Assembly: GCA_012271135.1 (NCBI GenBank)
Contig: JAAXGZ010000097.1
Coordinates: 1-64,000 of the forward strand
Source: Caldilineales bacterium
GTDB lineage: Bacteria; Chloroflexota; Anaerolineae; Caldilineales; Caldilineaceae
Length of the DNA stretch: 64,000 nt
Reading direction: 5' to 3'
The position numbers and the translations under genes are program-made. The notes under the pieces are model-generated. The model was not told where the DNA came from. It saw nothing but the letters and a program-made list of their open reading frames with translations, and did not search any database. Of the stretch, positions 1 through 64,000 are shown in pieces (the first letter of the stretch is position 1; each line of letters starts with the position of its first letter).

Positions 1-1644
1 GCAGTCAATCCTCTCAATGAAACCATGCTCATTGCCTCGTGGCATCTGATGCGGCAGCCGACTTGGCGTAGCCGTCTACTGCAAGGACCGGATTGGGATC
101 TGGTAATAGTGGATGAAGCGCACCATGCACGCCGTCGCAGTCCAGGTTCCGACCTCAAATCAGGAATTCGGCGGCCGAATCAGTTTCTGGAGTTGCTTGA
201 AGGGGTGCTTTCCAAGATCGCTGGCACGCTGTGGCTCCTGACCGCGACACCCGTCCAGCTTCACCTGGTCGAATTGTTTGACCTCCTGAATGTCATCAAA
301 CCCGATTCAGAACCGCAATCATCGCCGCTGGGCTCTTGGTTCGAATTCGAACGGTTCTTCACGGCTCTGGCTACTCCCGAAGTTGACCGGAGCTGGGAAA
401 CCTTGGGAAGGGGAGTAGGCGAGACTTTGCCAGTCCAACTGGATCCCCGCAGACGCAGTGAGCTGAAACCGTTCCTACGGCATCAACTGACAGGGTTCGG
501 CAGACCAGGACGCGATGCCATGCAGGACGCAGACACCCTCGTTGAGTATGAACTGCGGGAGGAACTGCTGGAATCCATCCGACAGCGCTCGCCTGGCGGC
601 CGCCTGATGCTCCGACGCACCCGTCGGGACGCGGACATGCAGGGGGCGTTTGCGATCCGGCAGCCATCCAAAGAGGCTATCGAATTCGCCTCTACAGAGG
701 AGCGAAGTCTGTATCAGGAACTGGATGCCTTCTTGGCTGGCCTTTGGGCCATGAGGCACGGCAGAGACAAGGGATTCGGTTTCCTCTTGTCAATGTATCG
801 GCGGCGACTGACCTCCAGTTGGCAAGCCATTGAACGCACGATTCAGCGTGCGCTGGCCGCCACCAGTTTGCCCGATGATGAAATGGAACTGCTGGAATCA
901 GGGTTGGACGCAAACATGTCCGATGAGATCGGCTCTGGTGGTAACGAGGAAAGGTTCAGTACTGAAGAGATGGAAGTCCTTCGGAGTTTCGCTGCCAGGA
1001 TTGGGGGCACCATTCGTGGGTCCGGTGATCCCAAGATTTCCAGTCTGTTGCAGGATCTCCACACTTGCCGCCTTCAAGGCAGATCAATGCTGGTGTTCAC
1101 GCAGTTCATGGATACATTGGAATACATACGGGATGCCCTGCAGTCGACCTACGGGTCCCAAGTTGGTACATACTCCGGGCAGGGGGCAAGACTGTTCAAG
1201 GATGGTACGTGGACTCCGGGGTCCAAGGATCAACTGACCCAGTCGCTTTCCAACAGCAATATCTCTATCCTACTTTGCACCGATGCAGCCAGTGAAGGTC
1301 TCAACCTTCAAACTGCAAGCACGTTGGTCAACTACGACCTTCCATGGAATCCTATGCGCGTTGAACAGCGCATAGGACGCATCGACCGTATCAACCAAGC
1401 ATCCCGAACTCTCTCCATCCGCAACTATGTGATGTCAAACACCGTCGAGGAACAGGTGTATGATGCTTTGAGAGACCGCATCAAGGTCTTCGAAGGTTCG
1501 GTCGGAGAACTGCAGCCTATCCTGGGTGAGGTGGAGAATCTTGTCGCGGAGTCCACAACCAACGATGTAGCAACGAACCTGGAAAGCCGCATCGCTGCCA
1601 TTGGGAACGCGGGCAAGCCAATCACTGCTGCATTGGGAGGTTGA
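1..1644 (+). CDS. SNF2-type DEAD/DEAH-box helicase, C-terminal part (5' truncated by window)
   Basis: The frame is open from base 1, so the gene begins outside the window; 547 residues are visible. It shows the ATPase motif II as DEAH (VDEAHHARR), motif III as LTATP followed by the ELFDLL segment usual in SNF2 enzymes, and a RecA-like helicase C domain. The latter has LVFTQF, a SEGLNLQ segment and the arginine-finger motif VI QRIGRIDRINQ. Such proteins are ATP-dependent DNA translocases. Large stand-alone members occur in chromatin-like remodelling, in RapA-type RNA polymerase recycling and in several anti-phage islands (DrmD, ZorD). Without the N-terminus and upstream neighbours these cannot be told apart. 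The gene ends with a TGA that overlaps a 20-codon open frame, possibly the remnant of a truncated next gene. Confidence 0.85.
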   Translation, partial: AVNPLNETMLIASWHLMRQPTWRSRLLQGPDWDLVIVDEAHHARRRSPGSDLKSGIRRPNQFLELLEGVLSKIAGTLWLLTATPVQLHLVELFDLLNVIKPDSEPQSSPLGSWFEFERFFTALATPEVDRSWETLGRGVGETLPVQLDPRRRSELKPFLRHQLTGFGRPGRDAMQDADTLVEYELREELLESIRQRSPGGRLMLRRTRRDADMQGAFAIRQPSKEAIEFASTEERSLYQELDAFLAGLWAMRHGRDKGFGFLLSMYRRRLTSSWQAIERTIQRALAATSLPDDEMELLESGLDANMSDEIGSGGNEERFSTEEMEVLRSFAARIGGTIRGSGDPKISSLLQDLHTCRLQGRSMLVFTQFMDTLEYIRDALQSTYGSQVGTYSGQGARLFKDGTWTPGSKDQLTQSLSNSNISILLCTDAASEGLNLQTASTLVNYDLPWNPMRVEQRIGRIDRINQASRTLSIRNYVMSNTVEEQVYDALRDRIKVFEGSVGELQPILGEVENLVAESTTNDVATNLESRIAAIGNAGKPITAALGG

Positions 1645-1792
1645 GCCGTAGAGGACGTGACCAACTGGCAAGCGCTTACCGCATCCTAGTCGATCCGAAT
1701 TGAACCGGTACCCGACATCCGAGACCTGACTGAACAGAAATGGGGCCGACGCGTTCCCAAGCGCAATCTTCAGAGGCACGGTGCCGATGCAT

Positions 1793-2557
1793 TCAGGACA
1801 GAGATCGGCCCAGCTTTTCCTCCAGTTGCCGAATCCGCTCCTCCAAGATGCGCTCCGCCTCCAACCGAGCCTGCCGCTCTGTTCCGACTCGGTGTTCCGC
1901 CGCCAGCCGGGCCTGCCGCTCCTCCTCGACGATGCGCTGCATCTCGACTAGGGACATGATGGCCATATCCGTCTCGGGGTCGTACCACGTCAGCTGTCCT
2001 TCTTCCCAGCGCAGGTTCAGCCCCAGCACTTCGCTGTAGCCCTCCAGGCCGCCGTCGGGCAAATCCGTGATTGGGATTGGCTCGTAGCGGTCCCCGACCA
2101 GCCGGTCGCCAGCCAGGCGCGCGCCGTGGCTCTCACCGGTCTCGTCGAAACGCCAGGACTCGGGGATGCCCAGGACCACGTAGTCGGCCGGCTTATCCTG
2201 GACGTCAATGTGGCCGGTGGAGCGCGAGGCGACTTCCAGCACGAATTCGGGGGGCTTGCCCTGCTCGGCGATGACGTAGGCATTGCGCCGGGCGCAGGCT
2301 TCGGGGTTGGCGTCGAAGGCAATCAGTATGTCGGGTGCGCGCAGTCCCTTAGATGCTCGGGAATCGGGCGAAACGTACACCGTTCCATCCATCACAGTGG
2401 TGTCGGAGTCGCCGAAGTGCTCGGTCAGGTGGTGGGCGCCACTGGTCTTGGCGAGGTGTCGAATACTGTTCATTTCGTCGGGGTGCCGGGGCGGGTCGGG
2501 AAAGGGTGCCAAAAGGGCGGTTTCCGCTTCGTTCGGGCCGATGGTGGTGATGCTCAT
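1793..2557 (-). CDS. Uma2 family (DUF820) restriction-endonuclease-like protein
   Basis: The protein has 254 residues and a PD-(D/E)XK-type core. PD at residues 75-76 (RAPDILIAFD), Glu108 in FVLEVASRST and a following DK...Y...GIPESW segment match the pattern of Uma2 proteins. The tail from about residue 205 is rich in Glu, Arg and Ala and should form a coiled coil, a common addition in this family. The ATG at 2557 is preceded by AGGA seven bases upstream. Uma2 genes are strongly expanded in cyanobacteria and some Chloroflexota and are often mobile. Their biological role is not established, so nuclease activity is a family prediction only. It is convergent with the helicase and probably stands alone. 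Confidence 0.85.
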   Translation of the reverse strand: MSITTIGPNEAETALLAPFPDPPRHPDEMNSIRHLAKTSGAHHLTEHFGDSDTTVMDGTVYVSPDSRASKGLRAPDILIAFDANPEACARRNAYVIAEQGKPPEFVLEVASRSTGHIDVQDKPADYVVLGIPESWRFDETGESHGARLAGDRLVGDRYEPIPITDLPDGGLEGYSEVLGLNLRWEEGQLTWYDPETDMAIMSLVEMQRIVEEERQARLAAEHRVGTERQARLEAERILEERIRQLEEKLGRSLS

Positions 2558-2736
2558 GTGGATCCTGGTCAGGCCGGATGGGGCATGAGTGGTCCGGTGG
2601 TCCGGAGCGGATTGGACCGGTGACCATCACAGGATGCTCCGGGGCCGGGCATGTCCGGTGGGCTTCCGGTTTGCAGGTATGGCGGATCCGCAACAAGAGC
2701 CCAACACGAACCCGCAGATCATGGTCCGGACACCGA

Positions 2737-3762
2737 TCACGGCCTGTTCGACAGGATGTCGGCCACTTCGGAGAGACACTGCTCCGTCTCGCCGGGGTTG
2801 CCAACCGAAATCCGCACCCATCCCGGCATTTGGAACCCGGACAATTCCCTCACCAGGATGTTTCGCTCCGCCAGTTGGCTCTCCAGCCACTTGCCGGAAC
2901 AGTCCGGACGAAATGCCACGAAACTGGCTTGGCTGGGCAGGGCCCTGATTACACCATCCATTCCGGACAAGGCGTTGTACAGGACCGTGCATCCTTCCTG
3001 CATCAAGCGGATCGATTCGCGGACTCCCTCCGTATCTTCCAGAGCCGCCAACCCAGCGGCCTCGGTCATCAGGTTGACGCGGAACTCGGAAATCGGCGGA
3101 CAGAAATTCTGCTTGATGCGAGGCGACGACACTGCGTAACCAAGACGCAGGCCGGCCATGCCGAATGCCTTCGAAAAACTATGCAGCGCCACCACGTTGC
3201 GGTCTGCATGCACATGCTTCCAGGCTCTCGCCTGGGCAGGATCACTGGCGAAGTGCCAATACACCTCATCGAACACAAGCAGGACATGGTCCGGCAGATG
3301 TTCCATGAGCCAGTCCAACTCATCCTGCGTGGTGAGTGATCCGCAGGGATTGTGGGGGCTCGTCAGATACATCATCCTAGTGGCAGGAGTGACCGCATCG
3401 AGCAGGGCCTGCATGTCCAGTCTGTAGTCGTTCAGTTCAACCTGCACCAGGGTCGCGCCTCGGTTGGCAACGTTGTTGACATAGACAGGGAAGTTTGGTC
3501 GGGGAACGATGGCTTCATCGCCCGGATCCAGGAAGGCAACGGCCAATTGATGCAACACATCCACGCCCCCGTGACCAACCGAGATGTTCTCAACGGTCAG
3601 TCCTTTTCCAAGGTACTCGGCCAGCCGACCGTGCAGCCTGTTGGGCACCTTGGGATATCGGTTGAGGCCGGACAGGACTCCCAACACTGCATTGGCCACG
3701 TCCTTGCTGGGCGGGCGCGGGTTTTCGTTGAGGTGCAGATAGGTAGGCGCGTGTTCGGACAT
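2737..3762 (-). CDS. hisC: Histidinol-phosphate aminotransferase-like PLP enzyme
   Basis: This fold-type I aminotransferase (341 residues) has the HisC N-terminus LHLNENPRPPS, a substrate loop around GHGGVDVL, NPCGS (Asn contacting the PLP ring), FDEVYWHF (Asp to the pyridine nitrogen) and SFSKAFGMAGLRLGY. The last contains the PLP-binding lysine and the phosphate-binding arginine. HisC converts histidinol phosphate and 2-oxoglutarate to imidazole-acetol phosphate and glutamate. HisC-like paralogues also serve aromatic amino acids or phosphonate synthesis, and no other his genes are nearby, so the substrate is inferred. I prefer the ATG at 3762; an in-frame GTG at 3789 would add nine residues, and neither has a clear ribosome binding site. 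It follows the WD40 gene by a short gap on the same strand. Confidence 0.8.
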   Translation of the reverse strand: MSEHAPTYLHLNENPRPPSKDVANAVLGVLSGLNRYPKVPNRLHGRLAEYLGKGLTVENISVGHGGVDVLHQLAVAFLDPGDEAIVPRPNFPVYVNNVANRGATLVQVELNDYRLDMQALLDAVTPATRMMYLTSPHNPCGSLTTQDELDWLMEHLPDHVLLVFDEVYWHFASDPAQARAWKHVHADRNVVALHSFSKAFGMAGLRLGYAVSSPRIKQNFCPPISEFRVNLMTEAAGLAALEDTEGVRESIRLMQEGCTVLYNALSGMDGVIRALPSQASFVAFRPDCSGKWLESQLAERNILVRELSGFQMPGWVRISVGNPGETEQCLSEVADILSNRP

Positions 3763-3822
3763 TGGGTGACCGGTATTGGAGGTTGACACGAGCGAAGGGG
3801 GCGGGCACAGTTCCGGACCAGC

Positions 3823-4692
3823 TTAGTCCACTGCCAGAATCCGTAGCCGCCTGTCGGCAGATCCTACCGCGAGGGTTGCTCCATCCGACGACCAGGCCGC
3901 GCAGGTCAGCACATTGGAGTCGACCTCAATGGCATCGAGCCAAGTCCAGTTATCGAGGTCAAACAGGCGAATGCAACCAGCCGTGAGGATCGCCGCGCAT
4001 CGGCGCTCAAGGTCCAGCCGGCATCCCATAATGCGCTCGTCCGAGAGATTCGCGGAGCAGACCAGATGCCACCCGTCTGCATCCCACACTTTGAGTTGGC
4101 CTTCGTACCCAAGTGTCCACACCTGCCCGTTGGCACCATCCGACTTCAAGGCGCTCAGGGCAATGTCGTGGGCTGGCACGGCACCCAAGGGCTCTCCGCC
4201 TGGAAACGACCAAATGGTGAGTTCACCCCCCAGGCCCCCCGCCAAAATTTGGGTGGAATCTGCCCAAAACGCTATGACAGTCAGATTGCCTCGGCTGGCC
4301 TTGAAACCGGCTGTAGGTTGCCCGTCGAAATCCCAGGCCGCAATCCGCCCCCCGTAGGAACAGATCGCGAACAGGTCGGTGTCCGGAGACATGGCCAGAC
4401 CCGATACAACCTTCTTGCGATCCCGCACCCGACACCGCTCCTCCAGACCGGGAAATGATCGGATGGCGGCCGTGCAATCGCTGCTCCCGGTAACCAGGAC
4501 GCTCCCGTCCAGGCTCAGGACCAATGCGTTGATGCTTTTGTCGTGCGCGTTGATGTGGACTTCCCGGCTCCAGTTGGCAGTCTGCCAGACTGTCAAATCA
4601 TTGTTCATGCCAGCGGCTACCAGGCGGGTGCCGTCGTGGGAGAATGCGGCGGCAAGGGCGTAGGGGTGTTCCAGGGTTTGCAAAAGATGCAT
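3823..4692 (-). CDS. WD40-repeat beta-propeller protein
   Basis: The whole 289-residue protein consists of WD40 blades, about seven. They are seen as recurring (A/V)xFSxDGxxLxxxGxDxxxxxW-type units, for example AAAFSHDGTRLVAAG near the start, ALVLSLDGSVLVTGSSD, and CAAWSSDGATLAVGSADRRL at the end. There is no signal peptide and no catalytic domain, so it is probably a cytoplasmic scaffold. Its partner cannot be inferred. The ATG at 4692 is chosen over the GTG at 4701 because AGGAG lies eight bases upstream of the ATG and would overlap the GTG. It is divergent from the mrp operon and probably co-transcribed with the downstream hisC-like gene. Confidence 0.85.
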   Translation of the reverse strand: MHLLQTLEHPYALAAAFSHDGTRLVAAGMNNDLTVWQTANWSREVHINAHDKSINALVLSLDGSVLVTGSSDCTAAIRSFPGLEERCRVRDRKKVVSGLAMSPDTDLFAICSYGGRIAAWDFDGQPTAGFKASRGNLTVIAFWADSTQILAGGLGGELTIWSFPGGEPLGAVPAHDIALSALKSDGANGQVWTLGYEGQLKVWDADGWHLVCSANLSDERIMGCRLDLERRCAAILTAGCIRLFDLDNWTWLDAIEVDSNVLTCAAWSSDGATLAVGSADRRLRILAVD

Positions 4693-4881
4693 GACAGGCA
4701 CTCCTGATGGTGGTTTCCGGTAGACTTACTCCCGAGGCAGAGGATACCCGTTACCCAACAGCAAGCCTCCGGAACGGACGGTGTCGGGCCCCAATTGAAC
4801 CCCGGCCGACATCCGGACATCAACCGTACAACCCGTCTTGGCCAGACCGTTGTCCTCCCCGAACCCCACCGCACGTCAGGC

Positions 4882-7233
4882 ATGTTGCTAGGAAGTCTGG
4901 CCATATTGAGCCTAACAGGCTTGATCCTGTGGCGCACCAAGCCCGAAACCACCCGGTTCTCCGCGTGGTTCAGCGCAGCCGTGCCATTGGCGGTTCTGGG
5001 CTGGATTTGGCGACGCGCCGAAATGGCGGACGCTCCCTACCACGAACACTGGGCCTGGCTACCTTCGCTCAACCTGAGCCTGGCTTTTGGGTTGGACGGG
5101 TTGTCGCTGCTGTTTACGGTGATCATCCTGGGGATTGGAGCGGCCGTCGCACTCTACACGAACTACTACCTGGAAAGCGATCCCCGACCGGGTGCCTTTT
5201 ACCTGTTCCTGTTTCTCTTTATGGCCAGCATGCTGGGGATCGTGTGGTCGGACAACGTGTTGGCGTTTTTTGTGTTCTGGGAAGGCACAACGGTCACAAG
5301 CTACCTTCTGATCGGCCACGGATTCAGTGCAACAGCCAGTCAACGCGGCGCGCGCAACGCCTTGATTGTCACCGGCGGCGGCGGCTTCGCGATGCTGGCC
5401 GGCTTCCTGCTGTTGGGTCAGGCGACCGGTGATTGGACGTTTTCGGCATGGAACGCAGCGCCCCCGGCAGAAGTCGACGACACGACCACGGTGGCGCTGG
5501 TGTTGATCCTGCTCGGCGCATTTACCAAGTCCGGTCAGTTCCCCTTTCATTTCTGGTTGCCGGGCGCCATGGCGGCGCCAACGCCGGCGTCCGCCTACCT
5601 ACACTCCGCGACCATGGTCAAGGCCGGCATATTCCTGGCAGCCCGCATCCACCCCGCGTTTGCGGATCATCCAGCCTGGCTGCCCGTGCTTGTCGGGTTT
5701 GGCGCCGTGACCTGTGCTGTCAGCGGGGTGCTGGCGCTGACCAAGACGGACCTGAAGGGGATGCTCGCCTATGCCACTCTGGCTCAGTTGGGACTGTTGT
5801 TTGTTGCCTTGGGGCAGTCCGGCAAGGCTGCCCTGGTGGCCGCAGTGGTCGGCATCCTGGCCCACGCCCTGTACAAGGGCCCCCTGTTTCTGTCAGCGGG
5901 GATGATCGAGCACGCCACGGGTACACGCGACATTCGACGCCTCGCCGGACAGGCCCGTCCATTGTGGACCGTGTTCATCATCGTTGTGGCCAGCGCCCTG
6001 TCCCTGGCCGCCCTTCCTGTCTGGGGAGGATTCCTGTCCAAGGAATACCTGCTTGACAGCCTGCTGCACCTTGCCGACTCCGCATGGATCGCTTGGTTGG
6101 GCCTGATTGGGGTCCTGATCGGCGGTACAGCCTTTGCATGGTTGGCGATCGCCTTCGTGCACAGGATTTTTTTACGCCGGGAACCGGACACGGCGGTGGA
6201 CCGGACCCACCGACTGCACCCGCCCGCAGTGACCATGGTGGCAGGACCAATGGCATTGGCAGTGATTGGATTCACGTTGCCCTTGACCCTGGACCGCTTG
6301 TTCCAACCTTTGGTTCAGGGCGCGGTATCGGCCATTGCCGGTGAGGTGCAGTCTGTCCACGTCCACTTGTGGGGCGGCTTCAACGCTGTGTTTCTGCTCT
6401 CATTGGCCGCGTTGGCGGCCGGCACCGGGGTGTACCTGCTGGGGGATCGCGCGCTGCGCGTCCTGCATCGGGGAGTCGACCGGGTGCCTTCCGGGGACTT
6501 GCTGCTGGAAAGGACCTTGGGGCTGGCCGCGCGCGGCGCTTCGTGGGTTTCCCATGGCCTGCAGGACTTGTCCCTCACCAGCCACATTTCCATTGTTTTG
6601 GGGGCAGCCGTCTTGGTGGTGGTCCTGGGGGCCAATCGTCTGGGAGCGCTGTTCAATCCGTCCGACCTGCGGCTCGTGGCGGAAAGTCCTGTGGCGCTGT
6701 GGTTGGAGGGTACCATCCTGCTCCTATCACTAATGGCGGCACTGACGGTTCTTGCCTCCAACAACCGGCTGGCACCCATCATCGCCTTGAGCGTGGTCGG
6801 ATTGAACGTGACCCTGTTCTTTGTCCTGTTCGCTGCCCCCGACCTTGCCTTGACACAGCTCCTGGTCGAGGTTCTGGTGTTCGTACTGATCATCCTCATC
6901 CTCTACAAGCTGCCGGCCGCGCAGCCACCCCGGCTTCCACCGGGGTACAAGATCAGGAACATCGGAATCGCCTGCATCACGGGCGCATTCGGGTTTGTGC
7001 TGGTCCTGTTGACATCCGGCCGACCGCGGTTCGAGCCGATCAGCAGCGAAATGATCCGGGCCACGTGGCTGGATGCGCACGGGGCTGCCAATGTCGTCAA
7101 CGTGATCCTGACCGACTTCAGGGGTTTCGATACCTTCGGCGAAATGACCGTGATTGCCATCGCGGGCATAGGCGTGTACAGCCTGGTGCGCGCCTATCGG
7201 TTTCGGCCACGGCGCAGCCAGGCATCGGAGTAG
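4882..7233 (+). CDS. mrpA: Mrp Na+/H+ antiporter subunit A
   Basis: A large polytopic protein of 783 residues, the usual size of MrpA. The N-terminal two thirds is a NuoL-type antiporter module with the conserved membrane glutamate (E134 in VFWEGTTVTS) and lysine (K216 in AFTKSGQFPF) that form the proton path. The C-terminal part has the DUF4040 helix bundle (LFAAPDLALTQLLVEVLVF) and the segment LTDFRGFDTFGEMTV shared with MrpB-like proteins. Mrp complexes exchange cytoplasmic Na+ for external H+ and support pH and salt homeostasis. The ATG at 4882 places the first membrane helix at the N-terminus as in relatives. A TTG at 4795 would add a 29-residue non-membrane leader and cannot be excluded. 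It is the first gene of mrpABCDEFG. Confidence 0.95.
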   Translation: MLLGSLAILSLTGLILWRTKPETTRFSAWFSAAVPLAVLGWIWRRAEMADAPYHEHWAWLPSLNLSLAFGLDGLSLLFTVIILGIGAAVALYTNYYLESDPRPGAFYLFLFLFMASMLGIVWSDNVLAFFVFWEGTTVTSYLLIGHGFSATASQRGARNALIVTGGGGFAMLAGFLLLGQATGDWTFSAWNAAPPAEVDDTTTVALVLILLGAFTKSGQFPFHFWLPGAMAAPTPASAYLHSATMVKAGIFLAARIHPAFADHPAWLPVLVGFGAVTCAVSGVLALTKTDLKGMLAYATLAQLGLLFVALGQSGKAALVAAVVGILAHALYKGPLFLSAGMIEHATGTRDIRRLAGQARPLWTVFIIVVASALSLAALPVWGGFLSKEYLLDSLLHLADSAWIAWLGLIGVLIGGTAFAWLAIAFVHRIFLRREPDTAVDRTHRLHPPAVTMVAGPMALAVIGFTLPLTLDRLFQPLVQGAVSAIAGEVQSVHVHLWGGFNAVFLLSLAALAAGTGVYLLGDRALRVLHRGVDRVPSGDLLLERTLGLAARGASWVSHGLQDLSLTSHISIVLGAAVLVVVLGANRLGALFNPSDLRLVAESPVALWLEGTILLLSLMAALTVLASNNRLAPIIALSVVGLNVTLFFVLFAAPDLALTQLLVEVLVFVLIILILYKLPAAQPPRLPPGYKIRNIGIACITGAFGFVLVLLTSGRPRFEPISSEMIRATWLDAHGAANVVNVILTDFRGFDTFGEMTVIAIAGIGVYSLVRAYRFRPRRSQASE

Positions 7234-7257
7234 GATTGACCCGGACGTGGGTGTGCC

Positions 7258-7746
7258 GTGACCGAACTCTATCTGAAGTACATCCTGAACGGCCTTACCG
7301 CCGCCTTGATTCTGCTGGCGTTCTTCTTTCTCCTAAGGGGCCATCTACTGCCCGGTGGCGGTTTTGTCGGCGGTTTGATGGCCGCCGCGGTGGTTGAGCT
7401 GGCCATCATCAGCCAAGGCGCCGTGACGGTTCAGAGACGGGTCGGCCGCCTGCTGCTTCCGGTGTCCGGCCTGGGCCTGCTGACCGCGGTGTTGGCAATC
7501 ATCTTCGGCTGGCCGAAGTCCGGCACCGTGTTTGCACCGGTGTACTTCCACCTGCCCTGGCTGGAGATTGAATTCAGTACGGCCTTGACCTTCGACTTTG
7601 GGGTATTCCTGGTCGTCATGTCGGTAACATCACTCTTCCTTCTGGATCTCACGCTGACCCGGTCGGCCCGATCGGAACAATTGCTGGACATGGAGGACAT
7701 GGCAGACCGGTCGGTCGGCAAAGAGCAGGTTCCGCCACCATCATGA
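7258..7746 (+). CDS. mrpB: Mrp antiporter subunit B
   Basis: 162 residues with four hydrophobic segments. The family hallmark RGHLLPGGGFVGGLMAA lies between the first two helices, and FDFGVFLVV near the end is also typical. MrpB is a small membrane subunit needed for assembly and activity of the Mrp complex. The start is the GTG at 7258; its stop overlaps the ATG of mrpC (ATGA), a sign of translational coupling. Confidence 0.93.
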   Translation: MTELYLKYILNGLTAALILLAFFFLLRGHLLPGGGFVGGLMAAAVVELAIISQGAVTVQRRVGRLLLPVSGLGLLTAVLAIIFGWPKSGTVFAPVYFHLPWLEIEFSTALTFDFGVFLVVMSVTSLFLLDLTLTRSARSEQLLDMEDMADRSVGKEQVPPPS

Positions 7747-8225
7747 GTGTCCTGCTGCTGGCCTTGCTCGTCATGCTGTTGCTGGGGTCGGGCACATACC
7801 TGATCCTGCGCCAACACGCGATGAAGCTGATTTTGGGTTTGGGACTAATCAGCCACGCCTTCAACCTCATCATATTCAGTGCCACCGGACTGACCGCGGG
7901 AACAGTGCCGATCCTGCCCTTGCCGCCGCGGAAGGCCGATGAATTGCCGGAAGTCGGCCATTTTGCCGATCCCCTGCCCCACGCGCTGATTCTGACCGCC
8001 ATCGTGATTGGCTTCGGGGTAACCGCCTACCTGATTGCCCTGATCCAGCGGTTGCACGAGGTAAGAGACGGCGCGGACTATTCTGCCGGCACCGCCTACC
8101 ATGACGTCGAGCATTTCAGTCCGGGCCGTACCGGGGAACCCGACGACTACATGTACCTTGAGGACACCCTGAACGAACCCCCGATCGGCCGCGCCGGTGC
8201 GGACACGTTGGGAGAGGACCAGTGA
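7743..8225 (+). CDS. mrpC: Mrp antiporter subunit C, with C-terminal extension
   Basis: This is a NuoK-like subunit with three membrane helices: GTYLILRQHAMKLILGLGLI, then SHAFNLIIF, then ALILTAIVIGFGVTAYLIAL after a loop containing DPLPHAL. The core ends around residue 110. The protein continues for about 45 more residues in an acidic tail (RTGEPDDYMYLEDTL), which makes it 160 residues against roughly 110-125 in well-known homologues. The tail should lie in the cytoplasm. mrpC overlaps mrpB by four bases and mrpD by four bases. Confidence 0.92.
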   Translation: MSVLLLALLVMLLLGSGTYLILRQHAMKLILGLGLISHAFNLIIFSATGLTAGTVPILPLPPRKADELPEVGHFADPLPHALILTAIVIGFGVTAYLIALIQRLHEVRDGADYSAGTAYHDVEHFSPGRTGEPDDYMYLEDTLNEPPIGRAGADTLGEDQ

Positions 8226-9820
8226 CCGCCAGCGCCAACCTTGCCAACCTCCTTGCCCTGTTCGCGATCGCGCCTTTGTGTGCGGCCGGAGGCAGCCTGT
8301 TGATTCCCCGGTTTCAATTGCTCCCGCGGTTGCACACACACAGCTTGGCGGCGCTGTTGGCCGGGGTCGTCAATCTCATGCTGGCCCTGTGGCTGATGGC
8401 ATCGACCGTGCAGGGAACCCACCTCGTCCTTCATGTTGGAGGCCATCAGGGCCCGTTTGGAATCGTACTGGTGGCGGATGTTTTCTCGGCCCTGCTGTTG
8501 CTGCTGACAGCCGTGATTTACCTGGGCGCCGTACCGTTTGCCATCGATGTTCTCGATCAGCGGGATCGGATGGGGTTCTACCCCCTTTCCCTGTTTCTGC
8601 TGATGGGGGTCAACGGCACCTTTTTGGCAGGCGACCTGTTCAACCTCTATGTGTTCTTCGAAATCCTGGTAATCACCAGCTTTGTGTTGGTAACACTCGG
8701 CGGGCAACGGGACCAGATCAGGGGCGGTTTGCGTTTCGTGGTCCTCAACCTCTTGGGCAGCATGGTGTTTCTGGGTGCCGTTGCGGTTGCCTACGGGACG
8801 CTCGGCACCCTCAACATGGCCCACATCGCCGTGCTGCTGCGCCAACCGGACCTTCCAGCCTGGCTGGCACCGATGATGGCCGGTCTGCTGTTTGTGGCGT
8901 TCGCCGGCAAGTCGGCCCTGTTTCCCCTGCATTTTTGGCTGCCTTGCAGCTATCACACCACCCACCCGGTGGTCAACGCCCTCTTTGGAGGCCTGTTGAC
9001 CAAAGTTGGCCTCTATTCGCTTTTCAGACTCTTTCCGCTCCTGTTTCCCGAACAGTTGGCATCCTGGCAACCCGCCTTCCTGATGTTGGCCGGCGCTTCC
9101 ATGGTCATAGGCACACTGGGAGGCCTGTCCGGCGACACCATTCGGCGCGCCCTCAGCTTCCAGATCATCAGCCACATAGGCTTCATCTTTGCCGGGCTGG
9201 CGCTGGCCGGCGCGCGCAATGGGGTACTGGCCGCCGGCCTGGCACCGGCAATCCTGTATCTGGCCCACCACATGGTCGTCAAAACCGCCGTGCTCATGGC
9301 GGGTGGGGCGGTTGAACTGGAACTGCGAACCGGAAGGGTGGTCCCCGGACCGGATGGAGGCGCCGGAGGACTACTGACGCACCGCCGGTGGCTGGCGATC
9401 TGGTTCTTTCTGACAGCACTTTCGCTGGCCGGCATCCCTCCGTTCAGCGGCTTCACCGGAAAGCTGGGCCTGCTGCGCCTGATGGTTTCCATGGAGCAGT
9501 GGCTGCTCTTGGCCGTCGCGGTCCTGTCCAGCTTTGTGACCCTGTACATGATCATGCGCCTCTGGCAAGGCGCGTTCTGGGGATCGCCGCAGGTCCGGTG
9601 CGAGGGCGGACCAATGGCCGCTCCCACCCGACTTGAGCCCGGTTTCGGCCTGCTTACCCTGACTCCGATTGCAGTGCTGGTCGGCTGCAGTCTTTTGATG
9701 GGGGTGTTTGGCGAAAGCGCCTGGAGCGTAGCCAACCAGGCTGCAGCTACGCTGGCGGATGCGGAAACCTACATCGACAGCGTGGCACTCGCCGGGCATC
9801 TGGCGGACGTAGGTCATTAG
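8222..9820 (+). CDS. mrpD: Mrp antiporter subunit D
   Basis: A second NuoM/NuoN-like antiporter module of 532 residues. It has the conserved glutamate in VFFEILVITS, the lysine in FAGKSALFPLHFWLP, and a second buried lysine in HHMVVKTAVLMAGGA. MrpA and MrpD together form the ion-translocating core. The GTG at 8222 overlaps the mrpC stop (GTGA) and has GAGAGGA just upstream. A Pro/Gly-rich insertion around residue 370 lies between two helices. Confidence 0.94.
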   Translation: MTASANLANLLALFAIAPLCAAGGSLLIPRFQLLPRLHTHSLAALLAGVVNLMLALWLMASTVQGTHLVLHVGGHQGPFGIVLVADVFSALLLLLTAVIYLGAVPFAIDVLDQRDRMGFYPLSLFLLMGVNGTFLAGDLFNLYVFFEILVITSFVLVTLGGQRDQIRGGLRFVVLNLLGSMVFLGAVAVAYGTLGTLNMAHIAVLLRQPDLPAWLAPMMAGLLFVAFAGKSALFPLHFWLPCSYHTTHPVVNALFGGLLTKVGLYSLFRLFPLLFPEQLASWQPAFLMLAGASMVIGTLGGLSGDTIRRALSFQIISHIGFIFAGLALAGARNGVLAAGLAPAILYLAHHMVVKTAVLMAGGAVELELRTGRVVPGPDGGAGGLLTHRRWLAIWFFLTALSLAGIPPFSGFTGKLGLLRLMVSMEQWLLLAVAVLSSFVTLYMIMRLWQGAFWGSPQVRCEGGPMAAPTRLEPGFGLLTLTPIAVLVGCSLLMGVFGESAWSVANQAAATLADAETYIDSVALAGHLADVGH

Positions 9821-9844
9821 GATTGCCGGAGAAGGCATCGGGAC

Positions 9845-10366
9845 ATGACCCAAGACGCAGCCAAGTTGGCTACCGAGCGGTTCGCTGTTTGGCGTCACCT
9901 CATCATGCTTGTTGGCAACAACTTGATGACCATCCTGTGGATGGTGTTCAACAGCACGTTTACACTCAGGACGGCTGCCGGAGGTTTCCTGTTCGTTGCC
10001 GTGGTGTTGACGATCTACCGCAGATCGTACCTGCGCTGGCTGGTCCGAATCTTCCTGTACGCCGGGTATTTGACCTGGCGGATTGCCGCCTCCTGCATCG
10101 AGGTTGCCGTGAACATCCTCACCGGCAAAAGGCATCCCCAGGCATTGGTGGCCTACGAGTTGCGGGCCGACACGGACATCGAAACGCTGTTGCTCGCCTC
10201 GTCGATCACCTTGACACCCGGCACAATTGCGGTCGACAGCCGCTTCCGTCCCGACGGCCGGCGGCTGTTGTACGTGCACCTGTTGGACGGTCGCGACCCG
10301 GAACTGTTCCGGTTGCAGACACGCCGCGGGTTTGAACGGCGCATCATGCAACTGGCCCGTGAGTAA
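9845..10366 (+). CDS. mrpE: Mrp antiporter subunit E
   Basis: 173 residues. Two N-terminal hydrophobic segments are followed by the soluble domain characteristic of MrpE: LLASSITLTPGTIAVD, then LYVHLLDG. The ATG at 9845 follows GGAGAAGG. It lies 24 bases after mrpD and 4 bases before mrpF. MrpE is a structural subunit of the membrane complex. Confidence 0.92.
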   Translation: MTQDAAKLATERFAVWRHLIMLVGNNLMTILWMVFNSTFTLRTAAGGFLFVAVVLTIYRRSYLRWLVRIFLYAGYLTWRIAASCIEVAVNILTGKRHPQALVAYELRADTDIETLLLASSITLTPGTIAVDSRFRPDGRRLLYVHLLDGRDPELFRLQTRRGFERRIMQLARE

Positions 10367-10370
10367 CCCC

Positions 10371-10649
10371 ATGGAATCCGTCTACCCGCCGTTTCAAATC
10401 GGAGTCCAACTCTGCCTGCTGATCATCGCCGTGTCGATGGTGCTGACCGTTATCCGCCTGGTGCGCGGCCCGGAGACCCCCGATAGGACGGTATCCTTCG
10501 ACCTCCTGGCGGTGCAGGCCGTGGCGGCGGTCCTTGTCGTGTCCATATTGCTGGAACGTTCGGACATCTACGACGTGGCCATTGTGACCGCCGTGCTGGG
10601 GTTCCTGGGAACGGTCCTACTATCCCGATTCCTTGAAGGGGACGGCTGA
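10371..10649 (+). CDS. mrpF: Mrp antiporter subunit F
   Basis: A 92-residue protein with three membrane helices. It has the family segment IRLVRGPETPDRTVSFDLLA between helices one and two and YDVAIVTAVLGFLGTVLLSRF at the end. The ATG at 10371 is chosen because an upstream in-frame extension would run through mrpE coding sequence. MrpF is required for the stability of the complex and for Na+ efflux. Confidence 0.93.
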   Translation: MESVYPPFQIGVQLCLLIIAVSMVLTVIRLVRGPETPDRTVSFDLLAVQAVAAVLVVSILLERSDIYDVAIVTAVLGFLGTVLLSRFLEGDG

Positions 10650-10662
10650 CGCGGGCATACCC

Positions 10663-12216
10663 ATGGAAGTCCTCAACCACTGGGAATATTGGATGCTGCT
10701 GGGTGTCATGGGCTTGGGTACGCTATTGATGCTGACGGCATCGCTGGGGGTCCTGCGCATGACGAACGCGCTCGCGCGCATGCACGCGGCCGGCCTCGGC
10801 TCATCTCTGGGAATTCTTCTCCTGCTGCTGGCCACGGGCTATTACTTCCAATTTATGGGCAACCACGAAAAAGGTTCCCTCCTGCTGATGGTTGCCCTTG
10901 GATTCCTGTTGTTGGTAACCAACCCAATCGCCACCACAGCCATGTCGCGGGCCGTGATGAAGTCCTCGCCGGACAACGAACGACAGTACTTGGTGGTGGA
11001 CGAATACGCCGTTGGCACCCGGCTCACTGTACCCGTTCCTTCGGAGCCAAACACCATGATTTACGTTGATCGACGCGGCTGGGATTCGAGCAAGTGGGAA
11101 ACATATGACCGCGATGTGATCCCGCTATGGGTCGCAGACATGGATTTTCGATCCCCGGACCCCGTGATCGAGGCCCTGCACGAGCGCGGGGCGCACGGAG
11201 TCTTCGGCTATGGGGGCATGGAAGAGGCGCTGGGCGACCAGTTCTGCTCCCATCTGCTTGCACGGTACAACTGGCACGTAACCCCGGACCAACTGGTCTT
11301 CCTGCCGGGACTTGTATCCGGCCTGAACCTGGTGGTCCGCGCCATTGGCCGGCCCGGTTCGGGTGTGATGACACACGAGCCCGTCTACCCGCCGTTCCTG
11401 GTCGCACCGGAGTTGCAGGACAGAAGGCTGCAGTCCGTACCGATGCCGCATGACGACAATGACGGCCTGCTGCGCTTCCGATTGGACATGGAGCGGTTCA
11501 GGGCGGCTGCAGACGATGCCACCGCTCTGTTTCTCCTGTGCAATCCCCACAACCCGACCGGCCGCAGCCTGGAACGGCACGAACTGTTGGAACTGGCCGA
11601 GTTCTGCCTTAACCGCAGCATCGTGATTTGCTCGGACGAGATCCACTGCGACCTCATGCACGAAGGCCGCCGGCACCTGCCCATCGCCTCGCTTGAGCCG
11701 GAAATCGCCACCTCGACCATCACGCTGATGGCGCCCAGCAAGACATACAACATGCCCGGTTTGGGTTGCAGTGTGGCAATTGTGCCCAACCCGGCGTTGC
11801 GCACCCTTGTAGAACAGACTGCAATGGGCATCGTGCCCCATGTCAACGTAATGGGATACGCAGCCGCCTTGGCCGCCTACAGGCATCCGGATTGCCGTAC
11901 CTGGCTGGAAGAGTTGCTCCCGACCCTGACCTCCAACCGCGACTACATGGAACAAGCCCTGCTCGCCGCCTTCCCCGGTGTACGAACCACGCGGCCGGAA
12001 GGCACGTACCTCAGTTGGGTTGACTTCGGCTCCGTGGTGGAAAATCCCTACCGCTTCTTCCTCAACCACGCGCGGGTGGCGTTGAGTGAAGGAAGCCGTT
12101 ACCACACGCTGGGCGGCCACACGTGGGCGCGCATCAATCTGGGTACCAGCCAATCACTGCTGGAGGAGGCCGTCGCCCGCATGCAGACGGCTGTGGCTCA
12201 GCACCAAGGCTCCTGA
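10663..12216 (+). CDS. mrpG: Mrp subunit G fused in frame to a MalY/PatB-type aminotransferase
   Basis: One open frame of 517 codons. Residues 1 to about 110 are a normal MrpG: three helices, LGVLRMTNALARMHAAG, and LVTNPIATTAMSRA. MrpG proteins normally stop shortly after this point. Here a 20-residue linker (LVVDEYAVGTRL) leads without a stop codon into a complete class I/II aminotransferase of the PatB/MalY family. The ATG at 10663 starts with the first MrpG helix 13 bases after mrpF. Two readings are possible: a genuine fusion that tethers a PLP enzyme to the cytoplasmic face of the antiporter, or two proteins, the second made from the internal start described in the next entry. The frame is intact throughout, so a pseudogene is unlikely. 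A single lost stop codon would be enough to explain it. Confidence 0.85.
   Translation: MEVLNHWEYWMLLGVMGLGTLLMLTASLGVLRMTNALARMHAAGLGSSLGILLLLLATGYYFQFMGNHEKGSLLLMVALGFLLLVTNPIATTAMSRAVMKSSPDNERQYLVVDEYAVGTRLTVPVPSEPNTMIYVDRRGWDSSKWETYDRDVIPLWVADMDFRSPDPVIEALHERGAHGVFGYGGMEEALGDQFCSHLLARYNWHVTPDQLVFLPGLVSGLNLVVRAIGRPGSGVMTHEPVYPPFLVAPELQDRRLQSVPMPHDDNDGLLRFRLDMERFRAAADDATALFLLCNPHNPTGRSLERHELLELAEFCLNRSIVICSDEIHCDLMHEGRRHLPIASLEPEIATSTITLMAPSKTYNMPGLGCSVAIVPNPALRTLVEQTAMGIVPHVNVMGYAAALAAYRHPDCRTWLEELLPTLTSNRDYMEQALLAAFPGVRTTRPEGTYLSWVDFGSVVENPYRFFLNHARVALSEGSRYHTLGGHTWARINLGTSQSLLEEAVARMQTAVAQHQGS
11043..11058 (+). promoter_or_regulatory. Internal ribosome binding site and ATG within the mrpG-aminotransferase frame
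   Basis: GGAG at 11043-11046 is followed after nine bases by ATG at 11056. The site lies exactly at the junction between the MrpG tail and the aminotransferase domain, where a separate gene would be expected to start. Confidence 0.5.
11056..12216 (+). CDS. MalY/PatB-type aminotransferase (C-S lyase) module, possible separate product
   Basis: From the in-frame ATG at 11056 this would be a 386-residue protein, the normal PatB/MalY length. Family features in order are PLWVADMDFRSP at the N-terminus, HGVFGYGG, CNPHNPTGR, SDEIHCDL (Asp to the PLP nitrogen) and APSKTYNMPGL with the PLP lysine. The C-terminus contains RINLGTS. Known members cleave C-S bonds of cystathionine or cysteine conjugates (beta-lyase). 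GGAG at 11043-11046 lies nine bases before the ATG, a well-spaced ribosome binding site. Independent translation is therefore plausible although the MrpG frame reads straight through. It is convergent with ligA. Confidence 0.75.
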   Translation: MIYVDRRGWDSSKWETYDRDVIPLWVADMDFRSPDPVIEALHERGAHGVFGYGGMEEALGDQFCSHLLARYNWHVTPDQLVFLPGLVSGLNLVVRAIGRPGSGVMTHEPVYPPFLVAPELQDRRLQSVPMPHDDNDGLLRFRLDMERFRAAADDATALFLLCNPHNPTGRSLERHELLELAEFCLNRSIVICSDEIHCDLMHEGRRHLPIASLEPEIATSTITLMAPSKTYNMPGLGCSVAIVPNPALRTLVEQTAMGIVPHVNVMGYAAALAAYRHPDCRTWLEELLPTLTSNRDYMEQALLAAFPGVRTTRPEGTYLSWVDFGSVVENPYRFFLNHARVALSEGSRYHTLGGHTWARINLGTSQSLLEEAVARMQTAVAQHQGS

Positions 12217-12222
12217 CCCCTG

Positions 12223-12234
12223 CCGGAATTCCGG
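12223..12234. other. Perfect 12-bp palindrome between convergent genes
   Basis: CCGGAATTCCGG fills most of the 18-base gap between the aminotransferase stop and the ligA stop, flanked by CTG on the left and TCAG on the right. There is no T-run, so it is not a typical intrinsic terminator, but its location suggests a bidirectional transcript end. It may also be chance. Confidence 0.3.
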
Positions 12235-14298
<2,064 letters not shown>

Positions 14299-14329
14299 CT
14301 ACGGCGCCCCGTCTCGCCTTTCCGTCAAA

Positions 14330-15022
14330 TCATTCAAGGTGTGCTGCCTGAACCCAGCCGGTGAGGCCGTCCTGGGCCCGAACACGCCACCAGCCTTCGC
14401 CATCGATGACCACAGGGTAGGAATACTCCAGGGATGCTTCCACGATGCTGAAGTTCGTCGCCGGTGCATACATGGCCGCGATCATCGTGGGATTGTCGGC
14501 ATCCGGGTCCATCCGCAAGGGGATTTGGGACATGCCGGAGGCTCCCTGAACCACCGTCCCCACCGTCCAGGCCGGGGAATCGACAAGCTGATTGCTTCGA
14601 ACTTCCGCGGCGAGCGCGTCGTCCCCGGACTCTGTCGACCGCTGTTCGCTATCCGAACCGGTGGGTGTAGCCTGGACGCGAACCGTGCTCTCGTCGCCCA
14701 ACGTAACGGGCGCTTCATCCGCGGCGTTGCTCGAGACGTCAGGATCGGTGCCGGCAGGCAATCCATCAGGTTCCTGCCCCGAACCGAGCAGGCCTGCCAA
14801 GGGCAGGCCCGTCAACGCTCCAACCGTGTCCTGCACCAAGGGCATCTGGGCGATGGATTCGACCAGCCCCGGATATTGATTCCGTGCCAGGCCCGCCGCC
14901 GTAACGACCGCCAGGATGACAACCCAGCGAACCCATTTGCGTCGACCGGTGGCATCAGTTTGCCCTGCGGTGTCCGGCGGCTTGCTGGGCGGTGCCGAAA
15001 CCGGTTTGGACCGACGAAACAT
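14330..15022 (-). CDS. Membrane-anchored protein with C-terminal SH3-like domain
   Basis: 230 residues. A basic N-terminus (MFRRSKP) and RRKWVRWVV precede one membrane helix at about residues 29-46. A long low-complexity linker rich in Ser, Glu, Asp and Thr follows. The last 70 residues resemble a bacterial SH3 domain (YAPATNFSIVEASLEYSYP then GWWRVRAQDGLTGWVQAAHL). Such proteins usually sit outside the membrane and bind cell-wall peptides; the exact ligand is unknown. The ATG at 15022 is chosen because GGGAGT lies just upstream. A longer frame upstream has no such site. Confidence 0.75.
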   Translation of the reverse strand: MFRRSKPVSAPPSKPPDTAGQTDATGRRKWVRWVVILAVVTAAGLARNQYPGLVESIAQMPLVQDTVGALTGLPLAGLLGSGQEPDGLPAGTDPDVSSNAADEAPVTLGDESTVRVQATPTGSDSEQRSTESGDDALAAEVRSNQLVDSPAWTVGTVVQGASGMSQIPLRMDPDADNPTMIAAMYAPATNFSIVEASLEYSYPVVIDGEGWWRVRAQDGLTGWVQAAHLE

Positions 15023-15057
15023 AATGCTACTCCCGTCGCTTGCCCAGCACCAGCATG

Positions 15058-16761
15058 TCAGCCGCTGAACCACTCAAGAATCGCCTCAACGGGCCGCGTG
15101 TTGAGTACCTGTGACGGTTGCAACTCGGCGCGTCGGGCAATCCCCAGGCCGTACCGGATGAATTCGAAGTGGCTGGCATCGTGAGCGTCGCAATTCAGGA
15201 CTAGGAGGCAACCGTGGCGAGCCGCCATGCGGGCCAGATCGTCGTCCAAGTCCAAACGGGCGGGATTGCAGTTGATTTCCAGGGCGGTTCCATATTCCCT
15301 GCAAGCCCGGCAAACGGCTTCCATGTCCAATGCGGATGGATCGCGGCGTCCCAGAAGACGACTCGTGGGATGACCCAGAATGTCCACATGGGGATTGGCC
15401 ACCGCCCGCAGACAACGTTCGGTAATGGTGTCCCGGTCCTGCCGCAGGGAACCGTGAATACTGGCTACGACCACATCCAATCGGGCCAGCGTATCATCGT
15501 CCAGTCCAAGCGAACCATCCGCATGGATCTCGGCTTCGATGCCCTTCAATAGTCGGAATTCCAGTCCTTCCTCCTCAAACAACGCGTTCAGGCCATTGAT
15601 TTCGGACGCTTGATGCTCCAGTCTGGCGGCGTCCAGGCTGTCGCCGAACCCGTGGCCCATCCCGTGATCGGTCACCGCCCAATAACCGTATCCGCGACCT
15701 TGGGCGATCCTTGCCATCTGCTCAATGGATTGGTGACCGTCGCTATAGGTCGAATGCCCGTGCAGTTCGCCCGTCAGGTCGGCGAGGCCCACCAGGTCGG
15801 CACCCGGCGCCAGCGACCGGTGAAGGTCCTTGGTAATGCGATGTCGTTGTTCCGGCACAAAACCGGGAATTCCCAAAACCCGGGCCAGACCCTGTTCACT
15901 GACCGGTTCCGGTTCAATGCGATCGGCCAATTCGGAGATGAACTCGGCGGAATCCCTATCGCTGGACAGGGTGGTCATCAACCTGTCCCAACGGCCGGCG
16001 TCCGTCATGACAACGGACAGTTCAAAACCGGCATGTAGGACCACCCGGCACGTTCCGTTCACGATCTCGCCCACGGTTGCGACCTGAGACAGGCCGGTCA
16101 AGACCTTGCCCATGGCGTTCGGGTGGCGTGTCTCCACCAAGATCATCGGATCGCGCACGGTTGCACGCCATTCCCTCAGATCCCCGACCAACGAAACCCT
16201 CACGACTGCCGGTCCACCCTCAACCATCAAACCCTCAATGACCGATTCCACCATCGGAAGCACAAATCCAATCGGATCCTCCGGCGGGGGCCGCTCCCTG
16301 ATTTGACGGATGGCCGTGGCCAGCGAAGCCTCCGTTCTGGCCGTGAAGCCCTTGAGTTCCCTCAGTTTCCGTCCCTGTACAGCCGTCTCCAAGCTCGCCA
16401 GGGAATTTATGTCAAGTATTTCCCACAGAAGTCGGGCCTTGCGGGGTCCAACTCCGGTCACGCGCACCACTTCCAGGAGGCCCATGGGGATTTGCTCCGC
16501 CAGGGCATCCAGGGCCGGCAGGCGACCCGTTTCAACCATGGCCTCAATCTCGGCCTCTATGCTCTTGCCAATTCCCTTGATGTCTCGCAGGCTGCCGTTG
16601 TGCGCCGCGTCGGCCACGCCGATTTCCAGGTCCTGCACTTGATCGGCCGCCCGTTTCAGGGCATTGACCCGGAAGGGGTTGGCACCCTGCACGGCCATCA
16701 GGTCCGCTGTGTTGCGGAGGGCTTCGGCCACATCGCGGTTGGTAACTGGGGAGTCAGGCAT
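15058..16761 (-). CDS. polX: PolX-family protein with intact PHP domain and degenerate polymerase site
   Basis: 567 residues in the standard bacterial PolX order: helix-hairpin-helix region (IKGIGKSI at 61-68, VTGVGPRKAR at 101-110), polymerase X palm, and PHP phosphoesterase from about residue 329. The PHP metal ligands look complete (GELHGHSTYSDG, TDHGMG, SIHGS, GHPTSR, EINCNP, NCDAHD), consistent with 3'-5' exonuclease or phosphoesterase activity. The polymerase site is not intact. The usual GS-RR-ETVGDIDIL motif reads GDLREWRATVRDPMILV, so the second metal-binding Asp is Met206, and the third position is Glu247. The YFTGS motif is also lost. The start at 16761 overlaps the phosphoesterase stop upstream by eight bases. 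Confidence 0.88.
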   Translation of the reverse strand: MPDSPVTNRDVAEALRNTADLMAVQGANPFRVNALKRAADQVQDLEIGVADAAHNGSLRDIKGIGKSIEAEIEAMVETGRLPALDALAEQIPMGLLEVVRVTGVGPRKARLLWEILDINSLASLETAVQGRKLRELKGFTARTEASLATAIRQIRERPPPEDPIGFVLPMVESVIEGLMVEGGPAVVRVSLVGDLREWRATVRDPMILVETRHPNAMGKVLTGLSQVATVGEIVNGTCRVVLHAGFELSVVMTDAGRWDRLMTTLSSDRDSAEFISELADRIEPEPVSEQGLARVLGIPGFVPEQRHRITKDLHRSLAPGADLVGLADLTGELHGHSTYSDGHQSIEQMARIAQGRGYGYWAVTDHGMGHGFGDSLDAARLEHQASEINGLNALFEEEGLEFRLLKGIEAEIHADGSLGLDDDTLARLDVVVASIHGSLRQDRDTITERCLRAVANPHVDILGHPTSRLLGRRDPSALDMEAVCRACREYGTALEINCNPARLDLDDDLARMAARHGCLLVLNCDAHDASHFEFIRYGLGIARRAELQPSQVLNTRPVEAILEWFSG

Positions 16762-17731
16762 GCCTGAATTCGGCGGACTTGTACAGGCCTGTGGGATCAA
16801 TGGCTTCGATGGCCGTGTCCCTGCCGGTGTGTTGTTTGTAGAGGGCCAGATTCCGGTCGATGTCCCGGCTGTTCAGTCCCTGCCGGCGTGCCCACGAGAA
16901 AAAATGAATGATCTCCGGCTGGGCGGACACGACTTCCCAGTAGAACAACTCCACAATGGCACCGCCAGTCCGAAACTCCCTGCGCTCGAAGTATGCCCGC
17001 AGCGTCTTCTCTCGATTGTAGGGCACTTTGCGGAAAGTAACTGCCCAGCCTTCGCCCTCGTCGGCACCCGGCATGCTGTCCAGGATCGCATAGTCGGCGC
17101 CGGGATCGCCGTTTAGGGGCAACCCGACCGAACCGGGGTTGATGATGTGCCAGTGGCCGGCCCGCAACTCCGGCTCCTTGAAGGGCGGGTTGGGCGACAG
17201 GGCGGACGGTGCATGTGCCTGCCGGGCCACCTGCCGTTCGCCGGGAATGTGTGTATGGGCCGTGACCACGGTGTGTTCAACCACGCCGGCAAGAAGTTCC
17301 GAGGCCTGCTCGTCGGTTGTAAACGGAAACACGGCAGCACGCGGATCACCCGGCATACCGTGGACAACGCGCAGGGGCTCGTGTGATGGCCACTTCAGCG
17401 ACAGGTCGTCCGGCAGCACAGCCAAGTAGCTTCCCAAGTGCTCCGGAACAATCCGGTTGAGTTGATGGAGTGCTCTCCAACGCGACGGGTTTTCGAGATC
17501 CGGATGCACGCGGGGCGAATTGAAGTCGAGATAGTAGAACTCGTGGTTGCCTCTGATGACGAGCCAGTCCCGCTGCATGATGAACTCAACCACCTCCACG
17601 CTGAACGGCGTCGAGTTGATGAGATCTCCCGCAACGATCACATGGTCGGGCTGATGGCGCTCGACATCGGCGACCACGGCCTCGAGCGCAGGCAGGTTGC
17701 CGTGGATGTCGGCCAGCACAGCCAACCGCAT
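16754..17731 (-). CDS. Calcineurin-like metallophosphoesterase
   Basis: 325 residues. The N-terminus carries the dimetal motifs of the superfamily in order: LADIHGNLPAL (D-x-H), VIVAGDLIN (GD), IRGNHEF (GNH), then VVHGMPG and VVTAHTHIP (GH-x-H-like), and INPGSVGLP near the middle. This arrangement resembles YfcE/MJ0936-type phosphodiesterases, but the protein has an extra 100-residue C-terminal part with RREFRTGGAIVE. Substrate unknown. The ATG at 17731 shares its first base with the purB stop (TGATG), so translation is likely coupled. Its own end overlaps the polX start. Confidence 0.88.
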   Translation of the reverse strand: MRLAVLADIHGNLPALEAVVADVERHQPDHVIVAGDLINSTPFSVEVVEFIMQRDWLVIRGNHEFYYLDFNSPRVHPDLENPSRWRALHQLNRIVPEHLGSYLAVLPDDLSLKWPSHEPLRVVHGMPGDPRAAVFPFTTDEQASELLAGVVEHTVVTAHTHIPGERQVARQAHAPSALSPNPPFKEPELRAGHWHIINPGSVGLPLNGDPGADYAILDSMPGADEGEGWAVTFRKVPYNREKTLRAYFERREFRTGGAIVELFYWEVVSAQPEIIHFFSWARRQGLNSRDIDRNLALYKQHTGRDTAIEAIDPTGLYKSAEFRHA

Positions 17732-19167
17732 CACGCACCATCCGAACCGTCGGCAGCAATCCCGTTGCGGGCAACCCGCCGGATGGCGGTGCCCACTGCA
17801 CGGGCCCTGGCCGGTGCGTCTCCCAGATACGTATCCACCGACATGAGGGAGGCCACTGTTTCCGGAGGCAACCAGGCCCGGATGTCCGGATCAGCCACCA
17901 GCAGGTCGGACAGGGGATTGTCTCTCCCCTGTTCCACTTCGGACCATGCAGTCATACAGTGGCGACGCAGCACTTCATGCAGGACCTGGCGGTTGCCACC
18001 GGCGCGCACCGCGGCCAGCAGGACGCGTTCACTGGCCGCGAATTGCCCGTAGCCATCCAGCGTCGAACGACTCCGCTGACGATCCAGATGCAGGCCTTTG
18101 AGCAGTTTCCCCGCGCGGCGCAGGATTTCGTCGGTGAGAAGGAACAGTTCCGGGATAAACAACCGTCGGTTCCCACTGTCATCGAGAGTTCGCTCCAGGA
18201 TGGCGTTGGCATGGTTCTGCCAAGCCACCGAGACTTGAGCCGACACTTGCCGCGCCAGGCTGCAGATATTCTCGGCCGCGATCGGATTGCGCTTGAACGG
18301 CATTGCACTCGAACCGACTTGGTATTCACCGAACTCTTCGGACCACTCGCCGATCATCCGGCTCTGGAGGATGCGACTGTCCAGGGCAAACTTGTGCAGG
18401 GAACCGGCAAGGCCGCTGAGAACCTGTGCTATCTGCAGTTCCTGCTTGCGGGGCATGGTCTGCGTTGCGACCGTAAACGCCTCCAAACCAAGACTTCGCA
18501 TAACCATGTGCTCCAGTTGGGCGGCGGTCCAGCCGGTGCCTGCCAGCAGTTCCGCGAACGGTGCTGCCGTTCCCACGGCACCCTTGACTCCCTTGCCCTT
18601 GACGGCACGGCGCTCCCGTTGCACGGCCGCGAAATCCATCAGCAGGTCTTGACCGAAACAGGCAACCCGGTATCCGGCCGTGGTGGGTTCCGCCGGCTGG
18701 ATGTGGGTAAACGCCATCACCGGCACGTCGGCCCACTGTTCAATGCGGTCGTCAACCGTTGCCAGCAGATCCGCCAGTCGCCGTTCCACCAAACCAAGAC
18801 TTTCCTGCATGCGCAGTGCATCGACGTTGTCCAGTGCATCGTTCGACGTCGCCCCCAAATGGATGACGCCTCCACCCACGGGGCACTGCTCCGCAAACGT
18901 CCGGATTTCGGCCACCAGATCATGGCGCACTTCGGCCTCAATCTCGGCAGCGCGACGCAGGTCGACATCGTCCTGCCTGGCTTCCAGGTCCCTGGCCTGT
19001 TCCCAGGTCACAACGCCGCACTCCGCCTGTGCCTTCGCCAAGGCGACCCAAAACCGCCTCAGCAACTTGCGTTTGCGAACCTCGCTCCAAACAACCCGCA
19101 TGCGTCGGCTGCCGTAACGCCAGCTCAACGGCGAGATGAAGGTGTCGTGGCTGAACGTCTCGGTCAT
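17731..19167 (-). CDS. purB: Adenylosuccinate lyase
   Basis: 478 residues, a fumarase/aspartase-superfamily enzyme. It has the signature GSSAMPFKRNPIAAENI with the flexible catalytic serine loop, HLGATSNDALDN, and THIQPAEPTTAGYR with a catalytic histidine. PurB acts twice in purine synthesis: SAICAR to AICAR, and adenylosuccinate to AMP, releasing fumarate each time. It follows purA by 25 bases on the same strand, which groups both steps from IMP to AMP, and overlaps the next gene by one base. Confidence 0.95.
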   Translation of the reverse strand: MTETFSHDTFISPLSWRYGSRRMRVVWSEVRKRKLLRRFWVALAKAQAECGVVTWEQARDLEARQDDVDLRRAAEIEAEVRHDLVAEIRTFAEQCPVGGGVIHLGATSNDALDNVDALRMQESLGLVERRLADLLATVDDRIEQWADVPVMAFTHIQPAEPTTAGYRVACFGQDLLMDFAAVQRERRAVKGKGVKGAVGTAAPFAELLAGTGWTAAQLEHMVMRSLGLEAFTVATQTMPRKQELQIAQVLSGLAGSLHKFALDSRILQSRMIGEWSEEFGEYQVGSSAMPFKRNPIAAENICSLARQVSAQVSVAWQNHANAILERTLDDSGNRRLFIPELFLLTDEILRRAGKLLKGLHLDRQRSRSTLDGYGQFAASERVLLAAVRAGGNRQVLHEVLRRHCMTAWSEVEQGRDNPLSDLLVADPDIRAWLPPETVASLMSVDTYLGDAPARARAVGTAIRRVARNGIAADGSDGA

Positions 19168-19192
19168 CGAGCCATGGTACGGAGTGCGAACT

Positions 19193-20476
19193 TCAGTCGC
19201 CGGGGTTGATCACCATCTGGTCACGCGCCGGGCCGACCCCGATATAGGGAATCGGGATCCCGACCTGGTCGGCAATCCAGGTCACATACTCCCGGGCGTT
19301 GCGCGGCAATTCGTCAAAGGAACGGCACCCGGTGGTGTCCTCTTCCCAGCCGGGAAACCTTTCCATGATCGGAATAATTCCTGCCAGATCGGCGGTATCG
19401 GGAACGCTGTCCCGCTCGACCCGTCCATCGGGCATGCGATAGCCCGTGCAAACCCGGACCGTCTTGAACCCGTCCAGGACGTCGAGTTTGGTCATGCATA
19501 GCTCGGTGATGCCGTTGATCCAGGCCGCGTAGCGCAACCCGACCAGATCGAGCCAGCCGCACCGGCGGGGACGTCCGGTGGTGGCACCGTACTCGTGGCC
19601 GATATCCCGCAATCTGGCACCATCGTCGTCATGCAGTTCCGCCGGCATCGGTCCTGTGCCAACAGCGGTGTTGTAGGCCTTGGCCACGCCGACCACGCGA
19701 CTGATGGCCTGAATGGGCAACCCGGCACCGGCCGCGGCAAATGCCGAAGTGGGATTGCTGGAGGTGACAAAGGGATAGATCCCCCAGTCAAGGTCCCGCA
19801 TCACCCCAAGCTGTCCTTCCAACAGAATGTGGCCGTCGGCGTCGAGGACCTCCTTCATCATGGGCACCGTGTCCACAATCCGATCCGCCAAGGCGGTACG
19901 GGCCCGATCGCAAACAGCCATCATGCGGTCCGCGTCCACCGGTGCGGCCCCCATCGACTGGCGGTACCGATTGGCCCGTGCCACCGCGCCTTCCAGTCGT
20001 ACTTCGAGCCAGGAACTGTTGAGAAGATCGCCCATCCGCAATCCTTCCCGTGCCGTCTTGTCACTGTAGGCCGGACCGATTCCCTGCCTGGTCGTGCCAA
20101 TTTTTTGATCTCCGCTACGCATCTCCTCCTCAAGGCCGTCCGCTTCCCGATGATACGGCATCAACATGTGGGCCCTGCTGCTGATCCTGAGATTATCCGT
20201 GCTGACTCCTCTGGCTTCCAGATCCTCGATCTCTTCCTGCAAGGTCTCCGGATTGACCACACAACCGCTGCCGATGACATTCCAGGTGTCCGGGAAAAAG
20301 ATTCCGCTGGGGATTCCGTGGAGCTTGAACGTGCCGAACTCGTTCACCACGGTATGGCCGGCATTGCTGCCCCCCTGAAACCGGACCACCATCGCCGCAC
20401 CGCGAGCCAGGTAGTCTACGATGCGGCCCTTACCCTCGTCTCCGAACTGGGCTCCGATGATTGCTGTTGCTGGCAT
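19193..20476 (-). CDS. purA: Adenylosuccinate synthetase
   Basis: 427 residues. The GTP-binding loop [17 protein letters not shown] (catalytic Asp and Lys), [10 protein letters not shown] (catalytic His), [14 protein letters not shown] and the C-terminal base-recognition TKLDVLDGF are all present. It converts IMP, aspartate and GTP to adenylosuccinate, the substrate of the downstream purB product. The ATG at 20476 follows AAGGTAG at six bases. Confidence 0.97.
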
Positions 20477-20536
20477 GCTTCTACCTTACTGGTTGGGAAA
20501 TGGGCCAATCCGGGATGCGAACCCTGATCAAAGGGG

Positions 20537-21289
20537 TCAGATGCGCGTTTCGCCGCCGTCCACAGTGAGAACGGCACCAGTCACAAACGCCGCCTCGCGT
20601 GAGCACAGGTAAAGGGCCGCGTAGGCCACATCCTCGGGACTGCCTAGACGCCCGAGCGGAATCAGGGGAATCTGGGACTCAAAGAATGCGTCCGGGTAGT
20701 CCGCAAAGGCCTCCGTATTGATCAAACCCGGCCGTATCACATTGGAACGAACCCCGTCCGCGGCCAGTTCCACAGCCAAATGCCGGCTGAAACCCTCCAA
20801 GCCACTCTTGCTGGATACATAGGCCGCATCGTCGTAGTCGCCTGCGACAGCGCTCGCGCTGCTGATGTGCAGAATGCATCCGCGATTCGCCTCCAGGCTT
20901 GGCAGGGCGCTTTGACAGAGCCGAAACGCGGCCTCCAGATTCGTGGTGTAGACCGTCTGCCACTCCGCTCCAGTCATGTCGCGCATGGGTTTGCCCACCG
21001 AGGTGGAAGCGTTGTTGACCAGAATACTGATGCTCCCCATCGCAGCGACAGCGGTCGCTACGATCCGCTCGCTGTCCACGGCCACGTCGCCCGGGACGGC
21101 ATGCAGGCAAGAGGCGTGTTGCGGAACGCTGTTGCGAAACGCCTCGAGTTTCGATTCGCGGCGGCTGGCAATGGTCACCTGGGCGCCCATGTGCAGAAAC
21201 AGGCGGGAGATGGCAGCCCCGATTCCGGTGCCTCCTCCGGTCACGAGCGCAGACTCACCGTTGAGGCTGAACAGTCGGTTTGCGGCCAC
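20537..21289 (-). CDS. Short-chain dehydrogenase/reductase (SDR)
   Basis: 250 residues, the classical SDR length. It has the Rossmann motif VTGGGTGIG at the N-terminus, NNAST (NNAG equivalent) and the catalytic serine in ISSASAVAG. The YxxxK motif is YVSSKSG, and a C-terminal VTGAVLTVDGG follows. It probably oxidises or reduces a sugar or acyl carbonyl with NAD(P)(H); the substrate is not evident. The GTG at 21289 is chosen because it gives the usual N-terminus and is preceded by AGGAAGG and GGCGGA; the longer frame upstream lacks family similarity. It lies 60 bases downstream of purA on the same strand and may be independent of it or upstream in the same transcript. Confidence 0.88.
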   Translation of the reverse strand: MAANRLFSLNGESALVTGGGTGIGAAISRLFLHMGAQVTIASRRESKLEAFRNSVPQHASCLHAVPGDVAVDSERIVATAVAAMGSISILVNNASTSVGKPMRDMTGAEWQTVYTTNLEAAFRLCQSALPSLEANRGCILHISSASAVAGDYDDAAYVSSKSGLEGFSRHLAVELAADGVRSNVIRPGLINTEAFADYPDAFFESQIPLIPLGRLGSPEDVAYAALYLCSREAAFVTGAVLTVDGGETRI

Positions 21290-21647
21290 GATTCCGCCTA
21301 CCTTCCTGTGCCCGGGGAGTGCGCTTCTGAGGACGACATGGAGTCTGGCACGCGCCCGACGCAACCCTTGCCCAATGGTGGGAGCGATCCACAGCGCGAA
21401 GTCGGTTTGCAAACACCGTTGAGGACAACCTGGATAACCGCGTTCCCAACAACGCCCGGCCAACCGTCGAATACCGTGTGCGTCGCAGGGGACTAACCAC
21501 GGCACCCAAGGGCGATTCTATCACTCGGCTGACGCCAAAGACGTCAAGTACCACAACATTCCCAGCGGGTTCGGTGTGGAACCCAATTGTGGGTGGCGCG
21601 GGTAGACAAACGGCCTGTCTCGGCCTGCACTGCCGCAGCACCAGATT
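21290..21647. other. Divergent intergenic region between SDR gene and ABC exporter
   Basis: No convincing coding sequence is seen. On the minus strand an extended -10 like element (TGATAGAAT, 21515-21523) could serve the SDR gene. On the plus strand the promoter of the ABC pair lies just to the right. The long open frames crossing this stretch lack family similarity. Confidence 0.4.
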
Positions 21648-21675
21648 TTGTCCGCGGATTCCTGTGCATTACAAT
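21648..21675 (+). promoter_or_regulatory. Promoter-like element upstream of ABC exporter pair
   Basis: TTGTCC (21648-21653) and TACAAT (21670-21675) are separated by 16 bases, a sigma70-type arrangement. Transcription would begin near 21682. That argues for the ATG at 21734 as the gene start, since the upstream ATG at 21674 falls inside the -10 element. Confidence 0.5.
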
Positions 21676-21733
21676 GTCTCAACAGAGCGGTCTGCGCCGA
21701 GATTGTCAAACAGGGCACGGACCGTTTCCTCCA

Positions 21734-23557
21734 ATGGCTGCCGCCGCGTCCGACCAACCCGCGCCATCCGGTTTAGAGCAATACCTGAGGCCGTTGCGGC
21801 TGTTGCGCCACCACAAACTGACTGTGGTGGGTGCCTATGCGGGAACGATCGGCCAAACGATCGTTACCTTGATCATTCCCCAGTTCGTCAAATGGATCGT
21901 TGATTCGGGGATAGGTGAAGCACCCCTTCACACAGGCATTCCCCGATGGGTTGCGGATGCAATTCCACCGGCCCTAGCCTCCGACAAGATGGGACTGGTC
22001 GTAGCATCGGTGACGATGCTGCTGCTGTTGAGCTTCGTGCGGGGTGGTTTCACCTATTTGGCGGGGGTCAACTCAGAGGTGGTCTCGCAGTCCGTGGCCT
22101 ACAGGCTGCGCAACGCCCTCTACCGCAAGTTGTGCAGCCTGTCCTTTCGGTTTCACGATCAGTCCACGGCCGGGGATCTGCTGTCCCGGGCGGCCCAGGA
22201 CGTGGAACGGCTGCGATTCCTGACCGGTCGCGCACTGCTGGGCATTGTCAATGCTCTGTTCCTGATGATCGCCACCGCCGCGGTTCTGTTCGCGATGGAC
22301 CCCCTCCTGGCGATTCTGGCCATGCTGGTCATTCCTCCGCTCACGTGGCAGGCCTGGACATTCGCCAAGGCCTACCGCCCACTGTCGATGGAAATCCAAA
22401 AGCAGCTCGGCGTGTTGACCACGGTTCTCGAACAGAACCTGCGGGGCATCAGGGTAGTCAAGGCATTTGCCCAGGAGAAAGCGCAGGTGGGGGCGTACAA
22501 CACGGCCAATTCGGTGTGGTTCGAGCACTCCGCCGACGCGGCCCGGATGCGGTCCGTGCGGATTCCCCTGCTTGACCTCCTGGCGGGCCTTGGCTCGGTG
22601 GTGGTGGTCTATTTCGGCGGACGGGCAGTCATCAACCAGTCCCTGTCATTGGGTGAATTGTTGGCCTTCATGACCTATCTCGCCCAGTTGATCATGCCGA
22701 TTCGACGCATGGGCATGATCGTTCCCTTCGTCGCCATGGCCGGCGCATCCAGCGAAAGAGTGTTCGAAGTCCTCGATACCAAGTCGGCCATCGCGGACAG
22801 GGACAGCACCCCACCGCTGCCGCCCATCCGGGGCGACATCGAATTCGATCGCGTCTCCTTCAACTACACCCCCGCCAACCGCGCCATTACGGATGTCTCA
22901 TTTGAGTTGCAGGCCGGCGAGATACTGGCCCTGCTCGGCGCGACCGGATCTGGAAAGTCAACGCTCATCAACCTGATTCCGCGTTTCTACGAAGCCACTG
23001 GTGGCCGGGTGCTGATTGACGGAATCGATGTCCGGGACGTCCAATTGCACTCCTTGCGGCGGCAGGTAGCGAGTGTCCTGCAGGATCCGGTCCTGTTTGC
23101 CACGTCGATTCGCGAAAACATCGGTTTTGGCCTGGACGATCCGGACCAGGACCAGATCGTGGAGGCGGCCAAGGCGGCACAGGCACACGACTTCATCATG
23201 GAGATGCCGCAGCAGTACGACGCCCGGGTTGGAGAACGGGGCACCACCCTGTCGGGCGGTCAGAGGCAACGTCTGTCCATTGCGCGCGCCTTGATCGTGA
23301 ACCCCAAAATCCTAATTTTGGACGACGCTACCTCCAGCGTGGACACCGAAACCGAGCGATTGATCCAGGCTGCCCTCGACAACCTGATGGCGAATCGAAC
23401 TTCCATCGTGATCGCCCAACGCCTCAGCACGGTACGCAGGGCGGACAAAATCCTGCTGTTGGACAAAGGCCGTATTGCCGGGTTGGGCACGCACCGCGAT
23501 CTTTGGGAGTCCTCCTCGATTTACCGGAGCATTTACGAAGGACAACTGCAGCGATGA
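21734..23557 (+). CDS. ABC exporter half, subunit with degenerate Walker B glutamate
   Basis: 607 residues: six-helix exporter membrane domain (to about 320) followed by the nucleotide-binding domain. Walker A is GATGSGKST, the signature is LSGGQRQRL (canonical), and Walker B is ILILDDATSSVD with Asp in place of the catalytic Glu. The switch histidine position reads AQRLST, i.e. Gln instead of His. These substitutions mark the inactive-site subunit of heterodimeric exporters such as TM287/288 or BmrCD. The partner is the next gene, which has the complementary defect. It likely exports drugs, lipids or peptides; the substrate is unknown. Confidence 0.9.
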   Translation: MAAAASDQPAPSGLEQYLRPLRLLRHHKLTVVGAYAGTIGQTIVTLIIPQFVKWIVDSGIGEAPLHTGIPRWVADAIPPALASDKMGLVVASVTMLLLLSFVRGGFTYLAGVNSEVVSQSVAYRLRNALYRKLCSLSFRFHDQSTAGDLLSRAAQDVERLRFLTGRALLGIVNALFLMIATAAVLFAMDPLLAILAMLVIPPLTWQAWTFAKAYRPLSMEIQKQLGVLTTVLEQNLRGIRVVKAFAQEKAQVGAYNTANSVWFEHSADAARMRSVRIPLLDLLAGLGSVVVVYFGGRAVINQSLSLGELLAFMTYLAQLIMPIRRMGMIVPFVAMAGASSERVFEVLDTKSAIADRDSTPPLPPIRGDIEFDRVSFNYTPANRAITDVSFELQAGEILALLGATGSGKSTLINLIPRFYEATGGRVLIDGIDVRDVQLHSLRRQVASVLQDPVLFATSIRENIGFGLDDPDQDQIVEAAKAAQAHDFIMEMPQQYDARVGERGTTLSGGQRQRLSIARALIVNPKILILDDATSSVDTETERLIQAALDNLMANRTSIVIAQRLSTVRRADKILLLDKGRIAGLGTHRDLWESSSIYRSIYEGQLQR

Positions 23558-23594
23558 CCCGCCGTATCCCGCCCTCGGCAAGGAGAAAACGGCC

Positions 23595-25520
23595 ATGTCG
23601 ATGAGCAGCTCCGCCTACCGCTCGATTGTACGGTCGGTGCGCCACAATACACCCGGTTCCGACAACACCGAAGCGGATGTCCGCTTTTCCCGCTACATCC
23701 TTGCCCGGCTCCTGGCATACCTGAAACCGCACAAGGCCAAGATGGCCGCGGCGTTCGCGGCGATGCTGCTGGTGACCGGCCTGTCGCTGTGGATTCCAAT
23801 CCTGATTAAGGACGCGATCGATGTCCACATCAAGGCTGCGGACACCGGGGCACTCCTGCGCATCTCGGTGACCATTGCACTCGCCTACGGAGGCACATTC
23901 GTGTTCCAGGCGCTGCAGCGTCACTTCATGGCCTGGGTCGGCCAGCGGGTACTGGCCACACTTCGGCTGGAACTGGTAACCAAGCTGCAAATTCTGCCGA
24001 TTGACTACCACACGCGTCGCATCGTCGGAGTCATAGTTTCGCGGGTCATCGGGGATGTATCGGTAATCAACGAGCTTCTGTCACAGGGTCTCATTCAATT
24101 GTTCAGCGATGTCATCCTGCTGATCGGCATCGTATGGGTGATGCTGGCCTTGAACGCGAACCTGGCCCTGCTCACCTTTACGGTCATCCCCTTCATGGTC
24201 CTGTCGACCTACATCTTTTCCAAGAAGGCCCGCGACCGTTTCCGGCAGACGCGGACCCTTGCCGCGGACATGATCGGCAACTTCGCCGAGACCCTGACCG
24301 GGATGCGGGTGGTACAGGCCTTCGGCCAGGAACAGAAAATGACCCGCCTGTTCGACGCTGACAACAGCAACACCCGACAGGCCAACATCCATTCGATGAA
24401 GCTGGCATTCACCTTTCTGCCGGTGGTGGAAATCATGAGTGTGGTTGCCACCTGCCTGATTCTGCTGTTCGGCGCCCGCGCTGCGATCAACAATCTGGAA
24501 GGGATCACTGTTGGGATCGTGGCCGCGTTCCTTGCCTACGCCACCCGGTTCTTCCAGCCCATCCAGGAGCTGAGCCAACTGTTCACAACTATGCAGGCGG
24601 CCATGGCCGGCGGCGAAAAGATCGTTGAGATCCTGGACACTGACGAAGGTGTGAAGGACCCGGAGGACGGTCATCAAATGCTCCCTATCCAGGGTCGCAT
24701 CGAGTTCTCGAACGTCGGGTTCCACTACGACGAGTCCGTTGCGGTTCTCCACAACATCAACCTCGTGGTCGAACAGGGCCAGACGATTGCCCTGGTTGGT
24801 CCCACGGGAGCCGGCAAGACCTCGATCGCCAATCTCATACCTCGTTTTTATGACGCGACCGACGGTCGGGTGCTGATCGACGGTGTGGATGTCAAAACCG
24901 TCACCCAGAGCTCACTGCGATCCCAGATGGGCATGGTGACCCAGGAACCTCACCTGTTCACCGGCACCGTAGCCGACAACATTCGGTTTGCCCGTCCGGA
25001 TGCCGGCATGGACGACGTGATCAGGGTTGCCAGGGAGGCCAACGCACACGATTTCATTGTCGAACTGGCGGACGGCTACGAGACCGAGGTGGAGGAGGGC
25101 GCCACCAACCTGTCCGTGGGGCAGCGGCAGTTGATTTGCATTGCCCGAGCCATCCTGGCCAATCCGCGGATCCTGATCATGGACGAGGCAACCTCCAGTG
25201 TGGATACCGTCACCGAAGCCATGATTCAGGAGGCGCTGGACCGTCTGTTGGCTCAGCGGACATCGGTGGTCATCGCCCACCGCCTGAGCACGATTCGCAA
25301 CGCCGACAAGATATTCGTGCTGGACCACGGCGATGTCGCGGAGGAAGGCACCCACGACGAACTGTACGAGGTTGACGGCCTTTACCGCACGCTGTACGAC
25401 ATGCAGTTCCTGGACTATCAGGCGGAGTTGGGCATCCCGGCCGGAACTCCCTCCGCGAACGGCCTGCACCCGACGGCCGCGGCCGCCGATCTTGGAACCC
25501 GCCAACAGCGGCGGACGTGA
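23595..25520 (+). CDS. ABC exporter half, subunit with degenerate signature motif
   Basis: 641 residues with exporter membrane domain and ATPase. Walker A is GPTGAGKTS, the signature is NLSVGQRQL (LSVGQ instead of LSGGQ), Walker B is ILIMDEATSSVD with the catalytic Glu, and the switch motif is AHRLST with His. It thus carries the catalytic residues that the upstream subunit lacks, so the pair should form one active and one degenerate ATP site. The ATG at 23595 has AGGAG nine bases upstream. The gap to the partner gene is 37 bases. Confidence 0.9.
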   Translation: MSMSSSAYRSIVRSVRHNTPGSDNTEADVRFSRYILARLLAYLKPHKAKMAAAFAAMLLVTGLSLWIPILIKDAIDVHIKAADTGALLRISVTIALAYGGTFVFQALQRHFMAWVGQRVLATLRLELVTKLQILPIDYHTRRIVGVIVSRVIGDVSVINELLSQGLIQLFSDVILLIGIVWVMLALNANLALLTFTVIPFMVLSTYIFSKKARDRFRQTRTLAADMIGNFAETLTGMRVVQAFGQEQKMTRLFDADNSNTRQANIHSMKLAFTFLPVVEIMSVVATCLILLFGARAAINNLEGITVGIVAAFLAYATRFFQPIQELSQLFTTMQAAMAGGEKIVEILDTDEGVKDPEDGHQMLPIQGRIEFSNVGFHYDESVAVLHNINLVVEQGQTIALVGPTGAGKTSIANLIPRFYDATDGRVLIDGVDVKTVTQSSLRSQMGMVTQEPHLFTGTVADNIRFARPDAGMDDVIRVAREANAHDFIVELADGYETEVEEGATNLSVGQRQLICIARAILANPRILIMDEATSSVDTVTEAMIQEALDRLLAQRTSVVIAHRLSTIRNADKIFVLDHGDVAEEGTHDELYEVDGLYRTLYDMQFLDYQAELGIPAGTPSANGLHPTAAAADLGTRQQRRT

Positions 25521-25538
25521 GAACCCAGCCGAACACCT

Positions 25539-26744
25539 TCAGGGACGAACTGGTGTCCCGTCGGGCCATCGAGTCTGTGTCCAGTCGATGACTCTGGTTT
25601 CACAAGGCCACCGGGCAGCGGCTTGCTCGTCAATGTCGATGCCCAGGCCAGGTCCATCGTTCGGATACAGGTAACCGTTTCTGACTTCGGGGGTGCCGGG
25701 AAATACTTCCCGTGCCGCGTCACCGAACCGACACCACTCCTGAATGCCGAAGTTTGGCGCCCACAGGTCCAGTTGCAGGTTTGCGGCATGGCCCACCGGA
25801 GACGTGTCGCCGGGACCGTGCCAGGCGGTCTTGATGTTGTAGGGCAGGGCCTGCAGGACCACCTGCCGTGCCGGCGTGATCCCACCGATTTGGCTAACGT
25901 GCATGCGCAGGTAATCCACCTGCCTTCTCTCAATCAGCGGCGTCCACTCGAGCGGGTGGTTGAACAGTTCGCCCATGGCCACGGGCGTCGTGCTGTGCGC
26001 GCGCAACTGGTCGAACCATTCGATGTCCTCGGGAGCCAGGGCATCCTCCAAGAAAAACAAGCCGAACTCATCAATCCGGCGTGCAAACTCGACCGCATGC
26101 ACCGGCTGCAGGCGTTCGTGGATGTCGTGCAATAATTCCACGCGGTCGCCCATGGCACCGCGCACATGGGCCAGCATGACCAACGTTTCGCGACAGTATT
26201 CCCTGGGTTCGTAGTAGGCGCCGCCGACCGCGCCGGCCGGCTGGTGCAATGCGTGGCCCTTGCCACCGTAGCCACCTTGCTGGACGCGTATGTACCGGTA
26301 GCCCTGGGCCTCAAGATCTAGGGCGGACTCGAGTACTTCCTCGGGGGTGTCTCCCGAGGCGTGAACGTACACCCGCGCCGCTTCCCGACAAGGACCACCC
26401 AGCAAGTCCGCCACGCTCATGCCCGCCATCTTGCCCTTGATGTCCCACAGAGCCTGGTCCAGGCCGGAAATGGCATTGTTCTGAATGGGACCGTTGCGCC
26501 AATAACCATTGTGCATGGCCACCTGCCAAAAATCCTCAATGCGGTTAACCGGTCTGCCGACAGCCAAGGGAGCCAAGTGACTTTCCAGGGCAGCCACGAC
26601 TGCCTTCCAACGCTGTGTGAAAGTGGCACAGCCAACCCCATACAGACCGGGTTCCGATGTAACCACCTTGACGGTTACCAGTGGAGTGCCTTCCGGCTGG
26701 GTTGCGAAAACCCGCACTTCCCTGACGGTGACTTCAGACGACAT
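25539..26744 (-). CDS. Mannonate dehydratase-like enolase-superfamily enzyme
   Basis: 401 residues, close to ManD/RspA family length. The barrel residues follow the ManD pattern: LLHDIHERL (metal Asp and adjacent His), FFLEDALAPED (metal Glu), VAMGELFNHP (metal Glu), HGPGDTSPVGHAA, and WAPNFGIQEW near the C-terminus. ManD enzymes dehydrate D-mannonate or D-gluconate to 2-keto-3-deoxygluconate; many family members have low or unknown activity. The ATG at 26744 is chosen because it has AGGA seven bases upstream. The same frame stays open far upstream, but only as the antisense of phyH. It is divergent from the PhyH gene. Confidence 0.88.
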   Translation of the reverse strand: MSSEVTVREVRVFATQPEGTPLVTVKVVTSEPGLYGVGCATFTQRWKAVVAALESHLAPLAVGRPVNRIEDFWQVAMHNGYWRNGPIQNNAISGLDQALWDIKGKMAGMSVADLLGGPCREAARVYVHASGDTPEEVLESALDLEAQGYRYIRVQQGGYGGKGHALHQPAGAVGGAYYEPREYCRETLVMLAHVRGAMGDRVELLHDIHERLQPVHAVEFARRIDEFGLFFLEDALAPEDIEWFDQLRAHSTTPVAMGELFNHPLEWTPLIERRQVDYLRMHVSQIGGITPARQVVLQALPYNIKTAWHGPGDTSPVGHAANLQLDLWAPNFGIQEWCRFGDAAREVFPGTPEVRNGYLYPNDGPGLGIDIDEQAAARWPCETRVIDWTQTRWPDGTPVRP

Positions 26745-26770
26745 GGCAGTTCCTGCTAGATTCATTGACT

Positions 26771-26783
26771 GCACACAATGTGC
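26771..26783. promoter_or_regulatory. Operator-like palindrome in a divergent promoter region
   Basis: GCACA-CAA-TGTGC lies in the 75-base gap between the divergent mannonate-dehydratase-like and PhyH genes, just after a TTGACT. It could be a binding site for a regulator of both genes. One short palindrome is weak evidence. Confidence 0.3.
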
Positions 26784-26819
26784 GCCCCCGGACATCCAAC
26801 GGACCAGGACAACGTGATC

Positions 26820-27728
26820 ATGCCTGCTGTTGCCAACCCGACAACCACATCCATCAAGGAACGGCTGCCTGCCGCGACCGTGGCCGATCTCGAGTTCATT
26901 GCGCGGGAGACTGAAATCAGCCGCATGGCCGAGGTGTTTCTTGAGCAAGGTGCGATGGTGATCCGCGGCCTGATGAACCGCCACATTGCCGCCGTCCGCC
27001 GGGACATCATGCAGACCACGGACGAAGCCCTTGCCCAGCTGGATCGCGCCACAAGGTCCGATGTCGGCTGGCACACCCCGAACGGCTCCCTGTTCATCCC
27101 GTCGCCGGCCGGGTATGTGCGGCAACAGCAGATCATGGTTACCGGAACGAATTACAAGACGAGTGCGGCACTGCTTCAGTCGGCCCTGGAACCCGACCTG
27201 CTGGACATCGTGGAAGCCATCCTCGGTCCCAACATCGAGACTTTCAACTTGGGGCAGTGCCTGGTCAAGGAGCCGGCCGGAGGCCATCCCAAACACCTGC
27301 ACCAGGATTCGGCCTACTTCGAACACCGCTATTTGGGACCGGTCGGCGTGTTGGTGTACTGCGTCGACACCAATGTGGAACGGGGCGCCCTGCATGTCGT
27401 CCCGGGAACCCACAAACTTGGCCAACTGGACCATGTGGACACGTTTTCGCACCTGGGCCTTGATGACGGCGAATGGCCGTGGGAAGCAGCGCTGCCGATT
27501 GAAGGAAATGCCGGCGACGCGATCTTCTTCCATGTCAGAACGGTGCATGGGTCCAAGCCGAACTTCACTGACATTCCAAGGCCGGTGTTCATCCATCGCT
27601 ACCGTAGGCCCGACGACTACATTGTTGCCGGCGGCACCACAGTCGAGAATCGCAGTGCACGGGGCGAACACGACGCGATCCAGGAACAGGGCCTGATGGT
27701 CCGGGGTTTCCGCTCCCAGCGCGATTGA
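26820..27728 (+). CDS. Phytanoyl-CoA dioxygenase (PhyH) family protein
   Basis: 302 residues. The Fe(II)-binding facial triad is visible as HLHQDSAYF (H-x-D) and the distal histidine in RTVHGSKPN, with a nearby arginine (HRYRRP) for 2-oxoglutarate. PhyH-like enzymes hydroxylate lipids, osmolytes or natural products; the substrate here is unknown. The ATG at 26820 follows AGGA at ten bases. The divergent sugar-acid dehydratase might be functionally linked. Confidence 0.87.
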   Translation: MPAVANPTTTSIKERLPAATVADLEFIARETEISRMAEVFLEQGAMVIRGLMNRHIAAVRRDIMQTTDEALAQLDRATRSDVGWHTPNGSLFIPSPAGYVRQQQIMVTGTNYKTSAALLQSALEPDLLDIVEAILGPNIETFNLGQCLVKEPAGGHPKHLHQDSAYFEHRYLGPVGVLVYCVDTNVERGALHVVPGTHKLGQLDHVDTFSHLGLDDGEWPWEAALPIEGNAGDAIFFHVRTVHGSKPNFTDIPRPVFIHRYRRPDDYIVAGGTTVENRSARGEHDAIQEQGLMVRGFRSQRD

Positions 27729-27744
27729 CGGGCCGCGACATGGG

Positions 27745-28803
27745 TCAGGGGGGTGCAGGATTGCCGGTGATGTGCGCAACCAGGGAGAAGAATGCCCTTT
27801 TGCGTTCACTGCCGATGCTCCAATCGACCGGAACGCTCTGGAATCCCTCCTGCCAGTCTTCGTGGCTGCGGCGATAGTCGAAGAATCCCCAACCCGCGTG
27901 TTCCGAGATAGCGGCAGTCATGTTGCAAAGCGGCGCGTCAAATCCGTAGTGGTCGTCCTCGTTGAAGAGGATTGGCTGCCCCCGGTATGCCGGTGAACTC
28001 CGGGTCCGGCGAACCATCTCCGCGATGCGCAGGGGATCAGACACGCCGTTGCCATGCAGGAGGACAAAGTCCAATACCTCCAACAGCGCGTCCGACGGGA
28101 CGGACCCGCCCTTAAGGCTCGTACTGACCGGCAGAATCCATCCGTCTGTGAAGCAGGCGGCTATTCGGCTCCGGACAAAATCCATCAGCGCCGGTGTGCG
28201 ATGCGAGGACACGAGCGAGTCTCCGTAACCCCACGGATTTCGCACGATGTCCACTTCGTTGCCCAGTTCCAGGAGAACGTTGCGGTAACCGCTTTCAGCC
28301 AGCCACCCGATCGCACCCGCCACCGCCGTACGCACCGCGTCGTCCGACCGGCATCGGTGAAATTGACCAAAGTAGAACAACCCGACGATCACCGCCATGC
28401 CCAAGGTGTCCGCTTCGGCCAACACCCGACCCAGGCGCTGCATGTAGTGCGGGTCGAGACTGCCGTCCGTCCCAAAGGCGGAGTTGTGCCACGGCTGGTC
28501 CTGGGAGTATCCGAAGGGGCTGCCGCCCTGCAGGTTGAGCGTAATGCAGTTGAGACCGGCGGCGCGCCAGTCGGCCATGGCCCGAATGCACGCGTCCGTA
28601 TTGCGGTCCGGGTCCCAGACACCGGCCGGCCCGTCCCAAAGATGCCGGGTGGCCGGATTGAGATCGTCAAAGGTGGCCTGCACCATGCGACTGTTCAGAA
28701 GCAGACCCTCCGCTCTGTGCCCTTCCCAGACAGCACCGGGACAGGCAGGCAGGCCATTCACAACAAAGTCATCGCCTTGGATTCTGATTACAGTGGCGGA
28801 CAT
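27745..28803 (-). CDS. Putative glycoside hydrolase (clan GH-A-like TIM barrel)
   Basis: 352 residues without signal peptide. The order of features suggests a clan GH-A barrel: WRAAGLNCITLNLQGG early, then LLELGNEVD with a candidate Asn-Glu acid/base at the end of strand 4. Then PILFNEDDHYG holds a candidate nucleophilic Glu on strand 7, and WGFFDYRRS follows. I cannot assign it to a numbered GH family. The ATG at 28803 has GGGAG five bases upstream. It is the last gene of the ROK-galT-ftcD run on this strand, which supports a role in carbohydrate breakdown. Confidence 0.65.
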   Translation of the reverse strand: MSATVIRIQGDDFVVNGLPACPGAVWEGHRAEGLLLNSRMVQATFDDLNPATRHLWDGPAGVWDPDRNTDACIRAMADWRAAGLNCITLNLQGGSPFGYSQDQPWHNSAFGTDGSLDPHYMQRLGRVLAEADTLGMAVIVGLFYFGQFHRCRSDDAVRTAVAGAIGWLAESGYRNVLLELGNEVDIVRNPWGYGDSLVSSHRTPALMDFVRSRIAACFTDGWILPVSTSLKGGSVPSDALLEVLDFVLLHGNGVSDPLRIAEMVRRTRSSPAYRGQPILFNEDDHYGFDAPLCNMTAAISEHAGWGFFDYRRSHEDWQEGFQSVPVDWSIGSERKRAFFSLVAHITGNPAPP

Positions 28804-28935
28804 CTGCACTCCCAAGACAACAGTCGTCTGGCAGTTGGCCGGGCCGAAGCAAGGTACGCGGGTAGAACCATGGCAAAGTCGGTTGACTGGGAACGCGCAC
28901 AGGTGAACGTCCGGGTTGGACTTACCCGGGCCAGC

Positions 28936-29868
28936 CTAAACACGGTGTTCAGTCGTTGTTGGCGACCGAACCGAGGCAATTCTGTTCTCAAGGATACTGT
29001 GCTCGGACCAATCGACGATGCGCATGGCCTCGGCATCCTCCTCGGCGAGTGCCGCACCGGGAATCAACCCGACCACTTCAGTATGGAACACGCTGTTACC
29101 AGCCTGCATGGCAAGATCGTTAATCCGGTCGAACAACCCTCGCGGACCCGTCTGTCTCCAGTCAAGGATGTTGCAACTGACGTGCACCTGAGACCCAATT
29201 GAAAAGCCGCGGGCCTGGATCCCGGGCAGTCCTGAACGCCCGCGCACCGCACGAGCGATGCGGCGCGCCAGTGCTGCATCGGGTTCCGCCAGCACGAAGT
29301 TGATCGCAATCAGAACGGGCCGCGTACCCAGCACCACAGGTCCGCCACGGCTCGGCCGGGACGGGCCAAAGTCAGGTTCCCAGCGGGGATCCTTGCCGAT
29401 TCCGGCGTGCCAGGCCTCGAATTCCCCTCGCCGAACATTCGCCAGACGGTGTCTGTCCGGTCGCAGCGCGGACTGGCCGTAGAGGTAGACGCAAATGTCC
29501 AGTTCCTCGCCCATCCGCTGCGCCAGCATGCGTACATCCTCAATGCATGCCTGGATGTCGTCGTGGTGCAACGGCACGAACGGAAATACGTCTGCGGCTC
29601 CCAAGCGGGGATGGGCACCCGAATGTTTCGTCATGTCGATGAGACTGGTCGCCGCCTCCACAAGGCCCAGTGCGGCAGCCGCCAGCTTCTCAAACTTGTC
29701 GGCGAACGTGAGCACGCAACGGTTGTAGTGGGCATCCACGTGCATGTCCAGCAGCGCGACTCCGGCCGTGGACACTGTGTCGCAGAGCTTGTCCACCGTC
29801 GCGCGATCCCTGCCTGCGCTGAAGTTCGGCACGCACTCCCGCAAGGAGGACAAAGGCAACTCGCTCAT
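28936..29868 (-). CDS. ftcD: Glutamate formimidoyltransferase
   Basis: 310 residues. The N-terminal CVPNFSAGRDR and the catalytic-site segment HSGAHPRLGAADVFPFVP are diagnostic of the transferase domain of FTCD. The cyclodeaminase domain found in the bifunctional enzyme is absent. The enzyme moves the formimidoyl group from N-formimidoyl-glutamate to tetrahydrofolate in histidine breakdown. No hut genes are seen nearby. It follows galT by 52 bases on the same strand. Confidence 0.93.
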   Translation of the reverse strand: MSELPLSSLRECVPNFSAGRDRATVDKLCDTVSTAGVALLDMHVDAHYNRCVLTFADKFEKLAAAALGLVEAATSLIDMTKHSGAHPRLGAADVFPFVPLHHDDIQACIEDVRMLAQRMGEELDICVYLYGQSALRPDRHRLANVRRGEFEAWHAGIGKDPRWEPDFGPSRPSRGGPVVLGTRPVLIAINFVLAEPDAALARRIARAVRGRSGLPGIQARGFSIGSQVHVSCNILDWRQTGPRGLFDRINDLAMQAGNSVFHTEVVGLIPGAALAEEDAEAMRIVDWSEHSILENRIASVRSPTTTEHRV

Positions 29869-29920
29869 GGCGTTCCCATCGCATTGCTCATTCCACCGCG
29901 GGTTGCCGAGGCGGTTTTGA

Positions 29921-30958
29921 TCAACCGGTCAAGTCGCGAAGTCGCGCCGCCGCCTGCTCGGGGGTCAAGTCGCGCTGGGGTTGCGCAAGCATTTCATACC
30001 CGACCAGGAACTTCCGTACCGTAGCCGACCGCAACAGCGGAGGGTAGTAGTGGGCGTGCAACTGCCAAGGCGACCCTTGATCGTGCGTACCGTCACAAGG
30101 TGCGCCATGCCAACCCATCGAGTACGGCATTCCGGTATCGAAGAGACGGTTGTAGGCCGTCAGCAAGACTTGCAGGGCACCGGCCAGAGTAGCTTGTTGA
30201 TCACTGGTCAGGTCCTGCAGGCGCGCAACCTGGCGTCGGGGCAAAACCAGGGTTTCAAACGGCCACACCGCCCACCAAGGAACCAGCACGGCCCACTCTT
30301 CGTTGGTCCATACCAGTCGTTCGCCTGCCGACAGTTCCTGGTCAAGGTAGTCGATCAGCAGGTGCGACCCGTGGCTGCGCAGGTAACGGACCTGACGGTC
30401 CTGTTCTTGGGCCGGCAGCCAGGGCATGTGGTCGGTTGCCCAGAGCTGGCAATGGGGATGAGGATTGGAGCATCCCATGATCTCGCCGCGGTTTTCGAAG
30501 ATCTGCACATAATGGATATCTGATCTTTCCCCCGCCTCGCGGTCCAAGTCGGACCACAGCCGGGCCACCCTTGTCACCTCTGTGTGATCCAGGTCGGCCA
30601 GGGTCAGGTCGTGCCGCGGCGAGTAACAGGCCACTTGGCACAGACCCGTGGCGTGGTCCGAACGAAACAATGGGGGTTGCGCGTCATCGGAAGTTCCGGC
30701 GGGCTCAGCCTGCAAGGCCGGAAAATCGTTGGCAAACACGAAGACATCGCGATACTCCGGGTTGACTTCACCGTTGGCCCTCTGATTGCCGGGACACAGA
30801 TAGCAGTCGGCTACGTACCGATCGACCCGATCCTCCGCAATCGACTCGGTATGTCCCTGCCAGGGACGCTGCAAACGCTGTGGTGAATTCAGTACCCACT
30901 CGCCGGTCAACGCGTTGCGCCGGCGGTGCGAGCCGTGGGTCCCTGCGGAGAGCGCCAT
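29921..30958 (-). CDS. galT: Galactose-1-phosphate uridylyltransferase
   Basis: 345 residues, typical length. The active-site motif NPHPHCQLWA holds the uridylylated histidine, preceded by ENRGEIMGCS; CYLCPGNQR near the N-terminus supplies the metal-site cysteines. The second half has WAVLVPWWAVWPFETLVLPRR and HAHYYPPLLRS. It exchanges UMP between UDP-glucose and galactose-1-phosphate (Leloir pathway). It lies 39 bases after the ROK kinase gene. No classical galK is seen, so galactose phosphorylation would depend on another locus. Confidence 0.95.
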   Translation of the reverse strand: MALSAGTHGSHRRRNALTGEWVLNSPQRLQRPWQGHTESIAEDRVDRYVADCYLCPGNQRANGEVNPEYRDVFVFANDFPALQAEPAGTSDDAQPPLFRSDHATGLCQVACYSPRHDLTLADLDHTEVTRVARLWSDLDREAGERSDIHYVQIFENRGEIMGCSNPHPHCQLWATDHMPWLPAQEQDRQVRYLRSHGSHLLIDYLDQELSAGERLVWTNEEWAVLVPWWAVWPFETLVLPRRQVARLQDLTSDQQATLAGALQVLLTAYNRLFDTGMPYSMGWHGAPCDGTHDQGSPWQLHAHYYPPLLRSATVRKFLVGYEMLAQPQRDLTPEQAAARLRDLTG

Positions 30959-30997
30959 CAGTCAAGCCGGCCGGGTTCACCGCGGGCACGAACCCTG

Positions 30998-31879
30998 TTA
31001 TGCATGGGCCTTGGTGGCCAGTGCGATCGCGCCCAGAACACCCGACTTGTTGCCCAAGGCCGGAGGAACGATGAACGACTCGAGACTGTCCAGGAGCCGG
31101 GGCACTCGGAGGTACCCGTTCATCTGATGCAGGACCTCCTTCCTCACCATTCCGTAGAGGAACCGGTTGTCCATGACGCCCCCGCCCAGGATCACCACTT
31201 GGGGCGACAGCACGTACAGCATGTTGATGATGCCGGAGGCAAGATACTGGGCTTCCAGCGGCCAAGCGGGATGATCAGGTGGCAGAGTCTCGCCTCTGGC
31301 CCGCCACCGGCCTTCCAGCGCTGGGCCCGCGGCCAGCCCTTCCAGGCAATCGCCGTGATAGGGACACCAACCTTCATAGGGATCCTGTTCCCAGTCGTGC
31401 GGAACCGTAACATGGCCCATTTCCGGGTGCAGCATGCCGTGGAGCATTTGGCCGCCGACCATGCCGCCGCCGCCAATGCCGGTACCGACCGTAAGATAAA
31501 TGAAAGTGTCCAACCCCTGCGCCGCACCCCACATGTGTTCGCCCAGTGCCGCGCCGTTGCAGTCGGTGTCGAAGCTCACCGGTACACCCAAGGCGTCCCG
31601 TACCTGTCCGGCCAAGTTGACGTACTGCCAGTTGGGCTTAGGGGTTGTGGTTACATACCCGTAGGTGTCGGAACCCGGATCAAGGTCCACCGGTCCGAAG
31701 GATGCGATGCCGACCGCCGCCAGGTCCGGCTGCCATCGCTTGAACATGTCAAGGCAGCCGCCGATGGTTGCGTCCGGATTGTCTGTTGGAAACCGCGCCT
31801 CTTCCCGTATGTCATCCGGTCCGGTTCCCACAGCACAAACTGTCTTTGTTCCGCCAGTTTCAATGCCACCGAATATCAT
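30998..31879 (-). CDS. ROK family fructokinase
   Basis: 293 residues. It has the ATP loop [15 protein letters not shown], the sugar-site segment [20 protein letters not shown], and a zinc motif (HPEMGH then [10 protein letters not shown]). The long CPxHGxCxEG form is typical of ROK fructokinases rather than glucokinases. It phosphorylates a hexose, most likely fructose. The ATG at 31879 has AGGA seven bases upstream; a 60-residue N-terminal extension of the frame lacks similarity. It heads the run with galT, ftcD and the GH-like gene and is divergent from the Nudix gene. Confidence 0.9.
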
Positions 31880-32051
31880 GTTGGATTCCTGAGGTCGCCT
31901 TGCGGTCCGGGGCAGACAGCCGGATTTCCGGCTGACCGCCGGCAGTGTATCACCTGGCGGCGTCTCGGCATTCGGCCATTGTTGTCCATGTTGGCGCCAG
32001 TCGAACCGCCGGCCAGCCGGTGCCTGCAGCCCCGTCCAGCCCCTGAACCCC

Positions 32052-32561
32052 ATGCCCATTCGACACTACCGCTACTGTCCGCAATGCAGCAGGGAATTGG
32101 CGCCGGGAATCGACGGCGGAGCACCATACAAGGTGTGCCGGCTGTGCGACGTCCGGTTCTACGACGAGCCAAAGGTGGCTGTGGTTGCCATGATCCTTGA
32201 TGCCGACTCCGTCCTGCTCGTCAAACGGTTGAACGATCCTGAAGCCGGTTCCTGGTGCCTGCCCGGCGGGTTCATGAACGTGGCCGAGACCCCGCAGGCG
32301 GCGGTGACCAGGGAAGTTGCGGAGGAGTGCGGCCTGACCGTAACCAACCTGAAGCTCCTAGGCGTGTTTTCCATGTATGGGGACGGCAGGACCACCGGTG
32401 TTGTCATCGCCTATGCAGCAGTTCCCGACAACACGTCGCAGCCTCCGCGGGCGGGAGATGACGCGGACGAGGTCAGGTGGTTCAAGCGCGGCCATCTGCC
32501 AAGCCCGATTGCATTCGAAACCAATCGCCACCTGCTTCGCGACTGGAGCGGGCAGGACTGA
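32052..32561 (+). CDS. Nudix hydrolase with N-terminal zinc ribbon
   Basis: 169 residues. A CPQC...CRLC zinc ribbon (residues 9-32) precedes a Nudix domain. The Nudix box is complete: [24 protein letters not shown] fits G-x5-E-x7-REUxEExGU, written here with its key Gly, Glu and RE...EE residues. The zinc ribbon plus Nudix arrangement recalls NADH pyrophosphatases, but the protein is shorter, so a nucleoside-diphosphate-sugar or other dinucleotide substrate is equally possible. It lies 16 bases before an epimerase gene, probably in one transcript. Confidence 0.88.
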
Positions 32562-32577
32562 GACGGCGCTTCCCAGC

Positions 32578-33624
32578 ATGAGCGTCAGACGCCACGCGGT
32601 CATCACCGGAGGTTCCGGATTCCTCGGGATCAACCTTGTCCGCTACTTGCTGGAACGCGACTGGACGGTGTCCGTACTCGATCTGGAACCATGCAGGCCC
32701 GAGTTCGCAACGCGCGTTCACATGGTGATAGGTGACATCCGCGATCCGGACGCCGTTAGGCAGGCTGCATCCGGGGCCGACTGCATGGTGCATGCGGCCG
32801 CCGCGCTTCCCCTGCAGGACTCCGCCACCATTCGCTCCGTGGATGTGGATGGGACACGAAACTGCCTGGAAGGTGCCCAAAGGGCGGGCCTTTCACGGTT
32901 TGTCCACATTTCCAGTACGGCCGTATACGGCATCCAAGACCAGTTGAACACCCGCGAGAATGCCCCGCTGGACGGCATGGGCCCGTACGGCAGGGCAAAA
33001 GCCGAAGCGGAAACCTTTTGCCGCGAGTTCCGATCCCCCGACTTTACCGTAACGATCCTCCGCCCCAAATCGTTCATCGGTCCAGAACGGTTAGGCATAT
33101 TCGGTCTCCTCTACGACTGGGCTGCGGACGGCCGCGGCTTTCCGTTGCCGAGCGGAGGCCGCCACCAGTTCCAGTTGCTGGATGTAGCGGATTTATGTAA
33201 TGTTATTGTCCAAGCCTTAAGGAGTGCCCCTGAGCATGCCAACCGGACATTCAACATCGGCGCGTCCGAATTCGGAACCCTGAAGTCGGACTTTCAAGCG
33301 GTGCTGGATTACGCCGGTTTCGGCAAAAGGGTCTTACGACTTCCCAGTTCGCCCGCGGGATGGATGCTGGGGCTTGCCTACCGGTCGGGCTTGTCGCCGG
33401 TCTATCCTTGGGTGTTCCGCAACTTGACGGTGAATTCCGCCGTGGACATCACGCGTGCCCGGAACCTGCTGGGGTTCAATCCTAGCTATTCGAATCGCGA
33501 TGCGCTTGTTCGCAACTTTGAGTGGTATCTGCGTCACAGGGACGGATGGCACCAACAAGTCGGAGTCACCCACACCGTGCCTTGGTCCCAAGGCCTGCTC
33601 GGTTTGGCAAAGCGGTTGTTTTGA
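32578..33624 (+). CDS. NAD-dependent epimerase/dehydratase (extended SDR)
   Basis: 348 residues. The Rossmann motif ITGGSGFLGINL is at the N-terminus and HISSTAVYG holds the catalytic serine. YGRAKAEAE is the YxxxK pair, and RPKSFIGPERLG and RNLLGFNPSYS are further family segments. Members epimerise, dehydrate or reduce NDP-sugars or sterol-like substrates; the substrate is not assigned. The ATG at 32578 is preferred over a longer frame that overlaps the Nudix gene. Confidence 0.87.
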   Translation: MSVRRHAVITGGSGFLGINLVRYLLERDWTVSVLDLEPCRPEFATRVHMVIGDIRDPDAVRQAASGADCMVHAAAALPLQDSATIRSVDVDGTRNCLEGAQRAGLSRFVHISSTAVYGIQDQLNTRENAPLDGMGPYGRAKAEAETFCREFRSPDFTVTILRPKSFIGPERLGIFGLLYDWAADGRGFPLPSGGRHQFQLLDVADLCNVIVQALRSAPEHANRTFNIGASEFGTLKSDFQAVLDYAGFGKRVLRLPSSPAGWMLGLAYRSGLSPVYPWVFRNLTVNSAVDITRARNLLGFNPSYSNRDALVRNFEWYLRHRDGWHQQVGVTHTVPWSQGLLGLAKRLF

Positions 33625-33681
33625 TGTGACCCTTGAGGAAACAGCGTCCGCGGTGGCTCCACCGTCTTGCTAGCCCGGATT

Positions 33682-33710
33682 GTTGGCGGTTCGTGTTCCG
33701 GTCCCTATAA
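33682..33710 (+). promoter_or_regulatory. Sigma70-type promoter of rplI
   Basis: TTGGCG (33682-33687) and a perfect TATAAT (33705-33710) are spaced by 17 bases, 44 bases ahead of the rplI ATG. This is the best canonical promoter in the window. Confidence 0.8.
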
Positions 33711-33754
33711 TTCTAGGCTGATTCGCGTGTTCAAATCAGGTTGGTTCGTCTGCC

Positions 33755-34387
33755 ATGGCCAGAAGCAAGGTATTACTGAAAGAGCCGGTTGACGGTCTGG
33801 GTGTGGCAGGTGACGTGAGGACGGTGGCTCGCGGCTTCGCGCGCAACTACCTGTTGCCGAACGACCTGGCGATTTGGGCTACGCCGAGCGCCTTGAAGCA
33901 GGCAGACGAGATTAGGCGAGCAGGCGTGGCCAAGCTGGCCCGTCTGCAACAGGAGGCCAATGCCGTCGCCGAAGTCCTGGGAGGCAGCCAGTTCCTCTTT
34001 GAGGAAATGGCCGGCGACACCAATCGTTTGTACGGGTCCGTAACGGCCCAGGAAATCGAGGACCGAATCCGCGCGGACAAGGACCTTGAAGTGGACCGGC
34101 GCACCTTCCTCATGGACGGACCCATCCGGCAGTTGGGCGTATCGACCATCCGCATCCGGTTGATGCAGGACATTGAAACCACCGTCGAAATCGGAGTCGT
34201 GCGGGAAGGGGAGACTTGGGCGGAGGCCGTGGCCTACCAAGCTACCCTCGAAGCCGAAGCCGAAACCGAGGCCAACAGAGAAGCGCGGGTTGAGGCGGAA
34301 GCGGCCGAGGCCGCGGAACCACCCGCCGCCGCGGATGCCGATGTGCTGGAGGTCCTCCAGGAGATTGAAGCCGACACGGCATCCTGA
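33755..34387 (+). CDS. rplI: 50S ribosomal protein L9 with long acidic C-terminal tail
   Basis: 210 residues against about 150 in most bacteria. The N-terminal rRNA-binding domain is clear (GLGVAGDVRTVARGFARNYLLP), followed by the connecting helix and C-terminal domain to about residue 150. The remaining 60 residues are almost entirely Ala and Glu (EAEAETEANREARVEAEAAE) with an Asp-rich end and probably form a charged helix or disordered tail. Single-gene transcription from its own promoter is likely. Confidence 0.95.
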   Translation: MARSKVLLKEPVDGLGVAGDVRTVARGFARNYLLPNDLAIWATPSALKQADEIRRAGVAKLARLQQEANAVAEVLGGSQFLFEEMAGDTNRLYGSVTAQEIEDRIRADKDLEVDRRTFLMDGPIRQLGVSTIRIRLMQDIETTVEIGVVREGETWAEAVAYQATLEAEAETEANREARVEAEAAEAAEPPAAADADVLEVLQEIEADTAS

Positions 34388-34549
34388 CGTGAACCGCCCG
34401 GGCGGCGACTCCAGGGCTGAGCATTCACGTCGCGGCAGCACCACGCCCCGCGCTGATGTGTTCGCGGGCAAGGGCGAAACCACCACAGGTGCATGCCCTG
34501 TTCACAGACTTCCGAATTGCTGTGACACCGGCTCAAACTGCCTTCAAAT

Positions 34550-34558
34550 TGGTATAAT
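34550..34558 (+). promoter_or_regulatory. Extended -10 promoter of gyrA
   Basis: TGGTATAAT: TG one base ahead of a perfect TATAAT at 34553-34558. No good -35 is seen, as is usual for extended -10 promoters. Transcription would begin near 34565, at the foot of the hairpin in the 5' leader. Confidence 0.65.
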
Positions 34559-34562
34559 TGTG

Positions 34563-34600
34563 GCCCCGTTGCAGCCAGGATAGAGGGCTGCTGACGGGGC
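34563..34600 (+). promoter_or_regulatory. Hairpin filling the gyrA 5' leader
   Basis: GCCCCGT (34563-34569) pairs with ACGGGGC (34594-34600), and GCAGCC (34571-34576) pairs with GGCTGC (34586-34591), with a small internal loop and the loop AGGATAGAG. It is followed by ACTTTT and the ATG at 34607. It occupies nearly the whole predicted leader and covers the area where a ribosome binding site should be. It could stabilise the 5' end, control translation or act as a weak terminator. Confidence 0.55.
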
Positions 34601-34606
34601 ACTTTT

Positions 34607-37222
<2,616 letters not shown>

Positions 37223-37473
37223 TAGTAGATTGGCATGGGTGAGGTTGGGCTACAACCCGCTGCCACCAGTATGCCGACTTAAGGGCTCCAATGCCGGGAT
37301 CGACGCCCGCGCATGGTATCGGTTTCCGTCCGTGTCAGATGCGGTCGATCTCACTGCGAGTAGCGAAAACGGTCCGGCTCTCGACGCAATGCGTTGCCCG
37401 GAACCACCTGCCATCGCAGGTCCGCCAACAATGGGGAGGCGAGTTGTCGCCTTGCGACAGGTAGGATCAACCT

Positions 37474-38868
37474 ATGACGATTCCCCCGAGCGGTTTGGAA
37501 AACCTGAAGGCAGGCCCGCGTCTGGCCCTGCTTGGTGAACCGGATCCGGACACGCTGGCGCAATGCTTGGTGGCCATGGCCAATACCGACGGTGGTCGGA
37601 TCGTGCTGGGAGTCGACTCCGACAAGGATTCCCACCCGGGTGTGGATCCCTCCTGGGCGGACGAATGCCTGCGCGTAGCCCAAACCCGAACCTCGCCGCA
37701 CATCCAGGTTTCCTGGCAGGAGGAAGAAGCGCCCGGGGGAACCCTGGTCATCCTTCAGGTGCATCCAACCGACCAACTGCACTCGCTACTGGACGGCCGT
37801 ATTCTTGTGCGGGCCGGTTCCGTCAATCGCATTGTGCTAGGGCCGGAACTCCACTCCATGCTCCGAAACCAGTCGGCATCGGGGGAGGACGCACTCGTCC
37901 GTTCGGCTTCCGCCGCCGATTTGGATTTCGACCACCTGGATGCATTCCGACGCCAGTGGCGCCGGACCAGCCTTGCACCGAGGGACGAGGCATTGAACCG
38001 GTTTCTGGGGACCCTGGGTGTACAGGAACCCCAACAGGTGCCAACCATAGCCGGGCTTCTGCTCTTCGGAAACAGTCCCCAATTCCACATTCCCCAAGCA
38101 CGGATCACGTTTGTGAACTTCAAGGCCCTGCCCGGACAGGAGGACAACCGAGACGGACACCGCTACGCCCGCCGCGAGGAGATTGGCGGCACCGCACCGC
38201 AACAGATCGCACGCGCTTGGGAGATCGTGCGGAACGAGATGGACATGCACTCTGTCGTAACCGGGCTTGAGCGCGAGGACCGCACCGAGTATCCGTTGTC
38301 AGTGGTACGCGAAGTCCTGGTCAACGCCGTCGCCCACCGAGACTACTCGCTGGCGGGACGCGCCATCGAGATTCGCATGTACGACGGGTACCTGGAGGTA
38401 TCCAGTCCCGGCAGTCTTCCGGCACACATCACGGTTGACAACATGCTCGACGAGCACTTCAGCCGCAATCCGAACCTCGTGGCTGGTCTGTATCACCTAG
38501 GACTGATCGAAGAACTGGGTCTTGGGATCGACCTGATTTACAACGTCCTGGCCCAGCACGGCCACCTTCCGCCAGAATTCGACGCGAACGAACACACAGT
38601 GCGAGTCAGACTGCGGAAGTCGAAGAACCCGCCGCGATCACCCAGTCATTGGGAGCACTCGATGAACCAGCGCCAGATGGCAGCCTTGAGATACGTGGCG
38701 GACGAAGGAGCAATTACCAACCGCGAACTGCGGGTACTGTGTCCCGGCGTAAGCGCCGAGACGCTGCGTCTGGATCTCAACGACCTTGTTGAGCGGGGGA
38801 TCCTGCTCAGAATTGGGGCCAAGCGCGGCACTAGGTACCTGCTCAAGCAGTCATCCCTTGGCGAGTGA
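37474..38868 (+). CDS. AlbA_2 domain putative transcriptional regulator (COG2865-like)
   Basis: 464 residues. The N-terminal part (VAMANTDGGRIVLGVD...) matches the AlbA_2/Schlafen-like DNA-binding domain. The middle has a GHKL-type ATP-binding segment (VREVLVNAVAHRDYSLAG, N-box Asn and Asp; then VSSPGSLP). The C-terminus ends in a winged helix (NRELRVLCPGVSAETLRLDL). Such proteins are annotated as ATP-dependent helicase-like or transcriptional regulators, with roles mostly unproven. The ATG at 37474 follows AGGAT. It sits alone between gyrA and lepB, about 250 bases after gyrA. Confidence 0.8.
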   Translation: MTIPPSGLENLKAGPRLALLGEPDPDTLAQCLVAMANTDGGRIVLGVDSDKDSHPGVDPSWADECLRVAQTRTSPHIQVSWQEEEAPGGTLVILQVHPTDQLHSLLDGRILVRAGSVNRIVLGPELHSMLRNQSASGEDALVRSASAADLDFDHLDAFRRQWRRTSLAPRDEALNRFLGTLGVQEPQQVPTIAGLLLFGNSPQFHIPQARITFVNFKALPGQEDNRDGHRYARREEIGGTAPQQIARAWEIVRNEMDMHSVVTGLEREDRTEYPLSVVREVLVNAVAHRDYSLAGRAIEIRMYDGYLEVSSPGSLPAHITVDNMLDEHFSRNPNLVAGLYHLGLIEELGLGIDLIYNVLAQHGHLPPEFDANEHTVRVRLRKSKNPPRSPSHWEHSMNQRQMAALRYVADEGAITNRELRVLCPGVSAETLRLDLNDLVERGILLRIGAKRGTRYLLKQSSLGE

Positions 38869-38882
38869 ACGGAAACGGCGAT

Positions 38883-38891
38883 TGCTATAAT
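38883..38891 (+). promoter_or_regulatory. Extended -10 promoter of lepB
   Basis: TGC directly ahead of a perfect TATAAT (38886-38891). Transcription would start near 38898. The first ATG in the transcript (38903) opens an 11-codon frame ending in a TGA that overlaps the lepB GTG. Confidence 0.6.
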
Positions 38892-38934
38892 TCGCTTCCC
38901 CAATGTTTCGCCATCGTTCCAATCGCCACAGCAG

Positions 38935-39669
38935 GTGAATTCCTTGGTTGCCAAATTCGCCAGCGACACGCTCGTCGTTGATGTTCGCCGTCAGCCCCGA
39001 AAGGCCGTACCTCGATCCCAAGTTGCCGGGACAGGGGTGAAGCAGACGGCAGCAGTCTCCGGGACAGCACCGGTGGCGGCACCGCCTGTTCCGATTCCGT
39101 CCGATTCAGTTGCATCCGAAGAGCGTCCGCGCCAATTGTGGCGCGAGATCCTGGAGACTTCCATTCTTACTATCGCCGTGTTCGCGCTCGCCCGGATGTC
39201 GGTCCAAAGCTATCGAATCGCCGGCACTTCGATGGAACCGAACTTCACCGAACGCGAATTCGTGATCGTCAACAAGCTGGCCTACTTGACCCGGGAACCC
39301 CGGCGCGGAGACGTGATCGTGTTCCAACATCCGGATGCGGGAACCGGAGACCTGATCAAACGGGTCATCGGTGTTCCGGGCGACACGGTTGAGATTCGCA
39401 AGGGGCGGGTCTACATCAACGGCTTGCCTACCACCGAACCTTGGCCGCTGATTGAGCACGAATATGATGCGGGCCCGGTGCTCGTGGGAGTGGACAAGCT
39501 GTTTGTGCTGGGGGACAACCGCGCCGATTCGCGGGACAGCCATGTTTGGGGACTACTCGACCGGGAAACATTGATCGGACAAGCTTGGTTAAGGGTGTGG
39601 CCGTTCGGGGACACTGGCATGATCCGGCACGAACAGCCGGCCATCCAGTTGACGGTGCCCTCGTCGTAG
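38935..39669 (+). CDS. lepB: Signal peptidase I
   Basis: 244 residues. About 70 cytoplasmic residues precede a single membrane helix (TSILTIAVFALARMSVQ). The catalytic domain follows: GTSMEPNF with the nucleophilic serine, DLIKRVIGVPGDTVEI with the general-base lysine, and FVLGDNRADSRDSHVWG (boxes D and E). It cleaves signal peptides of exported preproteins outside the membrane. The GTG at 38935 begins immediately at the end of a possible 11-codon leader ORF (GTGA overlap). The long N-terminal extension is rich in Ala, Val and Pro. Confidence 0.95.
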   Translation: MNSLVAKFASDTLVVDVRRQPRKAVPRSQVAGTGVKQTAAVSGTAPVAAPPVPIPSDSVASEERPRQLWREILETSILTIAVFALARMSVQSYRIAGTSMEPNFTEREFVIVNKLAYLTREPRRGDVIVFQHPDAGTGDLIKRVIGVPGDTVEIRKGRVYINGLPTTEPWPLIEHEYDAGPVLVGVDKLFVLGDNRADSRDSHVWGLLDRETLIGQAWLRVWPFGDTGMIRHEQPAIQLTVPSS

Positions 39670-39749
39670 GCAACGGATGACGAAGCCTACCGGTCGGGGT
39701 TCCCGAAGCCGGTGCACGGTCGGCGGCCGATTGCCGTTGAAGGTGTTTT

Positions 39750-40034
39750 GTGCGAATCTCGGACTTTGATCTGGCCGTAGGCCACCTGTGGCACTGCGAT
39801 CGGTGCAGGCAAACGTTTCTCGACAATCCATCCTCCGTCATGACTGGACTCAAGCTCAGCGAAGACCAACGCAACGCGCTTAACAGTCTGGCGGCCGACC
39901 CCGACACGCTGCTGGACCGGCTGCGGCATGCCTGGCCGACCGATGATGCCGCGTTTGAACGGGCTGTCAGCCACCCCCGAGCCCGGTTGCGGCATCTGGG
40001 CAGTACCGTGCGCGTGCCAGGCAGACGGACATGA
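39750..40034 (+). CDS. Small protein with HxxxCxxC zinc-finger-like motif
   Basis: 94 residues from a GTG at 39750 with GAAGG upstream. Near the N-terminus GHLWHCDRCRQTFLD fits the H-x3-C-x2-C pattern of anti-sigma (ZAS/zf-HC2-like) zinc fingers. The rest is helical and charged, and there is no membrane segment. Its stop overlaps the start of the MBL hydrolase gene (ATGA), so the two are very likely translated together. It could be a small regulator or metal-binding partner; no function is assigned. Confidence 0.65.
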   Translation: MRISDFDLAVGHLWHCDRCRQTFLDNPSSVMTGLKLSEDQRNALNSLAADPDTLLDRLRHAWPTDDAAFERAVSHPRARLRHLGSTVRVPGRRT

Positions 40035-40753
40035 AGGAACTACTGCCGGGCCTGTGGCACTTCGAGAGTCCTGCGCCTCGCGTCAATGCGTATCTTTGGA
40101 GTGGCCGCAGGGATCTAACCTTGGTCGACTGCGGTTATCCGGGACACGGAAAGGCAATGCTGGAGGAAATCCAGGATTGCGGGTTCCGGCTTGCCGACAT
40201 CGGTCGCATCATCCTGACGCATGGCGACTTGGACCACGCCGGCGGCCTGTACGAGTTGAGCCACGCCTTGCGGGTTCCGGTGCTGTGCCACCGGCTGGAG
40301 GCCCCGGTGCTCCAGAATCCCGGCATGCGCGAGTTTCGGACTGCGGACCAGCCGGACCCGACGCGCTTATTGGTCAAGTTGACCCAACGCTTTGGCAAGC
40401 CGTTTCCCGGCACTTCACCATCTCACTTCGTCGCCGACGGCGAGATGGTTGGAGGCGAATTCACCACCATACACACACCGGGCCACTCCCTTGGACACGT
40501 CAGCTACCTGCATGCGGACACGGGCATCCTGTTAACCGGCGATTTGTGCACATGTTATGGCGGCGTGGTTCGGGTTCCACTCTGGCACATCACCCCGGAA
40601 CGGGCCGAGTGCGTGCGCAGTGTGCGCAGGGTGTTGGCGACATACGGCAGCAGCTTGCGATACCTGGCATGCAGCCATGGTCCTCCCGTTGCGGACGATG
40701 CCGCCCGACGTCTGAAATTGTTTGTACAAGAACAGTTCCTACCCGAGGACTGA
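40031..40753 (+). CDS. MBL-fold metallo-hydrolase
   Basis: 240 residues. The metal motif reads THGDLDHAGG, the H-x-D-x-D-H variant of the usual HxHxDH. Further ligands are TPGHSLGHVSYL and LLTGDLCTC, with a final His in ACSHGPP. Members hydrolyse lactones, thioesters, beta-lactams or phosphodiesters; the variant motif does not point to one substrate. It is translationally coupled to the zinc-finger miniprotein. Confidence 0.9.
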   Translation: MKELLPGLWHFESPAPRVNAYLWSGRRDLTLVDCGYPGHGKAMLEEIQDCGFRLADIGRIILTHGDLDHAGGLYELSHALRVPVLCHRLEAPVLQNPGMREFRTADQPDPTRLLVKLTQRFGKPFPGTSPSHFVADGEMVGGEFTTIHTPGHSLGHVSYLHADTGILLTGDLCTCYGGVVRVPLWHITPERAECVRSVRRVLATYGSSLRYLACSHGPPVADDAARRLKLFVQEQFLPED

Positions 40754-40979
40754 TTACCGCATCGTCGGTTAACCGTGACGACACGAATTCCGAATTCAAG
40801 GCAGGTGCCGGTCCGGCGACAACGCCAGGTCCTCCCGCCCTTGGTCGTTGCACAGACAACACCCTCGGACATCCCAAGATGGCAGGACACGACCCGGCAC
40901 CGGGTCGCGAACCGCTACCGCGACCAACTGGCAGTTGAACTCACACCCCGATTTTGGAGATTCGGCAGGGGTTCTGCTG

Positions 40980-40985
40980 TATAGT
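40980..40985 (+). promoter_or_regulatory. -10-like element ahead of the ABC attenuator
   Basis: TATAGT at 40980-40985; a TTGGAG sits 20 bases upstream, further than ideal. It would start transcription near 40992, just before the antiterminator arm. Support is modest. Confidence 0.4.
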
Positions 40986-40996
40986 TTCCCGGCTTA

Positions 40997-41005
40997 CTCC
41001 GCGGC
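40997..41005 (+). promoter_or_regulatory. Candidate antiterminator arm
   Basis: CTCCGCGGC here is a perfect 9-base complement of GCCGCGGAG at 41130-41138, which includes the left arm of the downstream terminator. Its last eight bases (TCCGCGGC) repeat the right arm of that terminator. Pairing of this arm with the terminator's left arm would prevent terminator formation. Confidence 0.6.
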
Positions 41006-41024
41006 GCGCAAGCACCGCCCAACA

Positions 41025-41081
41025 CACCGGGGAGGATAGAAAACGTGTATAGGTTCATGCGATCACACCAACACCCCGGTG
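41025..41081 (+). promoter_or_regulatory. Hairpin that can sequester the leader-peptide ribosome binding site
   Basis: CACCGGGG (41025-41032) is the perfect complement of CCCCGGTG (41074-41081). The left arm includes the start of the GGGGAGG ribosome binding site and the right arm lies inside the leader ORF. Ribosome position on the leader would therefore decide whether it forms. Confidence 0.5.
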
Positions 41082-41098
41082 ACCGGATTCTCCGATAG
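41045..41098 (+). CDS. Leader peptide ORF of the ABC exporter operon (17 codons)
   Basis: GTG at 41045 with GGGGAGG nine bases upstream opens a frame MYRFMRSHQHPGDRILR and stops at TAG. An internal ATG lies at 41057. It is followed 30 bases later by an intrinsic terminator and then the ABC genes, the layout of ribosome-mediated attenuators. Inferred role: ribosome stalling (for example by a drug that is a substrate of the exporter) or translation state switches the RNA between terminator and antiterminator. B. subtilis bmrCD, also a heterodimeric exporter, is controlled through a leader ORF, bmrB. Confidence 0.6.
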   Translation: MYRFMRSHQHPGDRILR

Positions 41099-41128
41099 AA
41101 CAACCTCGCTGACCGCCTAAAGGACTCG

Positions 41129-41160
41129 AGCCGCGGAGATCTGGTCCGCGGCTTTTTCTT
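41129..41160 (+). terminator. Intrinsic terminator of the ABC attenuator
   Basis: Arms AGCCGCGGA (41129-41137) and TCCGCGGCT (41145-41153) with loop GATCTGG form nine perfect pairs, and a run TTTTCTT follows. It lies 27 bases upstream of the ABC gene start and has no gene of its own to terminate except the leader ORF, so it is read as a conditional terminator. Confidence 0.8.
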
Positions 41161-41186
41161 TCCCAGGCGTTTCCGGAGCAGCGACC

Positions 41187-42923
41187 TTGAGACCAACCCT
41201 AGCCCTGTATCGCACCTTCCTGGCGCGTTACTTGGGCCCCTACCGCTGGCACGTCCTGTTGCTGGCACTGGCCGTCCTGACCAGCACGGTGGGAGCGGTA
41301 TGGGGCCCGCGCATTCTGCGGGACTTCATCGACGGCGTGGTAGCCCAAGACAGTCAGCGCATTCTGCTTCAGGCAGTGGCGTTGTACGTTTTGGTCAACA
41401 TCGTTCGGCACTTGGCCGATGCCCTGATGCAATACCTCGGCGAGTCGGTGGCGTGGGCCGCAACCAATCAGCTGCGCGAAGACCTGATCCAACATTGCAT
41501 CGGGTTGGACATGACGTTCTTCAACCGGCATCCGCCCGGCGAGATGCTGGAACGAATTGACGGGGACAGCAACCAACTGGCCCACTTCTTCTCGGTCTTT
41601 GGCATTCGTCTGGTGAGCGCCACCCTGATTCTCCTTGGAATCCTCGGTGTAGTGGCAACCGAGGACTGGCGAGTCTTCGCGGGGATGCTTTGCTTTCTGG
41701 CACTGTCCATCTGGGTCATGCTGGTCATGAGGCACTTTGGCGTGCCGTACAACGAACGGCTGCGCGAGGCGACCGCCCAATTATTCGGGTTCGTCGAGGA
41801 GCGCCTGACCAGTCTCGAAGACATCAAGTCGCTGGGAGGGGTGCCCTACACCATCCGTCAGATGTTGAATCTCATCCGTGAACAGATTAGCCGGGGCAAA
41901 CGGGCCTTCAGCCTGGGCAATCTCATGTGGCCCCTGAACCTGGCCATCATGGGCACGGGGACCGGCCTCCTGGTTGGTGGTGGTGGTTGGCTGGTCCTGC
42001 GAGGCGAAATGTCCATCGGCACGGTCTATCTGCTGATGGCGTACCTAAACCTGTTGTTCTGGCCCCTTGAGAACCTTTCCCATCAGATGGAGGAGCTCCA
42101 AAAGGCCGGAGGAAGCCTGGTCCGAATTCAGGAACTGCTGGACACCCGGTCGGCCTTGACAGACGGAAGTCTCCCAAACGCGGGCCGGACTCCACCTCGG
42201 GTCCGATTTGACAACGTGTCCTTCCGCTATGCATCCAACGAAGGCCCGGTTCTGGAGGATGTGTCGTTTGACATAGAACCGGGACGCACGCTTGGCATCC
42301 TTGGCCGCACCGGCAGCGGCAAAACGACGGTTACCAGGCTGTTGAACCGGTTGTACGACCCAGAGGCCGGGATCATTTCCCTGAACGGCACGGATCTCCG
42401 CTCATTGCGTCTGCAGACACTGCGCTCTCTGGTTGGGGTGGTCACTCAGGAAGTCCAGTTCTTCCGCGGGACCCTGCGTCAGAACCTGACGATGTTCGAC
42501 CCTCAGGTTCCCGACGAGCGCATTCTGGCCGCGATGGACAGACTCAACCTGACCGGTTGGCTGGCCGGTCTGCCGGCCGGATTGGATACCGGATTGTCAA
42601 GTTCAAGCCTGGCCCTGTCAGCCGGGGAAGCCCAGCGGTTGGCGTTGGTCCGCCTGTTCCTGCGCGGCCCGTCCATCGTCATTCTGGACGAGGCCGCAGC
42701 GCGTCTGGATCCGGCTACGGAACTGGAAGTGGAATCCGCACTGCAGGAACTGCTTGACGGTTGTACGGGAATCGTGATTGCGCATCGCCTCAAGTCCGTG
42801 GAGAAGGCGGACGATATTCTGATCCTGGAGAACGGGTGCGTGCGCGAATACGGCGACCGGCTTGCGTTGATGGCCGATCCGGACTCCGAATTGAACGAAC
42901 TGTTGCGCCTGGGATTGGAATAG
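41187..42923 (+). CDS. ABC exporter half with degenerate signature motif, attenuator-controlled
   Basis: 578 residues: six-helix membrane domain then ATPase. Walker A is GRTGSGKTT, the signature is LSAGEAQRL (degenerate LSAGE), Walker B is IVILDEAAARLD with the catalytic Glu, and the switch motif is AHRLKS with His. It should supply one competent ATP site together with the next gene's product. The start is TTG at 41187 with CGGAG about nine bases upstream. An attenuator directly precedes it, so expression is probably conditional. Confidence 0.88.
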   Translation: MRPTLALYRTFLARYLGPYRWHVLLLALAVLTSTVGAVWGPRILRDFIDGVVAQDSQRILLQAVALYVLVNIVRHLADALMQYLGESVAWAATNQLREDLIQHCIGLDMTFFNRHPPGEMLERIDGDSNQLAHFFSVFGIRLVSATLILLGILGVVATEDWRVFAGMLCFLALSIWVMLVMRHFGVPYNERLREATAQLFGFVEERLTSLEDIKSLGGVPYTIRQMLNLIREQISRGKRAFSLGNLMWPLNLAIMGTGTGLLVGGGGWLVLRGEMSIGTVYLLMAYLNLLFWPLENLSHQMEELQKAGGSLVRIQELLDTRSALTDGSLPNAGRTPPRVRFDNVSFRYASNEGPVLEDVSFDIEPGRTLGILGRTGSGKTTVTRLLNRLYDPEAGIISLNGTDLRSLRLQTLRSLVGVVTQEVQFFRGTLRQNLTMFDPQVPDERILAAMDRLNLTGWLAGLPAGLDTGLSSSSLALSAGEAQRLALVRLFLRGPSIVILDEAAARLDPATELEVESALQELLDGCTGIVIAHRLKSVEKADDILILENGCVREYGDRLALMADPDSELNELLRLGLE

Positions 42924-42934
42924 GGGGAAGTCAC

Positions 42935-44788
42935 ATGGCGTCAGCACAGACATCGTTGTCCGCCGAGGGCCGCCAAGGGCCTACCGTCCGCAATTTGACG
43001 TTCAAATTGATGGGCCTCAGTCCCTGGTGGTATTTGACCAACGCGCTTGCCTGGAGTTCGGCACATGCCATGCCCTTGCTGCCGGGCCTGGTACTCAAGG
43101 TTTTCTACGATGGGTTGGCATCCGATGCGCCGGCAACACTTTCGCCCGGTCTGGTCTTGGCATTGTTGACAGGCATTGGCTTGACACGGGCCGCGACCAC
43201 CTTCGGTGCGGAATGGCTTTGGGGAGGACTGTGGCATTTCATGACCGGCCAGGTCCGCCTGAATTTCATGCGGTTGATTGCCGGGCTTCCGGCCGCGGTG
43301 GCCACGCCCAAGTCGTCCAGCGAAATCGTCAGCCGTGTGCGCGACGACGTGGATGAAGCCTGTATGGGCCTTGAAGAGTGTGTTGATGGTCCGGGCGTAA
43401 TAGTCTTTGCCGTAGGCGCCATCGCCATTATGGCAGGCATTGACTGGGTCGCTACGGCCATGGTAGTCGCCCCGGTGATGCTGGTGTCCCTGTCCGTGCA
43501 CTTGGCCCACACCCGGATCATTCGATTGAGGACCCGTTCCCGGGAAGCGGGAGCCGCGGTGGCCGAATTCGTAGGGGAGGTGTTCAATTCGCTGCTGGCT
43601 TTCAAACTGGCTCCGGCCAACCGGGGACTGCCCGAGGCGTTCGCCGAGCTGAACCAGAAACGGCGGCGCGCCGCCGTCGCGGAAAAACTCCTGTCCGAGC
43701 TGTTCGACTTCAGCAACTCGGCGGTGACCGTGGTGTTCACCGGCGCCTTGATGTACTACATCACGGTCACGCGGGGCGACAATGCCTTCACGGTCGGCGA
43801 ATTTGTGCTCTTCGTCACCTATCTGGACCGCATCACCGAATATGCCGGTTGGGTCATCTGGATGACCGGCAACTTCAAACGGGCCAAGGTCTCCATCAGC
43901 CGCATTGCCGAAGTGGTGCCCACCGGACCGACAGCACACAGTCTGGTGGGACGTGACCCGATTGGTTTGGCGAAGGGCGACATGACGGTTCCAAGCAGCC
44001 AGGAGGGCCGCCTGGAACGGATGGAGGCTCAGGATGTCTGCTTCAGATATCCGGACACAGAGGGAGGCGTGTCCGACATCAGCCTGGCTCTGCCGGCCGG
44101 ATCGTTCACAGTCGTAACCGGGCGGATCGGTTCAGGCAAGTCCACACTCCTCAAGGCCTTGCTGGGGTTGTTGCCGATGGACCGCGGCACGCTGCTCTGG
44201 AATGGTGAGACCGTCACCGATCCGGGCAGGTTCATGACCCCTCCCCGGGCAGCCTACACCCCACAAAGTCCTCGTCTGTTCAGCGACACCCTCCACAACA
44301 ACATCACGCTGGGGGAGCAGGTGCGAGATGGCAACGTGGATGCTGCGGTGCACACGGCGGTGCTGGAACCCGATCTGGATCAAATGGCGGATCGTCTGGA
44401 GACCGCCGTCGGCCCGCGCGGCCTGCGGTTGTCGGGAGGACAGGTTCAGCGCACGGCCGCGGCGCGCATGTTGGCCGCCGATGCCCAACTGCTCGTGGTA
44501 GACGATGTGTCCAGCGCCTTGGACCTGCGCACGGAACGCCTGCTCTGGAACCGGGTCCTGAGCCATGTGGAGGGCGGACCCGACCATGAAGCGGCTGAAC
44601 CGCCTACATGCCTCGTGGTGTCCCACCGACGCCGGGTCCTGCGCCGTGCGGACAACATCCTGGTACTCAAGGAGGGCCGTCTGGAGGCTCAGGGAACACT
44701 TGAGGAACTTCTGGCCACCTCCCCTGAAATGCAAGTAATCTGGAGCCAAGCCTCCCAGGAAGCCGAAGAACTCGACCGCGGCCCGTGA
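42935..44788 (+). CDS. ABC exporter half with degenerate Walker B, partner of the preceding gene
   Basis: 617 residues. Walker A is GRIGSGKST, the signature is LSGGQVQRT (canonical), and Walker B is LLVVDDVSSALD, with Asp in place of the catalytic Glu. The switch position is SHRRRV. It is complementary to the upstream subunit, as expected for an asymmetric heterodimer. The ATG at 42935 has GGGGGAAG upstream and lies 11 bases after the partner gene's stop. Confidence 0.88.
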   Translation: MASAQTSLSAEGRQGPTVRNLTFKLMGLSPWWYLTNALAWSSAHAMPLLPGLVLKVFYDGLASDAPATLSPGLVLALLTGIGLTRAATTFGAEWLWGGLWHFMTGQVRLNFMRLIAGLPAAVATPKSSSEIVSRVRDDVDEACMGLEECVDGPGVIVFAVGAIAIMAGIDWVATAMVVAPVMLVSLSVHLAHTRIIRLRTRSREAGAAVAEFVGEVFNSLLAFKLAPANRGLPEAFAELNQKRRRAAVAEKLLSELFDFSNSAVTVVFTGALMYYITVTRGDNAFTVGEFVLFVTYLDRITEYAGWVIWMTGNFKRAKVSISRIAEVVPTGPTAHSLVGRDPIGLAKGDMTVPSSQEGRLERMEAQDVCFRYPDTEGGVSDISLALPAGSFTVVTGRIGSGKSTLLKALLGLLPMDRGTLLWNGETVTDPGRFMTPPRAAYTPQSPRLFSDTLHNNITLGEQVRDGNVDAAVHTAVLEPDLDQMADRLETAVGPRGLRLSGGQVQRTAAARMLAADAQLLVVDDVSSALDLRTERLLWNRVLSHVEGGPDHEAAEPPTCLVVSHRRRVLRRADNILVLKEGRLEAQGTLEELLATSPEMQVIWSQASQEAEELDRGP

Positions 44789-44843
44789 CGCCCCCCCCGC
44801 GTTGCGGAGGGATCGGCCACCGGGATTCGGCCCGGAGCCCCCG

Positions 44844-47396
44844 CTATTCGGCAGCGACGGGAACGTCGATGAAGTTGGCCTCGGGATCGGGGTCGCAGTC
44901 CCCGTACAGACTACAGTCGGTGTCGGTCAGGCCGGCACCGGAAGAGCTGTTACCACCCGCAAGGTCCAGAGTGAACAGCGTGCCCGGGTTGTCCGCTGCG
45001 TCAAACGGAAGGATTTGAAGGTTCTGGAGGGGAGCATCGGGCACCCGGGGCCACTGCAATGGTTGGGTCTGCCAGTGGCGGTAGGGAATTGACACCACGG
45101 TTACCTGATCCAGGCCCAGTGGCACGACATCGTGCCAGTGAACCCGGAACTCGACGTCTGTCTCCGCCTCAAAGAGATGGAAGTCAACGGAGAATGCCTG
45201 GAAACCGGGACGGGACCGCAAGTCGGATACATAGAGATTTCTAAACCCGGTGGTTTTCCTCCCCTCGTCGTGGACAACATCCAACTTGGCAACAAGCTCA
45301 GCTTCCCCGGTTTCCTTCAGGTAGGGGCGCTCCAGGTCCGGGACGCGCAGCCTGAACACGGCCCGGTACGAGCGGCCATGCGGCAACGTGGCGGTGTAGG
45401 GACCGTGCCAGACCCCCATTTCATGGGCGTCCGGTTGCGCGTACCACAGTAGACCGTCGGTAGCCCCCGGTTCCTTGAAGATGGCACCGCTGCCGGTGGT
45501 GTAGGAGAACGCGCTCTGCTCCCAGGTCCAGTCGCGCCCCAGACTGACACCGTCACCGGGAGTGGCCGAAACGGTGACCGGAAGGGTGGCGCCATTGCCG
45601 GCACCAACGCGCAGTGCAACCCAATCGGGACCTTGGCGATCCACCGTCACGAGTTGGGTATCCAACAGGGTTTCACCACTGTAGAGCTTGAGTTCGAGTT
45701 CGGTCCCCGACACCACGTCGCCCGGGAACATCCAAACCCGAATGTCGGTCGGCAGACTGACCGTAAGCGGCAACACCGCCGACTTTGACGCGGTAGTAGG
45801 GGCGGTCTCCGATGCGGACGAATCGAGGACCGTTGCCTCGGAAACCTCGACTGCAGATTCGGCTTCCACCTTGAATTCACCTTTGGCCACCACCTCGGGA
45901 GCCGCGGACGCCGCGGCGGGCACTTCATCAGCGGGGTTGTCGGGCAGCGGCTCCAACGGTGTGGAGGCATCGGGTTCCGGATTGTTGTCCGGCACCACAG
46001 GAAGTATTGACTCGTCCACCGGCACATCGTCGGTTTGGGCTACATTGCCCGGAGCAGGATCCGAGACATCCGTGACGTCACTCACGACCACCCTTAGGGT
46101 CGAGGCCCCGGCCGACGTGAGGGCGCGCAGGTACAGGCCGGAACCGCGTGCATACCCCGAAGCGCCATTGGCCATGAGACACCCCATGGGCGTATCCGGG
46201 TTCGAAAAGTTGTTGATGTGGACGTTTTGGTAGTAGTGACCCAGGATCTGACAGTAGGTAAAGCCCTGCTTGGCCAGTCGCTGGGCACCCAACTGGCTGA
46301 GTCCCCATCCGTGTCCGCGCCGCACCTTGCCCACCGCGTTCGGATCCGGAATGCTCTTCAGGTAGTTGACGTAGGTGTTTTCGCGCGTCGGGTGTCCATT
46401 CTCCGCCGAGTACATCGCCGTCAGCGGTAGCACCCTGGCATCCCCCTGGACACTCAGGATCATGCCGGCGGTTTCCTCCGCCGCCTGATCGGTCCGGGCA
46501 GTCCGGTAGTCGCACATCACCTGGTTATTAATCCAGTCGCTGATGTCGAAGGGGTTGTGGTTGTTGCGGTTTTGCCAAATCTTGTTCCAGGCATACGTAC
46601 GCACTGCCATGGCCTGCGCCTTCAATGCCTCCATGTCCCACGATGGAGGTACTTCGGCAGGCAGCACGCGGGCTACATACTCTTCAAAGGGAACCTCGAC
46701 AATCTGGTTGTCGGCCACGTTCTTGCGGCAGTAGTTCTGCGAGAGGTGGCGAACGCGAATGGTCTTGGGATGAAACGACCACGGAGCGGTAGTCTGTGCC
46801 GTGATTTCATCCGAGGAAGCATCAAAGAACGTACTTTCGTCGACATGCAGGTTTGGCTCCGCGCTGATCACCGACGTGGCCTGGGTTTCCAGGTTGTAGG
46901 CAGCAGCCTGGTGGTCCGGTGTCACAAAGGTCAGGCCGTAGGTTTCGTTCCATGCCGGAGCGTAGCCGGGAAACGACGCGACCTCCGCACCGGACTCCAT
47001 GTTGTAGACATGGACTTGCCCCAAGGCAGCCGTCTCGGTGCCGGTGGGCGCAATGTCAAACGCGACGATAATCCCCGAAGGGTCTACCTGCATCGCGCCC
47101 ACATGTGCCTGTTCCTGGTCCACGACCACAGTCCCACCGATCAGGACGCGTGCATGCGTGATCGATCCTTCCACTGTGAAGCCGGGGGAACCGACGGCCT
47201 CGGAAACGACCTCACCGGTGTCGGCCAGATCGGGTCCTGTGGTACGAAGGTTAACGGCATTGGCCGCCAGGGGATTGCCGAACTCCGATAGGAAGAAGAA
47301 CCACAATCCACCAAGAATTGATGGCCACAGCAACCCCATTGTCAGGGGACCTATGACCGAACGCCAGACGGGCTTGCTGCGACGCGATGGATCCAT
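44844..47396 (-). CDS. Large membrane-anchored SpoIID/LytB-domain protein
   Basis: 850 residues. An N-terminal membrane helix follows KPVWRSVIGPLT. A beta-rich extracellular region is followed by a SpoIID domain with VPFEEYVARVLPAEVP, the catalytic-region EALKAQAMAVRTYA, and RGHGWGLSQLGAQRLAKQG with CQILGHYY. A long Ala/Glu/Ser/Thr-rich linker follows, and about 290 residues of beta-sandwich-like sequence form the C-terminus. SpoIID of spore formers is a lytic transglycosylase acting on denuded glycan; SpoIID-like proteins of non-sporulating bacteria are little characterised. The size and added domains are unusual. It is convergent with the ABC pair. Confidence 0.85.
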   Translation of the reverse strand: MDPSRRSKPVWRSVIGPLTMGLLWPSILGGLWFFFLSEFGNPLAANAVNLRTTGPDLADTGEVVSEAVGSPGFTVEGSITHARVLIGGTVVVDQEQAHVGAMQVDPSGIIVAFDIAPTGTETAALGQVHVYNMESGAEVASFPGYAPAWNETYGLTFVTPDHQAAAYNLETQATSVISAEPNLHVDESTFFDASSDEITAQTTAPWSFHPKTIRVRHLSQNYCRKNVADNQIVEVPFEEYVARVLPAEVPPSWDMEALKAQAMAVRTYAWNKIWQNRNNHNPFDISDWINNQVMCDYRTARTDQAAEETAGMILSVQGDARVLPLTAMYSAENGHPTRENTYVNYLKSIPDPNAVGKVRRGHGWGLSQLGAQRLAKQGFTYCQILGHYYQNVHINNFSNPDTPMGCLMANGASGYARGSGLYLRALTSAGASTLRVVVSDVTDVSDPAPGNVAQTDDVPVDESILPVVPDNNPEPDASTPLEPLPDNPADEVPAAASAAPEVVAKGEFKVEAESAVEVSEATVLDSSASETAPTTASKSAVLPLTVSLPTDIRVWMFPGDVVSGTELELKLYSGETLLDTQLVTVDRQGPDWVALRVGAGNGATLPVTVSATPGDGVSLGRDWTWEQSAFSYTTGSGAIFKEPGATDGLLWYAQPDAHEMGVWHGPYTATLPHGRSYRAVFRLRVPDLERPYLKETGEAELVAKLDVVHDEGRKTTGFRNLYVSDLRSRPGFQAFSVDFHLFEAETDVEFRVHWHDVVPLGLDQVTVVSIPYRHWQTQPLQWPRVPDAPLQNLQILPFDAADNPGTLFTLDLAGGNSSSGAGLTDTDCSLYGDCDPDPEANFIDVPVAAE

Positions 47397-47435
47397 GAGC
47401 CACCTGGGCGGTACGTCGGTAAATCGATTGTTGGG

Positions 47436-47693
47436 TTAATTGTAGCCTGATCCGTCTTCCACAGGACAGCCGGAAGACGGTTGGGAGCAATCGAACGTCC
47501 CTCCGTTGAACCCTAGGGAAACGGATGCGGGCAACGGTCTGCCGTCTGCACACCACGCGTCGCAGGGGGCCAATCCCAAGTAGAGACTTCCCTGCACTGG
47601 GCGCTGATCCACCATCCGACTGAGGAATTCCCAGTTGCAATCGTCGGTACGCGGTCGCCCACCCGTTCCGATCGCTTCGATGCTGCGCCACAC
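47436..47693 (-). CDS. Candidate small cysteine-containing protein upstream of the SpoIID gene
   Basis: 85 codons from a GTG at 47693, ending 39 bases before the SpoIID gene on the same strand. The composition looks protein-like (SLYLGLAPCDAWCADG, GFNGGTFDCSQPSSGC) with five cysteines and no Arg/Pro-rich shadow character. The frame continues upstream to a TGA at 47753 through SCKACGFANTGTHPNQGG, which looks like half a zinc finger but contains no start codon, so the 5' part may be broken or the true start unusual. I do not recognise a family. Confidence 0.4.
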   Translation of the reverse strand: MWRSIEAIGTGGRPRTDDCNWEFLSRMVDQRPVQGSLYLGLAPCDAWCADGRPLPASVSLGFNGGTFDCSQPSSGCPVEDGSGYN

Positions 47694-47959
47694 GCCACCC
47701 TGGTTAGGATGGGTTCCAGTGTTGGCAAAGCCGCATGCCTTGCAGCTCCGTCATTGGCAACGCGAACGGCACCGCGTATGCTCGAGGGCCAAATTGGGCC
47801 ACTCCTGTGCAGCAGTCCACGGCAAGGAGTTGGGCCTGTACCTGATCGATTCGGAACGGCAGGACCTTCCCGACCATGCAAGAAGACATGCCGCTAGGGC
47901 ATTCGACAGCGAAGACGGCCGGACACCGATGTTGACCGACCCGGTCGCAATCCGACGGA
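47694..47959. other. Gap without a recognised gene between candidate small ORF and menA
   Basis: Apart from the startless upstream extension of the small cysteine-containing frame (to 47753), nothing convincing is seen. Open frames here are short and Arg-rich and overlap each other, and no promoter or terminator stands out. Confidence 0.4.
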
Positions 47960-48847
47960 TTACAACAGCCAACCCAGGCAGAACAAACCGGAGTAGAGCA
48001 CCAGCAAACCGGCGGTCTTGGCCAGGGTGTTGTTCAACGCCGGACCGGACAGTGTCCAAACCTCCTTGATCAATCCGGCCGACGGTACGAGGCCAGCCGA
48101 GGCCAGCAGAATCCAGGGAGGCGCGTATCCCAGCAGCCAAAGCAGGACCGGCACGAACGCGGCCACGACGCAACACAGCGTGTATTCCCAGCGTCCGAAC
48201 CCCAAACCGTACCGAATCACCAGTGTGCGACGCCCTGCGCGTTGGTCCTGGTCACGGTCGCGGATGTTGTTGACCGCCAGGATGGCGGTCGACAACAGGC
48301 CCGGCGCCGCGCCTGCCAGCAGAACGTGCATGACGACTTGGCCCACCTGTACGTACCAGGTGCCTGCTACCGCGAGCACCCCGAAATACAGCAGGACCAT
48401 CAGATCGCTAAGGCCGTTGTAGGCAAGGGGCGACGGACCCACGGAGTAGAGAAATCCCAGCAGCACCCCCGTTATGCCGACCGCCAGGACGAAGGGACCG
48501 CTAAGCAGGAACAGGTATGTGCCGGCAGCCAAGACACTGCCGAACACGAGGCAGATGCCAGTCATCATCGCCCCGGGGGACAGCAGCCCCGCCTGCATGA
48601 CCCGTTGTGGTCCAACCCGATCCGGCTGATCGGCGCCGCGACGCCAGTCCGCAAAGTCGTTGACGAAATTGGCCCCCACTTGAATGCCGACGGACGTCAA
48701 CAAAGTGAGAACTGCGGAAATCCACACCAGCGGCGCCATGGTTGAAGCCATGACTAAGCCGATCACCACCGGCGCCACGCCGGCAACCAAGGTCTTGGGC
48801 CGGGCAGCCTGAACCCAAATCGACAGCAGCGAACGCTTGGCAGGCAT
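47960..48847 (-). CDS. menA: 1,4-dihydroxy-2-naphthoate polyprenyltransferase
   Basis: 295 residues, UbiA superfamily with about eight membrane helices. The first Asp-rich motif is NFVNDFADWRRGADQPDR (prenyl diphosphate and Mg2+ site) and the second is NNIRDRDQDQRAGRRT. The early ARPKTL and RVGPQRVMQ segments are typical of MenA. It attaches the polyprenyl tail in menaquinone synthesis. The start is set at the ATG 48847; a GTG at 48856 is possible. It is divergent from rpmG. Confidence 0.9.
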   Translation of the reverse strand: MPAKRSLLSIWVQAARPKTLVAGVAPVVIGLVMASTMAPLVWISAVLTLLTSVGIQVGANFVNDFADWRRGADQPDRVGPQRVMQAGLLSPGAMMTGICLVFGSVLAAGTYLFLLSGPFVLAVGITGVLLGFLYSVGPSPLAYNGLSDLMVLLYFGVLAVAGTWYVQVGQVVMHVLLAGAAPGLLSTAILAVNNIRDRDQDQRAGRRTLVIRYGLGFGRWEYTLCCVVAAFVPVLLWLLGYAPPWILLASAGLVPSAGLIKEVWTLSGPALNNTLAKTAGLLVLYSGLFCLGWLL

Positions 48848-48933
48848 TTGGCACACCGAGGGGAATTGCCGGACCGAATCTTGCCGGAGTGGTGCACACG
48901 TTCAGCGAACAGTCCGAAAACAGCGACACAGGT

Positions 48934-48939
48934 TATAAT
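48934..48939 (+). promoter_or_regulatory. -10 element upstream of rpmG
   Basis: A perfect TATAAT, 66 bases ahead of the rpmG ATG. No convincing -35 is seen at the usual distance. Confidence 0.5.
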
Positions 48940-49005
48940 CCAGACAGAACATGACCCGGTGCGTTAGTGTCGGAGCGAACACGTCCGGCTGAGTGGCGAG
49001 GCATT

Positions 49006-49173
49006 ATGGCAAAGAAAGGCAAAGGCGCGCGGATCCAGGTAACGATGAAGAGCACGGAAAGTTCGCATCGCTACCTCACGGAGAAAAACCGCCGCAACAA
49101 CACCAGTCGCCTGGAACTTCGCAAGTTTGATCCGGTGTTGCGGCGGCACGTGATTTACAGGGAATCCCGTTAG
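49006..49173 (+). CDS. rpmG: 50S ribosomal protein L33
   Basis: 55 residues ([14 protein letters not shown] at the start, then [25 protein letters not shown] at the end). It is the zinc-free type: no CxxC pairs. The ATG at 49006 has GAGG upstream; the longer frame from 48967 is not needed. It is a single gene, divergent from menA. Confidence 0.95.
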
Positions 49174-49281
49174 GGTTCCGGTTCAGTCCCCAACCTGACG
49201 GGCCCGGTCTCCCGCGATCGGGCCGTATTTGCGCGCCTTTGGTCCGTCAAGGACCAGTTGAACATCCAACCCAGGTTACCC

Positions 49282-50232
49282 ATGGTCCCCACCGCATGGG
49301 GGAAGGTTGCGCGCACCGTCCTCCAGGGCTGTTGCATGGGGGCTGCCGATGTGGTTCCGGGAGTATCCGGGGGAACCATGGCCCTCCTGCTTGGGATCTA
49401 TCCTGAACTGCTCGCAAGCCTGGGAGCCCTATCCGACAAGGCGCTGTGGCAGGACGCGGCCAGCCTGCGTTGGCGCTCGGTGCTGGATAGGGCCAATATC
49501 CGGTTTTTGATTCCGTTGGGGATAGGCATTGGTATCGCCCTGCTCATTTTGGCCCGGGCCGTCGAAGCTGTGTTGTCACGGTGGCCACTGCAACTCTGGA
49601 GTTTCTTCTGTGGGCTGATTTTAGGATCGGCAATCGTGATCGGCATGGACAGGGTGGATTGGCGCGCGGACAGAGTCCTTCTGGTCCTGGCAAGCCTGGC
49701 CACTGTCTGGTTGGGCATGGGGTTGGCCCCCGCAGTCACCCCCACCGTGCCCTGGTTTCTGTTGCTGTGCGGATGGCTTGCCGTGGGAGCCATGCTGCTT
49801 CCGGGGGTGTCGGGTTCCTGGGTTCTGGTCATGATGGGCCAGTACGGACCCGTGCTGGCCGCGGTCAACAATCAGGAGTTGGACATTGTCATGGCGGTCC
49901 TCGCCGGGGGTGCCGTGGGGCTGGTGACCGTGTCGAAAGCCCTACTGTGGCTGTATCGCCGTTGGACGCAACCCATGCTGGCTGTTCTGGTCGGAATCAT
50001 GGCGGGAAGCATACGTCGGATTTGGCCATGGAATTCCGCTTCCGCACTGAACGGTGCGGAAGCGGGTCCAAGCATCCTGGGCCTTACCATCCCGGACATC
50101 ACTCCCGAGTACGCGGTCAGCACCGAGTTCGTGACGGTGTGTGCGGCAGCATTGGCGGGACTGGCACTGGTTTACATCCTTGCCCGAAGTTCCACTGCGT
50201 CGGAGGTTCCCCAACTCGGACAGCCTCGTTGA
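49282..50232 (+). CDS. DUF368 polyprenyl-phosphate transporter (PopT-like)
   Basis: 316 residues, about eight to ten membrane helices. The family signature GAADVVPGVSGGTMALLLGIY is seen at the N-terminus and a second related repeat LLPGVSGSWVLVMMGQY in the middle, consistent with an inverted-repeat transporter. DUF368 proteins have been shown to recycle the undecaprenyl-phosphate lipid carrier across the membrane. That would serve the glycan and glycoprotein synthesis suggested by the nearby SpoIID and giant glycosyltransferase genes. The ATG at 49282 is preferred over a TTG at 49258. Confidence 0.87.
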   Translation: MVPTAWGKVARTVLQGCCMGAADVVPGVSGGTMALLLGIYPELLASLGALSDKALWQDAASLRWRSVLDRANIRFLIPLGIGIGIALLILARAVEAVLSRWPLQLWSFFCGLILGSAIVIGMDRVDWRADRVLLVLASLATVWLGMGLAPAVTPTVPWFLLLCGWLAVGAMLLPGVSGSWVLVMMGQYGPVLAAVNNQELDIVMAVLAGGAVGLVTVSKALLWLYRRWTQPMLAVLVGIMAGSIRRIWPWNSASALNGAEAGPSILGLTIPDITPEYAVSTEFVTVCAAALAGLALVYILARSSTASEVPQLGQPR

Positions 50233-50251
50233 GGAAACAAGGGATGTTTCC
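50233..50251. repeat. Short hairpin directly after the DUF368 gene
   Basis: GGAAACA and TGTTTCC (loop AGGGA) form a perfect 7-bp inverted repeat starting at the base after the stop codon. No T-run follows, so it is a weak terminator candidate or a binding site. The rest of the gap to 50404 shows nothing convincing. Confidence 0.35.
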
Positions 50252-50404
50252 ATGCTGGCGCCAACGATAGGGCGAATCTCACCGATGCTGGAGAGGGCGC
50301 GGGGTTGTTGAGCAGCCCGGACATGCCTGGCATCCAGTTCCGGAAAGCCAACGATGGCGTGTCCGTGGTACCTGGTTACATCGACTAGCCAAACCGGTCC
50401 GAAC

Positions 50405-53400
50405 TCACTTGCTGGCCGAAGGCAACGACGGCAGCCGCAGTTCCAGGAGACGGCTGTTGGCAGCGTCCGCGACCACAATCGTTCCGGTCAGCCCATCAAC
50501 GGCGATCCCAACCGGCATGGTTGGTTCCTGCGCGGTTTCCTGGAAAGCTGTCAGATCCTGATAGCCAAGCAGCTCACCGTCCAGGCCAAAGAACACGAGC
50601 CGGCTGTTTAAGGGGTCGGTCACCACCAAGCCGCCTGACACCGCACCGACAAACGGCTTGTCGTCGGGGAAACGGGTTGACCACATGGACGGGGGCACCG
50701 AAATTTCACCCAGCGGCGCATTCGCAGGAGAGATCCGTTGTATTCGACCGTTCCAGGCATCGGTGACCCAGAGGTCGCCGTTTGCCCCCGGCAATACCGC
50801 AACCGGTTCCTGGAATTGGGCCGGGCCCACGCCGGAAGAGCCGATTTCCGCCATCAAAACGCCTTCGGGCGAAAACCGCAGCAGCCGATGGTGGCCTGTG
50901 TCCGCCACCACGATACTGCCGTCCGCTTCGACGATGATTCCTCTGGGGCCGAACAGGCGGATTGGGTTCCGGTTTGGCGATTCCTTGTCCAGTGCCGCCC
51001 CCCAAGCCAGTTCAAACCTGCCTTCCGGGGAAAATCGCTGTACCCTGTGATTCCAGGTGTCCGCAACAAACAACCTCCCATCGGAGTCCATGGCGGCGCC
51101 CCACGGTTCGTTGAACTGCCCGTCGCCAAGCCTGAAGGGCCCTTCGCCATCGAGATCGTCGCAGGTTTCCGGCGAGGCAATGTCGCAGTGGCCTCCGACC
51201 TCCCACAGCAGTTGCCCGTTCCGGCCAAACACCGTGACGGTATCTCGGTCGCCGTCGGTGACCACTCGCCTGCCATCCGGGCCAATTGACACACCCAGCG
51301 GCCTTGCAAGCGTTGTCTGCGCTGCGGCACTGTCAACAACCTTGACCAGTTCAAGTGCCAGTGCCAACGCTGGATTCATCAATATGGGATAAAGGTTCGG
51401 GAACTCGGCTGGTGGCCATATCAGTGGTGCCAGGTCCCACTTAACGTGCATGTCGAAGTAACTGACATGCGGCCAATTTTCCTCGTTCAATCCGGGATGT
51501 TGCCTCCACAGGAAGCGGTCAATCCACTGTCTCCGCACATCCCGGTTGAACACCCCTTGGAGCGAGGCCGCGCTGAATTCCTTGTAGGACTCCTCGGGCC
51601 ACCAAATCAACCTGAAGCGGCGCGTTACGTAGCCGCGCTGGACCAGTGGCTCAACGTTGGATGCAACCGCGGCCCCGGCTAAGACGACAGGGGCCTCCCG
51701 CAAATCGGCGGTCGGGGCATTTCCATCGTAAAGGCGCGCCGCCCCGTCGTCGCGGAAGTACCACGCCATGGGCCAGGACAAGTTATGTTCGTACATGACG
51801 GTTGGAACGTAACTTTCCGGAAGCGTCCTTCGAACAGTGTTGATGTCCGCCAACACCGATTTGACATCGGGGGTGCCGTGGGCATAGACCAAGTACTCGC
51901 GGGCACTGTCGTACCGCACATAGGTCAGGTTCCAGGCGACATGCACCGTCAGCATGCCAAGTGCCAGACCTGCACTCATGCCCAACAGTCGGCAATTGTC
52001 CGGCCTGTCCTGGGCAAATCCCGCTGCCAACGGCACCAACAACCCACAGCCCCCCACAACCAGCGACAACCACTGGATCGTTGCGCGCACGGCATCTTGG
52101 TCACTCCCGGCAAAGGGGCTGCGGCCTGCGGCAAACATCCAGCAGGCGAATCCCGCGCCGCCCAAGGCACAGGCAACCAACCCCGGTTTGTCATCAAGGG
52201 AAACGGTAAGAATCCATCTGGATGCGACCCAACTTCCCAACAGAACCGTTGGCAACACGAGATGGACCATGAGCCAGGGCATCTTCTCCCCGGCCACCGT
52301 GTAGCCGGCATAACTGCCGATGGTCCAGATGAGCAGGAACCCGGGTACAAGCCAGGAAACTTCGTTGTCGGATTGACTCGTTCGCCGCCCGCGGAACGGC
52401 CTCGCCAGCAAATGCCAGAACAGCCAGGGAACCGAAGTCGCGAGCAGGGCCAGAGGCAGGAATTCATACAGCAGGGCCAAATACGGGTAGTAAAACCACG
52501 GCTGGCCGCCGCGCATCACCTCCTGTTGCTCCAGCCAGTACCCCAGGCTGCCCACCACTCCGGACTGCACCCCTGCGAACGCCGAAAATAGATTCGTATA
52601 GAACGCCAGAGCCACGAACCAGAACCCGGCAAACAGGATTGCCAGGTTCCTGTGGGTCAGGGACGTGTCCCACCAAACCGGGCGCAGGGAACGAAGAAAC
52701 CCGGTGGCTCCGAACACCCCAACGACGCCGAGCAGACCCGCGATCACCAGCGCGGTCGATTGGCCGTCGTAGTCCACGGGCATCGGCTCGCTCCCGGCCA
52801 GGATCAGGGCAAACGGTGCGAGGAATGGCGCCACCAAGACCGCCATGACGATTGCGGTGTCCGCGAGGCGGCAGGCAGCAAGCCGAGACGCACCTTGAGT
52901 CCGCCAAATGCCCCATCCCGCACCGCAGAGGCTGAAGAGTCCGAAAATGGCTCCGGTGATGAACGCGTTCTCCTTGCTGATCAGGGCCGCCAGCATGCTC
53001 GATGCCAGAAGATACAGCCATCGCTGAAAGCCGGTCTGCACGTAGCGAATCAGTCCCAAGGCCCACAGCAGGCTGCACAACGCCACGTAAATGTCGTTGC
53101 GGATGTACCGGCTGTGAAACAGCAGCGAGGGGCTGATGGTCAATAGGACTGCCGCCAGCAAGGCACCACGCCGGCCCAGGATGCCGCGGAACCACCAGAG
53201 CGATGCGACCGTGCCGGTGCCGACCAGGGCCGGAAACAACCGGGCCGTGAAATCCGACGCTCCGAACAGCAGGTACAGCAAGGCGTTCACATGGAACAGG
53301 AACGGGCCATGCATCATGGGATCATGGCTGTAGTTGAAGGCGTCCCTGATGTACCACGAGTACAGGGCGTGGAGGCTTTCGTCGTGCGACAGTGCCCGGT

Positions 53401-53563
53401 CTCCCAACCCCACCAGGCGCATGCCCAAGGCCACCAGGATCAGCAGTACCCAGAGCCAGTGCTCAAATGTCAACGACCGCAGCCGGGCTTCCCAGCCGCC
53501 GATAGGGCCGGTTGGCCGGTTGGGATGTCGGCCCGCCGCACCCGATGTATGAACGGTGGACAT
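50405..53563 (-). CDS. Agl23-type GT-C-like membrane protein fused to an NHL beta-propeller
   Basis: 1052 residues. The first 560 or so form a GT39/GT-C-like polytopic core: the first outer loop has GDRALSHDESLHALY with the Asp-Glu pair at 61-62 that is catalytic in GT-C enzymes, and DPMMHGPFLFHVNALLYL follows. This matches the family annotated as 'flippase activity-associated protein Agl23'. The C-terminal part from about residue 770 is an NHL propeller with repeated RFSPEG and VxDxxNxRxxxF units, probably outside the cell. It would transfer a sugar from a lipid carrier to a surface acceptor; the acceptor is unknown. It is the last gene of the four-gene run, 12 bases after the YYY gene. Confidence 0.85.
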   Translation of the reverse strand: MSTVHTSGAAGRHPNRPTGPIGGWEARLRSLTFEHWLWVLLILVALGMRLVGLGDRALSHDESLHALYSWYIRDAFNYSHDPMMHGPFLFHVNALLYLLFGASDFTARLFPALVGTGTVASLWWFRGILGRRGALLAAVLLTISPSLLFHSRYIRNDIYVALCSLLWALGLIRYVQTGFQRWLYLLASSMLAALISKENAFITGAIFGLFSLCGAGWGIWRTQGASRLAACRLADTAIVMAVLVAPFLAPFALILAGSEPMPVDYDGQSTALVIAGLLGVVGVFGATGFLRSLRPVWWDTSLTHRNLAILFAGFWFVALAFYTNLFSAFAGVQSGVVGSLGYWLEQQEVMRGGQPWFYYPYLALLYEFLPLALLATSVPWLFWHLLARPFRGRRTSQSDNEVSWLVPGFLLIWTIGSYAGYTVAGEKMPWLMVHLVLPTVLLGSWVASRWILTVSLDDKPGLVACALGGAGFACWMFAAGRSPFAGSDQDAVRATIQWLSLVVGGCGLLVPLAAGFAQDRPDNCRLLGMSAGLALGMLTVHVAWNLTYVRYDSAREYLVYAHGTPDVKSVLADINTVRRTLPESYVPTVMYEHNLSWPMAWYFRDDGAARLYDGNAPTADLREAPVVLAGAAVASNVEPLVQRGYVTRRFRLIWWPEESYKEFSAASLQGVFNRDVRRQWIDRFLWRQHPGLNEENWPHVSYFDMHVKWDLAPLIWPPAEFPNLYPILMNPALALALELVKVVDSAAAQTTLARPLGVSIGPDGRRVVTDGDRDTVTVFGRNGQLLWEVGGHCDIASPETCDDLDGEGPFRLGDGQFNEPWGAAMDSDGRLFVADTWNHRVQRFSPEGRFELAWGAALDKESPNRNPIRLFGPRGIIVEADGSIVVADTGHHRLLRFSPEGVLMAEIGSSGVGPAQFQEPVAVLPGANGDLWVTDAWNGRIQRISPANAPLGEISVPPSMWSTRFPDDKPFVGAVSGGLVVTDPLNSRLVFFGLDGELLGYQDLTAFQETAQEPTMPVGIAVDGLTGTIVVADAANSRLLELRLPSLPSASK

Positions 53564-53575
53564 GACTGCCGGTGC

Positions 53576-56023
53576 TCACCCCCTGGATACAACGTCCGGC
53601 CGCGCCAGCAGGAGATAGGGTTCCATGGACCACACGGTAACAAGGGCCCTCTGCAACTCCTGCCGGCGTTGCATCGACACGGCAAACTGCGATTCTTCGG
53701 CCGGCCCCAGAAGCAGATATTCCACGCCCCAAATGCGCATCAGCGCCACTACGTCTTCAATCTCTCGCCGGACGTACATTCCCTCCAATGCGTCGATCCT
53801 GGCGTTCGCCAGTGTGGTGAACTCCCTTCCTCTCCACTGTGCTTCGTGGCCTTGCCAACCCATCAACGTCGGTCGGCCGGTCAAGCCACCAACCCAACTC
53901 GTCTCAGGTCGGTAACTGATGCCGGGAGCTTCCGCGATCACTGCCGCGGGATCCGTGTGTTGGCGAATCCAGTCCACCGCTGCCGCGCGAGCCGGATCGT
54001 ACCGATGCAGGTCGCGCAGGGCATTCAGGGACGGCGGTTGACTCGCACTGGCGGCCTTCCCGGCCAATGCGGACACGGGGTACAACAACCCAACGGCGAA
54101 TACGGCGCTGACGATTCCGGCTGCCAGCACGCCTGTCAGCCGCTGACGCCCGCGCATGAGGATGACGATCGTTGTCGAACCCGCAACGGCCAACAGGATC
54201 CAAGCCTGGTAGTGGAACTTGAACACCGTGTTCATTCTGGCCAAGGGACCGAAGACATCGCGCAGAAACAGGAACTCGGGCACGGCCAGCAAGAAGACGG
54301 CCCCCGTCAGCAACACGGCGTGCAACACCGCGCCCGGGTACCCTGGGTGAGGTGCATTTGCCACCTGCCTAAGGCTGTTGCCCGACCAGCCGAGTAGCGC
54401 GAGCAGGAGAAAGGGTACGATCCATCCGAAGGCCCAACGCTCCGCAATCAGCGACTGCAGAACCCGCACGTCGGTCCCCAGCACCGCGGCCAGGCGGTGA
54501 GCGGGTGGCCCAAATGCCGCTGCCAACATCCAGGCAAGGCCCAGCAACAGCGCTCCGCCAACCCATGCCAGCACGCCTGTCCGATCGCGCGAACGGGTTC
54601 GGTGCAACATCCAAAGGCTCAACAAGGCACCGGACAGCAGCGGAGCCCACATCAGCAGGAACTGGCCGGGCCGACTTGGATTCAGCAGGTTGAACTCCAC
54701 TCCCTCCACCTGGTTCCGACTGGTCAACAGGTAGGGCACGACCATCACTGCGGCAGCGGCCAGCATGGTTGGGACAGCCAACCCGAAGACTCCGATGCGT
54801 CGCCACCATGTATCGATTCCCGGCGCACCCAGGGCCGCCGTCGCCGCCAGCAAACCGCAAACGGGCAGGACATCCCAAGTGTTCATGAACAACGCGGCGG
54901 CGACCAGGGTCGCTGCCAGGCCGAACCGAATCCGTTCGGCTGGTCCCCCGGGCAGCCAACCGAACCGGCGAAGGGCGACATGGGAATGGGCTTGACCGCG
55001 TTCACCGACCAGCCACTGCAGGGCCAGCCCCATCGAAAGGAACAGGAATGGAGCCGACAGGACATGAGGGTGATTGTCGCCGAGCAGGAAGCTGAAGAAC
55101 GGGAATTCCGTGATTACCTCCAGGTGGCCTCCGTCGAGCCCGCGGTCGGCCATGACCCGCGCGCTGTCCCACCACCACCAAGACCCCCATTCCGGTCCGT
55201 ACCACGGGACTTTCGCACCGTTGCCAACATCCAACGGACGCCAGTCCAACTGGTTCGAAAGACGCTCCAGGCCAATGCCGCGCGCAGCCAGTTGGTCGCG
55301 AACCGCCTGCAGATTCCCCATCACCCCCACGGCGGCTGCGGTCACGCCTCCAGCCACCCAGTCGAACCGCCGGCGGGACAACCCGGCCAAGCTCCCGCCC
55401 ATGCCCAGTGCCCCGGCAATCAGAAGTGCAAACCAAGTGGCCTGTCCGATGTGGTAGGCCAAGGCCGGTTGCACTGCGGCCGCTTTGGCAACCGTCGTCA
55501 ACAACCAATAGCCCAGGTAGTAGTAGCTGATGGGCTGACCGGCCAGCCAGGCGTCCTGAGGCGGGTATTGCCGACTGTTCCACAGGCTGTTGATGAACAT
55601 GAAGTCCATCGGCTGCTCCGTATGGAATACTCCGGGTTGAAGGCTTGCCACCCACAGCCAGAACAGAAAGGCCCCCCAGAAAACGAGTTCGACCGACGGC
55701 CAAGCAATGCCTTCGGCTGCACGCTGGTTGGATTGGCCCGCAATATGGCCTCGCCTCCGTTCCCTGCGCCACAGTGTCCAAGTGCCGGCACACAGCAGTA
55801 TCCAGGTCAGCCACGGCAGCCACGGGTCGAAAGGCAAATTTAGCCAGGCATACAGAATCCAACTGCCGAACCCGACCAGCAACACGGCCAGGGTTTTGGC
55901 GAAGAGGACCCCCCTGTGCGGCAGGTTCGGAAACAGAAGGGGACAAAGTATCTGGCAGGGAATGGCCCATGCCTGCACCACGAAGCACCAGCGGAAGACC
56001 GCACCCCATTCGAGGGTGTTCAT
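53576..56023 (-). CDS. DUF2298 / YYY-domain giant membrane protein
   Basis: 815 residues with about a dozen or more membrane helices. The family motifs are FHTEQPMDFMFINS (135-140 TEQPMD), GQPISYYYLGY (167-169 YYY, the name-giving motif), TEFPFFSFLLGDNHPH (305-320) and RMNTVFKFHYQAWI. The architecture resembles GT-C glycosyltransferases, with an acidic motif in the first outer loop. Function is unproven; I infer a lipid-linked-sugar transferase. It lies 9 bases after the fused GT-YYY gene and 12 bases before the Agl23-NHL gene. Confidence 0.85.
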   Translation of the reverse strand: MNTLEWGAVFRWCFVVQAWAIPCQILCPLLFPNLPHRGVLFAKTLAVLLVGFGSWILYAWLNLPFDPWLPWLTWILLCAGTWTLWRRERRRGHIAGQSNQRAAEGIAWPSVELVFWGAFLFWLWVASLQPGVFHTEQPMDFMFINSLWNSRQYPPQDAWLAGQPISYYYLGYWLLTTVAKAAAVQPALAYHIGQATWFALLIAGALGMGGSLAGLSRRRFDWVAGGVTAAAVGVMGNLQAVRDQLAARGIGLERLSNQLDWRPLDVGNGAKVPWYGPEWGSWWWWDSARVMADRGLDGGHLEVITEFPFFSFLLGDNHPHVLSAPFLFLSMGLALQWLVGERGQAHSHVALRRFGWLPGGPAERIRFGLAATLVAAALFMNTWDVLPVCGLLAATAALGAPGIDTWWRRIGVFGLAVPTMLAAAAVMVVPYLLTSRNQVEGVEFNLLNPSRPGQFLLMWAPLLSGALLSLWMLHRTRSRDRTGVLAWVGGALLLGLAWMLAAAFGPPAHRLAAVLGTDVRVLQSLIAERWAFGWIVPFLLLALLGWSGNSLRQVANAPHPGYPGAVLHAVLLTGAVFLLAVPEFLFLRDVFGPLARMNTVFKFHYQAWILLAVAGSTTIVILMRGRQRLTGVLAAGIVSAVFAVGLLYPVSALAGKAASASQPPSLNALRDLHRYDPARAAAVDWIRQHTDPAAVIAEAPGISYRPETSWVGGLTGRPTLMGWQGHEAQWRGREFTTLANARIDALEGMYVRREIEDVVALMRIWGVEYLLLGPAEESQFAVSMQRRQELQRALVTVWSMEPYLLLARPDVVSRG

Positions 56024-56032
56024 GGGTGCCGG

Positions 56033-59000
56033 TCAACCCCGGTACACGGCCGGAACCGCGTAGATGCGGGTGAGGTCAGAGGCGTACAGGAGATCAAGCA
56101 ACCCCTCTTCGTACATGGACGCGAACCGCGCCACGCCATCCGGATGCTCGGCTTGTTCCAATTGGCCGGCATAGATCAAGGCAACGGAGTGGGTTTGCAG
56201 CATGTCGAGCAACGCCTGGTGATCCCGGGTTGTCCATAGGGCGCGGTGCAGCGCGGACCGGCTGGCGACGAGTTCCGGATGCCGTTTTTCGTTCTGGTGG
56301 CTCCCCATCAGGCCGGGCAGGCCGGTGAACGTCGCCGCCCGGGTTCCGCCGGCACGGTAGTAATCCGTCTCGCTCGACTCCAGGATGACCCACGTCTTGT
56401 CAATGTTTGCATTCAGCCAGTTGATGGCATCCATGTCCGATGCAAGTTCGATGAATTCTCCTCGTGCGGGCCACACGTACTCACCAAAGCGCATGAATTC
56501 CAAGCCGTTCAACGTTGAGAAAGGTGCTGGCGGGACATCAAAACGGCGCATTAGCCGGGACGGGGTACCCAGCGGCAGAAACACAAGCGAGGCGGCCAGC
56601 AGAACCCCGAAGGCCAGCCGAGCGGCTCGCATCACGCGCAGCCCCCATGCCTGCCGCAACCGTTGCCAAAGCCCGGGCAGGGCCATGGAACTGGCTAGGG
56701 CGACCAGGATCCAAGCCTGAAAGAAGAACTTAAACACGGTATTCATTCTGTAGTGGTCGCTACCGTCCAAGAAGTCGGCCACGTAGACCACTTGACTGCC
56801 GGCCCAGATTCCAGTGACGGCCAATAGGAGCAGATTGACTTGAAAGTCAGTGGAATCAGGTAGGGACCGCTGCCGCCACACAAGCCACAAGGCAACGGCC
56901 AGCATGGCACCGGTCAGGAGCAGCACGGGAAGTTCCCACCACAGGAGCGTGGCCGCGGTCAGTCCAACCAAGGCCGCGGCCGGCCACAGGTCGGTTGCAG
57001 TACGACGCGGCAGAGGTTGCCCAGGTCCAGCCTTGACCTGCAGCGTCTGCCAACTCAGGACCAGCACCACAAACAGTCCCCACATTTTTAGCCAGGAATC
57101 CAGATTGTCACCGCCCCGGACAAGGTCCAGGCCACCCACAGCGGATGTGAGTTCAAACGTTCGCCAGAACGGAAAACCAGCCAGATAGGCCACGGTTCCA
57201 AACACAAGCGGGATGGCGGCGATTTGTTGCCATCGGGGACTGTTCCACACACGGAGGCAGACCAGAGGCGCGGTCGAAAGAATCAGGCCGCCGTAAAGCG
57301 GCAAGTCCCAGAGGTTGGTCGCGACCAACACGCTCCACAGAATCGCGGCACATCCAAGCAAAGCAACCGCCTGCCGGCGGGACAAATCGAAGTTGAGGCC
57401 AATCACCACCAAGGCACACACTCCCAGGGTAAGCGGAAGCGCCATCAGGTGGGCATGGAGGTCTCCGAACAGAAAACTCCAATAGGGAAACTCCGTGATG
57501 GTGGCAGGGATGGTGCGGCTGCTGGCCCACCAATCATGAGCGGCCAACGAACCGTTCCGGATATCGTCCAATGCGCCTGCCAGAACATCACCTACCACCC
57601 TTGCCGGCCAAAGCTGTTCGGAGAATTGGCCGGAATCCCGAAGCACTCGTCCTCTCCACAGATCCAGCTGCATCAACGCTCCGCACAGATTGCCGATGCC
57701 CACGACCAGGAAAGGCGCCCACAGCGCGCGGCGCAGCGGAATCCACCATGCCTGGTGGCCGCCTTGGGCATGGTGGAAATAGAAGGCACTTGCCCACGCG
57801 AGTTGTACTGTAAGGGCAAACCAAACCACGAGCGCGACGTTATAGAACACCTCGCTCCAGATGCCTGTCAGCTTGGCCAGGAACGCAACGAGGTATTGGC
57901 CAAAGTAGTAGTAGTTGATGTACTTGCCAGCGAAGTGGGGATCGATGGGCGGAAAGGACGGGCTGGCAAGAATTCCGTTCACCATCGCGATGTCCATGAA
58001 TTTCTCGCCGCCTTCCCACGGATGCCAAAGGTCGGGATTGGCCAAGCGCAGGACCGACATGACGAGCACAGCCAACAGCAACCCGGCTTCGATTGTCAAC
58101 AGCAACCGCCAGCGCGACACGAGTGTCGCCCCGAATTCCGTGCGCTGCCGCCAGGCACTGCCCGCAGCCAATACAGCGAACAGTGCCACGGTGGTCCAGA
58201 GTCCCCGGACCGTGAATGCCCGGACACCGGCGTGGGCCACCCACCACACCGGTAGGGAAACTCCCAGCAGACCCGTGAGTCGGGCCAGCATCCATCCCCT
58301 GTCGGGCAGCGACGGGAACAGCCGGAACAGGAACGGCCAGGCAATCAGGGCCAGCATGAACATGGCCAGCCAGCCGCCGAAAACAACCAGGCCCGCGCTA
58401 AGGCTGAACAGCTTGTTGAACCGATAGTTGTCCAACGGCCCATCGGGAATCAGTTGGTGGTCCAGGGCAAGGCTGGTGCGAGGGCCAAACAACAACCGTC
58501 CGGCCAGCGACCCGAGGGTACGGTTGTCCGGTTCTCGGACATCCACTGATACATCTCCGATGTCTTCTCCGGCCAGCAGTCCCAAACCGAAGTCCACAGC
58601 GCCAAGAACGCCTCTCTCAACAAGAGTCGGCTGTGGCAACCACCAGTGCCGCGCATGTGCCAGATGGGGCTCGAGCAGGGAGTGCACCTCTGATTCGGTC
58701 AATGTCCGTTGCTTGTGAAAAACGCTGACCTGAGGATGGTCATACAAACTCCAACTTTCATCGGCGTTGTCATCGCCCATCCTGATTCCGAACAGCCGAG
58801 GGTCCGCATCCGCCCGAAACACCTCCTCGAATCCCAGTTCGCCGGACCACATGGCCTCGTAGTAGCGGATGGTCATGGGATACCGTTGGGGAAGGCGGGG
58901 CACACTGTCGTAGATGCGATTGGAGCTGTACACCACATAGTCTGCGGCCGCCAGTCCGGCCGCCAGCGACGCCAACTTGGTTTCGTCGTCGTTATCGAAT

Positions 59001-60604
59001 GCGCTGAACTCCACGTACCGGTAGCCTTCCGTCCGAGCGTTGCGGACGTTTCCGTCGGAGTCCGTGATTTCACGCGGCAAAGGGTCGTCCCACAGCTCCC
59101 ACATGATGGTGGAACCGGGTTCAACACGGGTGTAGATCCAGCGCGAGGCCTCCAACCAAGTGTGGCTGCTGCGATAGATCCCCTGGATGTTGGCCGCGAG
59201 CCAAAAGGCACTCCCAACGGTAACCAGCGCAATACATGCCCGGCCAAACCGGTTGGACCTTTTCGCCCCGAGGTGCGGGTTGCCGTCCGGAACGGATACC
59301 CAGGACATTCGCTGTCCGGACCGGCTGGAGTCCCACCATCCGAGGAACCAGGTTGCCCAAGCTGCACCGAGGACGATCATGAACGGTAACAACGGGAGCA
59401 TGTACCGGTTGAACTTGGCCAGGAAAACTCCCGTAAGCAGGAAATAGGGCACAACCCAGGCTAGGATCACCCACTCCCCCGGTCTCGGCCGCAACAACCA
59501 AAAGCGGACCCGCCCCGTCATGGAAGCCGCGGTCCGCAGGATCAGCCATCCGCTGCCGATGCAGGCGGCAAGTCCCAGGGGATACCAAAGGCCATACTGC
59601 AGTTGCTGGCGCAGGAAGTAAAGGTACGGAAGGGTGCCCCGATACTGGCGCGTGAACGGCCAGTCGCTGGCACCGCTCACCATGTCTCCCTGCATGTCGA
59701 TCACTGCATGTCGGTACTGCGCCCAATCCAGGAGGGAGAAAGGACTGGTCACAGCGAATACAATGAAACCGATGGACACCGCCAGAGCCACCATGGCTGC
59801 GCCGCGGGCACTTCGCATGGGCAATGAAACAGACCGCCAAGCCATAGTCGGTGCCGCTACCGCCAGCCAGCCGGCCACGACAGGCATCCCAATGCACACC
59901 AGTGCGGAAAATTTGGACGATACGCTCAGACCAACACCTAGGCCAGCCAGAACCACCCCCAGCCCGCGTCGCCCGTCCTGCAACATCAACACACTGCCCA
60001 GGCCGGCCAGAACCAGAAATGTGGTCGCAGCAGGATCGAACGTAAAGAAGTGGCTGTCCTTGACGGGCTGCATGGCCAAGGCGTACCAGCCGGCCGCCAC
60101 CAATCCGGTTCCGGAACCATACACTTGGCGGCCCAACAGAAACACCAGGACGATCGTGGCCGTGTCGAGTAGTGCGATTGCGAGGCGGGCTCCGAACAAT
60201 AGGTCCCGCGGCTCACGGGTGCCGTTCCGAACTGCCTCCAGGAACCTTCCACCAACGCCGACAGACTCCAACAGCGGCTCCGTTCGATGCAGGGCATGGG
60301 CGACGGCCACACCCAAATACAAGGGGAAATGACCGTAGGTGAAGTTGTGCTTTTCGGGACCGTCCGGATTGAGGAAAGGATTCAAGGGGCTTCGGTCCGG
60401 GTCCAGCCACAGGTCCGGGCTGACGGGAGCGCGAATCCGCATTGCGTAGTAGCTGTTGGACCGCTCATCCGGATGGCTTCCCATGCCCTGGTCGTAGTCT
60501 AGGTGCCATACGCGGACGGCCAACCCAACCGCTACGATGAGGACAAGACACCATGTGGTCCGATGTGTCCGGATCGCGTGCAAAATTGGTGCCAGAACAG
60601 CCAT
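56033..60604 (-). CDS. Giant fusion: GT39/ArnT-like glycosyltransferase domain plus DUF2298 (YYY) domain
   Basis: 1523 residues. The N-terminal half (to about 760) is a GT-C-like enzyme: LDYDQGMGSHPDERSNSYY in the first outer loop holds Asp-Glu at 46-47, then TYGHFPLYLGVAVAHAL and a soluble outer region. The C-terminal half repeats the YYY family with GGEKFMDIAMVNG, GKYINYYYFGQYL, TEFPYWSFLFGDLHAH and RMNTVFKFFFQAWI. Two GT-C-like cores are thus joined in one polypeptide. The ATG at 60604 is chosen because the 143-residue frame before it is the antisense of the upstream gene and lacks hydrophobic helices. No ribosome binding site is seen. It lies 34 bases after the 3D-domain gene. Confidence 0.85.
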   Translation of the reverse strand: MAVLAPILHAIRTHRTTWCLVLIVAVGLAVRVWHLDYDQGMGSHPDERSNSYYAMRIRAPVSPDLWLDPDRSPLNPFLNPDGPEKHNFTYGHFPLYLGVAVAHALHRTEPLLESVGVGGRFLEAVRNGTREPRDLLFGARLAIALLDTATIVLVFLLGRQVYGSGTGLVAAGWYALAMQPVKDSHFFTFDPAATTFLVLAGLGSVLMLQDGRRGLGVVLAGLGVGLSVSSKFSALVCIGMPVVAGWLAVAAPTMAWRSVSLPMRSARGAAMVALAVSIGFIVFAVTSPFSLLDWAQYRHAVIDMQGDMVSGASDWPFTRQYRGTLPYLYFLRQQLQYGLWYPLGLAACIGSGWLILRTAASMTGRVRFWLLRPRPGEWVILAWVVPYFLLTGVFLAKFNRYMLPLLPFMIVLGAAWATWFLGWWDSSRSGQRMSWVSVPDGNPHLGAKRSNRFGRACIALVTVGSAFWLAANIQGIYRSSHTWLEASRWIYTRVEPGSTIMWELWDDPLPREITDSDGNVRNARTEGYRYVEFSAFDNDDETKLASLAAGLAAADYVVYSSNRIYDSVPRLPQRYPMTIRYYEAMWSGELGFEEVFRADADPRLFGIRMGDDNADESWSLYDHPQVSVFHKQRTLTESEVHSLLEPHLAHARHWWLPQPTLVERGVLGAVDFGLGLLAGEDIGDVSVDVREPDNRTLGSLAGRLLFGPRTSLALDHQLIPDGPLDNYRFNKLFSLSAGLVVFGGWLAMFMLALIAWPFLFRLFPSLPDRGWMLARLTGLLGVSLPVWWVAHAGVRAFTVRGLWTTVALFAVLAAGSAWRQRTEFGATLVSRWRLLLTIEAGLLLAVLVMSVLRLANPDLWHPWEGGEKFMDIAMVNGILASPSFPPIDPHFAGKYINYYYFGQYLVAFLAKLTGIWSEVFYNVALVVWFALTVQLAWASAFYFHHAQGGHQAWWIPLRRALWAPFLVVGIGNLCGALMQLDLWRGRVLRDSGQFSEQLWPARVVGDVLAGALDDIRNGSLAAHDWWASSRTIPATITEFPYWSFLFGDLHAHLMALPLTLGVCALVVIGLNFDLSRRQAVALLGCAAILWSVLVATNLWDLPLYGGLILSTAPLVCLRVWNSPRWQQIAAIPLVFGTVAYLAGFPFWRTFELTSAVGGLDLVRGGDNLDSWLKMWGLFVVLVLSWQTLQVKAGPGQPLPRRTATDLWPAAALVGLTAATLLWWELPVLLLTGAMLAVALWLVWRQRSLPDSTDFQVNLLLLAVTGIWAGSQVVYVADFLDGSDHYRMNTVFKFFFQAWILVALASSMALPGLWQRLRQAWGLRVMRAARLAFGVLLAASLVFLPLGTPSRLMRRFDVPPAPFSTLNGLEFMRFGEYVWPARGEFIELASDMDAINWLNANIDKTWVILESSETDYYRAGGTRAATFTGLPGLMGSHQNEKRHPELVASRSALHRALWTTRDHQALLDMLQTHSVALIYAGQLEQAEHPDGVARFASMYEEGLLDLLYASDLTRIYAVPAVYRG

Positions 60605-60638
60605 GAGATCGGAGGGGGAGAGATCGGACGCCGGCAGA

Positions 60639-61625
60639 TTAGCGATCGGCCTGGATCGGCGGCAGAACCCAGACAATCTCGCCTGCCGGAGGCGGCGGCC
60701 AAAGCAGGTACACGTCCGACCACCGAGCCCAGCTTCGATAGTCCTCGTCGGTATACCCCAGATCCAGGTCCCGCGGGCCCAGGCCGCCGCCCGTATCAAG
60801 CACCACGCCCTCGCCGTACCCCTCAACAAAGACCCGGGTGCCAAGCGGTAGGACATCCAAGTCCGCCGCAACAATGCCATTGCGCATGGGTTCTCCGGAG
60901 AAGGTGTAGCCATACCAGGGGGCGTCGGTTGGCGTTCCGGCCCGCGCGGGACTGTAGCTCGTGGTCCACATGCGCACTTTCCGCCAGTAGTCCACAGCAT
61001 CACCGGCAGGCGATTCGTATACCCGTCGGACAATCATCCGGCCGTAGGCAATCCGCCTTGACTGTGGTGCTTCCGCCAACCAGGATTCCGTGCGCCGGAG
61101 ATTGGGCATGGCTTGTCCATCATGGTGTTCGTGCAGATTTCGCTGTACCGTCGAACCGGCGCGACCCGGTGCGCGCAGTGCCTGATGGTCTATGGGAAGC
61201 GTGGGATCGCCCTCCCAAACCACCTCGTAGGGGACCGGCGCCAGAGCTTCGGAAATGCTCCGTTCGCGGATGACAATGCGAATATGCATGTCAGCATCAA
61301 CCGGTGTTTCGAGACCGGGCTCGACCAGGTCCAACGGACCTACTGCGATGCGACTCCATGCCAGAGCGTCTGCCACGGTGCCAGGCGGGACTTGCAGGGC
61401 GTGTTGGCGGTCCCCAATCTGAACTACCAAGGGCACCGTGGCCAGGATATCCGTTTGAACGGACCCGGTTGTCAAGGCGGACAGGGCCTGCACCCCAACC
61501 GGCGTGTGGCACAGCGTATACAGGAGCAGGATCGGTATCGCAACGCACCCCCACCAGCGCACCGGGTCGAGGCGGGTCAGTCTCAACTGTCGTATAGGTG
61601 AAAGCCCATCAGGAATTGTCGGCAT
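60639..61625 (-). CDS. DUF348-like plus 3D-domain cell-wall protein
   Basis: 328 residues. A membrane anchor lies at RWWGCVAIPILLLYTL. A ubiquitin-like DUF348-type region follows (VPLVVQIGDRQHALQVPPGTVADAL). The C-terminal 3D domain has VAADLDVLPLGTRVFVEGYG, GVVLDTGGG and RDLDLGY, with three conserved Asp. 3D domains are found in resuscitation-promoting and lytic-transglycosylase-like wall proteins (YabE, MltA-like fold). It probably acts on peptidoglycan outside the membrane. The ATG at 61625 is used. It heads the four-gene operon with the giant membrane proteins. Confidence 0.82.
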   Translation of the reverse strand: MPTIPDGLSPIRQLRLTRLDPVRWWGCVAIPILLLYTLCHTPVGVQALSALTTGSVQTDILATVPLVVQIGDRQHALQVPPGTVADALAWSRIAVGPLDLVEPGLETPVDADMHIRIVIRERSISEALAPVPYEVVWEGDPTLPIDHQALRAPGRAGSTVQRNLHEHHDGQAMPNLRRTESWLAEAPQSRRIAYGRMIVRRVYESPAGDAVDYWRKVRMWTTSYSPARAGTPTDAPWYGYTFSGEPMRNGIVAADLDVLPLGTRVFVEGYGEGVVLDTGGGLGPRDLDLGYTDEDYRSWARWSDVYLLWPPPPAGEIVWVLPPIQADR

Positions 61626-61736
61626 GTTCACTAGCTTGGCTCCCGGGGAACCCGGCGTTCCGGGTGGTCCTCGGCCTGGTTGATACAATTTTGCCTGCCC
61701 ATGCCTTGCAAACTACGTCGTAGGACCCCTTCGCGC

Positions 61737-62753
61737 ATGAAGCAGATAACACTCACCGAGCCATTTTGCCTGCGTCAGGAAGACGTGCCGGTTCCCGAAC
61801 GCAAGGCTGGTGAAGTACTGGTGCAGGTGCGTCGCATCGGCATCTGTGGAACCGACCTGCACGCCTACCGTGGTCGTCAACCTTTCTTTGCCTACCCGCG
61901 CGTCTTGGGTCACGAACTGGCAGTCGAAGTCGTGGATTCCGGCTCCCACGGGAGCTGCAGTTCAGGGGACCACAGGGTGGTCCTGCCATATCTGGCATGC
62001 GGCAGTTGCAGTGCCTGCCGGCGTGACAGGTCCAACTGTTGCGTCCGGATGCAGGTCCTTGGTGTGCATACCGACGGCGGGATGCGGGAGGCGCTGAGTC
62101 TGCCTCCCGACCTCCTGTTGCCGGCAGATGGGCTCAGCCTATCGCAGATGGCTCTCGTCGAAAACCAGTGCATCGGTGCCCACGCGGTCCAACGCGCTGC
62201 CATTCATGGCCGAGACACGGTTGTGGTCGTGGGCACCGGACCCATCGGCCTGGGGGTCGTGCAGTTTGCCTGTATGGCCGACCCGGCCCGGGTCATTGTG
62301 GCCGACATCGCTCAGGACAAGCTGGACTTCTGTTCCGAACACTTCCAGGAGGTTACGGATGTTTGTCTGGTGGACCAGGACTTCGAGGCCCGTCTGGCCG
62401 ACCTGACGGACGGGGAGATGGCCCACGTGCTGTTCGACGCGACCGGCCATCCAGGCTCCATGGAGCGCGGCTTCGATCTGGTGGCCCACGGAGGCACCTA
62501 TGTACTCGTGAGCCTGGTCCAGGCGGACATCACGTTCCATGATCCCGATTTCCACCGGCGGGAAGTGACGCTCAAGAGCAGCCGCAATGCCACCAGACAG
62601 GACTTTGAGCAGGTGATTTCCGCCATGCAGGAGGATGTCCTGGTAACCGATCCGCTGCTAACCCACGAAGTCCCGTTCGACGACGTCACCGCCAGTTTCG
62701 GCGGATGGCTTGATCCGGGGGCCGGAGTCATCAAGGCCATGGCCCACTTGTAA
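61737..62753 (+). CDS. Zinc-dependent alcohol/sugar dehydrogenase (MDR family)
   Basis: 338 residues. The catalytic zinc ligand Cys is in RIGICGTDLHAYRG, GHE in RVLGHELAVE, and four structural-zinc cysteines lie in CGSCSACRRDRSNCC. The NAD site is VVVGTGPIGLGVVQ. The pattern resembles threonine, sorbitol or L-fucose-type polyol dehydrogenases. The adjacent rhamnose mutarotase gene suggests a deoxy-sugar substrate. The ATG at 61737 is preferred. The next gene follows after 17 bases. Confidence 0.88.
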   Translation: MKQITLTEPFCLRQEDVPVPERKAGEVLVQVRRIGICGTDLHAYRGRQPFFAYPRVLGHELAVEVVDSGSHGSCSSGDHRVVLPYLACGSCSACRRDRSNCCVRMQVLGVHTDGGMREALSLPPDLLLPADGLSLSQMALVENQCIGAHAVQRAAIHGRDTVVVVGTGPIGLGVVQFACMADPARVIVADIAQDKLDFCSEHFQEVTDVCLVDQDFEARLADLTDGEMAHVLFDATGHPGSMERGFDLVAHGGTYVLVSLVQADITFHDPDFHRREVTLKSSRNATRQDFEQVISAMQEDVLVTDPLLTHEVPFDDVTASFGGWLDPGAGVIKAMAHL

Positions 62754-62770
62754 CCCCGAGGAACAGCCCC

Positions 62771-63115
62771 ATGCAGGAATTCGCGCTCACCATCGATCTC
62801 GTGGACGATGAGCAGGCCATTGCCGAGTATGTCCGCCATCATGCCGAGGTTTGGCCGGAAGTGATCCGGGATCTCCGCTCGGTAGGCATCACCGACATGC
62901 GCATTTGGCTGCTGGGACGCCGAATGTTCATGTTGATGCAGGCCCGCGACGACTTCGAACCGGACCGCGACTTTGCCAGGCTGGAAGCCAGCAGTCCGCG
63001 GTACAACGAGTGGCAGCGTCTGATGGACACCTTCCAATCGCGGGTGCCGGAAGCCCAGGCCGATGAACACTGGGCCACCATGTCCAAGGTGTTCGACCTG
63101 TCCGACTACCATTAG
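62771..63115 (+). CDS. L-rhamnose mutarotase-like protein
   Basis: 114 residues. YVRHHAEVWPEVIRDLRSVGITDMRIWLLG and a final WATMSKVFDL match the RhaM/DUF718 family; key residues are the His of HHAEVWPEV and the early acidic and later tryptophan positions. It interconverts anomers of L-rhamnose (or L-fucose). It is co-directional with and close to the dehydrogenase, suggesting sugar oxidation in a non-phosphorylating route. Confidence 0.88.
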   Translation: MQEFALTIDLVDDEQAIAEYVRHHAEVWPEVIRDLRSVGITDMRIWLLGRRMFMLMQARDDFEPDRDFARLEASSPRYNEWQRLMDTFQSRVPEAQADEHWATMSKVFDLSDYH

Positions 63116-63169
63116 GCGTTGCTGCCACGCGCCGGAAGCTCCGCCATTCTTTCAGTTGGGAAGTCCATC

Positions 63170-64000
63170 ATGTTGCAGGAAGCCAGGAAAATCCAGTCCA
63201 AGGTCGTTGCCTACCGCAGGGATATCCACCGGAATCCGGAACTGGGATTCCAGGAGTTCAGGACCGCCGCCCTGGTGGCCGACGCCCTGGCCGAAATCGG
63301 CACGCAGGACATCCGGACCCAAGTCGGCCGGACCGGAGTAACCGCCACCATCGGACCCGCCGACGGGCCGGTCATTGGCATTCGGGCGGACATGGACGCG
63401 CTTCCCATCGAGGAGCAGGTTGGGCATTCCTTCAAGTCCGACAACCCCGGAGTCATGCATGCCTGCGGCCATGACGCCCACACGGCCATGCTGTTGGGAG
63501 CCGCCGAGATCCTCCAACAGAACTTCGCAACCCAACCGGATGCGTGGAAGGGCCGGATCAAGCTGCTGTTTCAGCCAGCCGAGGAAGGTTTTGACGAAAC
63601 GGGCACCAGCGGCGCCACCGCCATGATCGAGAACCAAGCGGTGGCGGAACTGGACCATGTCATCGCACTCCACGTCAATTCGACGCGGCCCTCGGGCGAG
63701 GTCGCCGTGTGCAGGGGCGATGCCTTGGCGGCGGTGGACAGTTTCGAGGCCTGGGTCCGCGGCGACGGCGGCCATGGAGCCATGCCCCATCAAGGAGTGG
63801 ATCCCCTGTATTTGCTCAGTGCCATCCTGCCCCAGCTGTACGGAATTCCTTCCCGCCGCATCAGCCCCAAGGACAAGTGCGTGGTCAGCCTGGGACAGAT
63901 TGCGGGCGGCGCGGCCTCCAACGTGATTCCGGCCGAGGTGTACCTGGAGGGGACCATTCGAAGCCTGTCCGACGAGGTGCGCCAACAGCTGTGGCATGAA
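63170..64000 (+). CDS. M20-family amidohydrolase, N-terminal part (3' truncated by window)
   Basis: 277 codons are visible with no stop. HACGHDAHTAMLLGAA (dimetal His/Asp), QPAEEGFDETGTSGA (metal Glu-Glu) and GGHGAMPHQGVDPLYLLS identify an M20D/IAA-amino-acid-hydrolase-type enzyme that removes acyl groups from amino acids or aminosugars. The start ATG at 63170 follows GTTGGGAAG. It lies 54 bases after the mutarotase gene and may share its transcript. Confidence 0.9.
   Translation, partial: MLQEARKIQSKVVAYRRDIHRNPELGFQEFRTAALVADALAEIGTQDIRTQVGRTGVTATIGPADGPVIGIRADMDALPIEEQVGHSFKSDNPGVMHACGHDAHTAMLLGAAEILQQNFATQPDAWKGRIKLLFQPAEEGFDETGTSGATAMIENQAVAELDHVIALHVNSTRPSGEVAVCRGDALAAVDSFEAWVRGDGGHGAMPHQGVDPLYLLSAILPQLYGIPSRRISPKDKCVVSLGQIAGGAASNVIPAEVYLEGTIRSLSDEVRQQLWHE

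Follow-up and report, generated by a model that had tools for sequence, protein, structure and literature searches.

The window, which is the whole 64-kb stretch of DNA analysed here, belongs to the draft, 4.05-Mb genome of a sponge-associated Chloroflexota bacterium. The locus comes from a Caldilineaceae MAG, as do the genomes of its congeners (n = 4 in the genus), and the Caldilineaceae are a family of the class Anaerolineae. Two adjacent half-transporter genes (41187-42923 and 42935-44788), one of the two ATP sites being degenerate, are predicted from their sequences to encode a heterodimeric type IV ABC exporter. Subunit 1 carries the catalytic Glu (ILDEA) and an LSAGE signature, and its homologues start with MRPT at the same place as the TTG start of the window. 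Moreover, its matches include, by sequence relationship, chains of the solved heterodimeric exporters TM287/288 and YheI/YheH (BmrCD). A sponge Spirochaetaceae MAG (L035) possesses an exporter subunit 55% identical to that of the window with the subunit genes in reverse order, possibly reflecting transfer between sponge symbionts; no leader attenuator was detected in the DNA upstream of it.

The exporter genes are preceded by a compact leader, whose features are collected in Table 1. The leader ORF (41045-41098) encodes 17 codons (VYRFMRSHQHPGDRILR, read as MYRFMRSHQHPGDRILR) and then TAG, and a gap of 29 nt separates its stop codon from the terminator hairpin at 41128-41154 (TTTTTCTTT, 10 pairs and a 7-nt loop). 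A preliminary description of this DNA had claimed a leader ORF with a strong ribosome binding site, an intrinsic terminator with a T-run, and a pairing of 41025-41032 with 41074-41081 that masks the leader Shine-Dalgarno sequence (SD). All three are borne out. GGAGG, GTG, the 17 codons and TAG are present, and the terminator has a 10-bp stem and is conserved in the four congeners. The two segments of the masking helix are perfect complements that are 100% paired in all four congeners, with a hairpin folding at -19.2 kcal/mol. We infer a transcription start near 40992, because a sequence scan of the leader region found no consensus -35 upstream of the -10-like TATAGT. A second open frame at 41079-41120 overlaps the leader (GTG, 13 codons, MTGFSDRTTSLTA); it ends 7 nt 5' of the terminator and has no SD. 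Strict intrinsic-terminator-like sites are very scarce, the attenuator's own being the sole one on both strands of the 64-kb window.

Table 1. Features of the leader and of the exporter genes in the window
Feature	Position	Strand	Basis and remarks
-10-like promoter element TATAGT (putative)	40980..40985	+	Invariant in 4 congeners, flanks vary
Upstream arm proposed earlier, CTCCGCGGC	40997..41005	+	Perfect reverse complement of 41130-41138 (GCCGCGGAG)
Small 5' hairpin, able to hold part of upstream arm	41001..41018	+	Fold, -9.6 kcal/mol
SD-hiding helix, 5' side, CACCGGGG	41025..41032	+	Perfect 8-bp complement of 41074-41081; overlaps leader SD
Leader SD GGAGG	41031..41035	+	Read from sequence, 9 nt before GTG; invariant in congeners
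Leader ORF, GTG start 41045, TAG stop 41096-41098	41045..41098	+	Start, stop and frame kept in 4 congeners
SD-hiding helix, 3' side, CCCCGGTG, leader codons 10-13	41074..41081	+	Perfect complement of 41025-41032
Proposed antiterminator, 5' arm, ACCGGATTCTCCG, last leader codons	41082..41094	+	Pairing, shuffles, congeners, constrained folding
Intrinsic terminator	41128..41160	+	Stem 41128-41137:41145-41154, loop 41138-41144, T-rich tail to 41160; -18.7 kcal/mol
Proposed antiterminator, 3' arm, CGGAGATCTGGT	41134..41145	+	Terminator left-arm apex, loop and first right-arm base
SD GGAG of first ABC gene	41175..41178	+	Sequence
ABC exporter subunit 1 (P0001), TTG start	41187..42923	+	ABC_membrane, ABC_tran; ILDEA, LSAGE
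ABC exporter subunit 2 (P0002)	42935..44788	+	Walker B Asp for Glu (VVDD), LSGGQ; degenerate partner

Every genome of the genus (4/4) carries the leader, while a similarity search did not find it in the other genomes of the order (46 searched) or in 400 drawn from the phylum, where the remaining matches were chance-like fragments of about 20-40 nt. Among the four congeners the upstream intergenic DNA diverges by 19-26% and the third codon positions of ABC subunit 1 by 16-19%, compared with 0-6% for the terminator, 3-10% for the spacer and 0-7% for the SD. These three parts, together with the start and stop codons, are thus near-invariant, and the leader nucleic acid is under constraint. The leader ORF occurs as two sequence types, with 0-1 differences within a species pair and 7-8 of 54 sites differing between pairs. 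None of these 7-8 differences is synonymous, so purifying selection on the leader peptide is not visible in the sequences. The four congeners are about equidistant in the ABC gene, yet the leader ORF falls into two types, for which recombination or changing selection may be responsible. With only four congeners to compare, no two-sided compensatory changes occur in the window's own helices.

The preliminary description had proposed that a ribosome stalled on the leader allows 40997-41005 to act as antiterminator by pairing with 41130-41138. The 9-base complement is indeed perfect in the window (p about 0.01 against dinucleotide shuffles, to which a palindromic CCGCGG core contributes). When the terminator loop is left out of the fold, the arm pairs strongly with the left arm of the terminator, and in the model with the late-leader antiterminator described below blocked it occupies that left arm for as long as the right arm has not emerged. 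The regulatory part of the proposal fared less well. Conservation in relatives had been named as a check, and the leader passes it in 4/4 congeners whereas the arm has an A-C mismatch in IRC1, besides G-U pairs in IRC1 and bin34. Folding with and without a ribosome footprint had been named as well; with the terminator loop omitted, the arm pairs at every ribosome position, and both arms lie outside the reach of a ribosome on the leader. Furthermore, other attenuators show no enrichment of 5' arms complementary to the terminator (Fisher p 0.67), for which reason a general 5'-arm rule over leaders was dropped, and a late-leader arm outcompetes the upstream arm in the window once the loop is included. 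The upstream arm is probably not the regulated antiterminator, and a switch built on it seems improbable.

The late-leader arm is proposed, on folding models, as the better antiterminator. The last codons of the leader (41082-41094) can pair with the apex and loop of the terminator (41134-41145) in a helix of 12 bp with one bulged base (-17.8 kcal/mol). With the loop in the fold, this helix has a probability of 0.97 in the window against 0.02 for the upstream arm; in SB0661, which has a weaker loop, the values are 0.50 and 0.47. A first test with a broad segment gave p 0.29 in the window and was weak, since a long GC-rich segment still finds partners when shuffled. When only the 36 nt at the 3' end of the ORF were tested against the apex and loop region of the terminator, a post hoc rule set after seeing relatives, p was 0.006 in the window and 0.015 and 0.019 in two congeners. 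All 48 cells of the helix are paired in the four congeners despite three substitutions in or near it: C84 to T and C141 to T leave the wobble pairs U-G and G-U, respectively, and T88 to A hits the bulged position. The helix overlaps the terminator stem, and by sequence and folding the two structures are mutually exclusive. Under constrained folding, in which the ribosome footprint was assumed to reach about 15 nt to each side, the helix is lost once the P-site has reached codon 9; in the model the antiterminator also forms on ribosome-free RNA. In most states, equilibrium folding of the full-length RNA is biased towards the terminator, and therefore the switch must be kinetic.

On this modelling, the locus is probably a transcription attenuator of the bmrB/vmlR kind that senses the position of the ribosome. 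RNA polymerase would start near 40992 and transcribe a short leader carrying its own SD. If translation is undisturbed, the ribosome would reach the stop codon at 41096-41098 and cover 41082-41094, leaving this arm unable to pair. The terminator at 41128-41154 would then fold and transcription would stop at the T-run. Ribosomes that slow or stall within the first seven codons or so would leave 41082-41094 free to pair with the nascent terminator apex and loop (41134-41145) before the right arm emerges, and polymerase would read through into the exporter genes. The helix 41025-41032:41074-41081 masks the leader SD and probably adjusts the frequency of translation initiation. The signal would most likely be translation inhibitors exported by the pump, or a general slowdown of translation. 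Leader translation, termination and read-through in cells, like induction by translation inhibitors, are steps that we infer.

By its anatomy, with a short SD-led ORF followed by an intrinsic terminator, the leader is assigned to the ribosome-mediated attenuators. A ligand-binding riboswitch or protein-binding leader would also be conserved and structured and end in a terminator. However, no family of Rfam release 15 scores above its gathering threshold here, and conservation is centred on the SD, the ORF end and the terminator, with no conserved aptamer-like core seen. A riboswitch or protein-binding leader is very improbable here.

Comparable leaders occur across the class. Homologous exporters (about 40-48% identity) in other genera and families of the phylum are preceded by a strong SD and a short ORF that ends just before an intrinsic terminator. 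An SD-led ORF ending 15-40 nt before the terminator accompanies 15 of the 35 terminators lying at most 500 nt upstream of such exporters, whereas among 126 further terminators of that DNA 1 has such an ORF; a few of the 15 belong to the window's genus or are closely related to each other, and the 15-40 nt range was picked after seeing examples. The claim of a leader-ORF attenuator before a heterodimeric ABC exporter, made in the preliminary description, gains support from this recurrence of promoter, SD, short ORF and terminator before related exporters. The common plan consists of an SD, a short ORF, a stop, about 16-33 nt and a terminator, together with pairing between the late leader and the terminator apex. 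The window fits this plan, its 29-nt gap falling within 16-33 nt and its late-leader pairing having the p value given above.

The recurrence also bears on whether the locus is a switch at all. The terminator might instead end upstream transcription or yield a short stable RNA, with the exporter expressed by fixed read-through, and the gene at 40031-40753 upstream of the leader does have the same orientation. However, that gene lies about 375 nt away from the terminator, conservation sets in at the promoter-like element and extends over SD, ORF, stop and antiterminator arm, and the same layout stands before homologous pumps. We regard a fixed, unregulated terminator as unlikely and retain attenuation as the preferred reading.

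Further comparative evidence comes from one Chloroflexota family (f2 in the numbering of the analysis), in which the attenuator layout precedes 32 of 34 exporters with gaps mostly of 20-28 nt. The conserved, covarying leader element was recorded before exporters at L071, L089, L095, L099, L104, L110-L120 and L122-L138. In an alignment of 33 leaders, the SD segment GCGCACTTC pairs with the late-leader segment GAAGTGCGC, and the terminator covaries. For SD helix and terminator together, 97.4% of cells are paired and eight pairs are changed on both sides, above all 500 shuffles. Additionally, the late-leader GTGCGCC pairs with a terminator apex of GGTGCAC or GGCGCAC; 98.3% of cells are paired with little covariation, and all 32 leaders tested beat shuffles. 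The other leaders taken jointly, the window included, also beat shuffles for the late-leader pairing (p 0.0016). In sequence, the class element comprises the SD GGAGCGCACTTC, the late leader GAAGTGCGCCTGTTGACCG and the terminator CACGGYGCAC. Its SD, late leader and terminator arms can form three alternative helices as described for vmlR. In constrained folds of one member (L130), the SD helix forms when the RNA carries no ribosome and the late-leader:terminator pairing when one sits on codons 1-5 and 12; both are absent once it has passed codon 13. At L007, L010, L028, L067, L070, L074, L076, L078 and L079, the leader ORF and the exporter gene are separated by two successive intrinsic terminators whose stems resemble each other and are of the GGCCACGGG type.

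Six leaders with a 1-nt deletion (L128, L131, L133, L134, L135 and L138) read EVRLLTV in place of RSAPVDR and retain the RNA arm. Since these relatives keep the late-leader RNA in another reading frame, the sequences point to the RNA arm and the ribosome position, rather than the peptide, as what matters. This bears on a further alternative, in which the leader peptide would sense one particular amino acid, or arrest on a particular nascent chain, instead of reporting general ribosome slowing. RSAPxDR is common to the leaders of one family and the window has HPGDR; codons 9-13 of the window are invariant in the congeners, and its peptide obtains a profile score with p about 0.04. However, the peptides of two congeners obtain no profile score, the leader contains no single-amino-acid run, its substitutions include none that is synonymous, and relatives read the conserved RNA in a different frame. 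At p 0.04, and unsupported in two congeners, the resemblance of the window peptide to RSAPxDR was too weak to be retained as homology. We find it unlikely that the peptide itself is the sensor, and sensing of ribosome position remains the preferred explanation.

A covariance model of the 33 leaders (R1) matches 35 of 298 class genomes in 23 genera, and also L007 from the window's own family (E 3.2e-6). It matches neither the window nor the window's own genome, where neither it nor similarity to this leader revealed further attenuators. Because the model does not match the window, its leader is taken as an analogous or divergent form of the class element, homology to it not being established. 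The two share the SD, the short ORF, a stop 16-33 nt before the terminator, SD:late-leader and late-leader:apex helices and an exporter downstream; the motif GAAGTGCGCCTGTTGACCG and RSAPVDR are missing from the window. Among the genes behind R1 matches are further ABC exporters, GNAT acetyltransferases, RIO-type kinases, an ABC ATPase and an RsgA-like GTPase, a grouping suggestive of genes that respond to translation stress. The element stands before non-exporter genes at L150, L151, L155, L157, L159, L160, L165 and L167.

Attenuation of this general logic has been demonstrated by experiment for bmrCD (PMC4191407) and vmlR (PMC9226507). With B. subtilis bmrB-bmrCD, the window shares a heterodimeric ABC exporter, a GTG-started leader ORF, a terminator/antiterminator pair and the ribosome as sensor (PMC4191407), and the comparison drawn in the preliminary description agrees in the layout of SD, short ORF and terminator before related exporters. 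The two differ in that bmrB is a 162-nt ORF with the terminator inside its coding region (PMC4191407), whereas the window ORF ends 29 nt before its terminator and the antiterminator joins the last codons to the terminator apex and loop. Moreover, a bmrB start-codon mutant is low, while the window forms its antiterminator in the model without a ribosome. Contrary to bmrB, read-through is predicted when the window leader is untranslated, because the SD-hiding helix ends at 41081, beside the antiterminator arm. The vmlR leader of B. subtilis comprises a uORF, an anti-antiterminator over the uORF, an antiterminator and a terminator, and a stalled ribosome prevents the anti-antiterminator from forming (PMC9226507). 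The class element shares this three-helix logic. In contrast, vmlR belongs to the ABC-F genes and its uORF has 3 codons (PMC9226507), and in the window the SD-hiding helix adjoins the antiterminator arm without overlapping it.

Most known cases in which ribosomes control resistance genes by attenuation are from Firmicutes, and the literature searched yielded no description of this regulation in Chloroflexota. Rfam and the same literature contained no described relative of the window leader, and the class leader element has no Rfam match either. Comparable switches before related pumps across the class thus seem to be undescribed there. With about even confidence, we propose that the window may exemplify a translation-stress control system that is phylum-wide in Chloroflexota and has gone undescribed. 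There, the RNA of the final leader codons would report the progress of the ribosome, with the peptide and even the reading frame mattering little, and would control exporters, acetyltransferases, RIO-type kinases and RsgA. The covarying element over many genera, together with the pump attenuators of sponge-associated and other Chloroflexota, provides a testable gene set that is probably switched on when translation is disturbed. Such attenuators also offer a way to guess which pumps of these mostly uncultured bacteria face ribosome-targeting compounds.
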